Under the pieces are notes generated by a model. The model made no database searches and was not told where the DNA came from. It saw only the letters and a list, made by a program, of their open reading frames with translations. A program made the position numbers and the translations under genes. Positions 1-38,099 of a stretch of 38,099 nucleotides of DNA are shown here, piece by piece. This DNA is from Clostridiales bacterium. GTDB lineage: Bacteria > Bacillota > Clostridia > Mahellales > Mahellaceae. The stretch is taken from NCBI GenBank assembly GCA_030156435.1, contig JASGMM010000010.1, positions 1 through 38,099 of the forward strand, in the 5' to 3' direction. Each line of letters starts with the position of its first letter. Positions within the stretch are counted from its first letter, which is position 1.

Positions 1-80
1 ATCAGCTATTTTCAGGCATGTGCGTGGGGTAAAATGTTTTTTATTGCGCCTGCAAACGTGCTATTTATCTCTATCTCCGG

Positions 81-118
81 ACATCGCAATTAGCTCTAAC
101 GGGAGCTATTTGCGATGT
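81..118. repeat. Inverted repeat at the left end of the repeat copy
   Basis: A 16-bp inverted repeat with one mismatch: the left arm is at 81-96 (acatcgcaattagctc) and the right arm at 103-118 (gagctatttgcgatgt), with a 6-nt loop. The right arm is also the first part of the interspersed repeat described at 103-162, while the left arm has no counterpart at the second copy near 15.1 kb. It could be a hairpin of a larger element extending off the left edge of the window. No function can be assigned. Confidence 0.6.
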
Positions 119-162
119 ACACATTTTTCCCCTTAAGAAAAAAGCATATTAGCTTCATTATC
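103..162 (+). repeat. 60-bp interspersed repeat, copy 1
   Basis: This segment matches 15089-15149 with two substitutions and one indel over 60 bases. It ends at 162, and integrase homology starts right after it, in a frame that meets an in-frame stop (150-152) inside the repeat. The repeat therefore marks the breakpoint of the truncated recombinase. The shared right boundary ends in ttcattatc in both copies. It may be the end of a mobile element or MITE; no transposase is visible in the window. Confidence 0.7.
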
Positions 163-446
163 ATGGATTTGTGTGTTGCTGGGATAATGGTGAACCCTTC
201 AAGCCGGATTATATAACCCATGCTTTCAAAAAAATATTAGCAAAACTTGAATTGCCTAATGTGAGATTCCACGACTTACGCCACACTCATGCTACGCTAC
301 TTCTAGAACAAGGTGTCCATCCAGAAGTAGTACAGGAACGCATTGGACATTCAAGCATTACAATTACTTTGGATACTTATTCTCATCTTGTGCCCAATTT
401 ACAGCAGGAAGCCGCTCAAAAAATTGATGATATGCTTTCCAAATAG
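163..446 (+). pseudogene. Tyrosine recombinase (phage integrase family), C-terminal fragment
   Basis: The fragment keeps about 91 residues of the catalytic C-terminus of a tyrosine recombinase of the Tn916/phage integrase family. Counting from the GTG at 171, it has the HxxR box (HDLR, residues 34-37), the third conserved histidine (GHSS, H60) and the tyrosine nucleophile (DTYSH, Y70), followed by a short normal tail. The N-terminal arm-binding and core-binding domains and the first catalytic arginine are missing, since a full integrase has about 370-400 residues. Upstream the frame runs into a stop at 150-152 inside an interspersed repeat, so this is a remnant and not a short gene. It lies 94 bp from tRNA-Pro, a typical attachment site for such integrases, which suggests a decayed integrative element. 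A 12-bp palindrome (450-461) follows the stop codon. Confidence 0.85.
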
Positions 447-480
447 TAGAACGCTAGCGTTTCGTTTGCAAACACATTAA

Positions 481-524
481 AAATAAAAATATAGCAGTTT
501 GCATCAATGCTCGCAAACCGCTGC
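481..524 (-). terminator. Probable terminator of tRNA-Pro
   Basis: Read on the minus strand, an imperfect stem (513-524 with 494-502; GTTTGC/GCAAAC core, GCAG/CTGC base, small bulge) is followed by the T-rich run TATATTTTTATTTTT. It lies directly downstream of the tRNA-Pro 3' end. Confidence 0.6.
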
Positions 525-540
525 TTCAAGCCATTTTTAA

Positions 541-617
541 TGGTCGGGATGACAGGATTCGAACCTGCGACCTCATGGTCCCGAACCATGCGCGCTACCA
601 AGCTGCGCCACATCCCG
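541..617 (-). tRNA. tRNA-Pro (anticodon CGG)
   Basis: A 77-nt cloverleaf with acceptor stem CGGGATG/CATCCCG, discriminator A and an encoded CCA end. The T arm carries GGTTCGAATCC. The anticodon loop is TTCGGGA between CATGG and CCATG, which gives anticodon CGG (codon CCG). It has its own promoter at 686-714 and a terminator on its 3' side. The nearby integrase fragment suggests that this tRNA gene once served as an integration site. Confidence 0.95.
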
Positions 618-685
618 ATTATACAGAATCATATATCCGCCACCTGTGCATTAGCATAGATGGCGGAACTTCTCAATCCTTTTAT

Positions 686-714
686 ATTATACATGAACTT
701 TTATTTACATTCAA
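686..714 (-). promoter_or_regulatory. Sigma-A type promoter for tRNA-Pro
   Basis: On the minus strand, -35 TTGAAT (709-714) and -10 TATAAT (686-691) are separated by 17 bp. The transcript would start near 679 and run about 60 nt before the tRNA. That leader holds a CCGCCA/TGGCGG stem around 638-667. There is no coding sequence between the promoter and the tRNA. Confidence 0.65.
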
Positions 715-784
715 GTACCTTACAATCATTTTTTATGACACAAACATGAACTCATGTGACTATGCAACGCCGGCTTGGTAACAA

Positions 785-2443
785 TTATAATGTTTTACCA
801 TTGAGATCCTTTAATTGTGAAACTATGCGTTTAAACTCGGCATCCAGTTGCTCGACATTATCGTTCTTTCCAGGCTTAGAAAGCTTCCCAGCTATCGATG
901 CCAGTCTCATCCGCAATATCAATTCCTCCTCTTGACGCTTTATATTCCCCTCTGTGTTTTTGCTGGACATAGCGCGTTCCGATTCATTCAAGTACTCCGT
1001 ATAATTGCCATCAAACATTTTAGCCGTCCCATTGTCGATAATAATTATTCTATCCGCTATGCTATCCACAAACCGCCTGTCATGTGATGTAAACAGCATT
1101 GTGCCTTCATACTCTTTGAGTACCGATTGCAATGTTTCCATTGAAAATAGATCGAGGTAATTAGTCGGTTCGTCTAATATGAGTAGGTTGGCATCGGACA
1201 AAAGCAATTTTGCGATTGATAATTTAACCCTTTCTCCGCCACTTAATACAGCTACTTTTTTATATACATCATCCCTCTTAAATAATAACCGAGCTAAAAT
1301 CGTCCTTGCCATCCATTGCGAACAACGGCTTCCTTTCATAACATTTTCTAAAATGGTCTGATTAGGATCCAACATTTCCATCTCTTGGCTAAAATATGCT
1401 ATCTGCGCTCCAGCAGCAACTTTTATCTTCGGATGTCCTGATATTATCATCTTTATGAGTGTAGTCTTACCCACGCCGTTCTTACCAATTAAAGCTGTTT
1501 TGGAATCATTAGCCACTTCAAAATTCAACTTATTGAATAATACTCGGTTCCCAAAACTCAAACTAATATCTTCTCCTTTGATAAGGATCTTGCCTCCCGG
1601 ACGGCTAACAGGATTAAATTCTATTTTTATACTTTCCAATGCTCTAGGCTTATCTTTAATCTCTAATTTTTCAAGACGTGTTTGCATATCCTTAACTGAT
1701 TTATACAGCTTTTCCTGCTTCTCAGTTGCGTTTCTTTTATGCAATCGCGCTTCGGAATTGCCCATCCTTTTTGGAGCTTTTTTTATACTCCCTGCTTTAT
1801 TGCTCAGAGCATTTATCGTTGTCTCAAGTTTTTTCTTTTCATTCACATACTGCTCATATTCGAATTCCTGTCTTTCTCTCTCGGCATCCTTTTGCTGTTT
1901 ATAGCTGCTATAATTACCCAAGTAACATTTTACTTTGCCATTTTCAATCTCTAGGATACTGTTGCACAGCTTGTCGAGTAATTCACGGTCATGTGATATT
2001 AAAAGCAAAGCGCCATTATATTTCATGAACTTTTTCTCTATAAGCGATATGCCGTCTATATCCAGGTTAGAGGTTGGCTCGTCGGCAAACAGCAGGCCAG
2101 TAGTTTTGTTCAGTTGATTGGCAATCTTTAATCTCGTTCGTTCTCCACCGCTCAAATAGCGTATGTCTTTATCTTTGATGCCAAATTCCTTCACCATATA
2201 ACCATCCGCCTTATTATCGGTTGTCCCGAATTGCTTTATATATGCTAAATCAGTAAAGCGTCTTACATTCCCCTCATCAGGAGTTATATTACCAGTAAGT
2301 ATCTCCATAAGCGTAGTCTTGCCTGCTCCGTTGAGCCCTACTATGCCTATCCTATCGCCATAGTATACTTTCAAATCATCAAACTCCAATATGAGCCTAT
2401 CGCCATAGTATTTTTTAACATTTTGTGCATGTAGCAATAACAT
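785..2443 (-). CDS. ABC-F family ATPase (probable antibiotic-resistance ribosome protection protein)
   Basis: A soluble twin-ABC protein of 552 residues without membrane segments, as expected for ABC-F proteins that act on the ribosome. Domain 1 has Walker A GLNGAGKTT (residues 36-44), signature LSGGER and Walker B LLFADEPTSNLD. A highly charged linker (roughly 190-280) holds the interdomain (PtIM/ARD) region. Domain 2 has Walker A GKNGVGKTT, signature LSGGER and Walker B LLILDEPTNYLD, and a charged C-terminal tail follows. The ATG at 2443 was chosen because GGGAGG lies 7-8 nt upstream; a longer TTG reading from 2482 would start inside a hairpin. The layout fits the Lsa/Vga/VmlR/CplR side of the family, whose members displace lincosamides, pleuromutilins and streptogramin A from the peptidyl transferase centre. 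Which drugs it covers cannot be read from sequence. The long structured leader supports drug-inducible expression. Confidence 0.88.
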   Translation of the reverse strand: MLLLHAQNVKKYYGDRLILEFDDLKVYYGDRIGIVGLNGAGKTTLMEILTGNITPDEGNVRRFTDLAYIKQFGTTDNKADGYMVKEFGIKDKDIRYLSGGERTRLKIANQLNKTTGLLFADEPTSNLDIDGISLIEKKFMKYNGALLLISHDRELLDKLCNSILEIENGKVKCYLGNYSSYKQQKDAERERQEFEYEQYVNEKKKLETTINALSNKAGSIKKAPKRMGNSEARLHKRNATEKQEKLYKSVKDMQTRLEKLEIKDKPRALESIKIEFNPVSRPGGKILIKGEDISLSFGNRVLFNKLNFEVANDSKTALIGKNGVGKTTLIKMIISGHPKIKVAAGAQIAYFSQEMEMLDPNQTILENVMKGSRCSQWMARTILARLLFKRDDVYKKVAVLSGGERVKLSIAKLLLSDANLLILDEPTNYLDLFSMETLQSVLKEYEGTMLFTSHDRRFVDSIADRIIIIDNGTAKMFDGNYTEYLNESERAMSSKNTEGNIKRQEEELILRMRLASIAGKLSKPGKNDNVEQLDAEFKRIVSQLKDLNGKTL

Positions 2444-2477
2444 AAAAAACCTCCCTAATCTTATTCCAGAGAGGTTT
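2444..2477 (-). promoter_or_regulatory. Terminator-like hairpin that contains the SD of the ABC-F gene
   Basis: On the minus strand, AAACCTCTC (2469-2477) can pair with GGGAGGTTT (2447-2455): nine base pairs including one G-U, with a 13-nt loop. A run of six T follows, and the ATG comes directly after it. The 3' arm contains the Shine-Dalgarno sequence. The hairpin can therefore act as an intrinsic terminator, as an SD-sequestering element, or both, as seen in leaders of inducible resistance genes. That it responds to drugs is an inference. Confidence 0.65.
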
Positions 2478-2752
2478 GTCAACTTCGATTTCGGTTTGCA
2501 GCCATATAAAAGCCGTATTGCGACAATACATTATTCTTATACGCAGGAGTGTTCCTTAGTATAAAGGATCATTCTGGCTGACTAGTACTATAAATTGTGG
2601 GGGCTTATATTCAACAAAAGCTCTTTTTGCGATATAAAGATACATGTAAACTAAAACCGAAAAACAACCAATCTGGAACACATAACATTGATATTTGCGT
2701 ATAACGCACATGCGAAATACGTATAGATATAAGATTCAATATATATTCCAAA

Positions 2753-2791
2753 TTAGTCATTCTTCATATTAAAAAGTACCTTTCCTTTCAT
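2753..2791 (-). CDS. Candidate leader peptide (12 codons) upstream of ABC-F gene
   Basis: A short ORF, MKGKVLFNMKND, sits in the 5' part of the ABC-F leader, about 35 nt after the predicted transcript start and about 310 nt before the ABC-F start codon. An internal in-frame ATG (2767) has a purine-rich AAGGAAAGG 11 nt upstream, so the translated product may be only MKND. Leader uORFs whose translation is stalled by drugs control several ABC-F and erm genes. No function is proven, and an ORF this short could occur by chance. Confidence 0.35.
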   Translation of the reverse strand: MKGKVLFNMKND

Positions 2792-2831
2792 ATTCTTGCT
2801 TCTTATTATGCTTCTATGGCTACAATATTAT

Positions 2832-2859
2832 TTTATAACGTTTGAAGCATTTATGTCAA
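2832..2859 (-). promoter_or_regulatory. Promoter of the ABC-F transcript
   Basis: On the minus strand, a perfect -35 TTGACA (2854-2859) and -10 TATAAA (2832-2837) have a 16-bp spacer. Transcription would start near 2825, giving a ~380-nt untranslated leader. The leader (2444-2825) holds the small uORF, the hairpin at the start codon, and a possible long-range pairing of TTTCGGTTT (2654-2662) with AAACCGAAA (2489-2497). No other gene is visible in 2444-2911. Confidence 0.7.
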
Positions 2860-2911
2860 GCCGATGGAATTATCATCCGAATGCCCGGCAATGACATGTT
2901 TGCAAGCTTAT

Positions 2912-2965
2912 AGAAGAACAAACGGCTTCCTTTTGCTGGCATATTTTTGCAAAAAGAAGCCGTTT
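2912..2965 (-). terminator. Terminator of the tRNA-Gln/tRNA-Glu unit
   Basis: A long hairpin with a perfect 10-bp outer stem (2920-2929 with 2956-2965, AAACGGCTTC/GAAGCCGTTT), extended inward by CTTTTGC/GCAAAAAG with a bulge. On the minus strand it is followed by TTTGTTCTTC. It lies 13 nt past the encoded CCA of tRNA-Glu. Confidence 0.75.
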
Positions 2966-2978
2966 ACAGATAAACAAA

Positions 2979-3054
2979 TGGTAGCCCTAAGGGGATTCGA
3001 ACCCCTGTTACCGCCGTGAGAGGGCGGCGTCCTAGGCCGCTAGACCATAGGGCC
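2979..3054 (-). tRNA. tRNA-Glu (anticodon CTC)
   Basis: A 76-nt cloverleaf with an encoded CCA. The acceptor stem is GGCCCTA/TAGGGCT with a G-T end pair. The T arm has GGTTCGAATCC. The anticodon loop CTCTCAC between CCGCC and GGCGG gives CTC (codon GAG). It lies 8 nt downstream of tRNA-Gln and both follow gltX, whose product charges tRNA-Glu. Confidence 0.95.
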
Positions 3055-3062
3055 ATATTTTA

Positions 3063-3136
3063 TGGCTGCGGGACTAGGATTCGAACCTAGACAGCATGAT
3101 CCAGAGTCATGAGTGCTACCGTTACACAATCCCGCA
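3063..3136 (-). tRNA. tRNA-Gln (anticodon CTG)
   Basis: A 74-nt cloverleaf with acceptor stem TGCGGGA/TCCCGCA. The weak U1-A72 end pair is typical of bacterial tRNA-Gln. The discriminator is G and CCA is encoded. The anticodon loop CTCTGGA between CATGA and TCATG gives CTG (codon CAG). In most Firmicutes this tRNA is first mischarged with glutamate by a non-discriminating GluRS and then amidated by GatCAB, which fits its place directly behind gltX. Confidence 0.95.
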
Positions 3137-3153
3137 ACTCATCAGCAATTGTT

Positions 3154-3182
3154 ATTTTAGCATAAGCCAATGCAAAATGCAA
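3154..3182 (-). promoter_or_regulatory. Possible own promoter of the tRNA-Gln/Glu pair
   Basis: On the minus strand, -35 TTGCAT (3177-3182) and -10 TAAAAT (3154-3159) have a 17-bp spacer and a TGC extended -10. It sits in the 50-nt gap behind the gltX stop codon, so the tRNAs need not depend on read-through from gltX. Confidence 0.45.
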
Positions 3183-3186
3183 TAGG

Positions 3187-4656
3187 CTATGCCAACTTTT
3201 TTATATATTCTATAGCACGAGCCATGCGATCCAATGTTCTTTCCTTACCCAACAGTTCCATTATGTCGAAAAGCCCTGGCCCTACAGTGCGCCCTGATAT
3301 AGCAAGCCTTGTGGGATGAATGATATCCGATCCTTTTATACCAAGTTCGTCTATTAGTGACCTATAAGCCGCTTCAGTAGAAGCCGCGTCGAATTTATCC
3401 ACGCTTTGCAATGCCGACCGACCTTTTTCCAACAGTTCGGCTACTCCTTCTTTCAAAAAATGTTTTTTCACGCCAGCAGCATCAAACTCAAAATCGTTTG
3501 TCAAAAAGTATGAACAGGCATCAGCCAGTTCCACCAGTGTACGGGTTCTTTCTCTGACAGCAGCTACTACGCGCTTTAGATAATCGCGCATATCAGGCGA
3601 TATTTGCTCTGGCAATAAGCCTTTTTGCCACATAAACGGTATAGATAGATCCACAAGGCTATCTATGTTGATAGAACGTATATAATTGCCATTTAGCCAC
3701 GTAAGTTTTTTGGTATCATATACGGCGGCGTTCTTGGATACTTTGGCCAGATCAAACTGCTTTACGCATTCTTCTATGGATATCATTTCCTGATCGCCTT
3801 CTGGAGACCATCCTAGTAATGCTAAATAATTTACTATAGCTTCAGGTAGATAGCCTTGATCGCGAAATTCTTCTACTGAAGTGGCACCGTGGCGTTTGCT
3901 CAATTTGCTTCTGTCCGGCGCCAGAATCATAGGAACGTGTGCAAACACCGGTGCATCATGCCCTAACGCCTGGTATACCAGCAATTGCTTGGGTGTATTA
4001 GACAAATGTTCCTCCGCCCTTATAACATGGCTTATTTCCATAGCATGGTCGTCTACAGCACATACGAAATTATACGTCGGCATACCGTCCGATTTTTGTA
4101 TTATAAAATCATCCAGCAATGCATTGTCAAATGTAACGGTACCTCGTATCACATCCTCAACCACTGTTACCCCTTCAGAGGGCACTTTTAATCTTACTAC
4201 CGGCTTGCGCCCCTGCTTCTGCAAAGACTGCTGTTCCTCAACGGTAAGACTACGGCAGCGCCCGTCATAGCGCGGCGCTTTACCCTCTTTTATAGCCTGC
4301 TGGCGTCGTTGCTCCAATTCTTCCTGAGTACAATAGCAGTAATAAGCTTTATCTTCGTCCAACAACCTTCGTATTTCTTTTGAATAAAGATCTAAACGCT
4401 GTGACTGAAAGTATGGACCATAATCCCCTCCTACATCAGGACCTTCATCCCAGTCTAAACCTAGCCATTTCATACTGCTTATTATCTGTTCTACCGAATC
4501 CTCTTTAAGGCGTCCTCTGTCGGTATCTTCTATACGCAATATAAACCTGCCGTTGTTATGGCGAGCAAACAACCAATTAAAAAGAGCAGTTCTGGCACCG
4601 CCTATATGTAAATATCCGGTAGGGCTTGGTGCAAATCTCACTCGTATGTCAGTCAA
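3187..4656 (-). CDS. gltX: Glutamyl-tRNA synthetase (class I, probably non-discriminating)
   Basis: GltX attaches glutamate to tRNA-Glu in the cytoplasm. The 489-residue product has the normal bacterial length. The Rossmann ATP site starts at the N-terminus ([20 protein letters not shown], with HIGG as the HIGH-type motif near residue 15). The KMSKS-type loop is KLSKRHG around residue 240, and an all-helical anticodon-binding domain follows. The TTG at 4656 was chosen because AGGAG lies 8 nt upstream and the family start aligns there; the upstream continuation runs through tRNA-Val and is not coding. The gene lies between tRNA-Val (43 nt upstream) and tRNA-Gln plus tRNA-Glu (50 nt downstream). 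Being linked to both tRNAs suggests, without proof, the dual-specificity enzyme common in Firmicutes. No T-box leader was recognised. Confidence 0.97.
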
Positions 4657-4698
4657 GTTATTCTCTCCTCTAATCTTTGATAATAAAAAAAGAAGTAT

Positions 4699-4775
4699 TG
4701 GTGGGATTAACAGGGATCGAACCTGTGACCTCCACGATGTCAACGTGGCGCTCTAACCAGCTGAGCTATAACCCC
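4699..4775 (-). tRNA. tRNA-Val (anticodon GAC)
   Basis: A 77-nt cloverleaf with acceptor stem GGGGTTA/TAATCCC, discriminator A and an encoded CCA. The T arm is AGGTTCGATCCCT. The anticodon loop TTGACAT between CCACG and CGTGG gives GAC (codon GTC). It is transcribed from a promoter 28 nt upstream and is probably on the same primary transcript as gltX. Confidence 0.95.
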
Positions 4776-4802
4776 ATATGATACTTCTCTCTCTCGTTTA
4801 TT

Positions 4803-4830
4803 ATTATACACTATTTTTATGATTTATCAA
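4803..4830 (-). promoter_or_regulatory. Promoter of tRNA-Val and gltX
   Basis: On the minus strand, -35 TTGATA (4825-4830) and a perfect -10 TATAAT (4803-4808) are 16 bp apart. The -35 hexamer coincides with the last bases of the hairpin-rich segment upstream (the sequence ending in CACTTGA), so that segment may have contributed half of the present promoter. Confidence 0.65.
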
Positions 4831-4985
4831 GTGCTGACTTCTCCCCGCCACAAGCAACGAGGGTCCTATTTACTTCCAAGCTTCTCCCGCACTCTCAGGC
4901 ATAAGCCTTATAACATGCAGGTACTGACCTGTTTCAATAGACTTTACTATCTATACACCCAACGGTGTATTGGCAATAGCTTAAG
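4826..4985 (-). mobile_element. Possible relic of an IS200/IS605-type element (end structures only)
   Basis: This non-coding stretch is dense in small stems on the minus strand: ATACACC-GTTG-GGTGTAT, TAGA...TCTA, CAGGT-CAGT-ACCTG and AGGC-TTAT-GCCT. A stretch of the form GGAAG...CCCTCG...CGGGGAGAAGTCA...CTTGA follows. The last part resembles the 3' ends of TnpB (OrfB) elements, which encode the guide-scaffold RNA and end near TTGA/TCAA. No tnpA or tnpB ORF is present, so it would be a non-autonomous (PATE-like) or decayed copy. The family call rests on memory of such ends and was not searched. The rest of the gap (4986-5266) shows nothing else assignable apart from weak promoter-like sequences. 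Confidence 0.4.
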
Positions 4986-5266
4986 ACATTGAGTCTAAAT
5001 CCCTAATTTATAATATGATTATATAACAAAAGTGTTTATTATGCAAGTGGGTACAGTACTTATTTTCCAGTCAAACTTAAGCATTCATCCCTGTCACAAG
5101 TATCAAGGCTTTCTGATAAACCTTAGGTAATTTCGGAATTGTTATTATTCTGTGACATTGACAGCTTATGTGCTATATTATGTGTAAAAATGTCATCAAT
5201 TATACTCTGACATATTATGAATCGCGGTTATGCAAACTAACAATACCCGTCAGGATAAGAAAGTGG

Positions 5267-5272
5267 TATAAT
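5267..5272 (+). promoter_or_regulatory. Extended -10 promoter of mrp
   Basis: TGGTATAAT gives a perfect -10 (TATAAT) with a TGn extension and no clear -35 box. Transcription would start near 5279, 22 nt before the chosen mrp start. A second candidate with GTGACA and TATATT (16-bp spacer) lies near 5152-5180. Confidence 0.5.
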
Positions 5273-5300
5273 GGTGAAAACTAAATCGCAGGAGGATTTT

Positions 5301-6374
5301 ATGGTTACAAAAGAACAGATATTGGATGCTCTGAGGAAGGTAATAGACCCAGAGATAGGCAAAGATATTGTGGATCTGGGTATGGTCCATAATGTAGATA
5401 TAGGCGATGGGCAGGTTGTCGTCGATATACACTTAACCATAAAGGGGTGTCCGTTGCAGAACAAAATACGCGACGATGTAATAGCTGCCATTTCGGCATT
5501 GCCCGGCGTTAATAGTGTTAAAGTTAACATAGGTGAAATGACAAACGATGAGAAACAAGCTCTTAGTAAGCGATTCGGGCAGAAGCGCGAGGTATTGTTT
5601 GAGAATACTCATGTAATAGCGGTAGGCAGTGGCAAAGGCGGCGTAGGCAAATCAACCATAACCGCAAATCTGGCGTTGGCACTGCATAAGCTAGGATACA
5701 AGGTCGGGCTTATAGATACTGATATACTCGGCTATAGCATACCCAGCCTGCTAGGTACCAAAGGCAAGCAGGCCACTGCCATCGACGAGCATACTATAAT
5801 GCCTATAGAAGCCCACGGAATCAAGACGATATCCATGGGTAATTTCATGTCCGAAGAAGATGTAGCTCTGATATGGCGCGGACCCATACTAGGGGGTATC
5901 CTGGAGCAGTTCTTCAGTGATGTCTATTGGGGTGATCTGGATTACTTGGTTCTAGACCTGCCACCGGGCACAGGTGATGTACCGCTCAGCGTATTACAAC
6001 GAATACCCACTTCAAAGTTACTATTAGTAACAACACCGCAATCTTCGGCTGCCCATGTAGCAGGACGTTTGGGCAATATGGCTGAAAAAGTCAAAGTGGA
6101 CATACTTGGTATAATAGAAAATATGTCATACTTTATATGCCCTAACTGTTCAGCCAAACACTACATTTTCGGCCAAGGCGAAACCGAAGCAATAACCAAG
6201 ATATTAAATACAGAAATTCTAGGCCAAATACCGCTGGATATCGAGATACGCCAGGATAGTGATAACGGCATACCTACGGTACTGAAGGAAGGCGATAATT
6301 CGGCAAAGATATATATGGATATAGCCGAACGTATCACAGAAAAATTGCCTGTTTCATGCCATACAAACGAATAA
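5301..6374 (+). CDS. mrp: Mrp/ApbC/Nbp35-type iron-sulfur cluster carrier ATPase
   Basis: A cytoplasmic P-loop ATPase that binds and hands over Fe-S clusters. Of 357 residues, about the first 80 form a MIP18/DUF59 domain (DPEIGKDIVDLGMV, with the conserved GCPL). The deviant Walker A GKGGVGKST follows near residue 112, then the switch-type VLDLPPGTGD and the CPNC pair near residue 270 that would hold a bridging [4Fe-4S] cluster. The ATG at 5301 was chosen for its GGAGG 7 nt upstream; a further ATG at 5271 overlaps the -10 box of the promoter. It is the only complete plus-strand gene here, convergent with fur and sharing a terminator with it. Fe-S carriage beside an iron-uptake locus makes biological sense, but the genes are not in one operon. 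Confidence 0.93.
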   Translation: MVTKEQILDALRKVIDPEIGKDIVDLGMVHNVDIGDGQVVVDIHLTIKGCPLQNKIRDDVIAAISALPGVNSVKVNIGEMTNDEKQALSKRFGQKREVLFENTHVIAVGSGKGGVGKSTITANLALALHKLGYKVGLIDTDILGYSIPSLLGTKGKQATAIDEHTIMPIEAHGIKTISMGNFMSEEDVALIWRGPILGGILEQFFSDVYWGDLDYLVLDLPPGTGDVPLSVLQRIPTSKLLLVTTPQSSAAHVAGRLGNMAEKVKVDILGIIENMSYFICPNCSAKHYIFGQGETEAITKILNTEILGQIPLDIEIRQDSDNGIPTVLKEGDNSAKIYMDIAERITEKLPVSCHTNE

Positions 6375-6396
6375 GCAGGATATCCTCCTGCTTATT
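6370..6396. terminator. Bidirectional terminator between mrp and fur
   Basis: A perfect 11-bp stem (AATAAGCAGGA at 6370-6380, TCCTGCTTATT at 6386-6396) with a 5-nt loop. It overlaps the mrp stop codon and touches the fur stop codon. T-rich sequence on both sides is modest, so strength is uncertain. Confidence 0.65.
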
Positions 6397-6848
6397 CATT
6401 CATTTTCATTCTGGCTATTACGACATTCGCTGCAATAGCCGAAGAATTTCAACATATGGTCGGTTATATCGAAACCGTAATCTTCCTCTACGAGTCTTTC
6501 CAATCTTTCTAAGAAATCCTCTTTAACCTCTATAACCTTACCGCATTTAATGCATATCAAATGATGATGCTGATGATCCTCGTTATGGTGATTTAACTCA
6601 TAGCGCGTCTTGCCATCGTCAAAATCCAGCCTATATATAACATCCATTTCTTCTAGCAATTGAAGCGTCCTATATATCGTGGCCAATCCTATCTCCGGAT
6701 ATTTCTTCTTAACCTGTTCATATATTTCTTCAGGGGTCATATGCTTACCTTCATTTTCCACTATAGCGTCCAATGTAGCTCGCCTTTGAGTAGTAAATTT
6801 ATAACCCTTCTGTTGCAACTGCTCCTTTAATGTTGTTATATTATCCAT
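6396..6848 (-). CDS. fur: Ferric uptake regulator family protein (Fur)
   Basis: A 150-residue Fur-family repressor. The N-terminal winged helix carries the family signature GLATIYRTLQLLEEM (residues ~50-65). The dimerisation domain has the His-rich HHNEDHQHHHLIC metal site, and a structural zinc site is formed by CIKC and CSEC. The metal-site spacing looks more like Fur than PerR or Zur, but the call by eye is not decisive. The ATG at 6848 has GAAGG 9 nt upstream. The gene is last in the feo cluster but has its own promoter. The feo promoter carries Fur boxes, so this protein is the likely regulator of iron uptake here. Confidence 0.88.
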   Translation of the reverse strand: MDNITTLKEQLQQKGYKFTTQRRATLDAIVENEGKHMTPEEIYEQVKKKYPEIGLATIYRTLQLLEEMDVIYRLDFDDGKTRYELNHHNEDHQHHHLICIKCGKVIEVKEDFLERLERLVEEDYGFDITDHMLKFFGYCSECRNSQNENE

Positions 6849-6887
6849 AATCGCGCACCTTCTTCTCAATTAGAAATAATATAATAT

Positions 6888-6916
6888 AGTATATGCGCAA
6901 ATTATGTATAAGTCAA
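6888..6916 (-). promoter_or_regulatory. Promoter of fur
   Basis: On the minus strand, -35 TTGACT (6911-6916) and -10 TATACT (6888-6893) have an ideal 17-bp spacer, in the 84-bp gap between feoA and fur. Fur can thus be made independently of the feo operon. The flanking sequence is AT-rich and has no clear 7-1-7 Fur box. Confidence 0.7.
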
Positions 6917-6932
6917 TAGAGGCCAAGCCTTT

Positions 6933-7148
6933 TCAATTAACAAATATACTGGATGCTATATCCTTATCTATAGCTATTTGAGTATAGCCCACCTTTATAA
7001 CATAGGAAGGAAATCTCTGCATTAATTCCACGTCGCTGCCCACCACTATGCCCAGGGCCATCAACTTGCGGACGGTATCCTGATTGTTCATGTCCAACGC
7101 CATAATGGTGGCTTTTTGCCCCGTTTTCATATCGGCCACATTCATCAT
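6933..7148 (-). CDS. feoA: FeoA, SH3-like ferrous iron transport accessory protein
   Basis: A small (71 aa) cytoplasmic beta-barrel protein that works with FeoB in Fe(II) uptake. The typical FeoA pattern is seen: ADMKTGQKATI at the start, KLMALGIVVGSDVELM in the middle, and a final strand with IAIDKDIA. AGGAGG lies 8 nt before the start. Its ATG overlaps the TGA of the upstream Cys-rich gene in an ATGA arrangement, so the two are translationally coupled. Here feoA follows feoB, whereas it precedes it in Escherichia coli. Confidence 0.92.
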   Translation of the reverse strand: MMNVADMKTGQKATIMALDMNNQDTVRKLMALGIVVGSDVELMQRFPSYVIKVGYTQIAIDKDIASSIFVN

Positions 7149-7333
7149 AAGTATTGCCTCCTAGCCTTGCTCAAAAACTTCGGCAGCTTTATCGGTTCAG
7201 CCATTTCATAACCGCAATTCGGGCATTTTATTTTATGACATGTGCGGCTGAAAGGACACCCTTTGCATCCCTTTTCAGCCTCGAACGTTTCAAATTCATA
7301 GCCGCAAAACGGACATTTTAACGATTGACTCAT
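7145..7333 (-). CDS. Cys-rich zinc-ribbon-like mini-protein of the feo operon
   Basis: A 62-residue protein with seven cysteines: CPFC (7, 10), CKGC (23, 26), C32 followed by H33, and CPNC (37, 40). The first and last CxxC pairs are in near-identical CPxCGYE knuckles, which suggests a rubredoxin/zinc-ribbon fold. The middle CxxCPFxxxCH set could be a second metal or Fe-S site. GGGGGTG precedes the ATG at 7333. The gene lies between the FeoB membrane part (1 nt gap) and feoA (4-nt overlap), so it is certainly part of the feo unit. Similar proteins occur next to feo genes in clostridia, from memory. It might take the place of FeoC or be an iron chaperone, but its function is unknown. Confidence 0.85.
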   Translation of the reverse strand: MSQSLKCPFCGYEFETFEAEKGCKGCPFSRTCHKIKCPNCGYEMAEPIKLPKFLSKARRQYL

Positions 7334-7334
7334 A

Positions 7335-8792
7335 TTATGACACCCCCAGCAATATAAGTATCTTATTGAGCACATACCCAACGGCAAAAGCGAACGGGAT
7401 TATAAACGCCACTATACCTAGCGTAGTCTTTGCCCCACGTTCCTTCCACATAATAGAAAACTGCGCTATGCATGGCACAAACAGCGTTAAAGTAGAAGCC
7501 GCTACCGCCAATTGCCTGCCGTTTAACAATCCGGCCTTTTGTAGGTCGTACAATCCTCCCGCTCCATAATCGCGTCTGAAGAAACCGAATAAGAACGCTT
7601 CAGCAGCCTCTGACGGTAAACCAAGAGCATGCATCAATGGCTCCAGCCAGCTTATTATAAGGCCAAATAAACCGGTTAGGTTTCCCAACCATATGATAAC
7701 GCTAGCAAGTATAAACAACGGCATTACTTCTATAAAGTACCATTGCATTCGTGTATAGGTCTTCATCCATACGTTAGAGAGGCTAGGCCAACGCAACGGC
7801 GGTACTTCCATAAAGAACGCTGGACGTTCTCCCGGTATTACTTTGGCTGCCAGGTATCCGATCAGCAGCAATACCCCTATAACAACTACGACCCATGTTA
7901 CCAGGGCTGCTGTATGACCTGACAAAAGCCCCAATACAACGCCCAACTGCGCGGAACACGGTATAGCCAGGGCAAGCAACAGTGTAGCTATGACCCGCTC
8001 GCGTGTTGTTTCCAGCGTTCTGGTTACCAATGTGGCCATTGTATCGCATCCAAAGCCCAGCGTCATCGGTATCACCGCTCTACCGTTAAGTCCTATCTTT
8101 TTAAATACCCTATCCAGCAACATGGCTATCCTAGGTAAATAGCCAGAATCCTCTATTATGGAAAACATGAAGAAAAACGTGCCCACAATAGGTAAGATTA
8201 TAGCTACAGCATATCTTAAACCTAAAGTGATGATGCCATAATCCATGCCTATCAGATCGCGAAGTGCCGGCCACGGCACATATTGAATCAGTAAACCGTT
8301 TATCCATGGATTTATATATTGCTCAAATATTGTACCTTCTATAAAGTCCACCACCACACCAGCTCCGAATACGCCGACGAATTGATATAAACCTAAATAT
8401 AATACAATTAACAATATCGGAATACCTGTAATTGGACTCATAGTAAGGCGGCTTAAACGCTCGTTTATACTTTTATCAGCCGCTTTATCCTCCTCAACTA
8501 TGTCATCGGCTATAGACCAAGCGAGTTTTTGCCTTTCCATGGCCATTATATAGCTTAAAGGTTCGTTATAGGTCTTCTGTGTCTCGCTTAGGATATCGGA
8601 TATTCGCTGCCATCCGTCGCCTTCAAGCCGACTTACCATATGTTTAATTTCATCATCGCCCTGAAGCAACAAAACGGCTATAGAACGTTTTGATATATTA
8701 TACCCCCCTTTGAGCGAGTCTATTATATCCTCTATAGCCTTTTCTATCGTTTCATCATATTTTACTGTCTCAGGCTGCAATACTGCCGACAT
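7335..8792 (-). CDS. feoB: FeoB membrane part (Fe(II) permease domain, separate ORF)
   Basis: A 485-residue integral membrane protein matching the C-terminal two thirds of FeoB. About 110 cytosolic residues come first (the helical spacer region). The hydrophobic part then holds two nucleoside-recognition Gate domains (one around GCDTMATLVTRTLETTRER, the second around FLFGFFRRDYGAGGL) and the FeoB_C segment, followed by a final pair of helices with LFVPCIAQF. The Gate cysteines (GCDT and PCIAQ) are kept. The ATG at 8792 has a perfect AGGAGG 9 nt upstream and overlaps the end of the GTPase ORF by 23 nt in another frame. That speaks for a real, translationally coupled second gene and not for a frameshift. 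Confidence 0.93.
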   Translation of the reverse strand: MSAVLQPETVKYDETIEKAIEDIIDSLKGGYNISKRSIAVLLLQGDDEIKHMVSRLEGDGWQRISDILSETQKTYNEPLSYIMAMERQKLAWSIADDIVEEDKAADKSINERLSRLTMSPITGIPILLIVLYLGLYQFVGVFGAGVVVDFIEGTIFEQYINPWINGLLIQYVPWPALRDLIGMDYGIITLGLRYAVAIILPIVGTFFFMFSIIEDSGYLPRIAMLLDRVFKKIGLNGRAVIPMTLGFGCDTMATLVTRTLETTRERVIATLLLALAIPCSAQLGVVLGLLSGHTAALVTWVVVVIGVLLLIGYLAAKVIPGERPAFFMEVPPLRWPSLSNVWMKTYTRMQWYFIEVMPLFILASVIIWLGNLTGLFGLIISWLEPLMHALGLPSEAAEAFLFGFFRRDYGAGGLYDLQKAGLLNGRQLAVAASTLTLFVPCIAQFSIMWKERGAKTTLGIVAFIIPFAFAVGYVLNKILILLGVS

Positions 8793-9336
8793 AATCCGCT
8801 ACCTCCTGCTTCAACTCTTTTATCCCTTTATTCAACGCCGCAGAGGTAACTACAACAGGTATGCCCAACTTCTGTCTCAACTTATAAGCATCTATTTTTA
8901 TGCCTAACCTTTCGGCCTCATCCATAACATTCAGCACGAGGATTACTGGCAGACCGGCTTCTATAAGCTGCAAAGTAAATGGAAGCATGCGTTTTATATT
9001 TTTAGCATCTACAATATGCAATACCACATCCGGCTTTTCTTCCAAAAGGAGCCTTCTGGCCACCCTTTCTTCTTCAGTTATAGGCATCAGCGAGTACATG
9101 CCCGGCGTATCCATTATTTCAAATTCACAGTGCCCTATGTGCCCTTTCCCTCTTGAAATCTCTACGGTAGTACCAGGGTAATTGGATACTGTAACATATT
9201 TACCAGTCAAACGGTTGAATATTACGCTTTTGCCCACATTAGGGGTACCTACCAACGCTATCTTGGGCAGACCCGCAATGCGCTCATTGCCGCTTGTATG
9301 ACAATTTTTATTATTCGCTTTTTTGCCCATTGACAT
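8770..9336 (-). CDS. feoB: FeoB GTPase part (G domain, separate ORF)
   Basis: A 188-residue G protein corresponding to the cytosolic NFeoB domain. G1 is GTPNVGKS (30-37), the G2 region contains NYPGTTVE, G3 is DTPG, G4 is NVMD and the G5-like element is SAALNKG. About 20 polar residues precede G1. The two ATG codons at 9336 and 9330 are both possible; the second has better spacing from GAGGG. GTP hydrolysis here would gate the membrane partner encoded directly downstream. In most bacteria both parts are one polypeptide. This split version is followed by the permease ORF, a Cys-rich protein and feoA, and is driven by a Fur-box promoter. Confidence 0.93.
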   Translation of the reverse strand: MSMGKKANNKNCHTSGNERIAGLPKIALVGTPNVGKSVIFNRLTGKYVTVSNYPGTTVEISRGKGHIGHCEFEIMDTPGMYSLMPITEEERVARRLLLEEKPDVVLHIVDAKNIKRMLPFTLQLIEAGLPVILVLNVMDEAERLGIKIDAYKLRQKLGIPVVVTSAALNKGIKELKQEVADYVGSIAA

Positions 9337-9360
9337 AAACCCTCTCTCTATATGTAATAT

Positions 9361-9375
9361 TGATAATTATTATCA
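9361..9375. promoter_or_regulatory. Fur box 1 (feo operon)
   Basis: TGATAATTATTATCA is a perfect 7-1-7 Fur-type inverted repeat. It lies just downstream of the predicted feo transcription start, so repressor bound here would block initiation or early elongation. Confidence 0.85.
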
Positions 9376-9387
9376 ATTTCTATCTAT

Positions 9388-9416
9388 AGTATAATCATAA
9401 TGATAATCATTGTCAA
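9388..9416 (-). promoter_or_regulatory. Promoter of the feo operon
   Basis: On the minus strand, -35 TTGACA (9411-9416) and -10 TATACT (9388-9393) have a 17-bp spacer. The -35 hexamer lies within Fur box 2, and Fur box 1 is just past the start site. Confidence 0.85.
9401..9415. promoter_or_regulatory. Fur box 2 (feo operon)
   Basis: TGATAATCATTGTCA matches the 7-1-7 Fur inverted repeat with one mismatch and covers the -35 box. The two boxes are 40 bp apart centre to centre and bracket the promoter, so two Fur dimers probably silence feo under iron-replete conditions. Confidence 0.8.
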
Positions 9417-9426
9417 TATCATGAAC

Positions 9427-9463
9427 AAAAAAATAAATGGCACATCGTTTCGATATGCCATTT
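9427..9463 (-). terminator. Terminator of the hfq to DUF1292 gene run
   Basis: A 13-bp stem with one G-T pair (9435-9447 with 9451-9463; AAATGGCA arms) and a 3-nt loop, followed on the minus strand by ATTTTTTTG. It is a strong intrinsic terminator 15 nt past the stop codon of the DUF1292 gene, and it keeps this operon from reading into feo. Confidence 0.9.
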
Positions 9464-9477
9464 ATCATCAGGCTATT

Positions 9478-9795
9478 TCATTTATCATCATCGTCATCAT
9501 CTTCGCCATAGAAATTTTCATCCTCGTCTTCTTCATCGGATATAATCTCCATATAAGCATCATAAACTGCTTGCATTTCATCCTCGTCGTCTATAGAAAC
9601 GTATATATCCTCGCCATTTTCATCTTGTTCTATCCTCAATACTATGGCCTCATCTTGGTCAAGGTCCTCCATAGGCTCCAACGGAGACAACAGAACATAT
9701 TCTTTATCATCGATTTCCAGTGTAAGTATATGCTCGAATTGGACCTCATTATCATCCTCATCTATAAGGGTTACGATATTTTCTTCGTCAACCAT
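9478..9795 (-). CDS. DUF1292 family acidic protein (YrzB-like)
   Basis: A 105-residue, strongly acidic protein. It has the DUF1292 pattern: a start around NIVTLIDEDDNEVQFEHI, a core strand KEYVLLSPLEP, and IVLRIEQDENG. It ends in a run of Asp and Glu residues. The ATG at 9795 has GGAGG 7 nt upstream. Firmicutes carry this gene behind ireB (yrzL) and ruvX (yrrK), as here. The molecular function is unknown. The low-complexity acidic tail is normal for the family. Confidence 0.88.
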   Translation of the reverse strand: MVDEENIVTLIDEDDNEVQFEHILTLEIDDKEYVLLSPLEPMEDLDQDEAIVLRIEQDENGEDIYVSIDDEDEMQAVYDAYMEIISDEEDEDENFYGEDDDDDDK

Positions 9796-9850
9796 AACGA
9801 TACCTCCATTAATCAATTTGATGCCATTTTATACTAAAGTAATCTACCTG

Positions 9851-10285
9851 TCAATCTTTATTTTTGGTTATGCGCAAGCTGTCCAAATATCCTTGCAATA
9901 TATACACGGCCGCCATTTTATCTATGACCTTTTTGCGCTTCGCCCGACTGACATCGGCTTCTATCAACGAACGCTGGGCGGCTACCGTACTCAGCCTCTC
10001 ATCCCACAACACTATATCGATATCACCAGTCATATAATCGGCCAGCCTTTGTTTAAATGCTATCACCTTTTTCCCTTGAGGTCCTATACTGCCATTCATG
10101 TTCTTAGGCAACCCTATCACTATACACTGAACCTCCGACTTTTGACATATATCAGCTATATGCTGCATATCGGTCTCCGGTTGCTTGCGCCTCCATGTCT
10201 CCAGCCCCTGAGCCGTCCAGCCCAATTCGTCACTGAGCGCTATACCTATCGTATTGTCCCCTACATCAAGCCCTAATATTCGCAT
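9851..10285 (-). CDS. ruvX: RuvX/YqgF family nuclease (putative Holliday junction resolvase / pre-16S rRNA nuclease)
   Basis: A 144-residue RNase H-like fold protein. It has the initial [12 protein letters not shown] loop with the first catalytic Asp, the central [11 protein letters not shown](S) motif, and the late [10 protein letters not shown] segment with acidic catalytic residues. Family members have been assigned to Holliday junction cleavage and, in E. coli, to 16S rRNA 5'-end maturation. The ATG at 10285 was chosen because the family starts with MRILGLDVG; its ribosome site is weak, and an upstream in-frame ATG at 10306 overlaps ireB. It is probably translated by coupling from ireB, which ends 7 nt before it. 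Confidence 0.92.
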
Positions 10286-10292
10286 GATAGGA

Positions 10293-10559
10293 TTATTGGC
10301 CTTCATGAGCGTCTATATAAAATCTAAGCAATTCGCTGAGCAGTTCATCCCTGTCCAGCTTATGTATAAGCGCTCTGGCATTATTATGGCTGGTTATATA
10401 ACTCGGATCGCCGGATATAAAATAACCTACCATCTGCACTATCGGATCATACCCTTTCTCTTCAAGCGCAGCAAATACCTGCATTAGTACGGCTTTAGCT
10501 TGCGCACTATTATCGTCTTCGATATTAAATTTCATGGTTTTTTGTTCATCATTGCTCAT
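10293..10559 (-). CDS. ireB: IreB family regulatory phosphoprotein (UPF0297)
   Basis: An 88-residue protein of the IreB/YrzL family, with TMKFNIEDD near the N-terminus, a central [22 protein letters not shown] block and a conserved RDELLSELL end. In Enterococcus, IreB is phosphorylated by the PASTA kinase IreK and affects cephalosporin tolerance. The N-terminal threonines of the family (QKT here) are present. The ATG at 10559 has GAGGGTGG upstream. In Bacillus the gene follows alaS; here alaS is absent and holA is upstream. Confidence 0.93.
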
Positions 10560-10601
10560 ATTATCTACCCACCCTCTCAAATTATACGCTTATATCATAC
10601 C

Positions 10602-11618
10602 CTATATACCATTATTTTTCAAGCTCAATACCAATCTTTCTAATATCATAGCTTGATTAAAGGATGTTGACTTCATATCCAAATCGGTTTGCAGACAATG
10701 TCTCAATGCCTCAGCGATTTGCCGCTTATCGAATTTTTTAAGCTGGTTTATATAGCCGTTAACCGCAAAAATCGGCAGCTTTACTTGAGATGATATTTCC
10801 CTGGCGCTGTACCCCTTATCCAGCAAAAGCCTGCATTGCAGTAGTATCCTGAATTGCCTAGCTATCATAGATAGCATACCTATGGGAGATTGTCCAGATT
10901 CCAACAACTCGTTCATATGGTATAGCGCCTTATCCACATCTTTTTGTCCGATAGCATCGACCATCTTGAATATATTAGCCGACGATATGCGCGCAACCAC
11001 CGCGTCTATATCTTGTGCGCATATTACATGGGCTTCGCCCGCATAATCCGCCACTTTATGTATCTCATGCACCAGTGTCTCCAGTTCGCTGCCGGCCATC
11101 ATAGCCATATATTGTGCATCTTGAGGTGAGATAGCTTTACCAAATCGTTTAAAAGCCGTCCGTATCCATAATATAAGTTCCTTATCCTTAAGCGGGGCAA
11201 AATCCACAACCGCCCCATATTTCCCTATAGCCTTAAAAAGCGCTGTGTTCTTACGTATATCGCCTCGGCAGACGAATACCAAGCACAGATGCTCTGGTAT
11301 GTGAGCAATGTAATCGACCAGGCGCTTGCGGTCCGCCGTATCCACCCCACGCCCCATGAGCGGCGCATAGTTGCGGATCACCACAAGCCTTCTTCCCCCA
11401 AATAAAGGGAGCGTATCCGCGCAAGCCAATATATCATCTGTACTGGCAGTTTCCCCATCCAGAACGGTCATATTCATATCGCGCACAGCCCCATCGAGTA
11501 ATGTATCCTTTAGTTGTGCGAGCGCTTGCTCTTTTACGTACTCCTCTTGGCCGTAAAATAGATAAAGCCGCGCTATATCTCCAGTCTTTAAGCTATTAAA
11601 AAACTCTGTATGATCCAT
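10602..11618 (-). CDS. holA: DNA polymerase III delta subunit
   Basis: A 338-residue clamp-loader delta subunit, which opens the beta clamp as part of the DnaX complex. The N-terminal AAA+ region has the typical ARLYLFYGQEEYVKEQAL start and a central RLVVIRNYAPL strand. A helical middle with ISSANIFKMVDAIGQKD follows, and a C-terminal collar domain has SPIGMLSMIARQFRILLQ. There is no functional Walker A, which is normal for delta. It starts 9 nt after the comEC stop codon with AGGTGATG upstream. The comEC-holA order is common in Firmicutes. Confidence 0.93.
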   Translation of the reverse strand: MDHTEFFNSLKTGDIARLYLFYGQEEYVKEQALAQLKDTLLDGAVRDMNMTVLDGETASTDDILACADTLPLFGGRRLVVIRNYAPLMGRGVDTADRKRLVDYIAHIPEHLCLVFVCRGDIRKNTALFKAIGKYGAVVDFAPLKDKELILWIRTAFKRFGKAISPQDAQYMAMMAGSELETLVHEIHKVADYAGEAHVICAQDIDAVVARISSANIFKMVDAIGQKDVDKALYHMNELLESGQSPIGMLSMIARQFRILLQCRLLLDKGYSAREISSQVKLPIFAVNGYINQLKKFDKRQIAEALRHCLQTDLDMKSTSFNQAMILERLVLSLKNNGI

Positions 11619-11627
11619 ATGCTATCA

Positions 11628-13937
11628 TCACCTTTCGATCACCGTTTCAACGCTCATATTCCAACCATCGGTAACTATGCTAACGGCTCCATGTTTATCA
11701 GTCCGATATACCTGTGCTCCAATATCGTAGTATCGCCGTATAACATTATCGCTCGGCTGTCCAAAATTATTATTACCCAGCGATATAACCGCTACGTCTG
11801 GCTTTACAGCGGCTATAAAGCCATCGGTACTCGATGTATCGCTACCATGATGAGGCACCTTTATAACAGCGCTCTCTAAATCGGCATCTTGAATCAATTC
11901 ATTTTCAGCATCAGCCTCTATATCTCCCGGCAATAACAATGAAAAATTCCTGTATTTTAATTTTAACACCAACGAATCGTTATTGCCACCATCAAAAGAT
12001 GGTTGTGCCAGTGGATACAGCACCTCGAATACGATACCATCATCCACCTCGATTCGATCGCCTTGTGCCAGCTTTACAACGCGTGCACCTTTGTTAAGAG
12101 CGGTGCTTAAAAATTCTTCATCGTATATGCTGTATAGGACGGTGTCCACCCTTAATTCGTTCATTACAGACACTAACCCGCCCATATGATCCGAATCCGG
12201 ATGAGAATACGCGATCAAATCCAAATGCATTATGCCGTTATGTTTAAGATACGGCAGCACTATACTTTGGCCGGCATCAAATCCATCTTCCATATAATCC
12301 ACGCGGTTGCCTCCGTCTATAAGTATATTTTTATGCGACGGCGTGCTTATAAAGATGCTGTCGCCCTGTCCCACGTCCAAAAATACCACTTTTAGCCTGT
12401 TATCGTTTGCCCATACAGTAAACAACTCTATAGCTATGATAAATGCCAAAGCAACTGCAATCGATGTTACCTGACGTCTACTCATACGCCGCCATAAAAA
12501 AACAGCGCATATAGTTATGTAATAAGCGACTATGAGCGGAATTGAAGGTGATGGCACATTTACAGCCACCCACGGTATACCGGCCATTGCTAAGGTAAAT
12601 ATATTGACTGATCGCAATATAATGTATAAGGGGTAAGCTATTGCAGATGCCACGACGGGCAGGAGTGCCCCCAACGCCGATAATACCAGTCCTGCTAAAA
12701 ATATAAAACCATTGAAAGGTATTATGGCTATATTAGCCAGCAACGATAAGGTGGGTATCTGATTGAAATAATATGCTATGATGGGCAAAGTAGCGATTTG
12801 CGGCGCCAATGTAGCCGCACATATCTCGGCCAAAGCCTTTGGCATAAACCTCGCTAAAAAACCTTCTATTGGTTTATATATGCTCAAGAGAGCTGCTGTA
12901 GCAGCAAAGGACAGCATAAAACCGATATTGTATATATCCAGTGGGTTTATGATGAGGATTATAATAGCGGCTATAGATAGGCTATTTAACGTATCTGTTT
13001 TTCTATTCAGCAGCCTGCCTCCCAATAATACGGACAGCATTATGGCAGCTCGCAATACCGATGGGGAAAGATCGGATATTACAGCATATACCCATATTGC
13101 AGCAATAGCTATGCTATCCGCGAGGCGTGGTTTGCTATTGAAAGGCTTAATTATAAAGTAGATGATAAGCGGTATAAAAGCCACATTCATGCCTGAAACG
13201 GCTAGTATATGAGCCATACCGGTAGCACTGTAAGCCTCGCTTATCATATCGGGCATATCGGCCGTATATCCGAATAGAATGCCTTTTAGCAATGTATTTT
13301 CGGGATATGGCATAAATCCGTCTACGCTATCTATAAGGCGCTGCTTGATGTTCATGAAAAGATCCGATATGGAATGAACACCTTTAGAACCTAAATATGA
13401 AACATCACGGCTATTGGCCGACATTATATGGTATATACCCTGTCCCTTAAGGTATGCTTTATAGTCGAAACCTCCGGGATTACGCTGACCGGATGGTATC
13501 TGAAGTTCACCCTTTACCATTATGCGGTCGCCGCAACGGTATGACTGTTGTTGATCATCATGGTATATTGTTAAACGCACTTTGGCTTGGCTATTATCAA
13601 CAGCCAGCGCATAAGCAGCCTTGGATTTATCCTCCGAAAATATATTTGTAATTGTCCCTGTCAGTGAGGTGTCTTTACCTTCTAACAGCTCCAAACCATC
13701 GCTCACAACATAAAAGCTATACTGGAATTTTATTAGACCAAATAACGCAAATAAGATGCATATGGCCGATATAACAGCCATATTTGACCGCTTCATAAAA
13801 AATGCAGCCGCCATTAACAACATGATAACAGCAGCCGCCCATATAATTATACTCGACACATAAGGAACTGTGTAACCCAGCAATAAGCCGCCTATATAAC
13901 ACAGGCATACGAGTATGGCAGGTCTCTTAAACCTCAC
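11628..13937 (-). CDS. comEC: ComEC/Rec2 family competence channel protein
   Basis: A 769-residue polytopic membrane protein that would carry single-stranded DNA across the membrane during natural transformation. Two to three N-terminal membrane helices and a DUF4131/OB-like domain come first (to ~190). The Competence domain with multiple helices follows (roughly 200-490, including GMAHILAVSGMNVAFIPL). A C-terminal metallo-beta-lactamase domain ends the protein (DVGQGDSIF, SHPDSDHMGG, PHHGSDTSS, DKHGAV). The metal-binding DSDH and HHGS are kept, so the nuclease-like domain may be active. The start is GTG at 13937 with GGGGG 7 nt upstream. Other competence genes are not in the window, so transformability cannot be judged. 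Confidence 0.94.
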   Translation of the reverse strand: MRFKRPAILVCLCYIGGLLLGYTVPYVSSIIIWAAAVIMLLMAAAFFMKRSNMAVISAICILFALFGLIKFQYSFYVVSDGLELLEGKDTSLTGTITNIFSEDKSKAAYALAVDNSQAKVRLTIYHDDQQQSYRCGDRIMVKGELQIPSGQRNPGGFDYKAYLKGQGIYHIMSANSRDVSYLGSKGVHSISDLFMNIKQRLIDSVDGFMPYPENTLLKGILFGYTADMPDMISEAYSATGMAHILAVSGMNVAFIPLIIYFIIKPFNSKPRLADSIAIAAIWVYAVISDLSPSVLRAAIMLSVLLGGRLLNRKTDTLNSLSIAAIIILIINPLDIYNIGFMLSFAATAALLSIYKPIEGFLARFMPKALAEICAATLAPQIATLPIIAYYFNQIPTLSLLANIAIIPFNGFIFLAGLVLSALGALLPVVASAIAYPLYIILRSVNIFTLAMAGIPWVAVNVPSPSIPLIVAYYITICAVFLWRRMSRRQVTSIAVALAFIIAIELFTVWANDNRLKVVFLDVGQGDSIFISTPSHKNILIDGGNRVDYMEDGFDAGQSIVLPYLKHNGIMHLDLIAYSHPDSDHMGGLVSVMNELRVDTVLYSIYDEEFLSTALNKGARVVKLAQGDRIEVDDGIVFEVLYPLAQPSFDGGNNDSLVLKLKYRNFSLLLPGDIEADAENELIQDADLESAVIKVPHHGSDTSSTDGFIAAVKPDVAVISLGNNNFGQPSDNVIRRYYDIGAQVYRTDKHGAVSIVTDGWNMSVETVIER

Positions 13938-13961
13938 CTTTCTTCCCCCTATGATTTCAAG

Positions 13962-14699
13962 TTATATATTATATGTGTATCTTTCCCGAGCCACCTCAGC
14001 AGCTGGATAATGCTGCCTGGCTTCTTTCAAGTAAAGCTCCTCATCATGCTCGAACCATAAATGCGTAAGTAAGAACGCCTTAGCATCAGCGTAAGCAGCC
14101 ACCATACCTGCCTCAACAGCTGTAAGATGTGGTACATTGGGCGAAGTTTTCTCCGATGCAAGCAATCCGCCATCACATAAAAGCATATCACAGCCCTTAG
14201 CAAAGCCGACCAGATCATCGCCCTGCGATGTATCGCCCGAATATACCAGCTTATGGCCAGCACTATCCTCCAACTTAACAGCAAAACTAGGCACTGGGTG
14301 CACCATAGGCGAAAGTGAAATCTTTATGCCACCTATATCCGTTTCCATCCCTGGCTTTATATCGTGCAATTCAAATACGTTGTTAAACTGAAGGTCTTGC
14401 CATACGCTCGCCGGCGAGGATGGTGAATATACCTTAATTAGTCTGTTCCATTGACCTCGCTTTTTTAATATATCTATAGCATACCTCAATACCATCATGT
14501 CCGATACATGATCGCTATGTAAGTGCGTGAGTATTACAGCATCGATATCCTGGAGGCGTTTATATGTAAGCAGGCGTGAAATAACGCCGTTCCCACAGTC
14601 CAACAGTACGCATATATCGTCGGCTTCCACCAGATAACCGGAGCAAGCACCATCGGCGGCTGGAAATGGACCGTATCTGCCCAATACTGTAAGCCGCAT
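13962..14699 (-). CDS. MBL-fold metal-dependent hydrolase (YhfI / RNase Z-like)
   Basis: A 245-residue soluble metallo-beta-lactamase fold protein. The first strands VLGRYGPFPAADGACSGYLV and LLDCGNG are followed by the zinc motif HLHSDHVSD, MVHPVPSFAV, the YSGDTSQGDD loop, LLCDGG, and LLTHLWFEHD. It resembles Bacillus subtilis YhfI and RNase Z-type hydrolases, but the substrate is unknown. The ATG at 14699 has AGGAAG 7 nt upstream; a nearer ATG at 14705 overlaps the hfq stop region. It lies directly behind hfq, so the two are co-transcribed. Confidence 0.88.
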   Translation of the reverse strand: MRLTVLGRYGPFPAADGACSGYLVEADDICVLLDCGNGVISRLLTYKRLQDIDAVILTHLHSDHVSDMMVLRYAIDILKKRGQWNRLIKVYSPSSPASVWQDLQFNNVFELHDIKPGMETDIGGIKISLSPMVHPVPSFAVKLEDSAGHKLVYSGDTSQGDDLVGFAKGCDMLLCDGGLLASEKTSPNVPHLTAVEAGMVAAYADAKAFLLTHLWFEHDEELYLKEARQHYPAAEVARERYTYNI

Positions 14700-14701
14700 G
14701 C

Positions 14702-14998
14702 TCATTCTTCCTTTTCGTCGTTTGGCTGAGCCACAGGCGAATAATTAGCCTGCATAGTCGGATTGTTATAGTTAGGGGCAAAGCTCACGCCTCGTACGGG
14801 AGTAATGGTCGATATCGCATGCTTATAGACCAGCATCTGCCTACCCTCATTATCCAATATAACCGTAAAACTGTCAAAACCTTTAACCAATCCTCTTAAT
14901 TGGAATCCATTAGTAAGATATATCGTAACCGGTATGCGTTCCTTGCGCACCTGGTTGAGGAAAACATCCTGTAATACAATGGTCTTGTTAGTCGTCAT
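14702..14998 (-). CDS. hfq: RNA chaperone Hfq
   Basis: A 98-residue Sm-like protein forming hexameric rings that pair sRNAs with mRNAs. It has an N-terminal helix ([13 protein letters not shown]), the Sm1 motif ([23 protein letters not shown]) and the Sm2 motif YKHAIST near residue 62. A flexible ~30-residue tail ends in acidic DEKEE. The ATG at 14998 has GGAG about 8 nt upstream. In many Firmicutes hfq sits in a mutL-miaA-hfq cluster; here it heads a run containing MBL hydrolase, comEC and holA. A weak promoter (TATAAT at 15046-15051) precedes it. Confidence 0.96.
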
Positions 14999-15045
14999 TA
15001 TTTTTACTCCACCCTCCACTTTTGTCCAATTTAATTGATGTTAAT

Positions 15046-15074
15046 ATTATATACCAAAACCGCCCATATTAAAA
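15046..15074 (-). promoter_or_regulatory. Candidate hfq promoter
   Basis: On the minus strand, a perfect -10 TATAAT (15046-15051) follows a poor -35 (TTTTAA, 15069-15074) at 17 bp. An overlapping TATATA with a TGG extension may compensate. The upstream neighbour is repeat copy 2, which begins 15 bp away. Confidence 0.4.
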
Positions 15075-15088
15075 GGACTTTTTGCAAA

Positions 15089-15149
15089 GAGCTATTTGCG
15101 ATGTACACATTTTTTCTCCTTGAGAAAAAAGCATATTAGCTTCATTATC
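15089..15149 (+). repeat. 60-bp interspersed repeat, copy 2
   Basis: This copy matches 103-162 with two substitutions and one extra T. It holds a perfect 9-bp hairpin TTTTTTCTC-CTT-GAGAAAAAA, which is damaged in copy 1. It lies upstream of hfq in non-coding DNA. No direct repeats flanking it were found by eye. Confidence 0.75.
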
Positions 15150-15428
15150 TCAATTCTCATCCTATTATATCCGTACAATCGCCTTTTTGTTGTCTTAAGC
15201 TGTATTCTATACCACGTTTTTGTCTATTATAACCCTAAAAATGAGCATACTTCGCCTCGTCCCATAAGCTTTCCCTTTCTTGCCTGTGGATAATAGTGTG
15301 GAAGTTTTACCTCCCTGTGGATTATTTATGTTCTTTAAGCGCTCTTAACCAGGCTCCTCATCGTGCAAAATCTATAGTACGTATTGTGTACATATCGATA
15401 GTATATTATGCCCCTATGAAATATAAAA
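15150..15428. other. Gene-free stretch with two DnaA-box-like 9-mers
   Basis: No convincing ORF lies here. TGTGGATAA (15285-15293) is a perfect inverse of the DnaA box TTATCCACA, and TGTGGATTA (15316-15324) differs by one base. The two are in the same orientation, 31 bp apart, about three helical turns. A weaker TGTGGAAGT lies between them. dnaA, dnaN, rpmH or gyr genes are not nearby, so this is unlikely to be oriC. It could be a DnaA-titration or regulatory site, or chance. Confidence 0.4.
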
Positions 15429-15458
15429 GAGCGGTTCACATTTTTTTATGAACCGCTC
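15421..15458 (-). terminator. Terminator of glmS
   Basis: A perfect 10-bp stem (GAGCGGTTCA at 15429-15438 and its complement at 15449-15458) with a 10-nt loop, followed on the minus strand by TTTTATATTT. It is located 15 nt past the glmS stop codon. Confidence 0.88.
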
Positions 15459-15472
15459 GATAATCGAATTAT

Positions 15473-17293
15473 TTATTCCACAGTTACGCTTTTGGCCAAA
15501 TTCCTCGGTTTGTCAACGTCGCACCCTTTATATAACGCCGTATAATAGGCAAATAATTGAAGGGGTATGACGCCCAACATCGGCACAAGCCACGAACTTG
15601 TATCTGGCAGATAGATAGCGTAATCGGCAACATCCTCTATTGCTGTATTTCCTTCTTGTACCACAGCCATAACCACTGCTCCTCTGGCTTTTACCTCTTT
15701 GATATTGCTGAGCATTTTATCAAAAAGCTCTGGTTGAGTAGCCAGCGCCACCACCAATGTACCCGGTTCTATGAGGGCTATGGTACCATGCTTTAACTCA
15801 CCGGCAGCATATGCCTCCGAATGTATATACGATATCTCCTTGAGCTTAAGCGAGCCTTCCATAGCCAATGCGTAGTCCAATCCACGTCCTATGAAAAATA
15901 TACTGTGTGCGGAGAAATGTTGGGCCGCATAGTGCTGTACCACTTCTTTGGCATTTAACATGCTTTGTGCCTTATCGGGCAGCTTTATTATGTCACTTAT
16001 AATATCATCTATGCTCCGCTGTTCCATAGCACCCCTGCGCTTAGCCATATACAACGCTATCATGGTTATAACCAATAGTTGTGTTGTATACGCTTTGGTG
16101 GAGGCTACCGCTATCTCAGGTCCAGCCCACGTATATAACACTTTATCCGCCTCACGCGTTATGGTGCTGCCCACTACATTGGCAATAGCTATGACGGTAG
16201 CACCCTGACGTTTAAGCTCCCGAAGCGCAGCCAACGTATCGGCCGTTTCGCCCGATTGGCTTATAACGATAGCCAGATCGCCCTTTGATATTATGGGTTG
16301 TCTGTATCTGAATTCAGATGCTATATCCACTTCCACGGGTAAACGCGCCATGCGTTCTATAAGGTATTTGCCCACAACGCCGGCATGATATGCCGTACCG
16401 CAAGCCACTATAAAAAGCTTACCCGCTTTTTCTATATCTATGTCGTCCAAATCATGCAGGTTTATTGACAGATCATGCGTTATCCTAGAGGCCATAGTAT
16501 CTCTTAAAGCTTTAGGCTGTTCGTGAATTTCTTTAAGCATAAAGTGTTCGAAACCGCCCTTTTCCGCAGCCTCTATATCCCATGTAACATGATATACATC
16601 GCGTTTTATATCGCGACCATATTCATCTTTTATAGATACGCCATCGCACGTTACGACGGCTAGTTCTTTATCGTTCAAAAAATACACTTCTCTAGTATAA
16701 GGAAGTATAGCCGGTATGTCCGATGCTATAAAATTCTCACCATCGCCAAGGCCGATTATCAGCGGGCTATCTTTGCGCACCGCTATAAGTTTATCGGGTT
16801 CACGCCTGCACATCACAGCCAAAGCATATGAACCTTCTAGATAGGATACTGCTCGCTGCACCGCAGACAAAAGATCGTCTTCACAAAAATGATGTATGAG
16901 ATGGGCTATAACCTCAGTATCGGTATCCGATACAAAAGCTGTTCCTTGTTCCTGAAGCCATTGCTTGATGCGCATATAATTCTCTATGATACCATTGTGT
17001 ACCACAGCGATTTCTCCTGATGCATCTGTATGCGGATGCGAATTCACATCAGACGGCTCGCCATGCGTAGCCCATCTGGTATGCCCTATACCCAGTGTAC
17101 CTCTAAGTTCTCGGCCGGCTAAAGCCGATTCCAATACATTCAATCGCCCTTTAGCTTTAATCACCTCTATGCTATCGCCTTGATAGACAGCCACTCCGGC
17201 GGAATCATAACCTCTATATTCTAATCTCTTTAAGCCATTCAGCAGTATTGGTACAGCCTGTTGATGGCCAATATATCCAACTATTCCACACAT
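15473..17293 (-). CDS. glmS: Glutamine--fructose-6-phosphate aminotransferase (isomerizing)
   Basis: GlmS makes glucosamine-6-phosphate from fructose-6-phosphate and glutamine, the entry step to peptidoglycan amino sugars. The 606-residue length is standard. The Ntn glutaminase domain begins MCGIVGYIG, with Cys2 as nucleophile after Met removal, and GHTRWATHG and HNGIIENY follow. Two SIS domains (roughly 285-420 and 455-595) contain GTAYHAG, SQSGETADTL and the C-terminal KSVTVE. AAAGGA lies 11 nt before the ATG. The mRNA leader is a glmS ribozyme, so the message is cleaved when glucosamine-6-phosphate is plentiful. glmM, whose product carries out the next step, is directly upstream. Confidence 0.98.
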   Translation of the reverse strand: MCGIVGYIGHQQAVPILLNGLKRLEYRGYDSAGVAVYQGDSIEVIKAKGRLNVLESALAGRELRGTLGIGHTRWATHGEPSDVNSHPHTDASGEIAVVHNGIIENYMRIKQWLQEQGTAFVSDTDTEVIAHLIHHFCEDDLLSAVQRAVSYLEGSYALAVMCRREPDKLIAVRKDSPLIIGLGDGENFIASDIPAILPYTREVYFLNDKELAVVTCDGVSIKDEYGRDIKRDVYHVTWDIEAAEKGGFEHFMLKEIHEQPKALRDTMASRITHDLSINLHDLDDIDIEKAGKLFIVACGTAYHAGVVGKYLIERMARLPVEVDIASEFRYRQPIISKGDLAIVISQSGETADTLAALRELKRQGATVIAIANVVGSTITREADKVLYTWAGPEIAVASTKAYTTQLLVITMIALYMAKRRGAMEQRSIDDIISDIIKLPDKAQSMLNAKEVVQHYAAQHFSAHSIFFIGRGLDYALAMEGSLKLKEISYIHSEAYAAGELKHGTIALIEPGTLVVALATQPELFDKMLSNIKEVKARGAVVMAVVQEGNTAIEDVADYAIYLPDTSSWLVPMLGVIPLQLFAYYTALYKGCDVDKPRNLAKSVTVE

Positions 17294-17404
17294 ATATATT
17301 TATTCCTTTCTGTTCCATTAAATTCTTAATTACGCGCTCGTCATATACGCGGTAAACAAATGTATATTTATGGTATGATAATGTTTGTTAGAAATGCTGT
17401 ACCT

Positions 17405-17545
17405 ATATTTTGGCCCAGTCCCGTTTGTAGCAAAAATCGCTTTTTGCTTTTGTGAGACCTTTATCGGCAGCCGTATGCCGCAGGGCACCCGCCGAAAAAT
17501 CGATAAACCCTGACCTCGTCAACTCAAAATGAGTTCCGGCGCTTT
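17405..17545 (-). ncRNA. glmS ribozyme (glucosamine-6-phosphate-activated self-cleaving riboswitch)
   Basis: Read on the minus strand, the segment has the family's conserved blocks in order: the cleavage site A|GCGCC (cut between 17543 and 17542), a short P1 stem-loop AACTC-ATTTT-GAGTT, GACGAGG, GGGTTTATCGATTTTTCGG, CGGGTGCCC, a stem with AGCAAAAA-GCGA-TTTTTGCT closed by a GNRA tetraloop (17429-17448), and CGGGAC. It lies ~110 nt before the glmS start codon. In this class the ligand acts as coenzyme for RNA cleavage, and RNase J then degrades the message. The 3' boundary is approximate. The rest of the gap (17294-17404 and 17546-17607) shows only short AT-rich linkers. Confidence 0.96.
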
Positions 17546-17607
17546 TATATCCAATCATATAAATAATCTCTACAAATACATCACCCCTCTCAATTATATA
17601 AATAAAA

Positions 17608-18954
17608 TCAAGCTAGATATTCTTCTATTATAGCAGCCAAACGCGTGGCCTCCTGCTCCAGCTCGTCTATATCAGGCCCTTCTATCATTACCCTGACCAG
17701 CGGTTCGGTACCAGACGGCCTTATTACAACCCGTCCCATGCTATTGAACTTTTTTTCTATCCTATTTATCTCTTCAGCTATGGCACCGCATTGCAAATAC
17801 ACCTCTTTTTTATCATTGCTTACTTTTGCGTTGACCAATACCTGAGGGAATTGTTTCATTACAGTCGACAGCTGCGCCAATCTCTTTTTCTTTCTTACCA
17901 TGACCGACAGCAACTGTAGCGCCGTTATCAAACCATCGCCGGTAGTATTATGATCCAGAAATATAACGTGGCCCGATTGTTCGCCTCCCAATGAATAATC
18001 CTCCTGCAGCATCTTCTCCAGCACATAGCGATCCCCTACCGCTGTCCTGACCACACGGCAACCAGCGTTTTTAAGTGCTATTTCCAAACCTATATTGCTC
18101 ATAATAGTGGCCACTACGGTATCCTTTTTTAAGGTGCCGCGTTCATGCATATCTATACCGCATATAGCCATTATCTTATCGCCGTCGACCAATACACCGT
18201 TTTCATCTACAGCGATCAAGCGATCGGCGTCGCCATCAAAAGCCAATCCTAAATCCACCTCATTTTCCAACACATAGTCCTGCAAAGCTTTGGGATGGGT
18301 GGAGCCGCAATTGCGATTTATATTGGTACCGTCCGGATCGTCAAAAAAACAAATCGTTTCGGCACCGAGCTGGGATAGCAGAAGCGGCGCTACTCTATAA
18401 GCAGCACCATTAGCGCAATCGACAGCTATCTTATAGCCTTTAAGGTCTATAGAAACGGTGGATTTTAGAAAATTCACATAGTCCTCAGCGGCATTTTGTA
18501 CCACCACCCTGCGCCCTACGGCATCGCCCGCACACATGGGAATTTGCTGCGTTTGATCCAATATTATAGATTCTATACGATCCTCCAATTCATCAGGCAA
18601 TTTATAGCCATCACGGTTGAAGAATTTGATGCCGTTATATTCCATAGGATTATGTGAAGCCGATATCACTACGCCTGCATCAGCTCCATAAAGCCTTGTA
18701 AGATAAGCCACTGACGGCGTGGGCATGACTCCTACACATAGAGCTTCCCCGCCCACAGAACAAATGCCAGCCACCAAAGCCGCCTCTAGCATATCGCCTG
18801 ATACACGCGTGTCACGGGCTACTACTATGCGAGGCCTTGGATTTTCCTCCGCCAGCACATATGCTCCGGCTTGGCCCAAAGAAAATGCCAAACCGCAGGT
18901 TAATTCTGTATTAGCGACGCCTCTTACGCCATCTGTGCCAAATAATCTTCCCAT
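17608..18954 (-). CDS. glmM: Phosphoglucosamine mutase
   Basis: GlmM converts glucosamine-6-phosphate into glucosamine-1-phosphate for UDP-GlcNAc synthesis. The 448-residue protein has the four domains of alpha-D-phosphohexomutases. They are marked by FGTDGVRG at the N-terminus, the phosphoserine loop VISASHNPMEYNG near residue 100, the metal loop DGDADR near 240, the sugar-binding GGEQSGHV near 325, and the phosphate-binding RPSGTEPLVRVMIEG near the C-terminus. GGAGG precedes the ATG at a short spacing. It lies directly upstream of the glmS ribozyme and may be co-transcribed with it. Cleavage would then separate glmM mRNA from glmS mRNA. Confidence 0.97.
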   Translation of the reverse strand: MGRLFGTDGVRGVANTELTCGLAFSLGQAGAYVLAEENPRPRIVVARDTRVSGDMLEAALVAGICSVGGEALCVGVMPTPSVAYLTRLYGADAGVVISASHNPMEYNGIKFFNRDGYKLPDELEDRIESIILDQTQQIPMCAGDAVGRRVVVQNAAEDYVNFLKSTVSIDLKGYKIAVDCANGAAYRVAPLLLSQLGAETICFFDDPDGTNINRNCGSTHPKALQDYVLENEVDLGLAFDGDADRLIAVDENGVLVDGDKIMAICGIDMHERGTLKKDTVVATIMSNIGLEIALKNAGCRVVRTAVGDRYVLEKMLQEDYSLGGEQSGHVIFLDHNTTGDGLITALQLLSVMVRKKKRLAQLSTVMKQFPQVLVNAKVSNDKKEVYLQCGAIAEEINRIEKKFNSMGRVVIRPSGTEPLVRVMIEGPDIDELEQEATRLAAIIEEYLA

Positions 18955-18988
18955 ATCGCCTCCAATGTCAGCATAAATATTTCATTTT

Positions 18989-19025
18989 ATTATACGCGCT
19001 TAATGCCCGTATTGATATCATTATA
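18989..19025 (-). promoter_or_regulatory. Candidate -10 boxes ahead of glmM
   Basis: Two perfect TATAAT hexamers on the minus strand (18989-18994 and 19020-19025) lie between the MITE and glmM. Neither has a good -35 at 16-18 bp. One is probably the glmM start signal, but which one cannot be decided. Confidence 0.35.
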
Positions 19026-19058
19026 CATTATTTTATCATATATATAAAGTGCCTGTTT

Positions 19059-19245
19059 GTGACTGTTCAGGTACCATTATGTATAGGCTACGGTAACGAT
19101 TAGACTCAAGGCGATTTTGTGGAGATAACAAGAATTTATCTGCGCTTTGGAAATTTCCGAAACGAGCTTTAGTTTCACCGATATCCGAAACACATGAGCC
19201 AGAGGCTAATCAGTTACCAAGGCCATGAGGTGCCTGAACAGTAAC
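19059..19245. mobile_element. 187-bp MITE-like inverted-repeat element with 8-bp target duplication
   Basis: The ends are GTGACTGTTCAGGTACC (19059-19075) and the inverse of GTTACTGTTCAGGCACC (19229-19245), 15 of 17 matching. Inverted similarity continues inward (GGTAACGATTAGACTC against GGTAACTGATTAGCCTC). The interior folds into further small stems (GTTTC...GAAAC, GGAAATTTCC, GATAA...TTATC). A perfect 8-bp direct repeat GCCTGTTT flanks it (19051-19058 and 19246-19253). It has no ORF. The insertion is one base past the recO stop codon, so it did not break recO but sits in the intergenic space before glmM. The 8-bp duplication and the ends would fit mobilisation by an IS66-like transposase; that is inference. 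Confidence 0.85.
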
Positions 19246-19253
19246 GCCTGTTT

Positions 19254-19988
19254 CTATAGCTTCATGGGCACGATATGCTTATCTATCCTGGATAAAATAT
19301 ATTGGTTAAAGACATCCCACAACTGCTTTTTTAAGACATCGCTCATTTTAAGGCGATTCATATCGTTTATTCTCATAGATAATATATGAGATACAGTATT
19401 TATAAAGCCTTGATTTACCGCAGTAACATCATCGCTGCTGGCAGCACAGCCTTTACATAACACTCCTCCCGATATGGGACTGAAATATAATATCGAACCA
19501 TCTATATCGCCCTTACCGCAATTGCAACACTGATCGAGCAATGGCCTGTACCCTATAAAGTCCATGAGCTTTATGGCAAATATAAGCGCAAGGGCTGAAG
19601 CATCGGTATTAAGCTCGGATAGAAATTGTAGTGTTTTTAAAAGCAAGTAATACGCTCTTATATTCGGTTCCGCATCTTGTATGACTGCATCGCATAGATT
19701 TGTAGCATAAGCAGCATAAGCTAGGTTATTCATGTTTTGGCGCAATTCAAAGAACGTACATTTTACTTCGCTTTGAGTTACTGTATAAAGGTTTTTACCC
19801 TCATACAACATATAATCGGCTAAAACAAAAATCTCACTAGCCATTAAAAATCGGCTCTTAGGCCTGCGGCTGCCCTTTGCTATGGCATGAATCTTTCCTA
19901 GCTCCTTAGAGAACATGACCAGTATCCTATCGGCTTCGAGATAATCCATATGCTTCAAAACAATTGCCTCTGTCTTTATCAGGCTCAA
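19254..19988 (-). CDS. recO: DNA repair protein RecO
   Basis: RecO helps load RecA on SSB-coated single-stranded DNA in the RecFOR pathway. Its 244 residues are typical. The N-terminal OB fold begins with TEAIVLKHMDYLEADRI, and RRPKSRF and the helical region follow. A zinc finger is formed by CCNC (near 155) and LCKGC (near 180). The start is TTG at 19988 with GGAG 9 nt upstream, and the family alignment supports it. yqzL lies 24 nt upstream, the usual Firmicutes order. The stop codon abuts the duplicated target of the MITE. Confidence 0.95.
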   Translation of the reverse strand: MSLIKTEAIVLKHMDYLEADRILVMFSKELGKIHAIAKGSRRPKSRFLMASEIFVLADYMLYEGKNLYTVTQSEVKCTFFELRQNMNNLAYAAYATNLCDAVIQDAEPNIRAYYLLLKTLQFLSELNTDASALALIFAIKLMDFIGYRPLLDQCCNCGKGDIDGSILYFSPISGGVLCKGCAASSDDVTAVNQGFINTVSHILSMRINDMNRLKMSDVLKKQLWDVFNQYILSRIDKHIVPMKL

Positions 19989-20012
19989 TCGGTATTACTC
20001 CATTTCTTACTT

Positions 20013-20156
20013 CTAATTCATATCGTTTAACGGCACATCATCGCGTATAGGCATGTTCTCGTTCTCGTCTTTCTCATGCTGTAAAGCTTTGTAAAACAAA
20101 TAATAGCCTATATCTCCCGTTTCTTCAAAAAGCCTCCACAGTTGATCTATAGTCAT
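20013..20156 (-). CDS. yqzL: YqzL-like small protein
   Basis: A 47-residue ORF with the family's signature near the N-terminus: LWRLFEETGDIGYYLFYKAL. A charged, Asp/Glu-rich tail follows. GGGAGG lies 7 nt before the ATG at 20156. Genes of this kind sit directly before recO in Bacillus and Clostridia, and that position is kept here. The function is unknown. Confidence 0.85.
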   Translation of the reverse strand: MTIDQLWRLFEETGDIGYYLFYKALQHEKDENENMPIRDDVPLNDMN

Positions 20157-20239
20157 AATATTGCCTCCCTTTTGCGGATTATAACTATAGATTCCCCATG
20201 TCTATCACTGCATATGCCATGAAAAATTTCTCTGAATTG

Positions 20240-20268
20240 ATTATATCATACTATGCCATAATATTCAA
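20240..20268 (-). promoter_or_regulatory. Promoter of yqzL-recO
   Basis: On the minus strand, -35 TTGAAT (20263-20268) and -10 TATAAT (20240-20245) have a 17-bp spacer and a TGA extended -10. The -35 box overlaps the T-run of the serA terminator, so one operon ends exactly where the next promoter begins. Confidence 0.7.
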
Positions 20269-20297
20269 AAAAGGCTCGATTAAAAATCGAGCCTTTT
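20265..20297 (-). terminator. Terminator of serA
   Basis: A perfect 13-bp stem (AAAAGGCTCGATT at 20269-20281 with 20285-20297) and a 3-nt loop, followed on the minus strand by a T run. It lies 14 nt after the serA stop codon. Confidence 0.92.
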
Positions 20298-20310
20298 ATA
20301 CGATAAACCC

Positions 20311-21906
20311 TTACAAATTCAATTCCTTAGCCTTTAATACGCCATCAACCCTTTTTACGGCGGCGAGCACTTCATCGCTTATATCACTGTCAACATCGAG
20401 CACCATTAGGTTTATGCCATGCTTGGTATTGCGGCTAGCCTTCATATTGGCTATATTGATGCTATTATCGCCTAAAATCGTACACACCTGACCTATTATA
20501 CCCGGTCTGTCGATATTTTGCACCATCAGCATATGTTCTGTAGGCATAAAATCGACTTCAAACCCGTCAAAATTGACTATCCTTGGTTCTTCTTTGCCAA
20601 AAATAGTTCCTGCAAATGTCATCGTCCGCTCTTTATTTTTAACATTGACCGTTATAAGGTTAACAAAATAATCCACATGTGAATTTTTGCTTTCGATAAC
20701 CTGTATACCTCTCTCATGTATAATTTTCTCTATATTGACAAAATTGACGCGTTCATCGGTAACAGGTTGCAGTAAGCCAGTCAGATACGACAGGGTTATT
20801 ATCCTCGTATCCTCTTTGGATATATCGCCGCTATATACAAGTTCTATCTGTTCAGTCGGCAGGCTTTCCACTTGATAGTATATACGGCCCATCTTCTCAG
20901 CTAAATTAAGGTACGGAGCAAGGAGCGTAGCGGCTTTCATATTGAGACCGTGCAGGTTAACGGCTTCCACAACATTGCCTTCTAGTGCATTCAACACCTG
21001 CTGGGCTATAGCCAATCCAACATTGCGCTGGGCTTCCACAGTCGACGCCCCCAGATGCGGCGTAAACACAATGTTATCCAATTCGAGCAGTGGATGACTG
21101 AATCCCGCTCCAGCGGCACCTTCTTTCGGCTCGTTGGTGAAAACATCTATAGCTGCACCTGCTATACGCTTAGCCTTAAGTGCTTCGTACAAAGCATTTT
21201 CATCCACTATGCCGCCACGAGCACAATTGACTATGCGCAGTTCTTTCTTAGCCATATCAAACTCTTTTTTGCCTATAATGCCCATGGTCTCATTTGTCTT
21301 AGGAAGATGTACTGTTATAAAATCAGCCCGCTGCATAATTTCATCTATAGAATCGATCTTTTCCACTCCCATGCTGTCGAAACGCTCCTGCGGTATGTAA
21401 GGGTCATAACCGATGACGTTCATGCCAAAGGCTTTGAGACGACTAGCCACTAAAGAACCTATGCGGCCAAGGCCCAGTACGGCGACGGTCTTATCATAAA
21501 GCTCGACGCCCTTGAACTTACTTCTCTCCCATTTGCCCGCTTTAAGGGACATATAAGCCCGGGGTATATTGCGGCATAATGACAACAACAGCGCTATCGA
21601 GTGTTCGGCCGCAGACATATTATTACTGTCCGGTGTGTTGACTACTATTATACCCCTTTCGGTGGCCGCATCGACATCTATATTGTCCACGCCGGTGCCG
21701 GCTCTACCTATCACCTTAAGATTAGTTCCACGGCTTATAAGCTCTGCATCTACTTTGGTAGCGCTTCTCACTATGAGTGCATCATATTGGTCTATACATT
21801 CGAGCAATTGTTCTCTGGTTAAATCCAGCCTTACATCCACATCGGCCTTTTGCTTGAGTATCTCTAAACCATTTTCTTCAATTTTTTCCGGTACTAATAT
21901 GCGCAT
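20311..21906 (-). CDS. serA: D-3-phosphoglycerate dehydrogenase
   Basis: SerA oxidises 3-phosphoglycerate with NAD+ in the first step of serine synthesis. The 531-residue form has three parts: a catalytic/NAD-binding domain pair (residues 1-310, with VIGRAGTGVDNID, the Rossmann VLGLGRIGSLVASRL, NCARGGIVDE and the active-site HLGAST), an allosteric substrate-binding (ASB) domain (about 320-450), and a C-terminal ACT domain (about 455-531, HMLMVQNIDRPGIIGQV). The ACT domain usually binds serine for feedback inhibition. The start at 21906 has GAGGGTG upstream and lies 3 nt past the aminotransferase stop codon, so the pair is one operon. Confidence 0.97.
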   Translation of the reverse strand: MRILVPEKIEENGLEILKQKADVDVRLDLTREQLLECIDQYDALIVRSATKVDAELISRGTNLKVIGRAGTGVDNIDVDAATERGIIVVNTPDSNNMSAAEHSIALLLSLCRNIPRAYMSLKAGKWERSKFKGVELYDKTVAVLGLGRIGSLVASRLKAFGMNVIGYDPYIPQERFDSMGVEKIDSIDEIMQRADFITVHLPKTNETMGIIGKKEFDMAKKELRIVNCARGGIVDENALYEALKAKRIAGAAIDVFTNEPKEGAAGAGFSHPLLELDNIVFTPHLGASTVEAQRNVGLAIAQQVLNALEGNVVEAVNLHGLNMKAATLLAPYLNLAEKMGRIYYQVESLPTEQIELVYSGDISKEDTRIITLSYLTGLLQPVTDERVNFVNIEKIIHERGIQVIESKNSHVDYFVNLITVNVKNKERTMTFAGTIFGKEEPRIVNFDGFEVDFMPTEHMLMVQNIDRPGIIGQVCTILGDNSINIANMKASRNTKHGINLMVLDVDSDISDEVLAAVKRVDGVLKAKELNL

Positions 21907-21909
21907 ATG

Positions 21910-23070
21910 TCAGACACCCTCTTTCAATATCTTCTCAGCCGCCGTAACGCCACTGCCTATCTGCACTGGATAACCTGCTTCAGCTAGAGAGTATTCCAAC
22001 CCCGTAAGCGTTTTTAAAAGATCGAATTGATCTACATACCCTACATGCCCTATACGCAATATCTGCCCTTTGAGTTTGCCCTGACCACCTGTTATCATAA
22101 TATCGTATTTAGTATTCATTATCTTTCTGACTTTTTCTACATCTATGCCCTCTGGCCCTCTAATCGATGTGATTATGTCAGATGCGTGAGTTGGCTCGGC
22201 GAATAATTCAAGCCCCATGGCTTTGGCCGCAGCCCTGGTCGCTTCAGCCAATCTACGGTTGCGTGCATATACCTTATCCAAGCCCTCATCCAGTATCATA
22301 TCGAGAGCTACGTTTGTGCCTATTATGAGAGTTACTGCCGGAGTGTAAGGTGTATCGTTATCGTTCAGTTTTTCTCTGTACGCCAGGAAATCGAAATAAA
22401 ATTTCGGCAACTTGGACCGTTTCACGGCATCCCACGCGCGGTCGCTCAGGCTGGCAAATGATAAACCCGGAGGAACCATCAATGCCTTCTGTGAACCAGC
22501 GACTACCACATCTATTCCCCATTCATCGGTTTTAAGAGGTATGCCACCTAGAGAACTTATAGCATCTACAACAAGAAGCTGCGGACGCTCTTTTAATACT
22601 TGCCCTATAGCTTCCAGATCATTGGTTACACCAGTGGATGTTTCATTATGCGTTACTATAACAGCCTTTATTTTATTGTCCACGTCTTCATCCAAGCGCT
22701 TTTTAATATCCTCGGGATCCAGCGCCTGTCCCCACGGCACCGATATGACATCCACGTCCAAACCGTAAGCTTTGGCTATCTTGACATACCTATCGCCGAA
22801 CACACCTATCGTGCCCACCAGCACCTTATCGCCTGGCGAGAACAGATTGGCGATGGATGCTTCCATCGCACCCGTACCCGAACTGGCAAACGTAAGTACA
22901 TCGTTTTTGGTATCGAACACCGTCTTAAGTTTCGTATTAAACTCCGTAAATATGGCCTGAAATTCTTTGGTGCGATGATGAATAATCTGCCGGCTCATAG
23001 CTTGCAACACCTTTGGTGGTATCATGGTCGGCCCCGGCGTCATCAATAATTTATCCCTTTCCATAATCAA
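21910..23070 (-). CDS. Class V aminotransferase (serine-pyruvate/alanine-glyoxylate type, COG0075)
   Basis: A PLP-dependent fold-type I enzyme of 386 residues. It has the opening MTPGPTMIPPKV, SGTGAMEASI for phosphate binding, DAISSLGGIPL with the ring-stacking Asp, and the lysine loop AGSQKALMVPPG that holds the PLP Schiff base (about residue 195). The family includes alanine-glyoxylate and serine-pyruvate transaminases. Coupling with serA suggests that it serves as the phosphoserine aminotransferase in serine synthesis, taking the place of SerC; this is inference. A TTG at 23070 has ideal spacing to GAGGAG; the ATG at 23064 is the alternative start. Transcription starts from the promoter at 23140-23168. 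Confidence 0.9.
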   Translation of the reverse strand: MIMERDKLLMTPGPTMIPPKVLQAMSRQIIHHRTKEFQAIFTEFNTKLKTVFDTKNDVLTFASSGTGAMEASIANLFSPGDKVLVGTIGVFGDRYVKIAKAYGLDVDVISVPWGQALDPEDIKKRLDEDVDNKIKAVIVTHNETSTGVTNDLEAIGQVLKERPQLLVVDAISSLGGIPLKTDEWGIDVVVAGSQKALMVPPGLSFASLSDRAWDAVKRSKLPKFYFDFLAYREKLNDNDTPYTPAVTLIIGTNVALDMILDEGLDKVYARNRRLAEATRAAAKAMGLELFAEPTHASDIITSIRGPEGIDVEKVRKIMNTKYDIMITGGQGKLKGQILRIGHVGYVDQFDLLKTLTGLEYSLAEAGYPVQIGSGVTAAEKILKEGV

Positions 23071-23139
23071 TCTGAAACTCCTCTCCTATAAATGTACACT
23101 GTATGCGCATATTTGTATCACTACCGAACACTTTATCTT

Positions 23140-23168
23140 ATTGTACAACTTTGTTAAAAAGATGTCAA
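23140..23168 (-). promoter_or_regulatory. Promoter of the aminotransferase-serA operon
   Basis: On the minus strand, a perfect -35 TTGACA (23163-23168) and -10 TACAAT (23140-23145) have a 17-bp spacer, in the 105-bp gap behind purB. Confidence 0.8.
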
Positions 23169-23175
23169 ATATTTT

Positions 23176-24615
23176 TTACACTTCGATTTCAGCTTTCAAC
23201 CCCAATATGGCGGCATATTTCTCAAGCACCGGTTGAACATTTTCACCGATAAATTCCTCGACCTGCTGCGGCGCTCTGCCCACGAAGTTGTTGGCGTCCA
23301 TTATGGCATCTATCTCTTGTCGAGATAAAGAGAACGTCGGGTCGGATGCTATCATATTTACAAGGTCGTTGGCCTTGCCTTCTACCTTGACATGCCTGCC
23401 AGCTTCTACAGAGTATCGCCTTATGCGCTCATGAAGCTCCTGGCGGTCGCCGCCGCGTTTGACCGCTTCCATCAATATGTATTCGGTGGCCATAAAAGGC
23501 AATTCCTCACGCAAATGCCGCTCTATCATGGCCGGATATACCACAAGGCCGTCGGCCACGTTGATATAAAGCAGCAATATGGCGTCTACAGCGAGAAATG
23601 ATTGCGGTATAACTATACGTCGGTTGGCAGAATCATCCAACGTGCGTTCAAGCCACTGGGTAGAAGCCGTGATGGCCGGATCCAAGGCCATGGTCAACAC
23701 ATGCCGTGCCAGCGAACCTATACGTTCGCTGCGCATGGGGTTGCGTTTATATGCCATAGCCGACGAACCTATCTGTTTTTCTTCGAATGGCTCTTCTATC
23801 TCCTTAAGATGCTGCAGCAGTCTTATATCGTTGCTGAATTTGTATGCACTTTGGGCTATTCCGCTTAAAACGTTGATCACGTTAGAGTCCAGCTTTCGAG
23901 GGTAGGTTTGACCCGTAACTGCAAACGCGCCTTTAAAGCCCATCTTTTTTGCTATGAGTCGGTCGAGCGCTTTGACCTTCTCATGGTCCCCATCGAAAAG
24001 TATCAGAAAGCTGGCCTGCGTCCCGGTAGTACCCTTAGCACCGCGCAATACAAGGTTATCCATGATGAAATCCAACTGGTTCAGATCCATCAGCAGATCC
24101 TGTATCCAAAGGCATGCCCTTTTTCCAATGGTAGTAGGCTGAGCCGGCTGAAAATGCGTAAATCCCAGCGTGGGCATGTCTTTGTATTGCAAGGCAAAAC
24201 GGCTTAAGACATTTATACAGTTCAGGAGCTTGCACTTTATGATATCAAGACCGTCTCTCATGAGTATTATATCGGTATTATCACCTACATAGCAGCTTGT
24301 AGCCCCGAGATGTATGATGGGTTTTGCCGTAGGGCATTGGACACCATAGGCATATACATGAGCCATGACATCATGCCTAACTTCTTTTTCGCGCGCCTCA
24401 GCCACGTCATAGTTTATGTCGTCCTGATGGGCCTTCATCTCGGCTATCTGTTCGTCGCTTATATCAAGACCAAGCTCTTTTTCTGCTTCTGCCAACGCTA
24501 TCCACAATTTCCGCCACGTTCTGAATTTTTTATCATCGGAAAAATTTTGCGCCATTTCCTTACTGGCATAGCGCGTTATAAGCGGATTTTCGTATATATC
24601 TCTCATTTCAGGCAT
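23176..24615 (-). CDS. purB: Adenylosuccinate lyase
   Basis: PurB releases fumarate from SAICAR and adenylosuccinate in purine synthesis. The 479-residue protein belongs to the fumarase/aspartase superfamily. The early region has [12 protein letters not shown], the middle has QPTTIGKRA, and the signature loop is [15 protein letters not shown] near residue 285. The C-terminal helical domain ends normally. Two starts are possible (24615 or 24606); the second gives the usual MRDIYENPL beginning. The start overlaps the end of the aminotransferase gene upstream by about 13 nt, so the two are coupled. Aspartate from that enzyme also feeds the purine pathway. Confidence 0.96.
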
Positions 24616-25787
24616 TGTTCTATGCGCGCCAATCCTTTCTCTATTTGTTCTATAGAAGTGGCATATGACAGCCGTACAAAGCGATCGTCGCCGAACGGTT
24701 CACCGGGCACAACTGCGACATGGGCTTTGTCCAGCAACATTTGCGCGAAATCTATTGAGCCCATTATATCACATCCATTTATTTTTTGTCCTGTATATTG
24801 TGATATATTCATCATAATGTAGAACGCTCCAGCGGGCTTCACACAGGACAATCCCTCTATTCCGTTGATGTGCTGATAAATATAATCCCTGCGTTTTTTA
24901 AATTCCTCCACCATGATAGTTACCGCCTGCTGTGTTCCTTGCAATGCCGCTAGGGCGGCATACTGAGCTATAGAGTTAGGGTTGGATGTGGCCTGACTTT
25001 GTACATTGCCTATAATGGAAGCGATTTCTTCATTTGAAGCAGAATATCCTATCCTCCATCCTGTCATGGCATATGTTTTGGATACCCCGTTTATCACAAT
25101 GGTCCTTGCCTTTATATCGTCGTTAAACGACGCTATGCTTACATGCTTAGCATCATCGTAAATGAGTTTCTCATATATCTCATCCGACACCACCACCAGG
25201 TCATATTCACAGGCTAGATCTGCTATAGCTTTTAGTTCATCTTCCGCGTATACGGCGCCAGTTGGATTATTAGGGCTGTTTATCAATATAGCCTTTGTCC
25301 GGCCATTTATATATTTTCTCAGCACATCAGCCGATGTTTTAAATGCATTCGATTCATCGGCTGACACCATAACAGGCACTCCGTCTGCCAATTTAACCAG
25401 CTCCGGATAGCTTACCCAACAGGGGGCCGGCATAAGCACTTCATCACCGGGATTTAGGATAGCATAGAATGCATTAAACAAGGCGTGTTTGGCGCCATTA
25501 GATACTACTATATCAGATGGCTTATACGATAGAGCGTTGTCCTGTTGCAGTTTATCCGCTATAGCCTGCTTCAACTGCGGTATACCGGTAGCTGGTGTAT
25601 ATTTGGTGTAACCTTTTTTTATTGCATCTATTGCCGCTGCTTTTATATGTTCGGGCGTATCGAAATCCGGCTCACCTACGCCAAAATCCACTACATCTAT
25701 ACCTTCAGACTTCATTTTCTTGGCCTTTGAGCTTATGGCCAACGTAGCCGATTCGGTTATTGTTTGGGCTTTTCGTGATAAAATCAT
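24603..25787 (-). CDS. Pyridoxal-phosphate aminotransferase, aspartate aminotransferase-like (class I/II)
   Basis: A 394-residue fold-type I transaminase of the Ib subgroup. It has the N-terminal [37 protein letters not shown], the [10 protein letters not shown] stretch and the PLP-lysine motif [14 protein letters not shown] near residue 240. RLSYATS holds the substrate-binding Arg near the C-terminus. Most relatives convert aspartate and 2-oxoglutarate, and some take aromatic substrates or prephenate. The ATG at 25787 has AAAGGAG 9 nt upstream; longer readings to 25844 have no ribosome site. A TGA-extended TATAAT at 25845-25850 is a likely promoter. Confidence 0.94.
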
Positions 25788-25844
25788 ATACAATTTCTCC
25801 TTTTCTGTAATCAAAATGAATATCAGCGTTGCTGTATTATTCAA

Positions 25845-25850
25845 ATTATA
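25845..25850 (-). promoter_or_regulatory. Extended -10 promoter of the aspartate aminotransferase gene
   Basis: On the minus strand, TGATATAAT gives a perfect -10 with TGn extension. There is no good -35. It lies in the gap after the PHP gene and about 58 nt before the start codon. Confidence 0.45.
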
Positions 25851-25887
25851 TCACATGAGCCGCCCAATATCCATATACTTTAATTAT

Positions 25888-26724
25888 TTATGCAGGTTTT
25901 GAACGCTTAACATGCAAATCCTTCAGTTTATACATTACTTCATCAGGCACTTTAACTGCACCGAGCGTTATATCCCCATCCACCAGTTCACCATGGCAAT
26001 CACTGCCACCAGTAACTATCAGCCTATAATTATCGGCAATGGCCTTCAGATATTGCTCATCTTTGCCGTCGTGTTTTGTATGATACACTTCCAGACCATC
26101 CACGCCATTGTCTATAGCATGGAATATAGCGCTTTTGTCTGCCAAAAGCCCCGGATGAGCCACTACTGCCACACCGCCCAATTTTCTTATATGCCCTATA
26201 GCCTCTTCTGGAATCATCTTATACCGCGGCACGTAAGCCGGGCTATCCTGTGATATATAATTGTTGAAGGCTTCTCCCATATCTTTTATCAGACCTAACC
26301 GGAGCATAGCCCTGGCTATATGCGGTCTGCCTATGGATGCCGAACCGGCAATGGCCTGCACTAAATCCCAAGGTATATCCATACCATAATACGTCTTAAG
26401 CTTGTCCAATATTCTATGCGCTCTGGCCTCCCTTGCATCCTTTATATGAGCAAGCAATTCTTGAAACCATTTTTGATATATATCGATGAAGTAACCCAAT
26501 ATATGCATTTCTTTCCCTTTATATTCAGTATTCAGCTCTATACCTGGTATGACCGTTACACCTGCAACAGTCCCTGCTTTCGTGGCTTCTTCTATGGCTG
26601 CGGTGGTATCATGATCGGTTATCGCTATAAATGATAAACCGCGCCCGGCCGCTTCTTCTATTATTTTTGACGGTGAAAGAAGGCCATCTGATGCCGTCGT
26701 ATGAACATGCAAATCTCCTGCCAT
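25888..26724 (-). CDS. PHP-domain phosphoesterase (RNase AM / YciV-like)
   Basis: A 278-residue PHP-fold metal-dependent phosphoesterase. The metal motifs are DLHVHTTASDG (N-terminus), ITDHDTTAA, GIELNTEY, VVAHPG, and GGSDCHG near the C-terminus. A helical insert (about 90-190) separates the second and third motif sets, as in YciV/TrpH. E. coli YciV is a 5'-3' exonuclease that trims 5S and other rRNAs and also cleaves nucleotide 3',5'-bisphosphate. That role is likely but not proven here. The ATG at 26724 has GGAG 10 nt upstream. The gene follows rny behind a strong terminator. Confidence 0.9.
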   Translation of the reverse strand: MAGDLHVHTTASDGLLSPSKIIEEAAGRGLSFIAITDHDTTAAIEEATKAGTVAGVTVIPGIELNTEYKGKEMHILGYFIDIYQKWFQELLAHIKDAREARAHRILDKLKTYYGMDIPWDLVQAIAGSASIGRPHIARAMLRLGLIKDMGEAFNNYISQDSPAYVPRYKMIPEEAIGHIRKLGGVAVVAHPGLLADKSAIFHAIDNGVDGLEVYHTKHDGKDEQYLKAIADNYRLIVTGGSDCHGELVDGDITLGAVKVPDEVMYKLKDLHVKRSKPA

Positions 26725-26780
26725 TGAATATATACTCCTTTTGATATCCGCTCTCATCCAGTTGCCAAATTAAAACGGTA

Positions 26781-26814
26781 TTTTAAAAGGGATGTGCGGT
26801 ATCGCACATCCCTT
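26781..26814 (-). terminator. Terminator of rny
   Basis: A perfect 12-bp stem (AAGGGATGTGCG at 26787-26798 with 26803-26814) and a 4-nt loop. On the minus strand it is followed by TTTTAAAAT. It overlaps the rny stop codon. Confidence 0.92.
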
Positions 26815-28366
26815 ATTTTGCGTATTCTACAACTCTGCTCTCGCGAATTACTGTAACTTTTATTTGTCCAGGATATTCTACTTCTTTTTCTATACGTTTG
26901 ACTATCTCTCGAGCCATTCTCATGGCGTCCGCGTCGTTTATCATCTCAGGTTTTACTATTATGCGCACCTCGCGCCCTGCTTGTATAGCATATGATTTAT
27001 CCACACCTGCGAATGAATTTGCAATTTCTTCGAGTTTTTCCAAGCGCTTCAGATAAGCTTCTATAGTTTCTTGGCGAGCTCCGGGCCTGGCTGCTGAAAT
27101 GGCATCAGCGGCTTGCACAAGCACCGCTTCTATGGAGTTAGCCTCTATATCACCGTGATGGGCTGCTATAGCATGTATTATTGCCGGATTTTCCCTGTAC
27201 TTCTTGGCTATATCTATGCCTATCTGAACATGAGGGCCTTCTACCTCATGGTCGACAGCTTTGCCTATATCATGCAATAAACCCGCCCTTTTTGCTATAG
27301 CAACATCCGCTCCTAATTCAGCCGCCATACCGCCCGCTAATAGCGCTACTTCTATTGAATGCTTCAACACATTTTGACCGTAACTGGTTCTATACTTTAA
27401 GCGGCCAAGCAATTTGATGATCTCAGGATGCAGATTATGAACCCCTACATCAAATGCTGCTTGTTCGCCTTCTTCTTTGATCTTTGCATCCAATTCTCTC
27501 CTGGAACGCTCTACCATTTCTTCTATGCGTCCCGGATGTATCCGTCCATCTACTACGAGTTTCTCCAGAGCCATCCTCGCAACTTCACGCCTTATAGGAT
27601 CAAAGCCTGACAATATAACCGCTTCAGGGGTGTCATCGATTATGAGATCGATACCAGTAGCCGTCTCCAGCGCACGTATATTTCTGCCTTCACGGCCTAT
27701 TATACGGCCTTTCATCTCATCGTTAGGCAACGGAACCACTGAAACCGTAACCTCCGGTACATAATCGGCAGCACATCGCTGTATAGCATCTGCTACTATG
27801 ATCCTGGCCCTTTTCTCAGCTTCTTCTTTGGCCCTGTTCTCTATATCCCTTATAAGCGTTACGGCATCATGCTCCACATCTTCCCTTATGCTGGCTAACA
27901 GCACTTCTTTGGCCTGCTCGGTCGTCATACCTGACACACGTTCTAATTCGGCTAATTCCTTTTTATGCAGTTGCCGGATCTCTTCCTCCAAATTATCCAA
28001 TTCCTTCTGGCGCTTGTTTAAGGTTTCCTCACGTCGCTCCAAAGCATCAGATTTTTTTTGAAGAGCATCTTCTCTTTGAAGCAACCTTCGTTCCATGCGC
28101 TGATTCTCGTTTCTTCTTTCACGACTCTCTCTTTCAAATTCATTGCGCAGCTTGTGGATCTCGTCTTTAGCTTCAAGTAAAGCTTCTTTCTTGGCTGCTT
28201 CAGCTTCTTTCTTAGCCTCGTTTATTATATCCGCAGCCCTTTCTTCAGCTTTACCGATTTTAGCTTCAGCTATTGTTTTGCGGTAGTAAAAGCCACTTAA
28301 TACTCCAATAGCCAAACCTACTATTATATATAGGATATCCCACAAGCTAAATTCTATAATACACAC
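26813..28366 (-). CDS. rny: Ribonuclease Y
   Basis: RNase Y is the main membrane-anchored endoribonuclease that starts mRNA decay in Firmicutes. Its ~517 residues have the full layout: an N-terminal membrane helix (about 8-27, [16 protein letters not shown]), a long charged coiled coil (to ~180), a KH domain (about 210-270, [17 protein letters not shown] with the GRNI loop), and an HD domain with [12 protein letters not shown] and HHGDIEANS, followed by the C-terminal domain. The start codon is uncertain. The GTG at 28366 overlaps the GGAGG ribosome site, and the spacing points to an ATT (28360) or ATA (28357) codon. No ATG lies upstream before a stop. Confidence 0.95.
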
Positions 28367-28462
28367 CTCCTAATCCATCGATAAAATACACGAAAAATCA
28401 ATCTACTTTCTCTCTCGCTATTTTTATGATCCTGTTTCCGGAAGAATCCCTTCCTATTAAAT

Positions 28463-28491
28463 ATTATACCGTATTCCATTTTTACAATCAA
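28463..28491 (-). promoter_or_regulatory. Promoter of rny
   Basis: On the minus strand, -35 TTGATT (28486-28491) and a perfect -10 TATAAT (28463-28468) have a 17-bp spacer, about 95 nt upstream of the rny ribosome site. The leader holds a small GGAAG/CTTCC stem. Confidence 0.75.
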
Positions 28492-28530
28492 CAGCAATTC
28501 CATCTTCTTAACCTGAAAAGGTATAAAGCC

Positions 28531-28583
28531 CATTGTAGAATTAACGTAGCATATGTGTATTATGCTACGTTAATTCTACAATG
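28531..28583. repeat. Perfect 23-bp inverted repeat between the M23 peptidase gene and rny
   Basis: The arms are cattgtagaattaacgtagcata (28531-28553) and their exact complement (28561-28583), with a 7-nt loop and no mismatch. It lies 36 bp past the stop codon of the peptidase gene and 40 bp from the rny -35 box. Only short T runs follow on either strand, so it is not a standard intrinsic terminator. It may be a terminator, a cruciform, a processing site, or a small mobile palindrome. Confidence 0.85.
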
Positions 28584-28618
28584 TATCGGATATTATGTCA
28601 AGCTGGAGATAAAACCGA

Positions 28619-29827
28619 TCATTTAAAGTATTGCATCGGATTAGTCGGCGTACCGTTAATGCGTACTTCGAAATGGCTATGCGGTCCGGTCGCCAATCCA
28701 GTCTCACCGACTCTAGCTATTACCTGCCCTTGCGATACCTCCTGGCCGGCGCTTACCAGCAGAGACGAATTATGTCCATAAAGTGTGGATATGCCATTGC
28801 CATGGTCTATTATCACGGCCTTACCATACGAGCCAAGCCAGCCGGATTGTATGACCACCCCTCCATCGGCAGCCACAACGTTGGCACCGCTCGGCGCAGC
28901 TATATCAATACCTGTATGTAATTTACCCACACCCAGCACGGGATGCACCCTATACCCAAATGATGATGATATTCTCGAATAGCCCGGTACAGGCCATGTA
29001 AACCGACCGGTAGCCACTATAGATCCGCCCCTGCTGCTGGAACCACTATTCTTTTGGGTTTGAGCCTTACGCCTTGCTTCTTCCTCAGCCTTACGCCTTG
29101 CTTCTTCCTCATCCTGAAGCTTTCTTATAACAGCCTCGAGTTCTTTTGATTGTGCTTCCATCTCGTTCAGCGCTTTTTCATATGAGTCCTTCTGCTGCTC
29201 TAAATCAGCCAAAAGCTTGTTTTTTTCCGCGCGCTTGCTTTCTATGCCTTTCTTTTCCTTAACAATGAGCTGCTTTTGCTGTTCTATATGTAATTTTTGT
29301 TCTTCAATGGCTTGCTTTTTTTGGGCTATATCATCTTGTAGCTTGCGCATTTGTGTCAAAAGGTCGTTATCGCACTGGGTTATTTTAGCGGCCATCTCCA
29401 CTCGCATTATGAGATCGCTAACGCTTTGTGCCGATAATATCATCTCTAGAATACTGACCTGGTCATTCATATACATGGCACGCACGCGGCTATCCAGCAA
29501 TTGCTGCTGGTGTTCAGCCTCCTTTATGGCCTGCTCCAATGCTTTTTCGGTTTCCTCGAGCTGTTTTTTTGTTTCATCCAGATCTGCATTAGCCTTGTCC
29601 AATTCGGCCTGCTTTTGTTCGAGCTGTTTATCGAGCTTTTCCAACTGGATGCTCACATCCTGTTGTTTTAATTCCACATCTTCTAAAGCATCCTGTGTAC
29701 TTAACATATCCTGCTCTACAGCTTCAAGCTCCTCTTTTTTATCGTCCACCCCGACAGCCATAGCCGGCACCGTCATTCCCAAAACTAAGACCATCGCTAT
29801 AAGGATAGCTATAACCTTTCGCATCAT
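28619..29827 (-). CDS. Secreted coiled-coil M23 (LytM) peptidase, FtsEX partner (PcsB/EnvC-like)
   Basis: A 402-residue exported protein. The signal peptide (residues 1-24) has hydrophobic core [14 protein letters not shown] and cleavage after AMA. Coiled coil covers about 28-250. A Gly/Ser linker (GSSSRGGS) follows. The M23 domain starts near 275 with zinc ligands in HTGIDIA (HxxxD) and HSHFE, plus GHNSS. It probably cuts peptidoglycan cross-links or acts as an FtsEX-controlled hydrolase, since ftsX and ftsE are directly upstream. The ATG at 29827 has AGGAGG 6 nt upstream. The coiled coil near residues 240-255 includes a perfect 24-bp tandem duplication (29064-29111) that encodes EARRKAEE-like units. 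Confidence 0.93.
29064..29111. repeat. 24-bp perfect tandem duplication in the M23 peptidase gene
   Basis: Two identical 24-bp units (29064-29087 and 29088-29111) in frame in the coiled-coil end. They add one eight-residue E/A/R/K unit. Such a repeat could change length by slippage without shifting the frame. Confidence 0.9.
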
Positions 29828-29854
29828 TCAAATCCTCCTGTAAACCTCTCCTTC

Positions 29855-30745
29855 TTAAACTTTTAGATAACGCCTTATCGAAACAGCACTTCCTATTATA
29901 CCGGCTACAATGCCAGTAACCATTATAATAAGCATTGCTATATTCATGGCATCATTTACTGGTATGAACTTCACCATGTTCAATATACCGCTCAGTTTAT
30001 CCATAGCAAAATCATAAAGCATTTTTAAAAGCGCCAACGAAAGCACGGAGCCTATCAGGCCTATAACTGCGCCTTCGATGATGAAAGGCCAGCGTATAAA
30101 CCAATTAGTCGCTCCTATGTATTTCATAATATTTATCTCATTGCGCCTGGCGAATACGGCCAACCGGACGGTATTCATTATGATAACCACAGCTATTACC
30201 AGTAATATACCCACTATAATCAAGCCCATCCAACGGACTGCGGTTACTAATCTGTTCAATGTATCGGCGACTTCGCTATTATATTGAACCTTCTCTATCC
30301 CTTCCCTTCCATTTAAAGCATTTACCACGCTATCTGCATAAGACGGCTCTTTAAGCCTTACCTCGTACGACCTTGGCAGCGGATTATCCTCAGCGGTGTA
30401 GCCCTCCAGATAACCGCTCTGTTCTCCAAACTGTTCTTTCCACTTTTCAAAAGCATCGGCTTTAGAAATATATCTTACATCTACGATGCCTTCCATATTT
30501 CTAAGCTCACTATCCAACTGCTCGATCGCTTGATCAGGCATATCATCCTTCAAAAATATTATTACTTCCAAACTTGATTCCATATCGCCTATGATATTGC
30601 TTACATTTAAACCAAATACTATAATGCTCCCCAACATGAAGAGGGCTATAACGATGGATATAATAGCAGCAAGGCTCATGGCCTTATGCCTAAAAATACC
30701 GTTAAATCCCTCTTTAATATAATAGCCTATGTTACTTAACCTCAT
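29855..30745 (-). CDS. ftsX: Cell division ABC transporter permease FtsX
   Basis: A 296-residue membrane protein. It has an N-terminal cytosolic stretch, a first helix (residues ~22-45), a large external loop (about 50-165) and three further helices (about 170-195, 215-240 and 265-290). This is the type VII FtsX topology. The external loop normally contacts the M23/PcsB hydrolase encoded next door. It overlaps ftsE by 14 nt. FtsEX links ATP hydrolysis to cell-wall cutting at division or elongation, and in Bacillus it also affects sporulation. Confidence 0.96.
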   Translation of the reverse strand: MRLSNIGYYIKEGFNGIFRHKAMSLAAIISIVIALFMLGSIIVFGLNVSNIIGDMESSLEVIIFLKDDMPDQAIEQLDSELRNMEGIVDVRYISKADAFEKWKEQFGEQSGYLEGYTAEDNPLPRSYEVRLKEPSYADSVVNALNGREGIEKVQYNSEVADTLNRLVTAVRWMGLIIVGILLVIAVVIIMNTVRLAVFARRNEINIMKYIGATNWFIRWPFIIEGAVIGLIGSVLSLALLKMLYDFAMDKLSGILNMVKFIPVNDAMNIAMLIIMVTGIVAGIIGSAVSIRRYLKV

Positions 30746-31421
30746 CTAAATACACCCCTTTTTCCTGATCGCTTATCACCGTTCCTTTCTTTAAGATTAT
30801 AACGCGCTTGCGCATCGCATCGACTATTTCTTTGGCATGTGTGGCCATTATAACTGTTGTGCCTCTGCGGTTTATTTCGCTTAAAAGGTTAACTATATCC
30901 CATCCGGTATCTGGATCCAGATTACCGGTCGGCTCATCAGCTATCAATACAGGCGGATTATTAGCTATAGCACGGGCCAATACCACCCGCTGCTGCTCAC
31001 CACCTGAAAGCTCGTTGGGGTAAGCATAAGCTTTACTGCTTAGATTGACCAAGCTTAACATAAGCGGCACCCTGCGCCTGATCTCTTTTGAAGGTGTACC
31101 CACTACTTGCATAGCAAAAGCTATATTATCGTATACATTCCTGTCGGGCAACAAGCGGAAATCCTGGAATACCACGCCTATATTCCTGCGAAAATATGGT
31201 ATTTCCCGGCGTTTCAAAACAGTAACATTTTTATCGTTTACAAATATATCCCCGCTTGTAGGCTCTATCTCTTTTATCAACAATTTTATTATAGTAGTTT
31301 TGCCGGCCCCGCTTGGACCCACCAAAAATACAAAATCCCCTGCTTTTATATTTATATTAACATTCGACAATGCTGTAATGCCGTTATCATAAACCTTAGA
31401 AACATTAACCAATCGGATCAT
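30732..31421 (-). CDS. ftsE: Cell division ATP-binding protein FtsE
   Basis: A 229-residue ABC ATPase. Walker A is GPSGAGKTT (about 37-45), the Q-loop is [10 protein letters not shown], the signature is LSGGEQQR, Walker B is [13 protein letters not shown], and the switch His is in [10 protein letters not shown]. FtsE has the small size typical of MacB-type ATPases. It overlaps ftsX by 14 nt. The ATG at 31421 was chosen; a TTG at 31424 is directly before it and is spaced a little better from GGGG. It lies 14 nt behind the CdaR-type regulator. Confidence 0.96.
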
Positions 31422-31437
31422 CAACTAAAATAGCCCC

Positions 31438-32538
31438 TTAATTTTTAATATATCCCAAATACCTTCCTATCATCAGCCCCAGTTTGAATGTCACTGCGTC
31501 ATCGAAATTGCGCAGATCCAAGGCAGTATATTTCTGAATCTTGTCCAGCCTGTAAACCAAGGTATTTCTATGTATATACAATTGCCTGGATGTCTCACTT
31601 AAATTTAGGCTATTTTCAAAGAGTTTCTGCACTGTTTGAATCATGGCTTCGTTTAAGAAGTCAAATTCCTCCCCTTTAAAAACCCTATCGTAAAACTCCT
31701 GGCATTTTTCAGGCGATATATTGAACAGCAGCTTCTCTATAAAGAGTTTATCATACACGTATAAACCCTTCTTACCGTTATCGAAAGCCCTGCCTATATC
31801 TATGGCCTTTTGCGCCTCGATATACGATTGCCTTATCTGCATGATATCATCTTTTATAGAGCCAACGCCTACTATTACATTTACAGAAAGCTCATTGAGT
31901 ATGCTCTCGGATATGGCCAATCCCATCTGTATAAGATCATCAGCGGTCGTAGTCTCATCCTCTTCATCCTCAATAACTTTTACAAGCACTATATTCTTGG
32001 TATCCATGCGGATTATTATATCTTTATGCGAGCGAGGAAAGGCTTTGGACAATACGCTATACACCTCGTCCTCTTTGTCATCAGCCATTATCAAGTATAC
32101 GCAGCGTTTGAGCTTGCGTTCCACTCTAAAATCATCGAGATATACAGGTACATCAGCCGGAGGAACCTGATCCAGCAAAAGCCTATGTACGAACTGCTCC
32201 TTTGTAAGATGCTGCTCGGGCATCTTGTCATACAGTTCTAATAAAGCCTTAAACAAATAGCAATACCGGCGCACAACCTCGCCCTGACCGTCCATACGTA
32301 TGTATAATGGTTTATAGTTTGACAGAGAAACAGCATAATAAGATACGCCGTCCTTTACCATAAACCCAGCCTTAGCTATAACATCGGCCTCTGCCTGCAC
32401 GATATCATCTATAGCCTTTATTTGATCCTTTCTGCTGCTCGCCAGGATATTGCCGCCGGTTTCTATCAGACTTATCGGTATAGATAAATTAAAAGCCGCA
32501 TCCTCGACAAGCTGCTGCATTTGCTTATTAGTTAACAT
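31438..32538 (-). CDS. CdaR/PucR family transcriptional regulator
   Basis: A 366-residue protein with a sugar-diacid-recognition-like N-terminal domain (about 1-110). A GGDEF-like middle region follows (about 130-260, YLIMADDKEDEV and VNVIVGVG). A PucR-type C-terminal helix-turn-helix (HTH_30) comes last (about 300-355, with NLSETSRQLYIHRNTLVYRLDKI). Such regulators usually sense small organic acids or purine-pathway compounds; the ligand here is unknown. The ATG at 32538 has GGG 7 nt upstream. It is transcribed ahead of ftsEX from an extended -10 (TGATATAAT, 32557-32562), so it may share a transcript with the division genes, which is unusual for this family. Confidence 0.9.
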   Translation of the reverse strand: MLTNKQMQQLVEDAAFNLSIPISLIETGGNILASSRKDQIKAIDDIVQAEADVIAKAGFMVKDGVSYYAVSLSNYKPLYIRMDGQGEVVRRYCYLFKALLELYDKMPEQHLTKEQFVHRLLLDQVPPADVPVYLDDFRVERKLKRCVYLIMADDKEDEVYSVLSKAFPRSHKDIIIRMDTKNIVLVKVIEDEEDETTTADDLIQMGLAISESILNELSVNVIVGVGSIKDDIMQIRQSYIEAQKAIDIGRAFDNGKKGLYVYDKLFIEKLLFNISPEKCQEFYDRVFKGEEFDFLNEAMIQTVQKLFENSLNLSETSRQLYIHRNTLVYRLDKIQKYTALDLRNFDDAVTFKLGLMIGRYLGYIKN

Positions 32539-32556
32539 CACATCACCCTTATGCGT

Positions 32557-32562
32557 ATTATA
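32557..32562 (-). promoter_or_regulatory. Extended -10 promoter of the CdaR-type regulator
   Basis: On the minus strand, TGATATAAT gives a perfect -10 with TGn extension and lies 18 nt before the start codon. There is no good -35. Confidence 0.5.
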
Positions 32563-32580
32563 TCATAAACCTATAAATAA

Positions 32581-32624
32581 AAAAAGCAGAAAAATTATCC
32601 TTGGGGATATTTTCTGCTTTTTTT
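32581..32624. terminator. Bidirectional terminator after the sugar-ABC ATPase gene
   Basis: A hairpin with arms aaaaagcagaaaa (32581-32593) and its complement (32610-32622), closed by an inner TATCC/GGATA stem. T runs flank both ends. It ends the upstream ATPase gene, which is read toward lower coordinates. Confidence 0.85.
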
Positions 32625-32642
32625 ATTTTGTGCTAAAAAGCC

Positions 32643-33758
32643 TTATTTGTTAAATATGGCCTTTTCAGTCTCTTTATCAAATAAATGTATCCTGTTCGGA
32701 TCCAATGCTATCTTTATCGTATCACCGGCCCTTGCAGTGCTGCGAGGATCGACGCGCGCTATCATACTATTACCCGCTACCGTCAGGTAAAGTAATGTCT
32801 CAGCGCCCAACAACTCCACCACATCGACGGTGGCTGTCACTACTGCATCGGGCACGCTGTCTATAAATACCTCTTCATCGTGCAAATCTTCCGGTCTGAT
32901 ACCCAAGACTACCTCTTTGCCTATATAAGAATCATCGACCAATTTCTTGAGCTTACCCTCAGGTATCCTTATCTTATGGTCATTGAACGCAGCGTATACG
33001 GCGCCGCCTTCCGATATAAGTGTAACATCGATAAAATTCATTTCCGGGCTGCCTATGAAACCACCCACAAACAGATTAGCTGGATAATCGTAAAGATTTT
33101 GAGGAGAATCGACCTGCTGTATAAAGCCATCTTTCATAACCACTATCCTGCTGCCCATAGTCATAGCCTCGGTCTGATCGTGTGTAACATACACAAATGT
33201 CGTACCTAATCTTTGATGTAGCTTAGTCAACTCGGTTCTCATCTGAACCCTCAATTTAGCATCAAGGTTGGATAACGGTTCGTCCATCAAGAACACGCGC
33301 GGCTCACGGACTATAGCGCGGCCTAATGCCACCCTCTGCCTCTGACCACCGGACAAAGCCTTTGGCTTACGGTTTAGCAGATGCTCGATGTCCAATATTC
33401 TGGCGGCCTCTTTAACGCGCCTGTCTATCTCGGTCTTAGGCGTCTTCCTTAGTTTTAAACCAAATGCCATATTCTCATATACGGTCATATGAGGATACAA
33501 AGCATAGTTCTGGAACACCATGGCTATATCACGGTCCTTAGGGGCTACATCATTAACCAGACGCTCACCTATATACAGTTCACCTTCGGTGATCTCTTCC
33601 AAGCCGGCTATCATCCTTAAAGTTGTAGTCTTGCCACAGCCAGACGGTCCTACCAATACAATAAACTCTTTGTCTTCAATATCCAAATTGAAGTGGCTTA
33701 CTGCAGTGACACCGCCAGCATATACCTTGCTTATGTCTTTTAATACAACGCTTGCCAT
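32643..33758 (-). CDS. ugpC: Carbohydrate ABC transporter ATP-binding protein (UgpC/MsmK/MsmX type)
   Basis: A 371-residue ATPase of the MalK-type subfamily. Walker A is GPSGCGKTT, the Q-loop is [11 protein letters not shown], the signature is LSGGQRQR and Walker B is [13 protein letters not shown]-terminal TOBE/MalK regulatory region (about 240-371) ends in [13 protein letters not shown]. The ATG at 33758 has GGAGGGG upstream. No permease or solute-binding genes are nearby. Such lone ATPases often serve several sugar transporters (MsmX in Bacillus, MsmK in Streptococcus). The mRNA leader has a small CCCGTA/TACGGG stem. Confidence 0.92.
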
Positions 33759-33910
33759 TAAGACCCCTCCGTCCTTTTTATTTCCCGTATCGATTACGGG
33801 CTGGCACAATAATTCAACGCTATTATTATAACTGTATATACCGCTTTAAGCCATATATATTGTTCACAAAATTTTGTCGATTCTTTTTAGCCATATTGTA
33901 TAAGCCATAT

Positions 33911-34834
33911 CTAATTTATGAAATTTTGTGCTACATATATGAGAATGGTTTCGGTAAAAGCACTCAATAATGTAGCAGAAAAAACCGTTTTCGATGCAAA
34001 GTCAGGATTGGAATCATACTCCAACGATAACACCACCGTATTGACAGCCGTAGGCAACCCTGCCGACACAAAAAGAACCTGAGCCAGCAATCCATGAAAA
34101 CCAAGCAGCTTTATTATCAACAAAGCTATAGCAGGCCCCCCTATAAGCCTTATAACATTGGAGAGCAATACGCCCCATTCAAAATCGAGTTTGGTGGATG
34201 TCAATTGGGCGCCGAGTGTAAGCAGCGCCACCGCTATCATAGCTTGGCTCAGATAATCCAAAGATGTCGCAACCGGCTGCCATATATCTATATGCAACAA
34301 CCTCAAACTTAAAGCTAATATGAGCGCATATATAGACGGCAGCTTTGCTATCCCTTTTAACGTTTGCTTAAACCCATCCCCTTTATCACTTGCCTGAAAT
34401 GCTCCCAAAGTAAAATTACTTATATTTTGCGCGATCATCACTATAACTTGTATAGATATAGCAATGGGATCATTTTTAAATGCCAGTGTTATTAAGGGTA
34501 TACCATAATTGCCGCTGTTATAAAACATAATCGAATTGGCAAAAGCATTCTCCATGCTTTTGCCATCTTTTAGAAGCTTACCCACGCTATGGCCTATTAT
34601 GTATAACAGAAACAAAAATATAATTATAAAAAGAATAACGCTGCCTAATAATTGCATTGAAATCTCAGTCTTATAGAGTTGATTGAACATAAAAGCTGGA
34701 ACCATTATATACAAGTGCAGCCGCGATAAGCTTCTAACATCCAAATTAAAAAAATAATTAAGCATCGCTCCGACGCCTACTATCAAAAATATAGGTAATA
34801 CATTATTAGTCAATATAAATGTAAAATAATCCAT
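33911..34834 (-). CDS. AEC family transporter (auxin efflux carrier-like)
   Basis: A 307-residue membrane protein with about nine to ten helices over its length. It has the characteristic N-terminal VGVGAMLNYFF block, the NSGNYGIPL motif near residue 110, and the C-terminal SAGLPTAVNTVVLS motif. Relatives export or import carboxylates, malate or similar molecules. Substrate is unknown. The ribosome site before the ATG is weak, and the gene starts 30 nt past the degU stop codon, so it may be the last gene of the degS-degU operon. Confidence 0.9.
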   Translation of the reverse strand: MDYFTFILTNNVLPIFLIVGVGAMLNYFFNLDVRSLSRLHLYIMVPAFMFNQLYKTEISMQLLGSVILFIIIFLFLLYIIGHSVGKLLKDGKSMENAFANSIMFYNSGNYGIPLITLAFKNDPIAISIQVIVMIAQNISNFTLGAFQASDKGDGFKQTLKGIAKLPSIYALILALSLRLLHIDIWQPVATSLDYLSQAMIAVALLTLGAQLTSTKLDFEWGVLLSNVIRLIGGPAIALLIIKLLGFHGLLAQVLFVSAGLPTAVNTVVLSLEYDSNPDFASKTVFSATLLSAFTETILIYVAQNFIN

Positions 34835-34864
34835 CTCGTTACTTCAATAGCCCCTTATCATACA

Positions 34865-35518
34865 TTAATTATAACCATGTTTTATAGCATATACTGCAGC
34901 TTGGGTTCGGTCTGATACATTGAGCTTTCTGAATATGTTGGAAAGATGATTTTTTACAGTTTTTTCGCTTATAAACAGCTTTTTGGCTATCTCTCCATTG
35001 CTCAATCCCTTTGCAACAAGGCCCAACACCTCTCGTTCCCTTTGCGTCAGGTCATCATCGTATCGTATCCCTACATTGAAGCCATATAACGGGCTGGCTT
35101 GATCCTCTTTCAAAACAGGATTGGCCATCTCGGTCTGTACATATAGCTGCCCTCGATATGCTTTATGTATAGCCTCTACAAGCTGATCGACTTCGGCATC
35201 CTTTAGGATATACCCGCAAGCCCCTAATTTGAGGCTTTCCAAAAGATACTGCTTATCATTATGAACGGTAAGCATTATAATGCGAGACGGACATTTATTG
35301 CTTTTTAGCACTTTAATAGTCTCTAATCCGTTCATAACCGGCATATTTACATCCATAAGTATAACATCCGGTATTACGGACTTCGTTTTTTCGATAACCT
35401 CAGAGCCATTGGCAGCTTGCGCTATGACATCTATATCAGGCTCCAAAGACAATATGCGTTCCAGGCCCTGCCGCATAAGCGGGTGGTCATCTGCTATCAT
35501 AACCTTTATTTTATCCAT
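34865..35518 (-). CDS. degU: Response regulator, NarL/LuxR family (DegU-like)
   Basis: A 217-residue response regulator. The receiver domain has the acidic pocket ADDHPLMR, the phosphoacceptor Asp in VILMDVNMPVMNG (near residue 55), the MLTVHND Thr switch, and the lysine in YILKDA. The C-terminal LuxR-type helix-turn-helix (LTQREREVLGLVAKGLSNGEIAKKLFIS) ends at about 210. The ATG at 35518 overlaps the end of degS by 8 nt, with GGGAG upstream, so the two are translated together. In Bacillus DegU controls exoenzymes, motility and competence; target genes here are unknown. Confidence 0.9.
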   Translation of the reverse strand: MDKIKVMIADDHPLMRQGLERILSLEPDIDVIAQAANGSEVIEKTKSVIPDVILMDVNMPVMNGLETIKVLKSNKCPSRIIMLTVHNDKQYLLESLKLGACGYILKDAEVDQLVEAIHKAYRGQLYVQTEMANPVLKEDQASPLYGFNVGIRYDDDLTQREREVLGLVAKGLSNGEIAKKLFISEKTVKNHLSNIFRKLNVSDRTQAAVYAIKHGYN

Positions 35519-36677
35519 TGGTTTTGTGCTCCCTTTCCATCGGTATAGATGCAAAAATAGTCGTACCCTCTCCCGGAGAGGTTATTATATCAAATTTACC
35601 GTTTAGCAACGTCACCCTCTCTTTCATACTGTAAAGCCCAAAACCCGCAGCATGCTCCCTCTCCTCTGTCTTTAATATGGCTTTCGAATCAAATCCTACG
35701 CCATCATCGTTTATCCTTATATTCAGCACTTTATCTAAAAATTCTAAGTATATAAGAACGTTCTTAGCATGGGAATGCTTTCTTACATTATTCAAAGCTT
35801 CCTGTATCACACGGAAAACCGCCACTTCTACAATCGATTTCAACGCAACGGTATGATTGCCCTTAATCTTCAGATCCACAGTCATACCGCTTTCCTTCTC
35901 AAAATCTTCGACGTATTGCACTAGTGTAGGTATAAGGCCTAAATCATCCAATGACATGGGACGAAGATCAAATATAACCTTGCGTATTTCGCTGAGGCTG
36001 TTGCGTATCATATTTTTCAATTCCGAAAGCTCATTATGAGCCGCTCGAACATCGGTATCCAACAATCTATCGCACAGCTCTGCTTTCAACAATAGGTTGC
36101 TCATAGATTGCGCAGGACCGTCATGTATATCCCGGGCCAGGCGCTGCCTTTCCTCTTCTTGAGCCATTATTATGCGGTTGTTCATAAATTCCTTAAACTG
36201 CATATCCTGCAGTTCGTTAGCGATATCATTTAGATCGCTGGTTATCAAGGCAAGGGCCGCAGAGATCTGGCTGCTTATTCTATCGGCCTTTTCCAGCGTA
36301 TCTTTAACCCTTTTTACCCGCTGTTCTATATCCTTTCTCTGCTCCTGAAGCTGCTTTTCAAGCTGCCTTTTCAATGCCAGCTTCAACTGGAGTTCACTAG
36401 CTTCATCATAGGCGGCCTTTATGTCTTCTTCACTGAATATCTGAAAATTCTTACTGACTTCAGCCAATCGCTGCCGGCTTCTGTGCAGCAATTTATCCAG
36501 GCTGTCCACTTCATCTATAATAAGCCTTATCTGGCATTGTATATCGACCAAGCGCTGCTGTAGCTCGTTCCATTCTTTTAACGCCTCTTCGCTTATATCA
36601 TTTATCTGCTGCTGGCTTTGCTTTATCGTATTTACAACATTCTTCAATATATAGTCAAGCTGTCCTACATCTACCAT
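35511..36677 (-). CDS. degS: Sensor histidine kinase DegS-like
   Basis: A 388-residue soluble kinase without membrane helices, as for DegS. A long N-terminal DegS sensor coiled coil covers about 1-175. The HisKA_3 dimerisation and phosphoacceptor region follows (QRLARDIHDGPAQSMSN, with the His near residue 180). The HATPase has VIQEALNNVRKH (N box), INDDGVGFD (G1) and GFGLYSMKERV (G2). It is 12 nt downstream of the methyltransferase gene and overlaps degU. The environmental signal is unknown. Confidence 0.92.
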   Translation of the reverse strand: MVDVGQLDYILKNVVNTIKQSQQQINDISEEALKEWNELQQRLVDIQCQIRLIIDEVDSLDKLLHRSRQRLAEVSKNFQIFSEEDIKAAYDEASELQLKLALKRQLEKQLQEQRKDIEQRVKRVKDTLEKADRISSQISAALALITSDLNDIANELQDMQFKEFMNNRIIMAQEEERQRLARDIHDGPAQSMSNLLLKAELCDRLLDTDVRAAHNELSELKNMIRNSLSEIRKVIFDLRPMSLDDLGLIPTLVQYVEDFEKESGMTVDLKIKGNHTVALKSIVEVAVFRVIQEALNNVRKHSHAKNVLIYLEFLDKVLNIRINDDGVGFDSKAILKTEEREHAAGFGLYSMKERVTLLNGKFDIITSPGEGTTIFASIPMEREHKTNG

Positions 36678-36689
36678 CTCATCTCACCA

Positions 36690-37934
36690 TCACATTATCA
36701 CAGCCTTATACCTATTGACCAGCGCTCTATCCGCATCCCCTATGACACCGGCTACACCGCCATAATATCTTAATAACCAAGCCAATATATTATAACGTGC
36801 ATTTTTAAATATCAGCGGTACTCTGCATAGAGACGTTATATCGTTCAACAGTTCATAGACATCGCCTTCGCTGCCATCCCATGCTCTAAAATCCAGCACG
36901 ATGGCATCAGCAGCCTCGGATACAGCATTCATGGCTGATGAAGCTGGATCATCGCAAGCTACATTTATCTCGCGTAAAGATTCTATCCTGCTAACATCTA
37001 CGCTCTTAGAGCCAGAAGAAATGATATTAGTAACCATCTTTGGATTAACAGCGGGCGAGCGCTTTCGACCCTTAAGTTTATCGGCCAAAAGCTTTATATG
37101 CTCAGGTGTGGTACCGCAACAACCGCCCAGTACAGCAGCGCCAGCCTTGGCAAAGTCATCCATCCATCGCAACATTTCCTCAGGACCCAAAGGATATACC
37201 GTAATACCGTCCTGGTCATGCGGCATACCGGCATTTGGCTGGACCATAAGAGGCACTGAGCTGTAATCAGCCATCTGCTTTATAGCTTCATATGCCACTT
37301 CTACACCACCCGAGCAATTCACGCCCACCACATCAGCACCCGCCGACTCCAAGGCTAAAGCCGCGCTGGCGGCATCATTGCCCATCAGCGTCCTGCCGTT
37401 GGCTTCAAACGTCATGGTAGCTGTTATCGGCAAATCGGTATTCTCTTTGGCCGCTAATATAGCAGCGCGAGCCTCATTTATATCGGACATGGTTTCTATA
37501 CATATTATATCAGCCCCTGCTGAAGCTGCTGCTAATATTTGAGATTTAAATGCATTATATGCATCATCGAACGAGAGGTCACCGAACGGTCTCATCAAAT
37601 GCCCCGTAGGTCCCACAGAAACCGCAACCCATCCATCATCGCCCATAACGTCCCTGGCTAATTTGACGGCTGCAGTATTTATATCGTCCGCTCGTGCAGA
37701 TAATCCCCACCTGGCGAGTTTAAGCGCATTGGCCCCGAAAGTATTGGTTTCTATCACATCGCTGCCAGCATTTTTATAGGCCTTATGTACAGATACTATC
37801 ACATCCGGATCCACAATATTCAGCTCCTCCGGACATCTATCAATACCAGCCTTTTTTTGCTGCAACATGGTACCCATAGCGCCATCAAATATGACAAAAT
37901 GCTCATTTAAGTATGGTATAAAATCTTTCCCCAT
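36690..37934 (-). CDS. Homocysteine S-methyltransferase domain protein (MetH N-terminal-like) with a degenerate C-terminal extension
   Basis: A 414-residue protein. The first ~295 residues are a homocysteine methyltransferase (TIM-barrel) domain: FDGAMGTMLQQ, ETNTFGANALKLA, GVNCSGG and GGCCGTTPEHI, with all three zinc cysteines kept. The last ~115 residues (VSRIESLREINV..., IVLDFRAWDGSEGD, VPLIFKNARYNIL) look like a shortened pterin-binding-type barrel half, without the full pterin or cobalamin domains of MetH. It could use S-methylmethionine, AdoMet or another methyl donor, or form a split enzyme with MetH parts elsewhere. GGAGGTGATG precedes the ATG. The placement ahead of degS-degU is unusual. 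Confidence 0.85.
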   Translation of the reverse strand: MGKDFIPYLNEHFVIFDGAMGTMLQQKKAGIDRCPEELNIVDPDVIVSVHKAYKNAGSDVIETNTFGANALKLARWGLSARADDINTAAVKLARDVMGDDGWVAVSVGPTGHLMRPFGDLSFDDAYNAFKSQILAAASAGADIICIETMSDINEARAAILAAKENTDLPITATMTFEANGRTLMGNDAASAALALESAGADVVGVNCSGGVEVAYEAIKQMADYSSVPLMVQPNAGMPHDQDGITVYPLGPEEMLRWMDDFAKAGAAVLGGCCGTTPEHIKLLADKLKGRKRSPAVNPKMVTNIISSGSKSVDVSRIESLREINVACDDPASSAMNAVSEAADAIVLDFRAWDGSEGDVYELLNDITSLCRVPLIFKNARYNILAWLLRYYGGVAGVIGDADRALVNRYKAVIM

Positions 37935-37955
37935 GTTCTACATCACCTCCCCAAT

Positions 37956-37961
37956 ATTATA
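37956..37961 (-). promoter_or_regulatory. -10 box of the methyltransferase-degSU unit
   Basis: On the minus strand, a perfect TATAAT lies 22 nt before the start codon. The -35 region is poor. The intergenic region to the divergent plus-strand ORF is about 80 bp. Confidence 0.4.
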
Positions 37962-38013
37962 CACAATATTTATAAAAATTCATAGAAAGAAAATAGGAAT
38001 GCAGAGGTGAAGC

Positions 38014-38099
38014 ATGAAAATTTACAATAGGCACTTATCTCTCTTCTGGAAGCCATATATTTACTTTTGCTTGGATCTTAGCTTTTATATCAGCTCTTA
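38014..38099 (+). CDS. Partial ORF, start of an unknown plus-strand gene
   Basis: ATG at 38014 with AGAGGTG just upstream opens a frame that stays open to the window edge (28 codons: MKIYNRHLSLFWKP..., then a hydrophobic aromatic stretch). The residues look like the start of a membrane protein (basic N-terminus followed by hydrophobic residues), but nothing more can be said. It is divergent from the methyltransferase gene. Confidence 0.45.
   Translation, partial: MKIYNRHLSLFWKPYIYFCLDLSFYISS

Follow-up and report, generated by a model that had tools for sequence, protein, structure and literature searches.

The recO-glmM junction

The window (the whole stretch of 38,099 nucleotides that was analysed) carries, between recO and a downstream gene that we take from its sequence to be glmM, a 187-bp insert flanked by two copies of the 8-mer GCCTGTTT (Table 1). 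Recomputation bears out the anatomy given in the original prediction, namely the 15/17 terminal inverted repeats, an inverted subterminal similarity that we place in a second, inner pair of arms, and the lack of coding capacity, with no ORF of at least 80 aa inside the element in the ORF list of the window. Its internal stems are strong, as had been claimed: the element folds at -62.8 vs -38.7 kcal/mol for shuffles (z -5.75), and the arms pair lengthwise as a long imperfect hairpin both in the fold of the window copy and in the family consensus structure. As to its position, placement behind recO holds but "one base past" the stop codon does not, for it is the 8-bp target that directly adjoins the stop while the element body, with its GTGACTRTTCAGG ends, starts 8 bp past it.

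Table 1. Features of the insertion locus (positions in the window) and the DruA-IS66 elements used for comparison (positions in their own loci).
Feature	Position	Strand	Basis or remark
187-bp MITE, internally deleted form of 286-bp element	19059..19245	.	copies in own genome and congeners; alignment; empty sites
Target-site duplication, left copy, GCCTGTTT	19051..19058	+	8/8 identical to right copy
Target-site duplication, right copy, GCCTGTTT, abuts recO stop codon	19246..19253	+	
Left terminal inverted repeat, GTGACTGTTCAGGTACC	19059..19075	+	15/17 complementary to right arm
Right terminal inverted repeat, GTTACTGTTCAGGCACC on minus strand	19229..19245	-	15/17 complementary to left arm
Inner (subterminal) arm, GGTAACGATTAGACTC	19092..19107	+	pairs with 19202-19218 in fold and family consensus structure
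Inner (subterminal) arm, GAGGCTAATCAGTTACC	19202..19218	+	pairs with 19092-19107 in fold and family consensus structure
Junction of 99-bp internal deletion relative to 286-bp copies	19122..19126	.	alignment columns 65-163
recO, intact, upstream neighbour	19254..19988	-	ORF 244 aa; stop at 19254-19256
Presumed glmM, downstream neighbour	17608..18954	-	ORF 448 aa
Promoter-like site TTTATA-17-TATAAT, 10/12	19020..19048	-	consensus scan; between insert and glmM
DruA-domain gene (PF14236) and IS66 transposase, GTGACT/GTGTCT-type ends	L184:387-2854 (G025)		
DruA-domain gene (PF14236) and IS66 transposase, GTGACT/GTGTCT-type ends	L218:3469-6322 (G050)		
DruA-domain gene (PF14236) and IS66 transposase, GTGACT/GTGTCT-type ends	L220:949-3086 (G058)		
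DruA-domain gene (PF14236) and IS66 transposase, degenerate	L190:554-3585 (Mahella australiensis)		

Because the 8-bp target lies against its stop codon, recO is left intact. The promoter-like stretch on the other side is conserved in both congeners (see below), and our consensus scan found no intrinsic-terminator-like site in 18900-19400. Since the promoter-like site lies beyond the insert, the sequence does not indicate a strong effect on glmM, which likely keeps its own promoter, so that the insert is likely close to neutral; the hairpin could lower read-through from recO.

Empty sites and a family restricted to Mahella

For comparison within the genus we used G001 and G002 (Mahella australiensis) next to the own genome of the window (G000). 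A RecO search found orthologues 91-92% identical in G002 and G001, and we infer a Mahella-type bacterium as the source of the window. When the recO-glmM junctions are aligned, both congeners lack the 187 bp and one copy of the 8-mer: G002 reads TAG-AAACAGGC-ACTTTATATATAT with a single 8-mer identical to the window target, and G001 reads TAG-CAATAGGT-ACTTTATATATAT, where the single 8-mer carries three changes. By this comparison, the element would have arrived in its own lineage after the split from the two sequenced congeners.

The own genome holds 30 partial or full matches to the element, and a query of 286 bp, about the length of full copies, gave 28 matches in G002 and 14 in G001 but found nothing in 38 more genomes of the class. 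Extending the scan to 391 genomes of the class placed no family member outside the genus, distant blastn detected no relatives in plasmids and phages, and an interior 22-mer had no match in a genome collection that may lack the own genome or its close relatives. Within the genus there are dozens of relatives (43-530 bp), mostly intergenic and palindromic. Empty sites in G001 and G002, and copies in both of them as well as in the own genome, are the two observations on which the original prediction of a MITE with an exact 8-bp duplication had been staked, and both bear it out.

Duplication length was assessed with 23 copies whose ends could both be placed, by comparing their flanks with re-paired flanks in 5000 permutations. 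Mean identity of the flanking 8-mers is 0.587 vs 0.278 after re-pairing, a value reached in none of the permutations (0/5000, p < 2e-4); the signal peaks at 8 bp, spills over weakly to 7 and 9 and is absent from these copies at lengths 6 or 10-12. The duplication is perfect in three copies, and at least 6/8 positions match in 13 rows, two of which represent one orthologous site. The remaining copies have no duplication, which is to be expected where they are old or rearranged or where an end has been placed at least one base off. The 8/8 flanks, the empty site in two congeners and the family-wide 8-bp duplication together confirm that the observation is beyond chance. Short and without a transposase gene, bounded by terminal inverted repeats and a target-site duplication, and known from dispersed copies and empty sites, the element is a MITE. 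Its insertion is cleanly documented by one filled and two empty sites, a duplication length common to the family and a likely transposase family.

Size variation around the hairpin apex

In alignment, the window copy equals the 286-bp form with a single internal gap of 99 bp. Copies at shared sites differ in a similar manner: one measures 280 bp in G000 vs 133 bp in G002, where sequence flanked by GATATC and GATATCC is missing around the hairpin apex, and another is 286 bp in one genome vs a 44-bp remnant. Given such internal deletions among copies that share a site, the window's own loss may have occurred in place, after insertion, and the comparison as a whole displays in-place erosion of bacterial hairpin elements. 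In other copies the apex has time and again been lost or has come to hold other palindromic repeats. Several of them carry an alternative apex, for which two modules were seen, of ~100 nt and of ~165-230 nt, and each of these modules recurs at many further genomic positions. We also note that two other palindromic repeat families are nested in the MITE apex (L025, L028, L031, L139) and occur solitarily in Mahella genomes (L221-L235), one of them in dozens of copies across three genomes. A MITE copy is further present in the same intergenic region at L035 (G000:C30) and L144 (G002:418 kb), but the two are oppositely oriented and their apexes differ; these could be two independent insertions.

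Most stretches of the interior agree at 90-100% between copies of 286 bp, against 66-75% in the outer 20 columns, which is the reverse of the usual pattern and not typical for a MITE. Either gene conversion between copies or constraint would account for this, though strong constraint at each locus is hard to reconcile with the loss of interiors at shared sites. The copy at G000:C69 was compared as a test of constraint, and its whole locus proved nearly identical between genomes, too alike to speak for constraint. Over ~800 bp this locus (L028, L150) is identical to M. australiensis, against 91% identity for RecO, and this points to recent exchange or to sequences mixed in assembly.

Ends shared with IS66 elements

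The original prediction had derived IS66-type transposition from the length of the duplication; it gains considerably from the ends. Searching 391 class genomes for the 17-nt end, with no more than a single mismatch allowed, we found matches outside Mahella in six genomes and two matches only in G025, a Clostridiales MAG. These two are inverted, lie 2.9 kb apart, share 19 identical bases and enclose a DruA-domain gene (PF14236) and an IS66 transposase that scores above cut-off for PF03050 and NF033517, and the left end of the window copy is identical (17/17) to both ends of this element from another genus. A search with the G025 DruA protein led to further loci combining DruA and IS66 (Table 1), among them one in G050 whose two ends both read GTGTCTATTCAGGTAG, a variant shared by Mahella copies. 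M. australiensis has a degenerate locus of this kind, with a GTTAYTATTCACAGCCC end. While the ends are alike, these elements of 2.1-3.0 kb have two genes and a dissimilar interior, and none is intact in the own genome. At the G025 and G002 copies we saw no clear 8-bp duplication. In a DruA scan of the genome collection the sole source matched was that of G025, and our literature search found no paper with both IS66 and DUF4338.

Exact 8-bp duplications came from IS66 elements on plasmids, whose ends were located by an inverted-repeat search around each transposase that made no use of the MITE sequence. They flank ISGst1 (ends GTAACTATTCA, duplication AAAAGAAC), ISGka4 (ends GTAACTATTCAGCCC, duplication AACTCGTC) and copies in Geobacillus lituanicus (duplication AGCAATTT), Planococcus (ends GTAACTACTTAGGT, duplication TTTAATTT) and Deinococcus grandis (ends GTAACTGCTCAGCAGGG, duplication CGTCGAAT). 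ISDge4, a member of the ISBst12 group of IS66 for which active transposition is reported, has ends GTGACTACTCAGCA/GTAACTGCTCAGCA and an 8-bp duplication CCTCGATG (PMC12898284). Because the plasmid elements and ISDge4 have near-identical ends and duplicate 8 bp, the ends and the duplication length of the MITE agree with IS66 of the ISBst12 type; its end GTGACTRTTCAG fits the terminal motif of the group when set beside GTAACTATTCA, GTAACTATTCAGCCC and GTAACTGCTCAGCAGGG. ISGst1, ISGka4 and ISDge4 thus resemble the MITE in terminal motif (GTRACTATTCAG or near) and 8-bp target duplication, but encode a transposase of ~450-480 aa, whereas the MITE is noncoding and has only its ends in common with them. 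Another noncoding, short element with terminal repeats, direct repeats and truncated or variable copies is Chunjie of Geobacter uraniireducens, which belongs to a different family and is likened here by its description (PMC10969869). The same review of prokaryotic MITEs leaves IS66 unmentioned (PMC10969869), and IS66-type MITEs seem little described.

Mode of insertion and alternative explanations

Our preferred reading, which we hold at a probability of about 0.9, is that of an IS66-type (ISBst12) MITE inserted in trans behind recO and now probably a passive resident. An IS66-family transposase of ISBst12 type would have acted in trans on the GTGACTRTTCAGGTACC ends, the element would have been joined to target DNA cut with an 8-bp stagger immediately after the recO stop codon, and the GCCTGTTT duplication would have arisen when this cut was repaired. 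Precise insertion, duplication, family and common ends are the parts of this sequence that our comparisons demonstrate; enzyme and chemistry are the presumptive ones. That a transposase from elsewhere is needed, as had been argued from the missing ORF, is consistent with our data, but an IS66 transposase (PF03050) was detected neither in G000 nor in G001, and the two in G002 are degenerate or partial. The window copy is probably immobile now because no such enzyme was detected in its own genome. Since the MITE interior also matches none of the autonomous elements compared, which lends no support to descent from one of them by simple internal deletion, the enzyme that moved this copy is one that we infer and it may be gone. 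With no ORF inside and no PF03050 in G000, we class the element as a MITE carrying IS66-type ends rather than as an IS66 element, and it is a real but fairly ordinary addition, in the form of a genus-restricted family, to a known kind of mobile element.

Families of the IS256 and ISAs1 type can yield duplications of 8-9 bp, and movement by such a transposase has to be weighed all the more as the own genome encodes one of IS256 type together with DruA-domain genes related to elements that combine DruA with an ISAs1-like gene. We consider this very unlikely, given that the inverted repeats near the own IS256 gene (AATTTTGTGTATAG and CCTTTCTGGCG) and the CCAGGGGTGAAG ends of the DruA element at C49 are unlike those of the MITE, which match IS66 elements instead. 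This difference in ends is why we rejected both the IS256 and the DruA-ISAs1-like elements present in the own genome as mobilisers.

A conserved structured RNA or regulatory element that is not mobile, such as a leader or attenuator between recO and glmM, would be in keeping with the strong fold (z -5.75), with the interior being conserved above the ends and with six pairs of the family consensus structure that have changes on both sides. The covariation term of this consensus is slightly unfavourable (+0.79), however, interiors are deleted at shared sites, Rfam returned no match above gathering score (one sub-threshold chance match lies outside the element), and neither the orthologous site without element in both congeners nor copies with 8-bp duplications at unrelated loci would be anticipated, all of which renders this explanation highly improbable; a structured RNA or riboswitch was rejected on the lack of an Rfam match and the empty sites. 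Finally, as a multi-copy, palindromic and mostly intergenic sequence, the element might be taken for a repetitive extragenic palindrome of the REP or ERIC kind that spreads without a DDE transposase, which is scarcely credible in view of the precise 8-bp target duplication and IS66-like termini.

DruA-domain genes as possible partners of transposases

The DruA family is named after the Druantia phage-defence system. Because DruA-domain genes adjoin not only IS66 but, within the genus, also an ISAs1-like transposase, the domain may serve transposons in general as an accessory and have been taken up by defence only afterwards, and the MITE family might have been mobilised by a two-gene IS66 variant with a DruA-domain protein as transposition partner – a tentative idea that we regard as doubtful. 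DruA-domain genes as partners of transposases would bear on the origin of a component of a defence system. The ISAs1-like association, with a DDE transposase (PF13808), is seen at G001:C30 (L202/L194), and related DruA copies occur in the own genome at L203 (G000:C49), at L207 (the end of G000:C4) and elsewhere, some of them cut by contig ends. For two of the DruA proteins at the G001:C30 and G000 loci, the Mom family gave a weak match that stayed below threshold.
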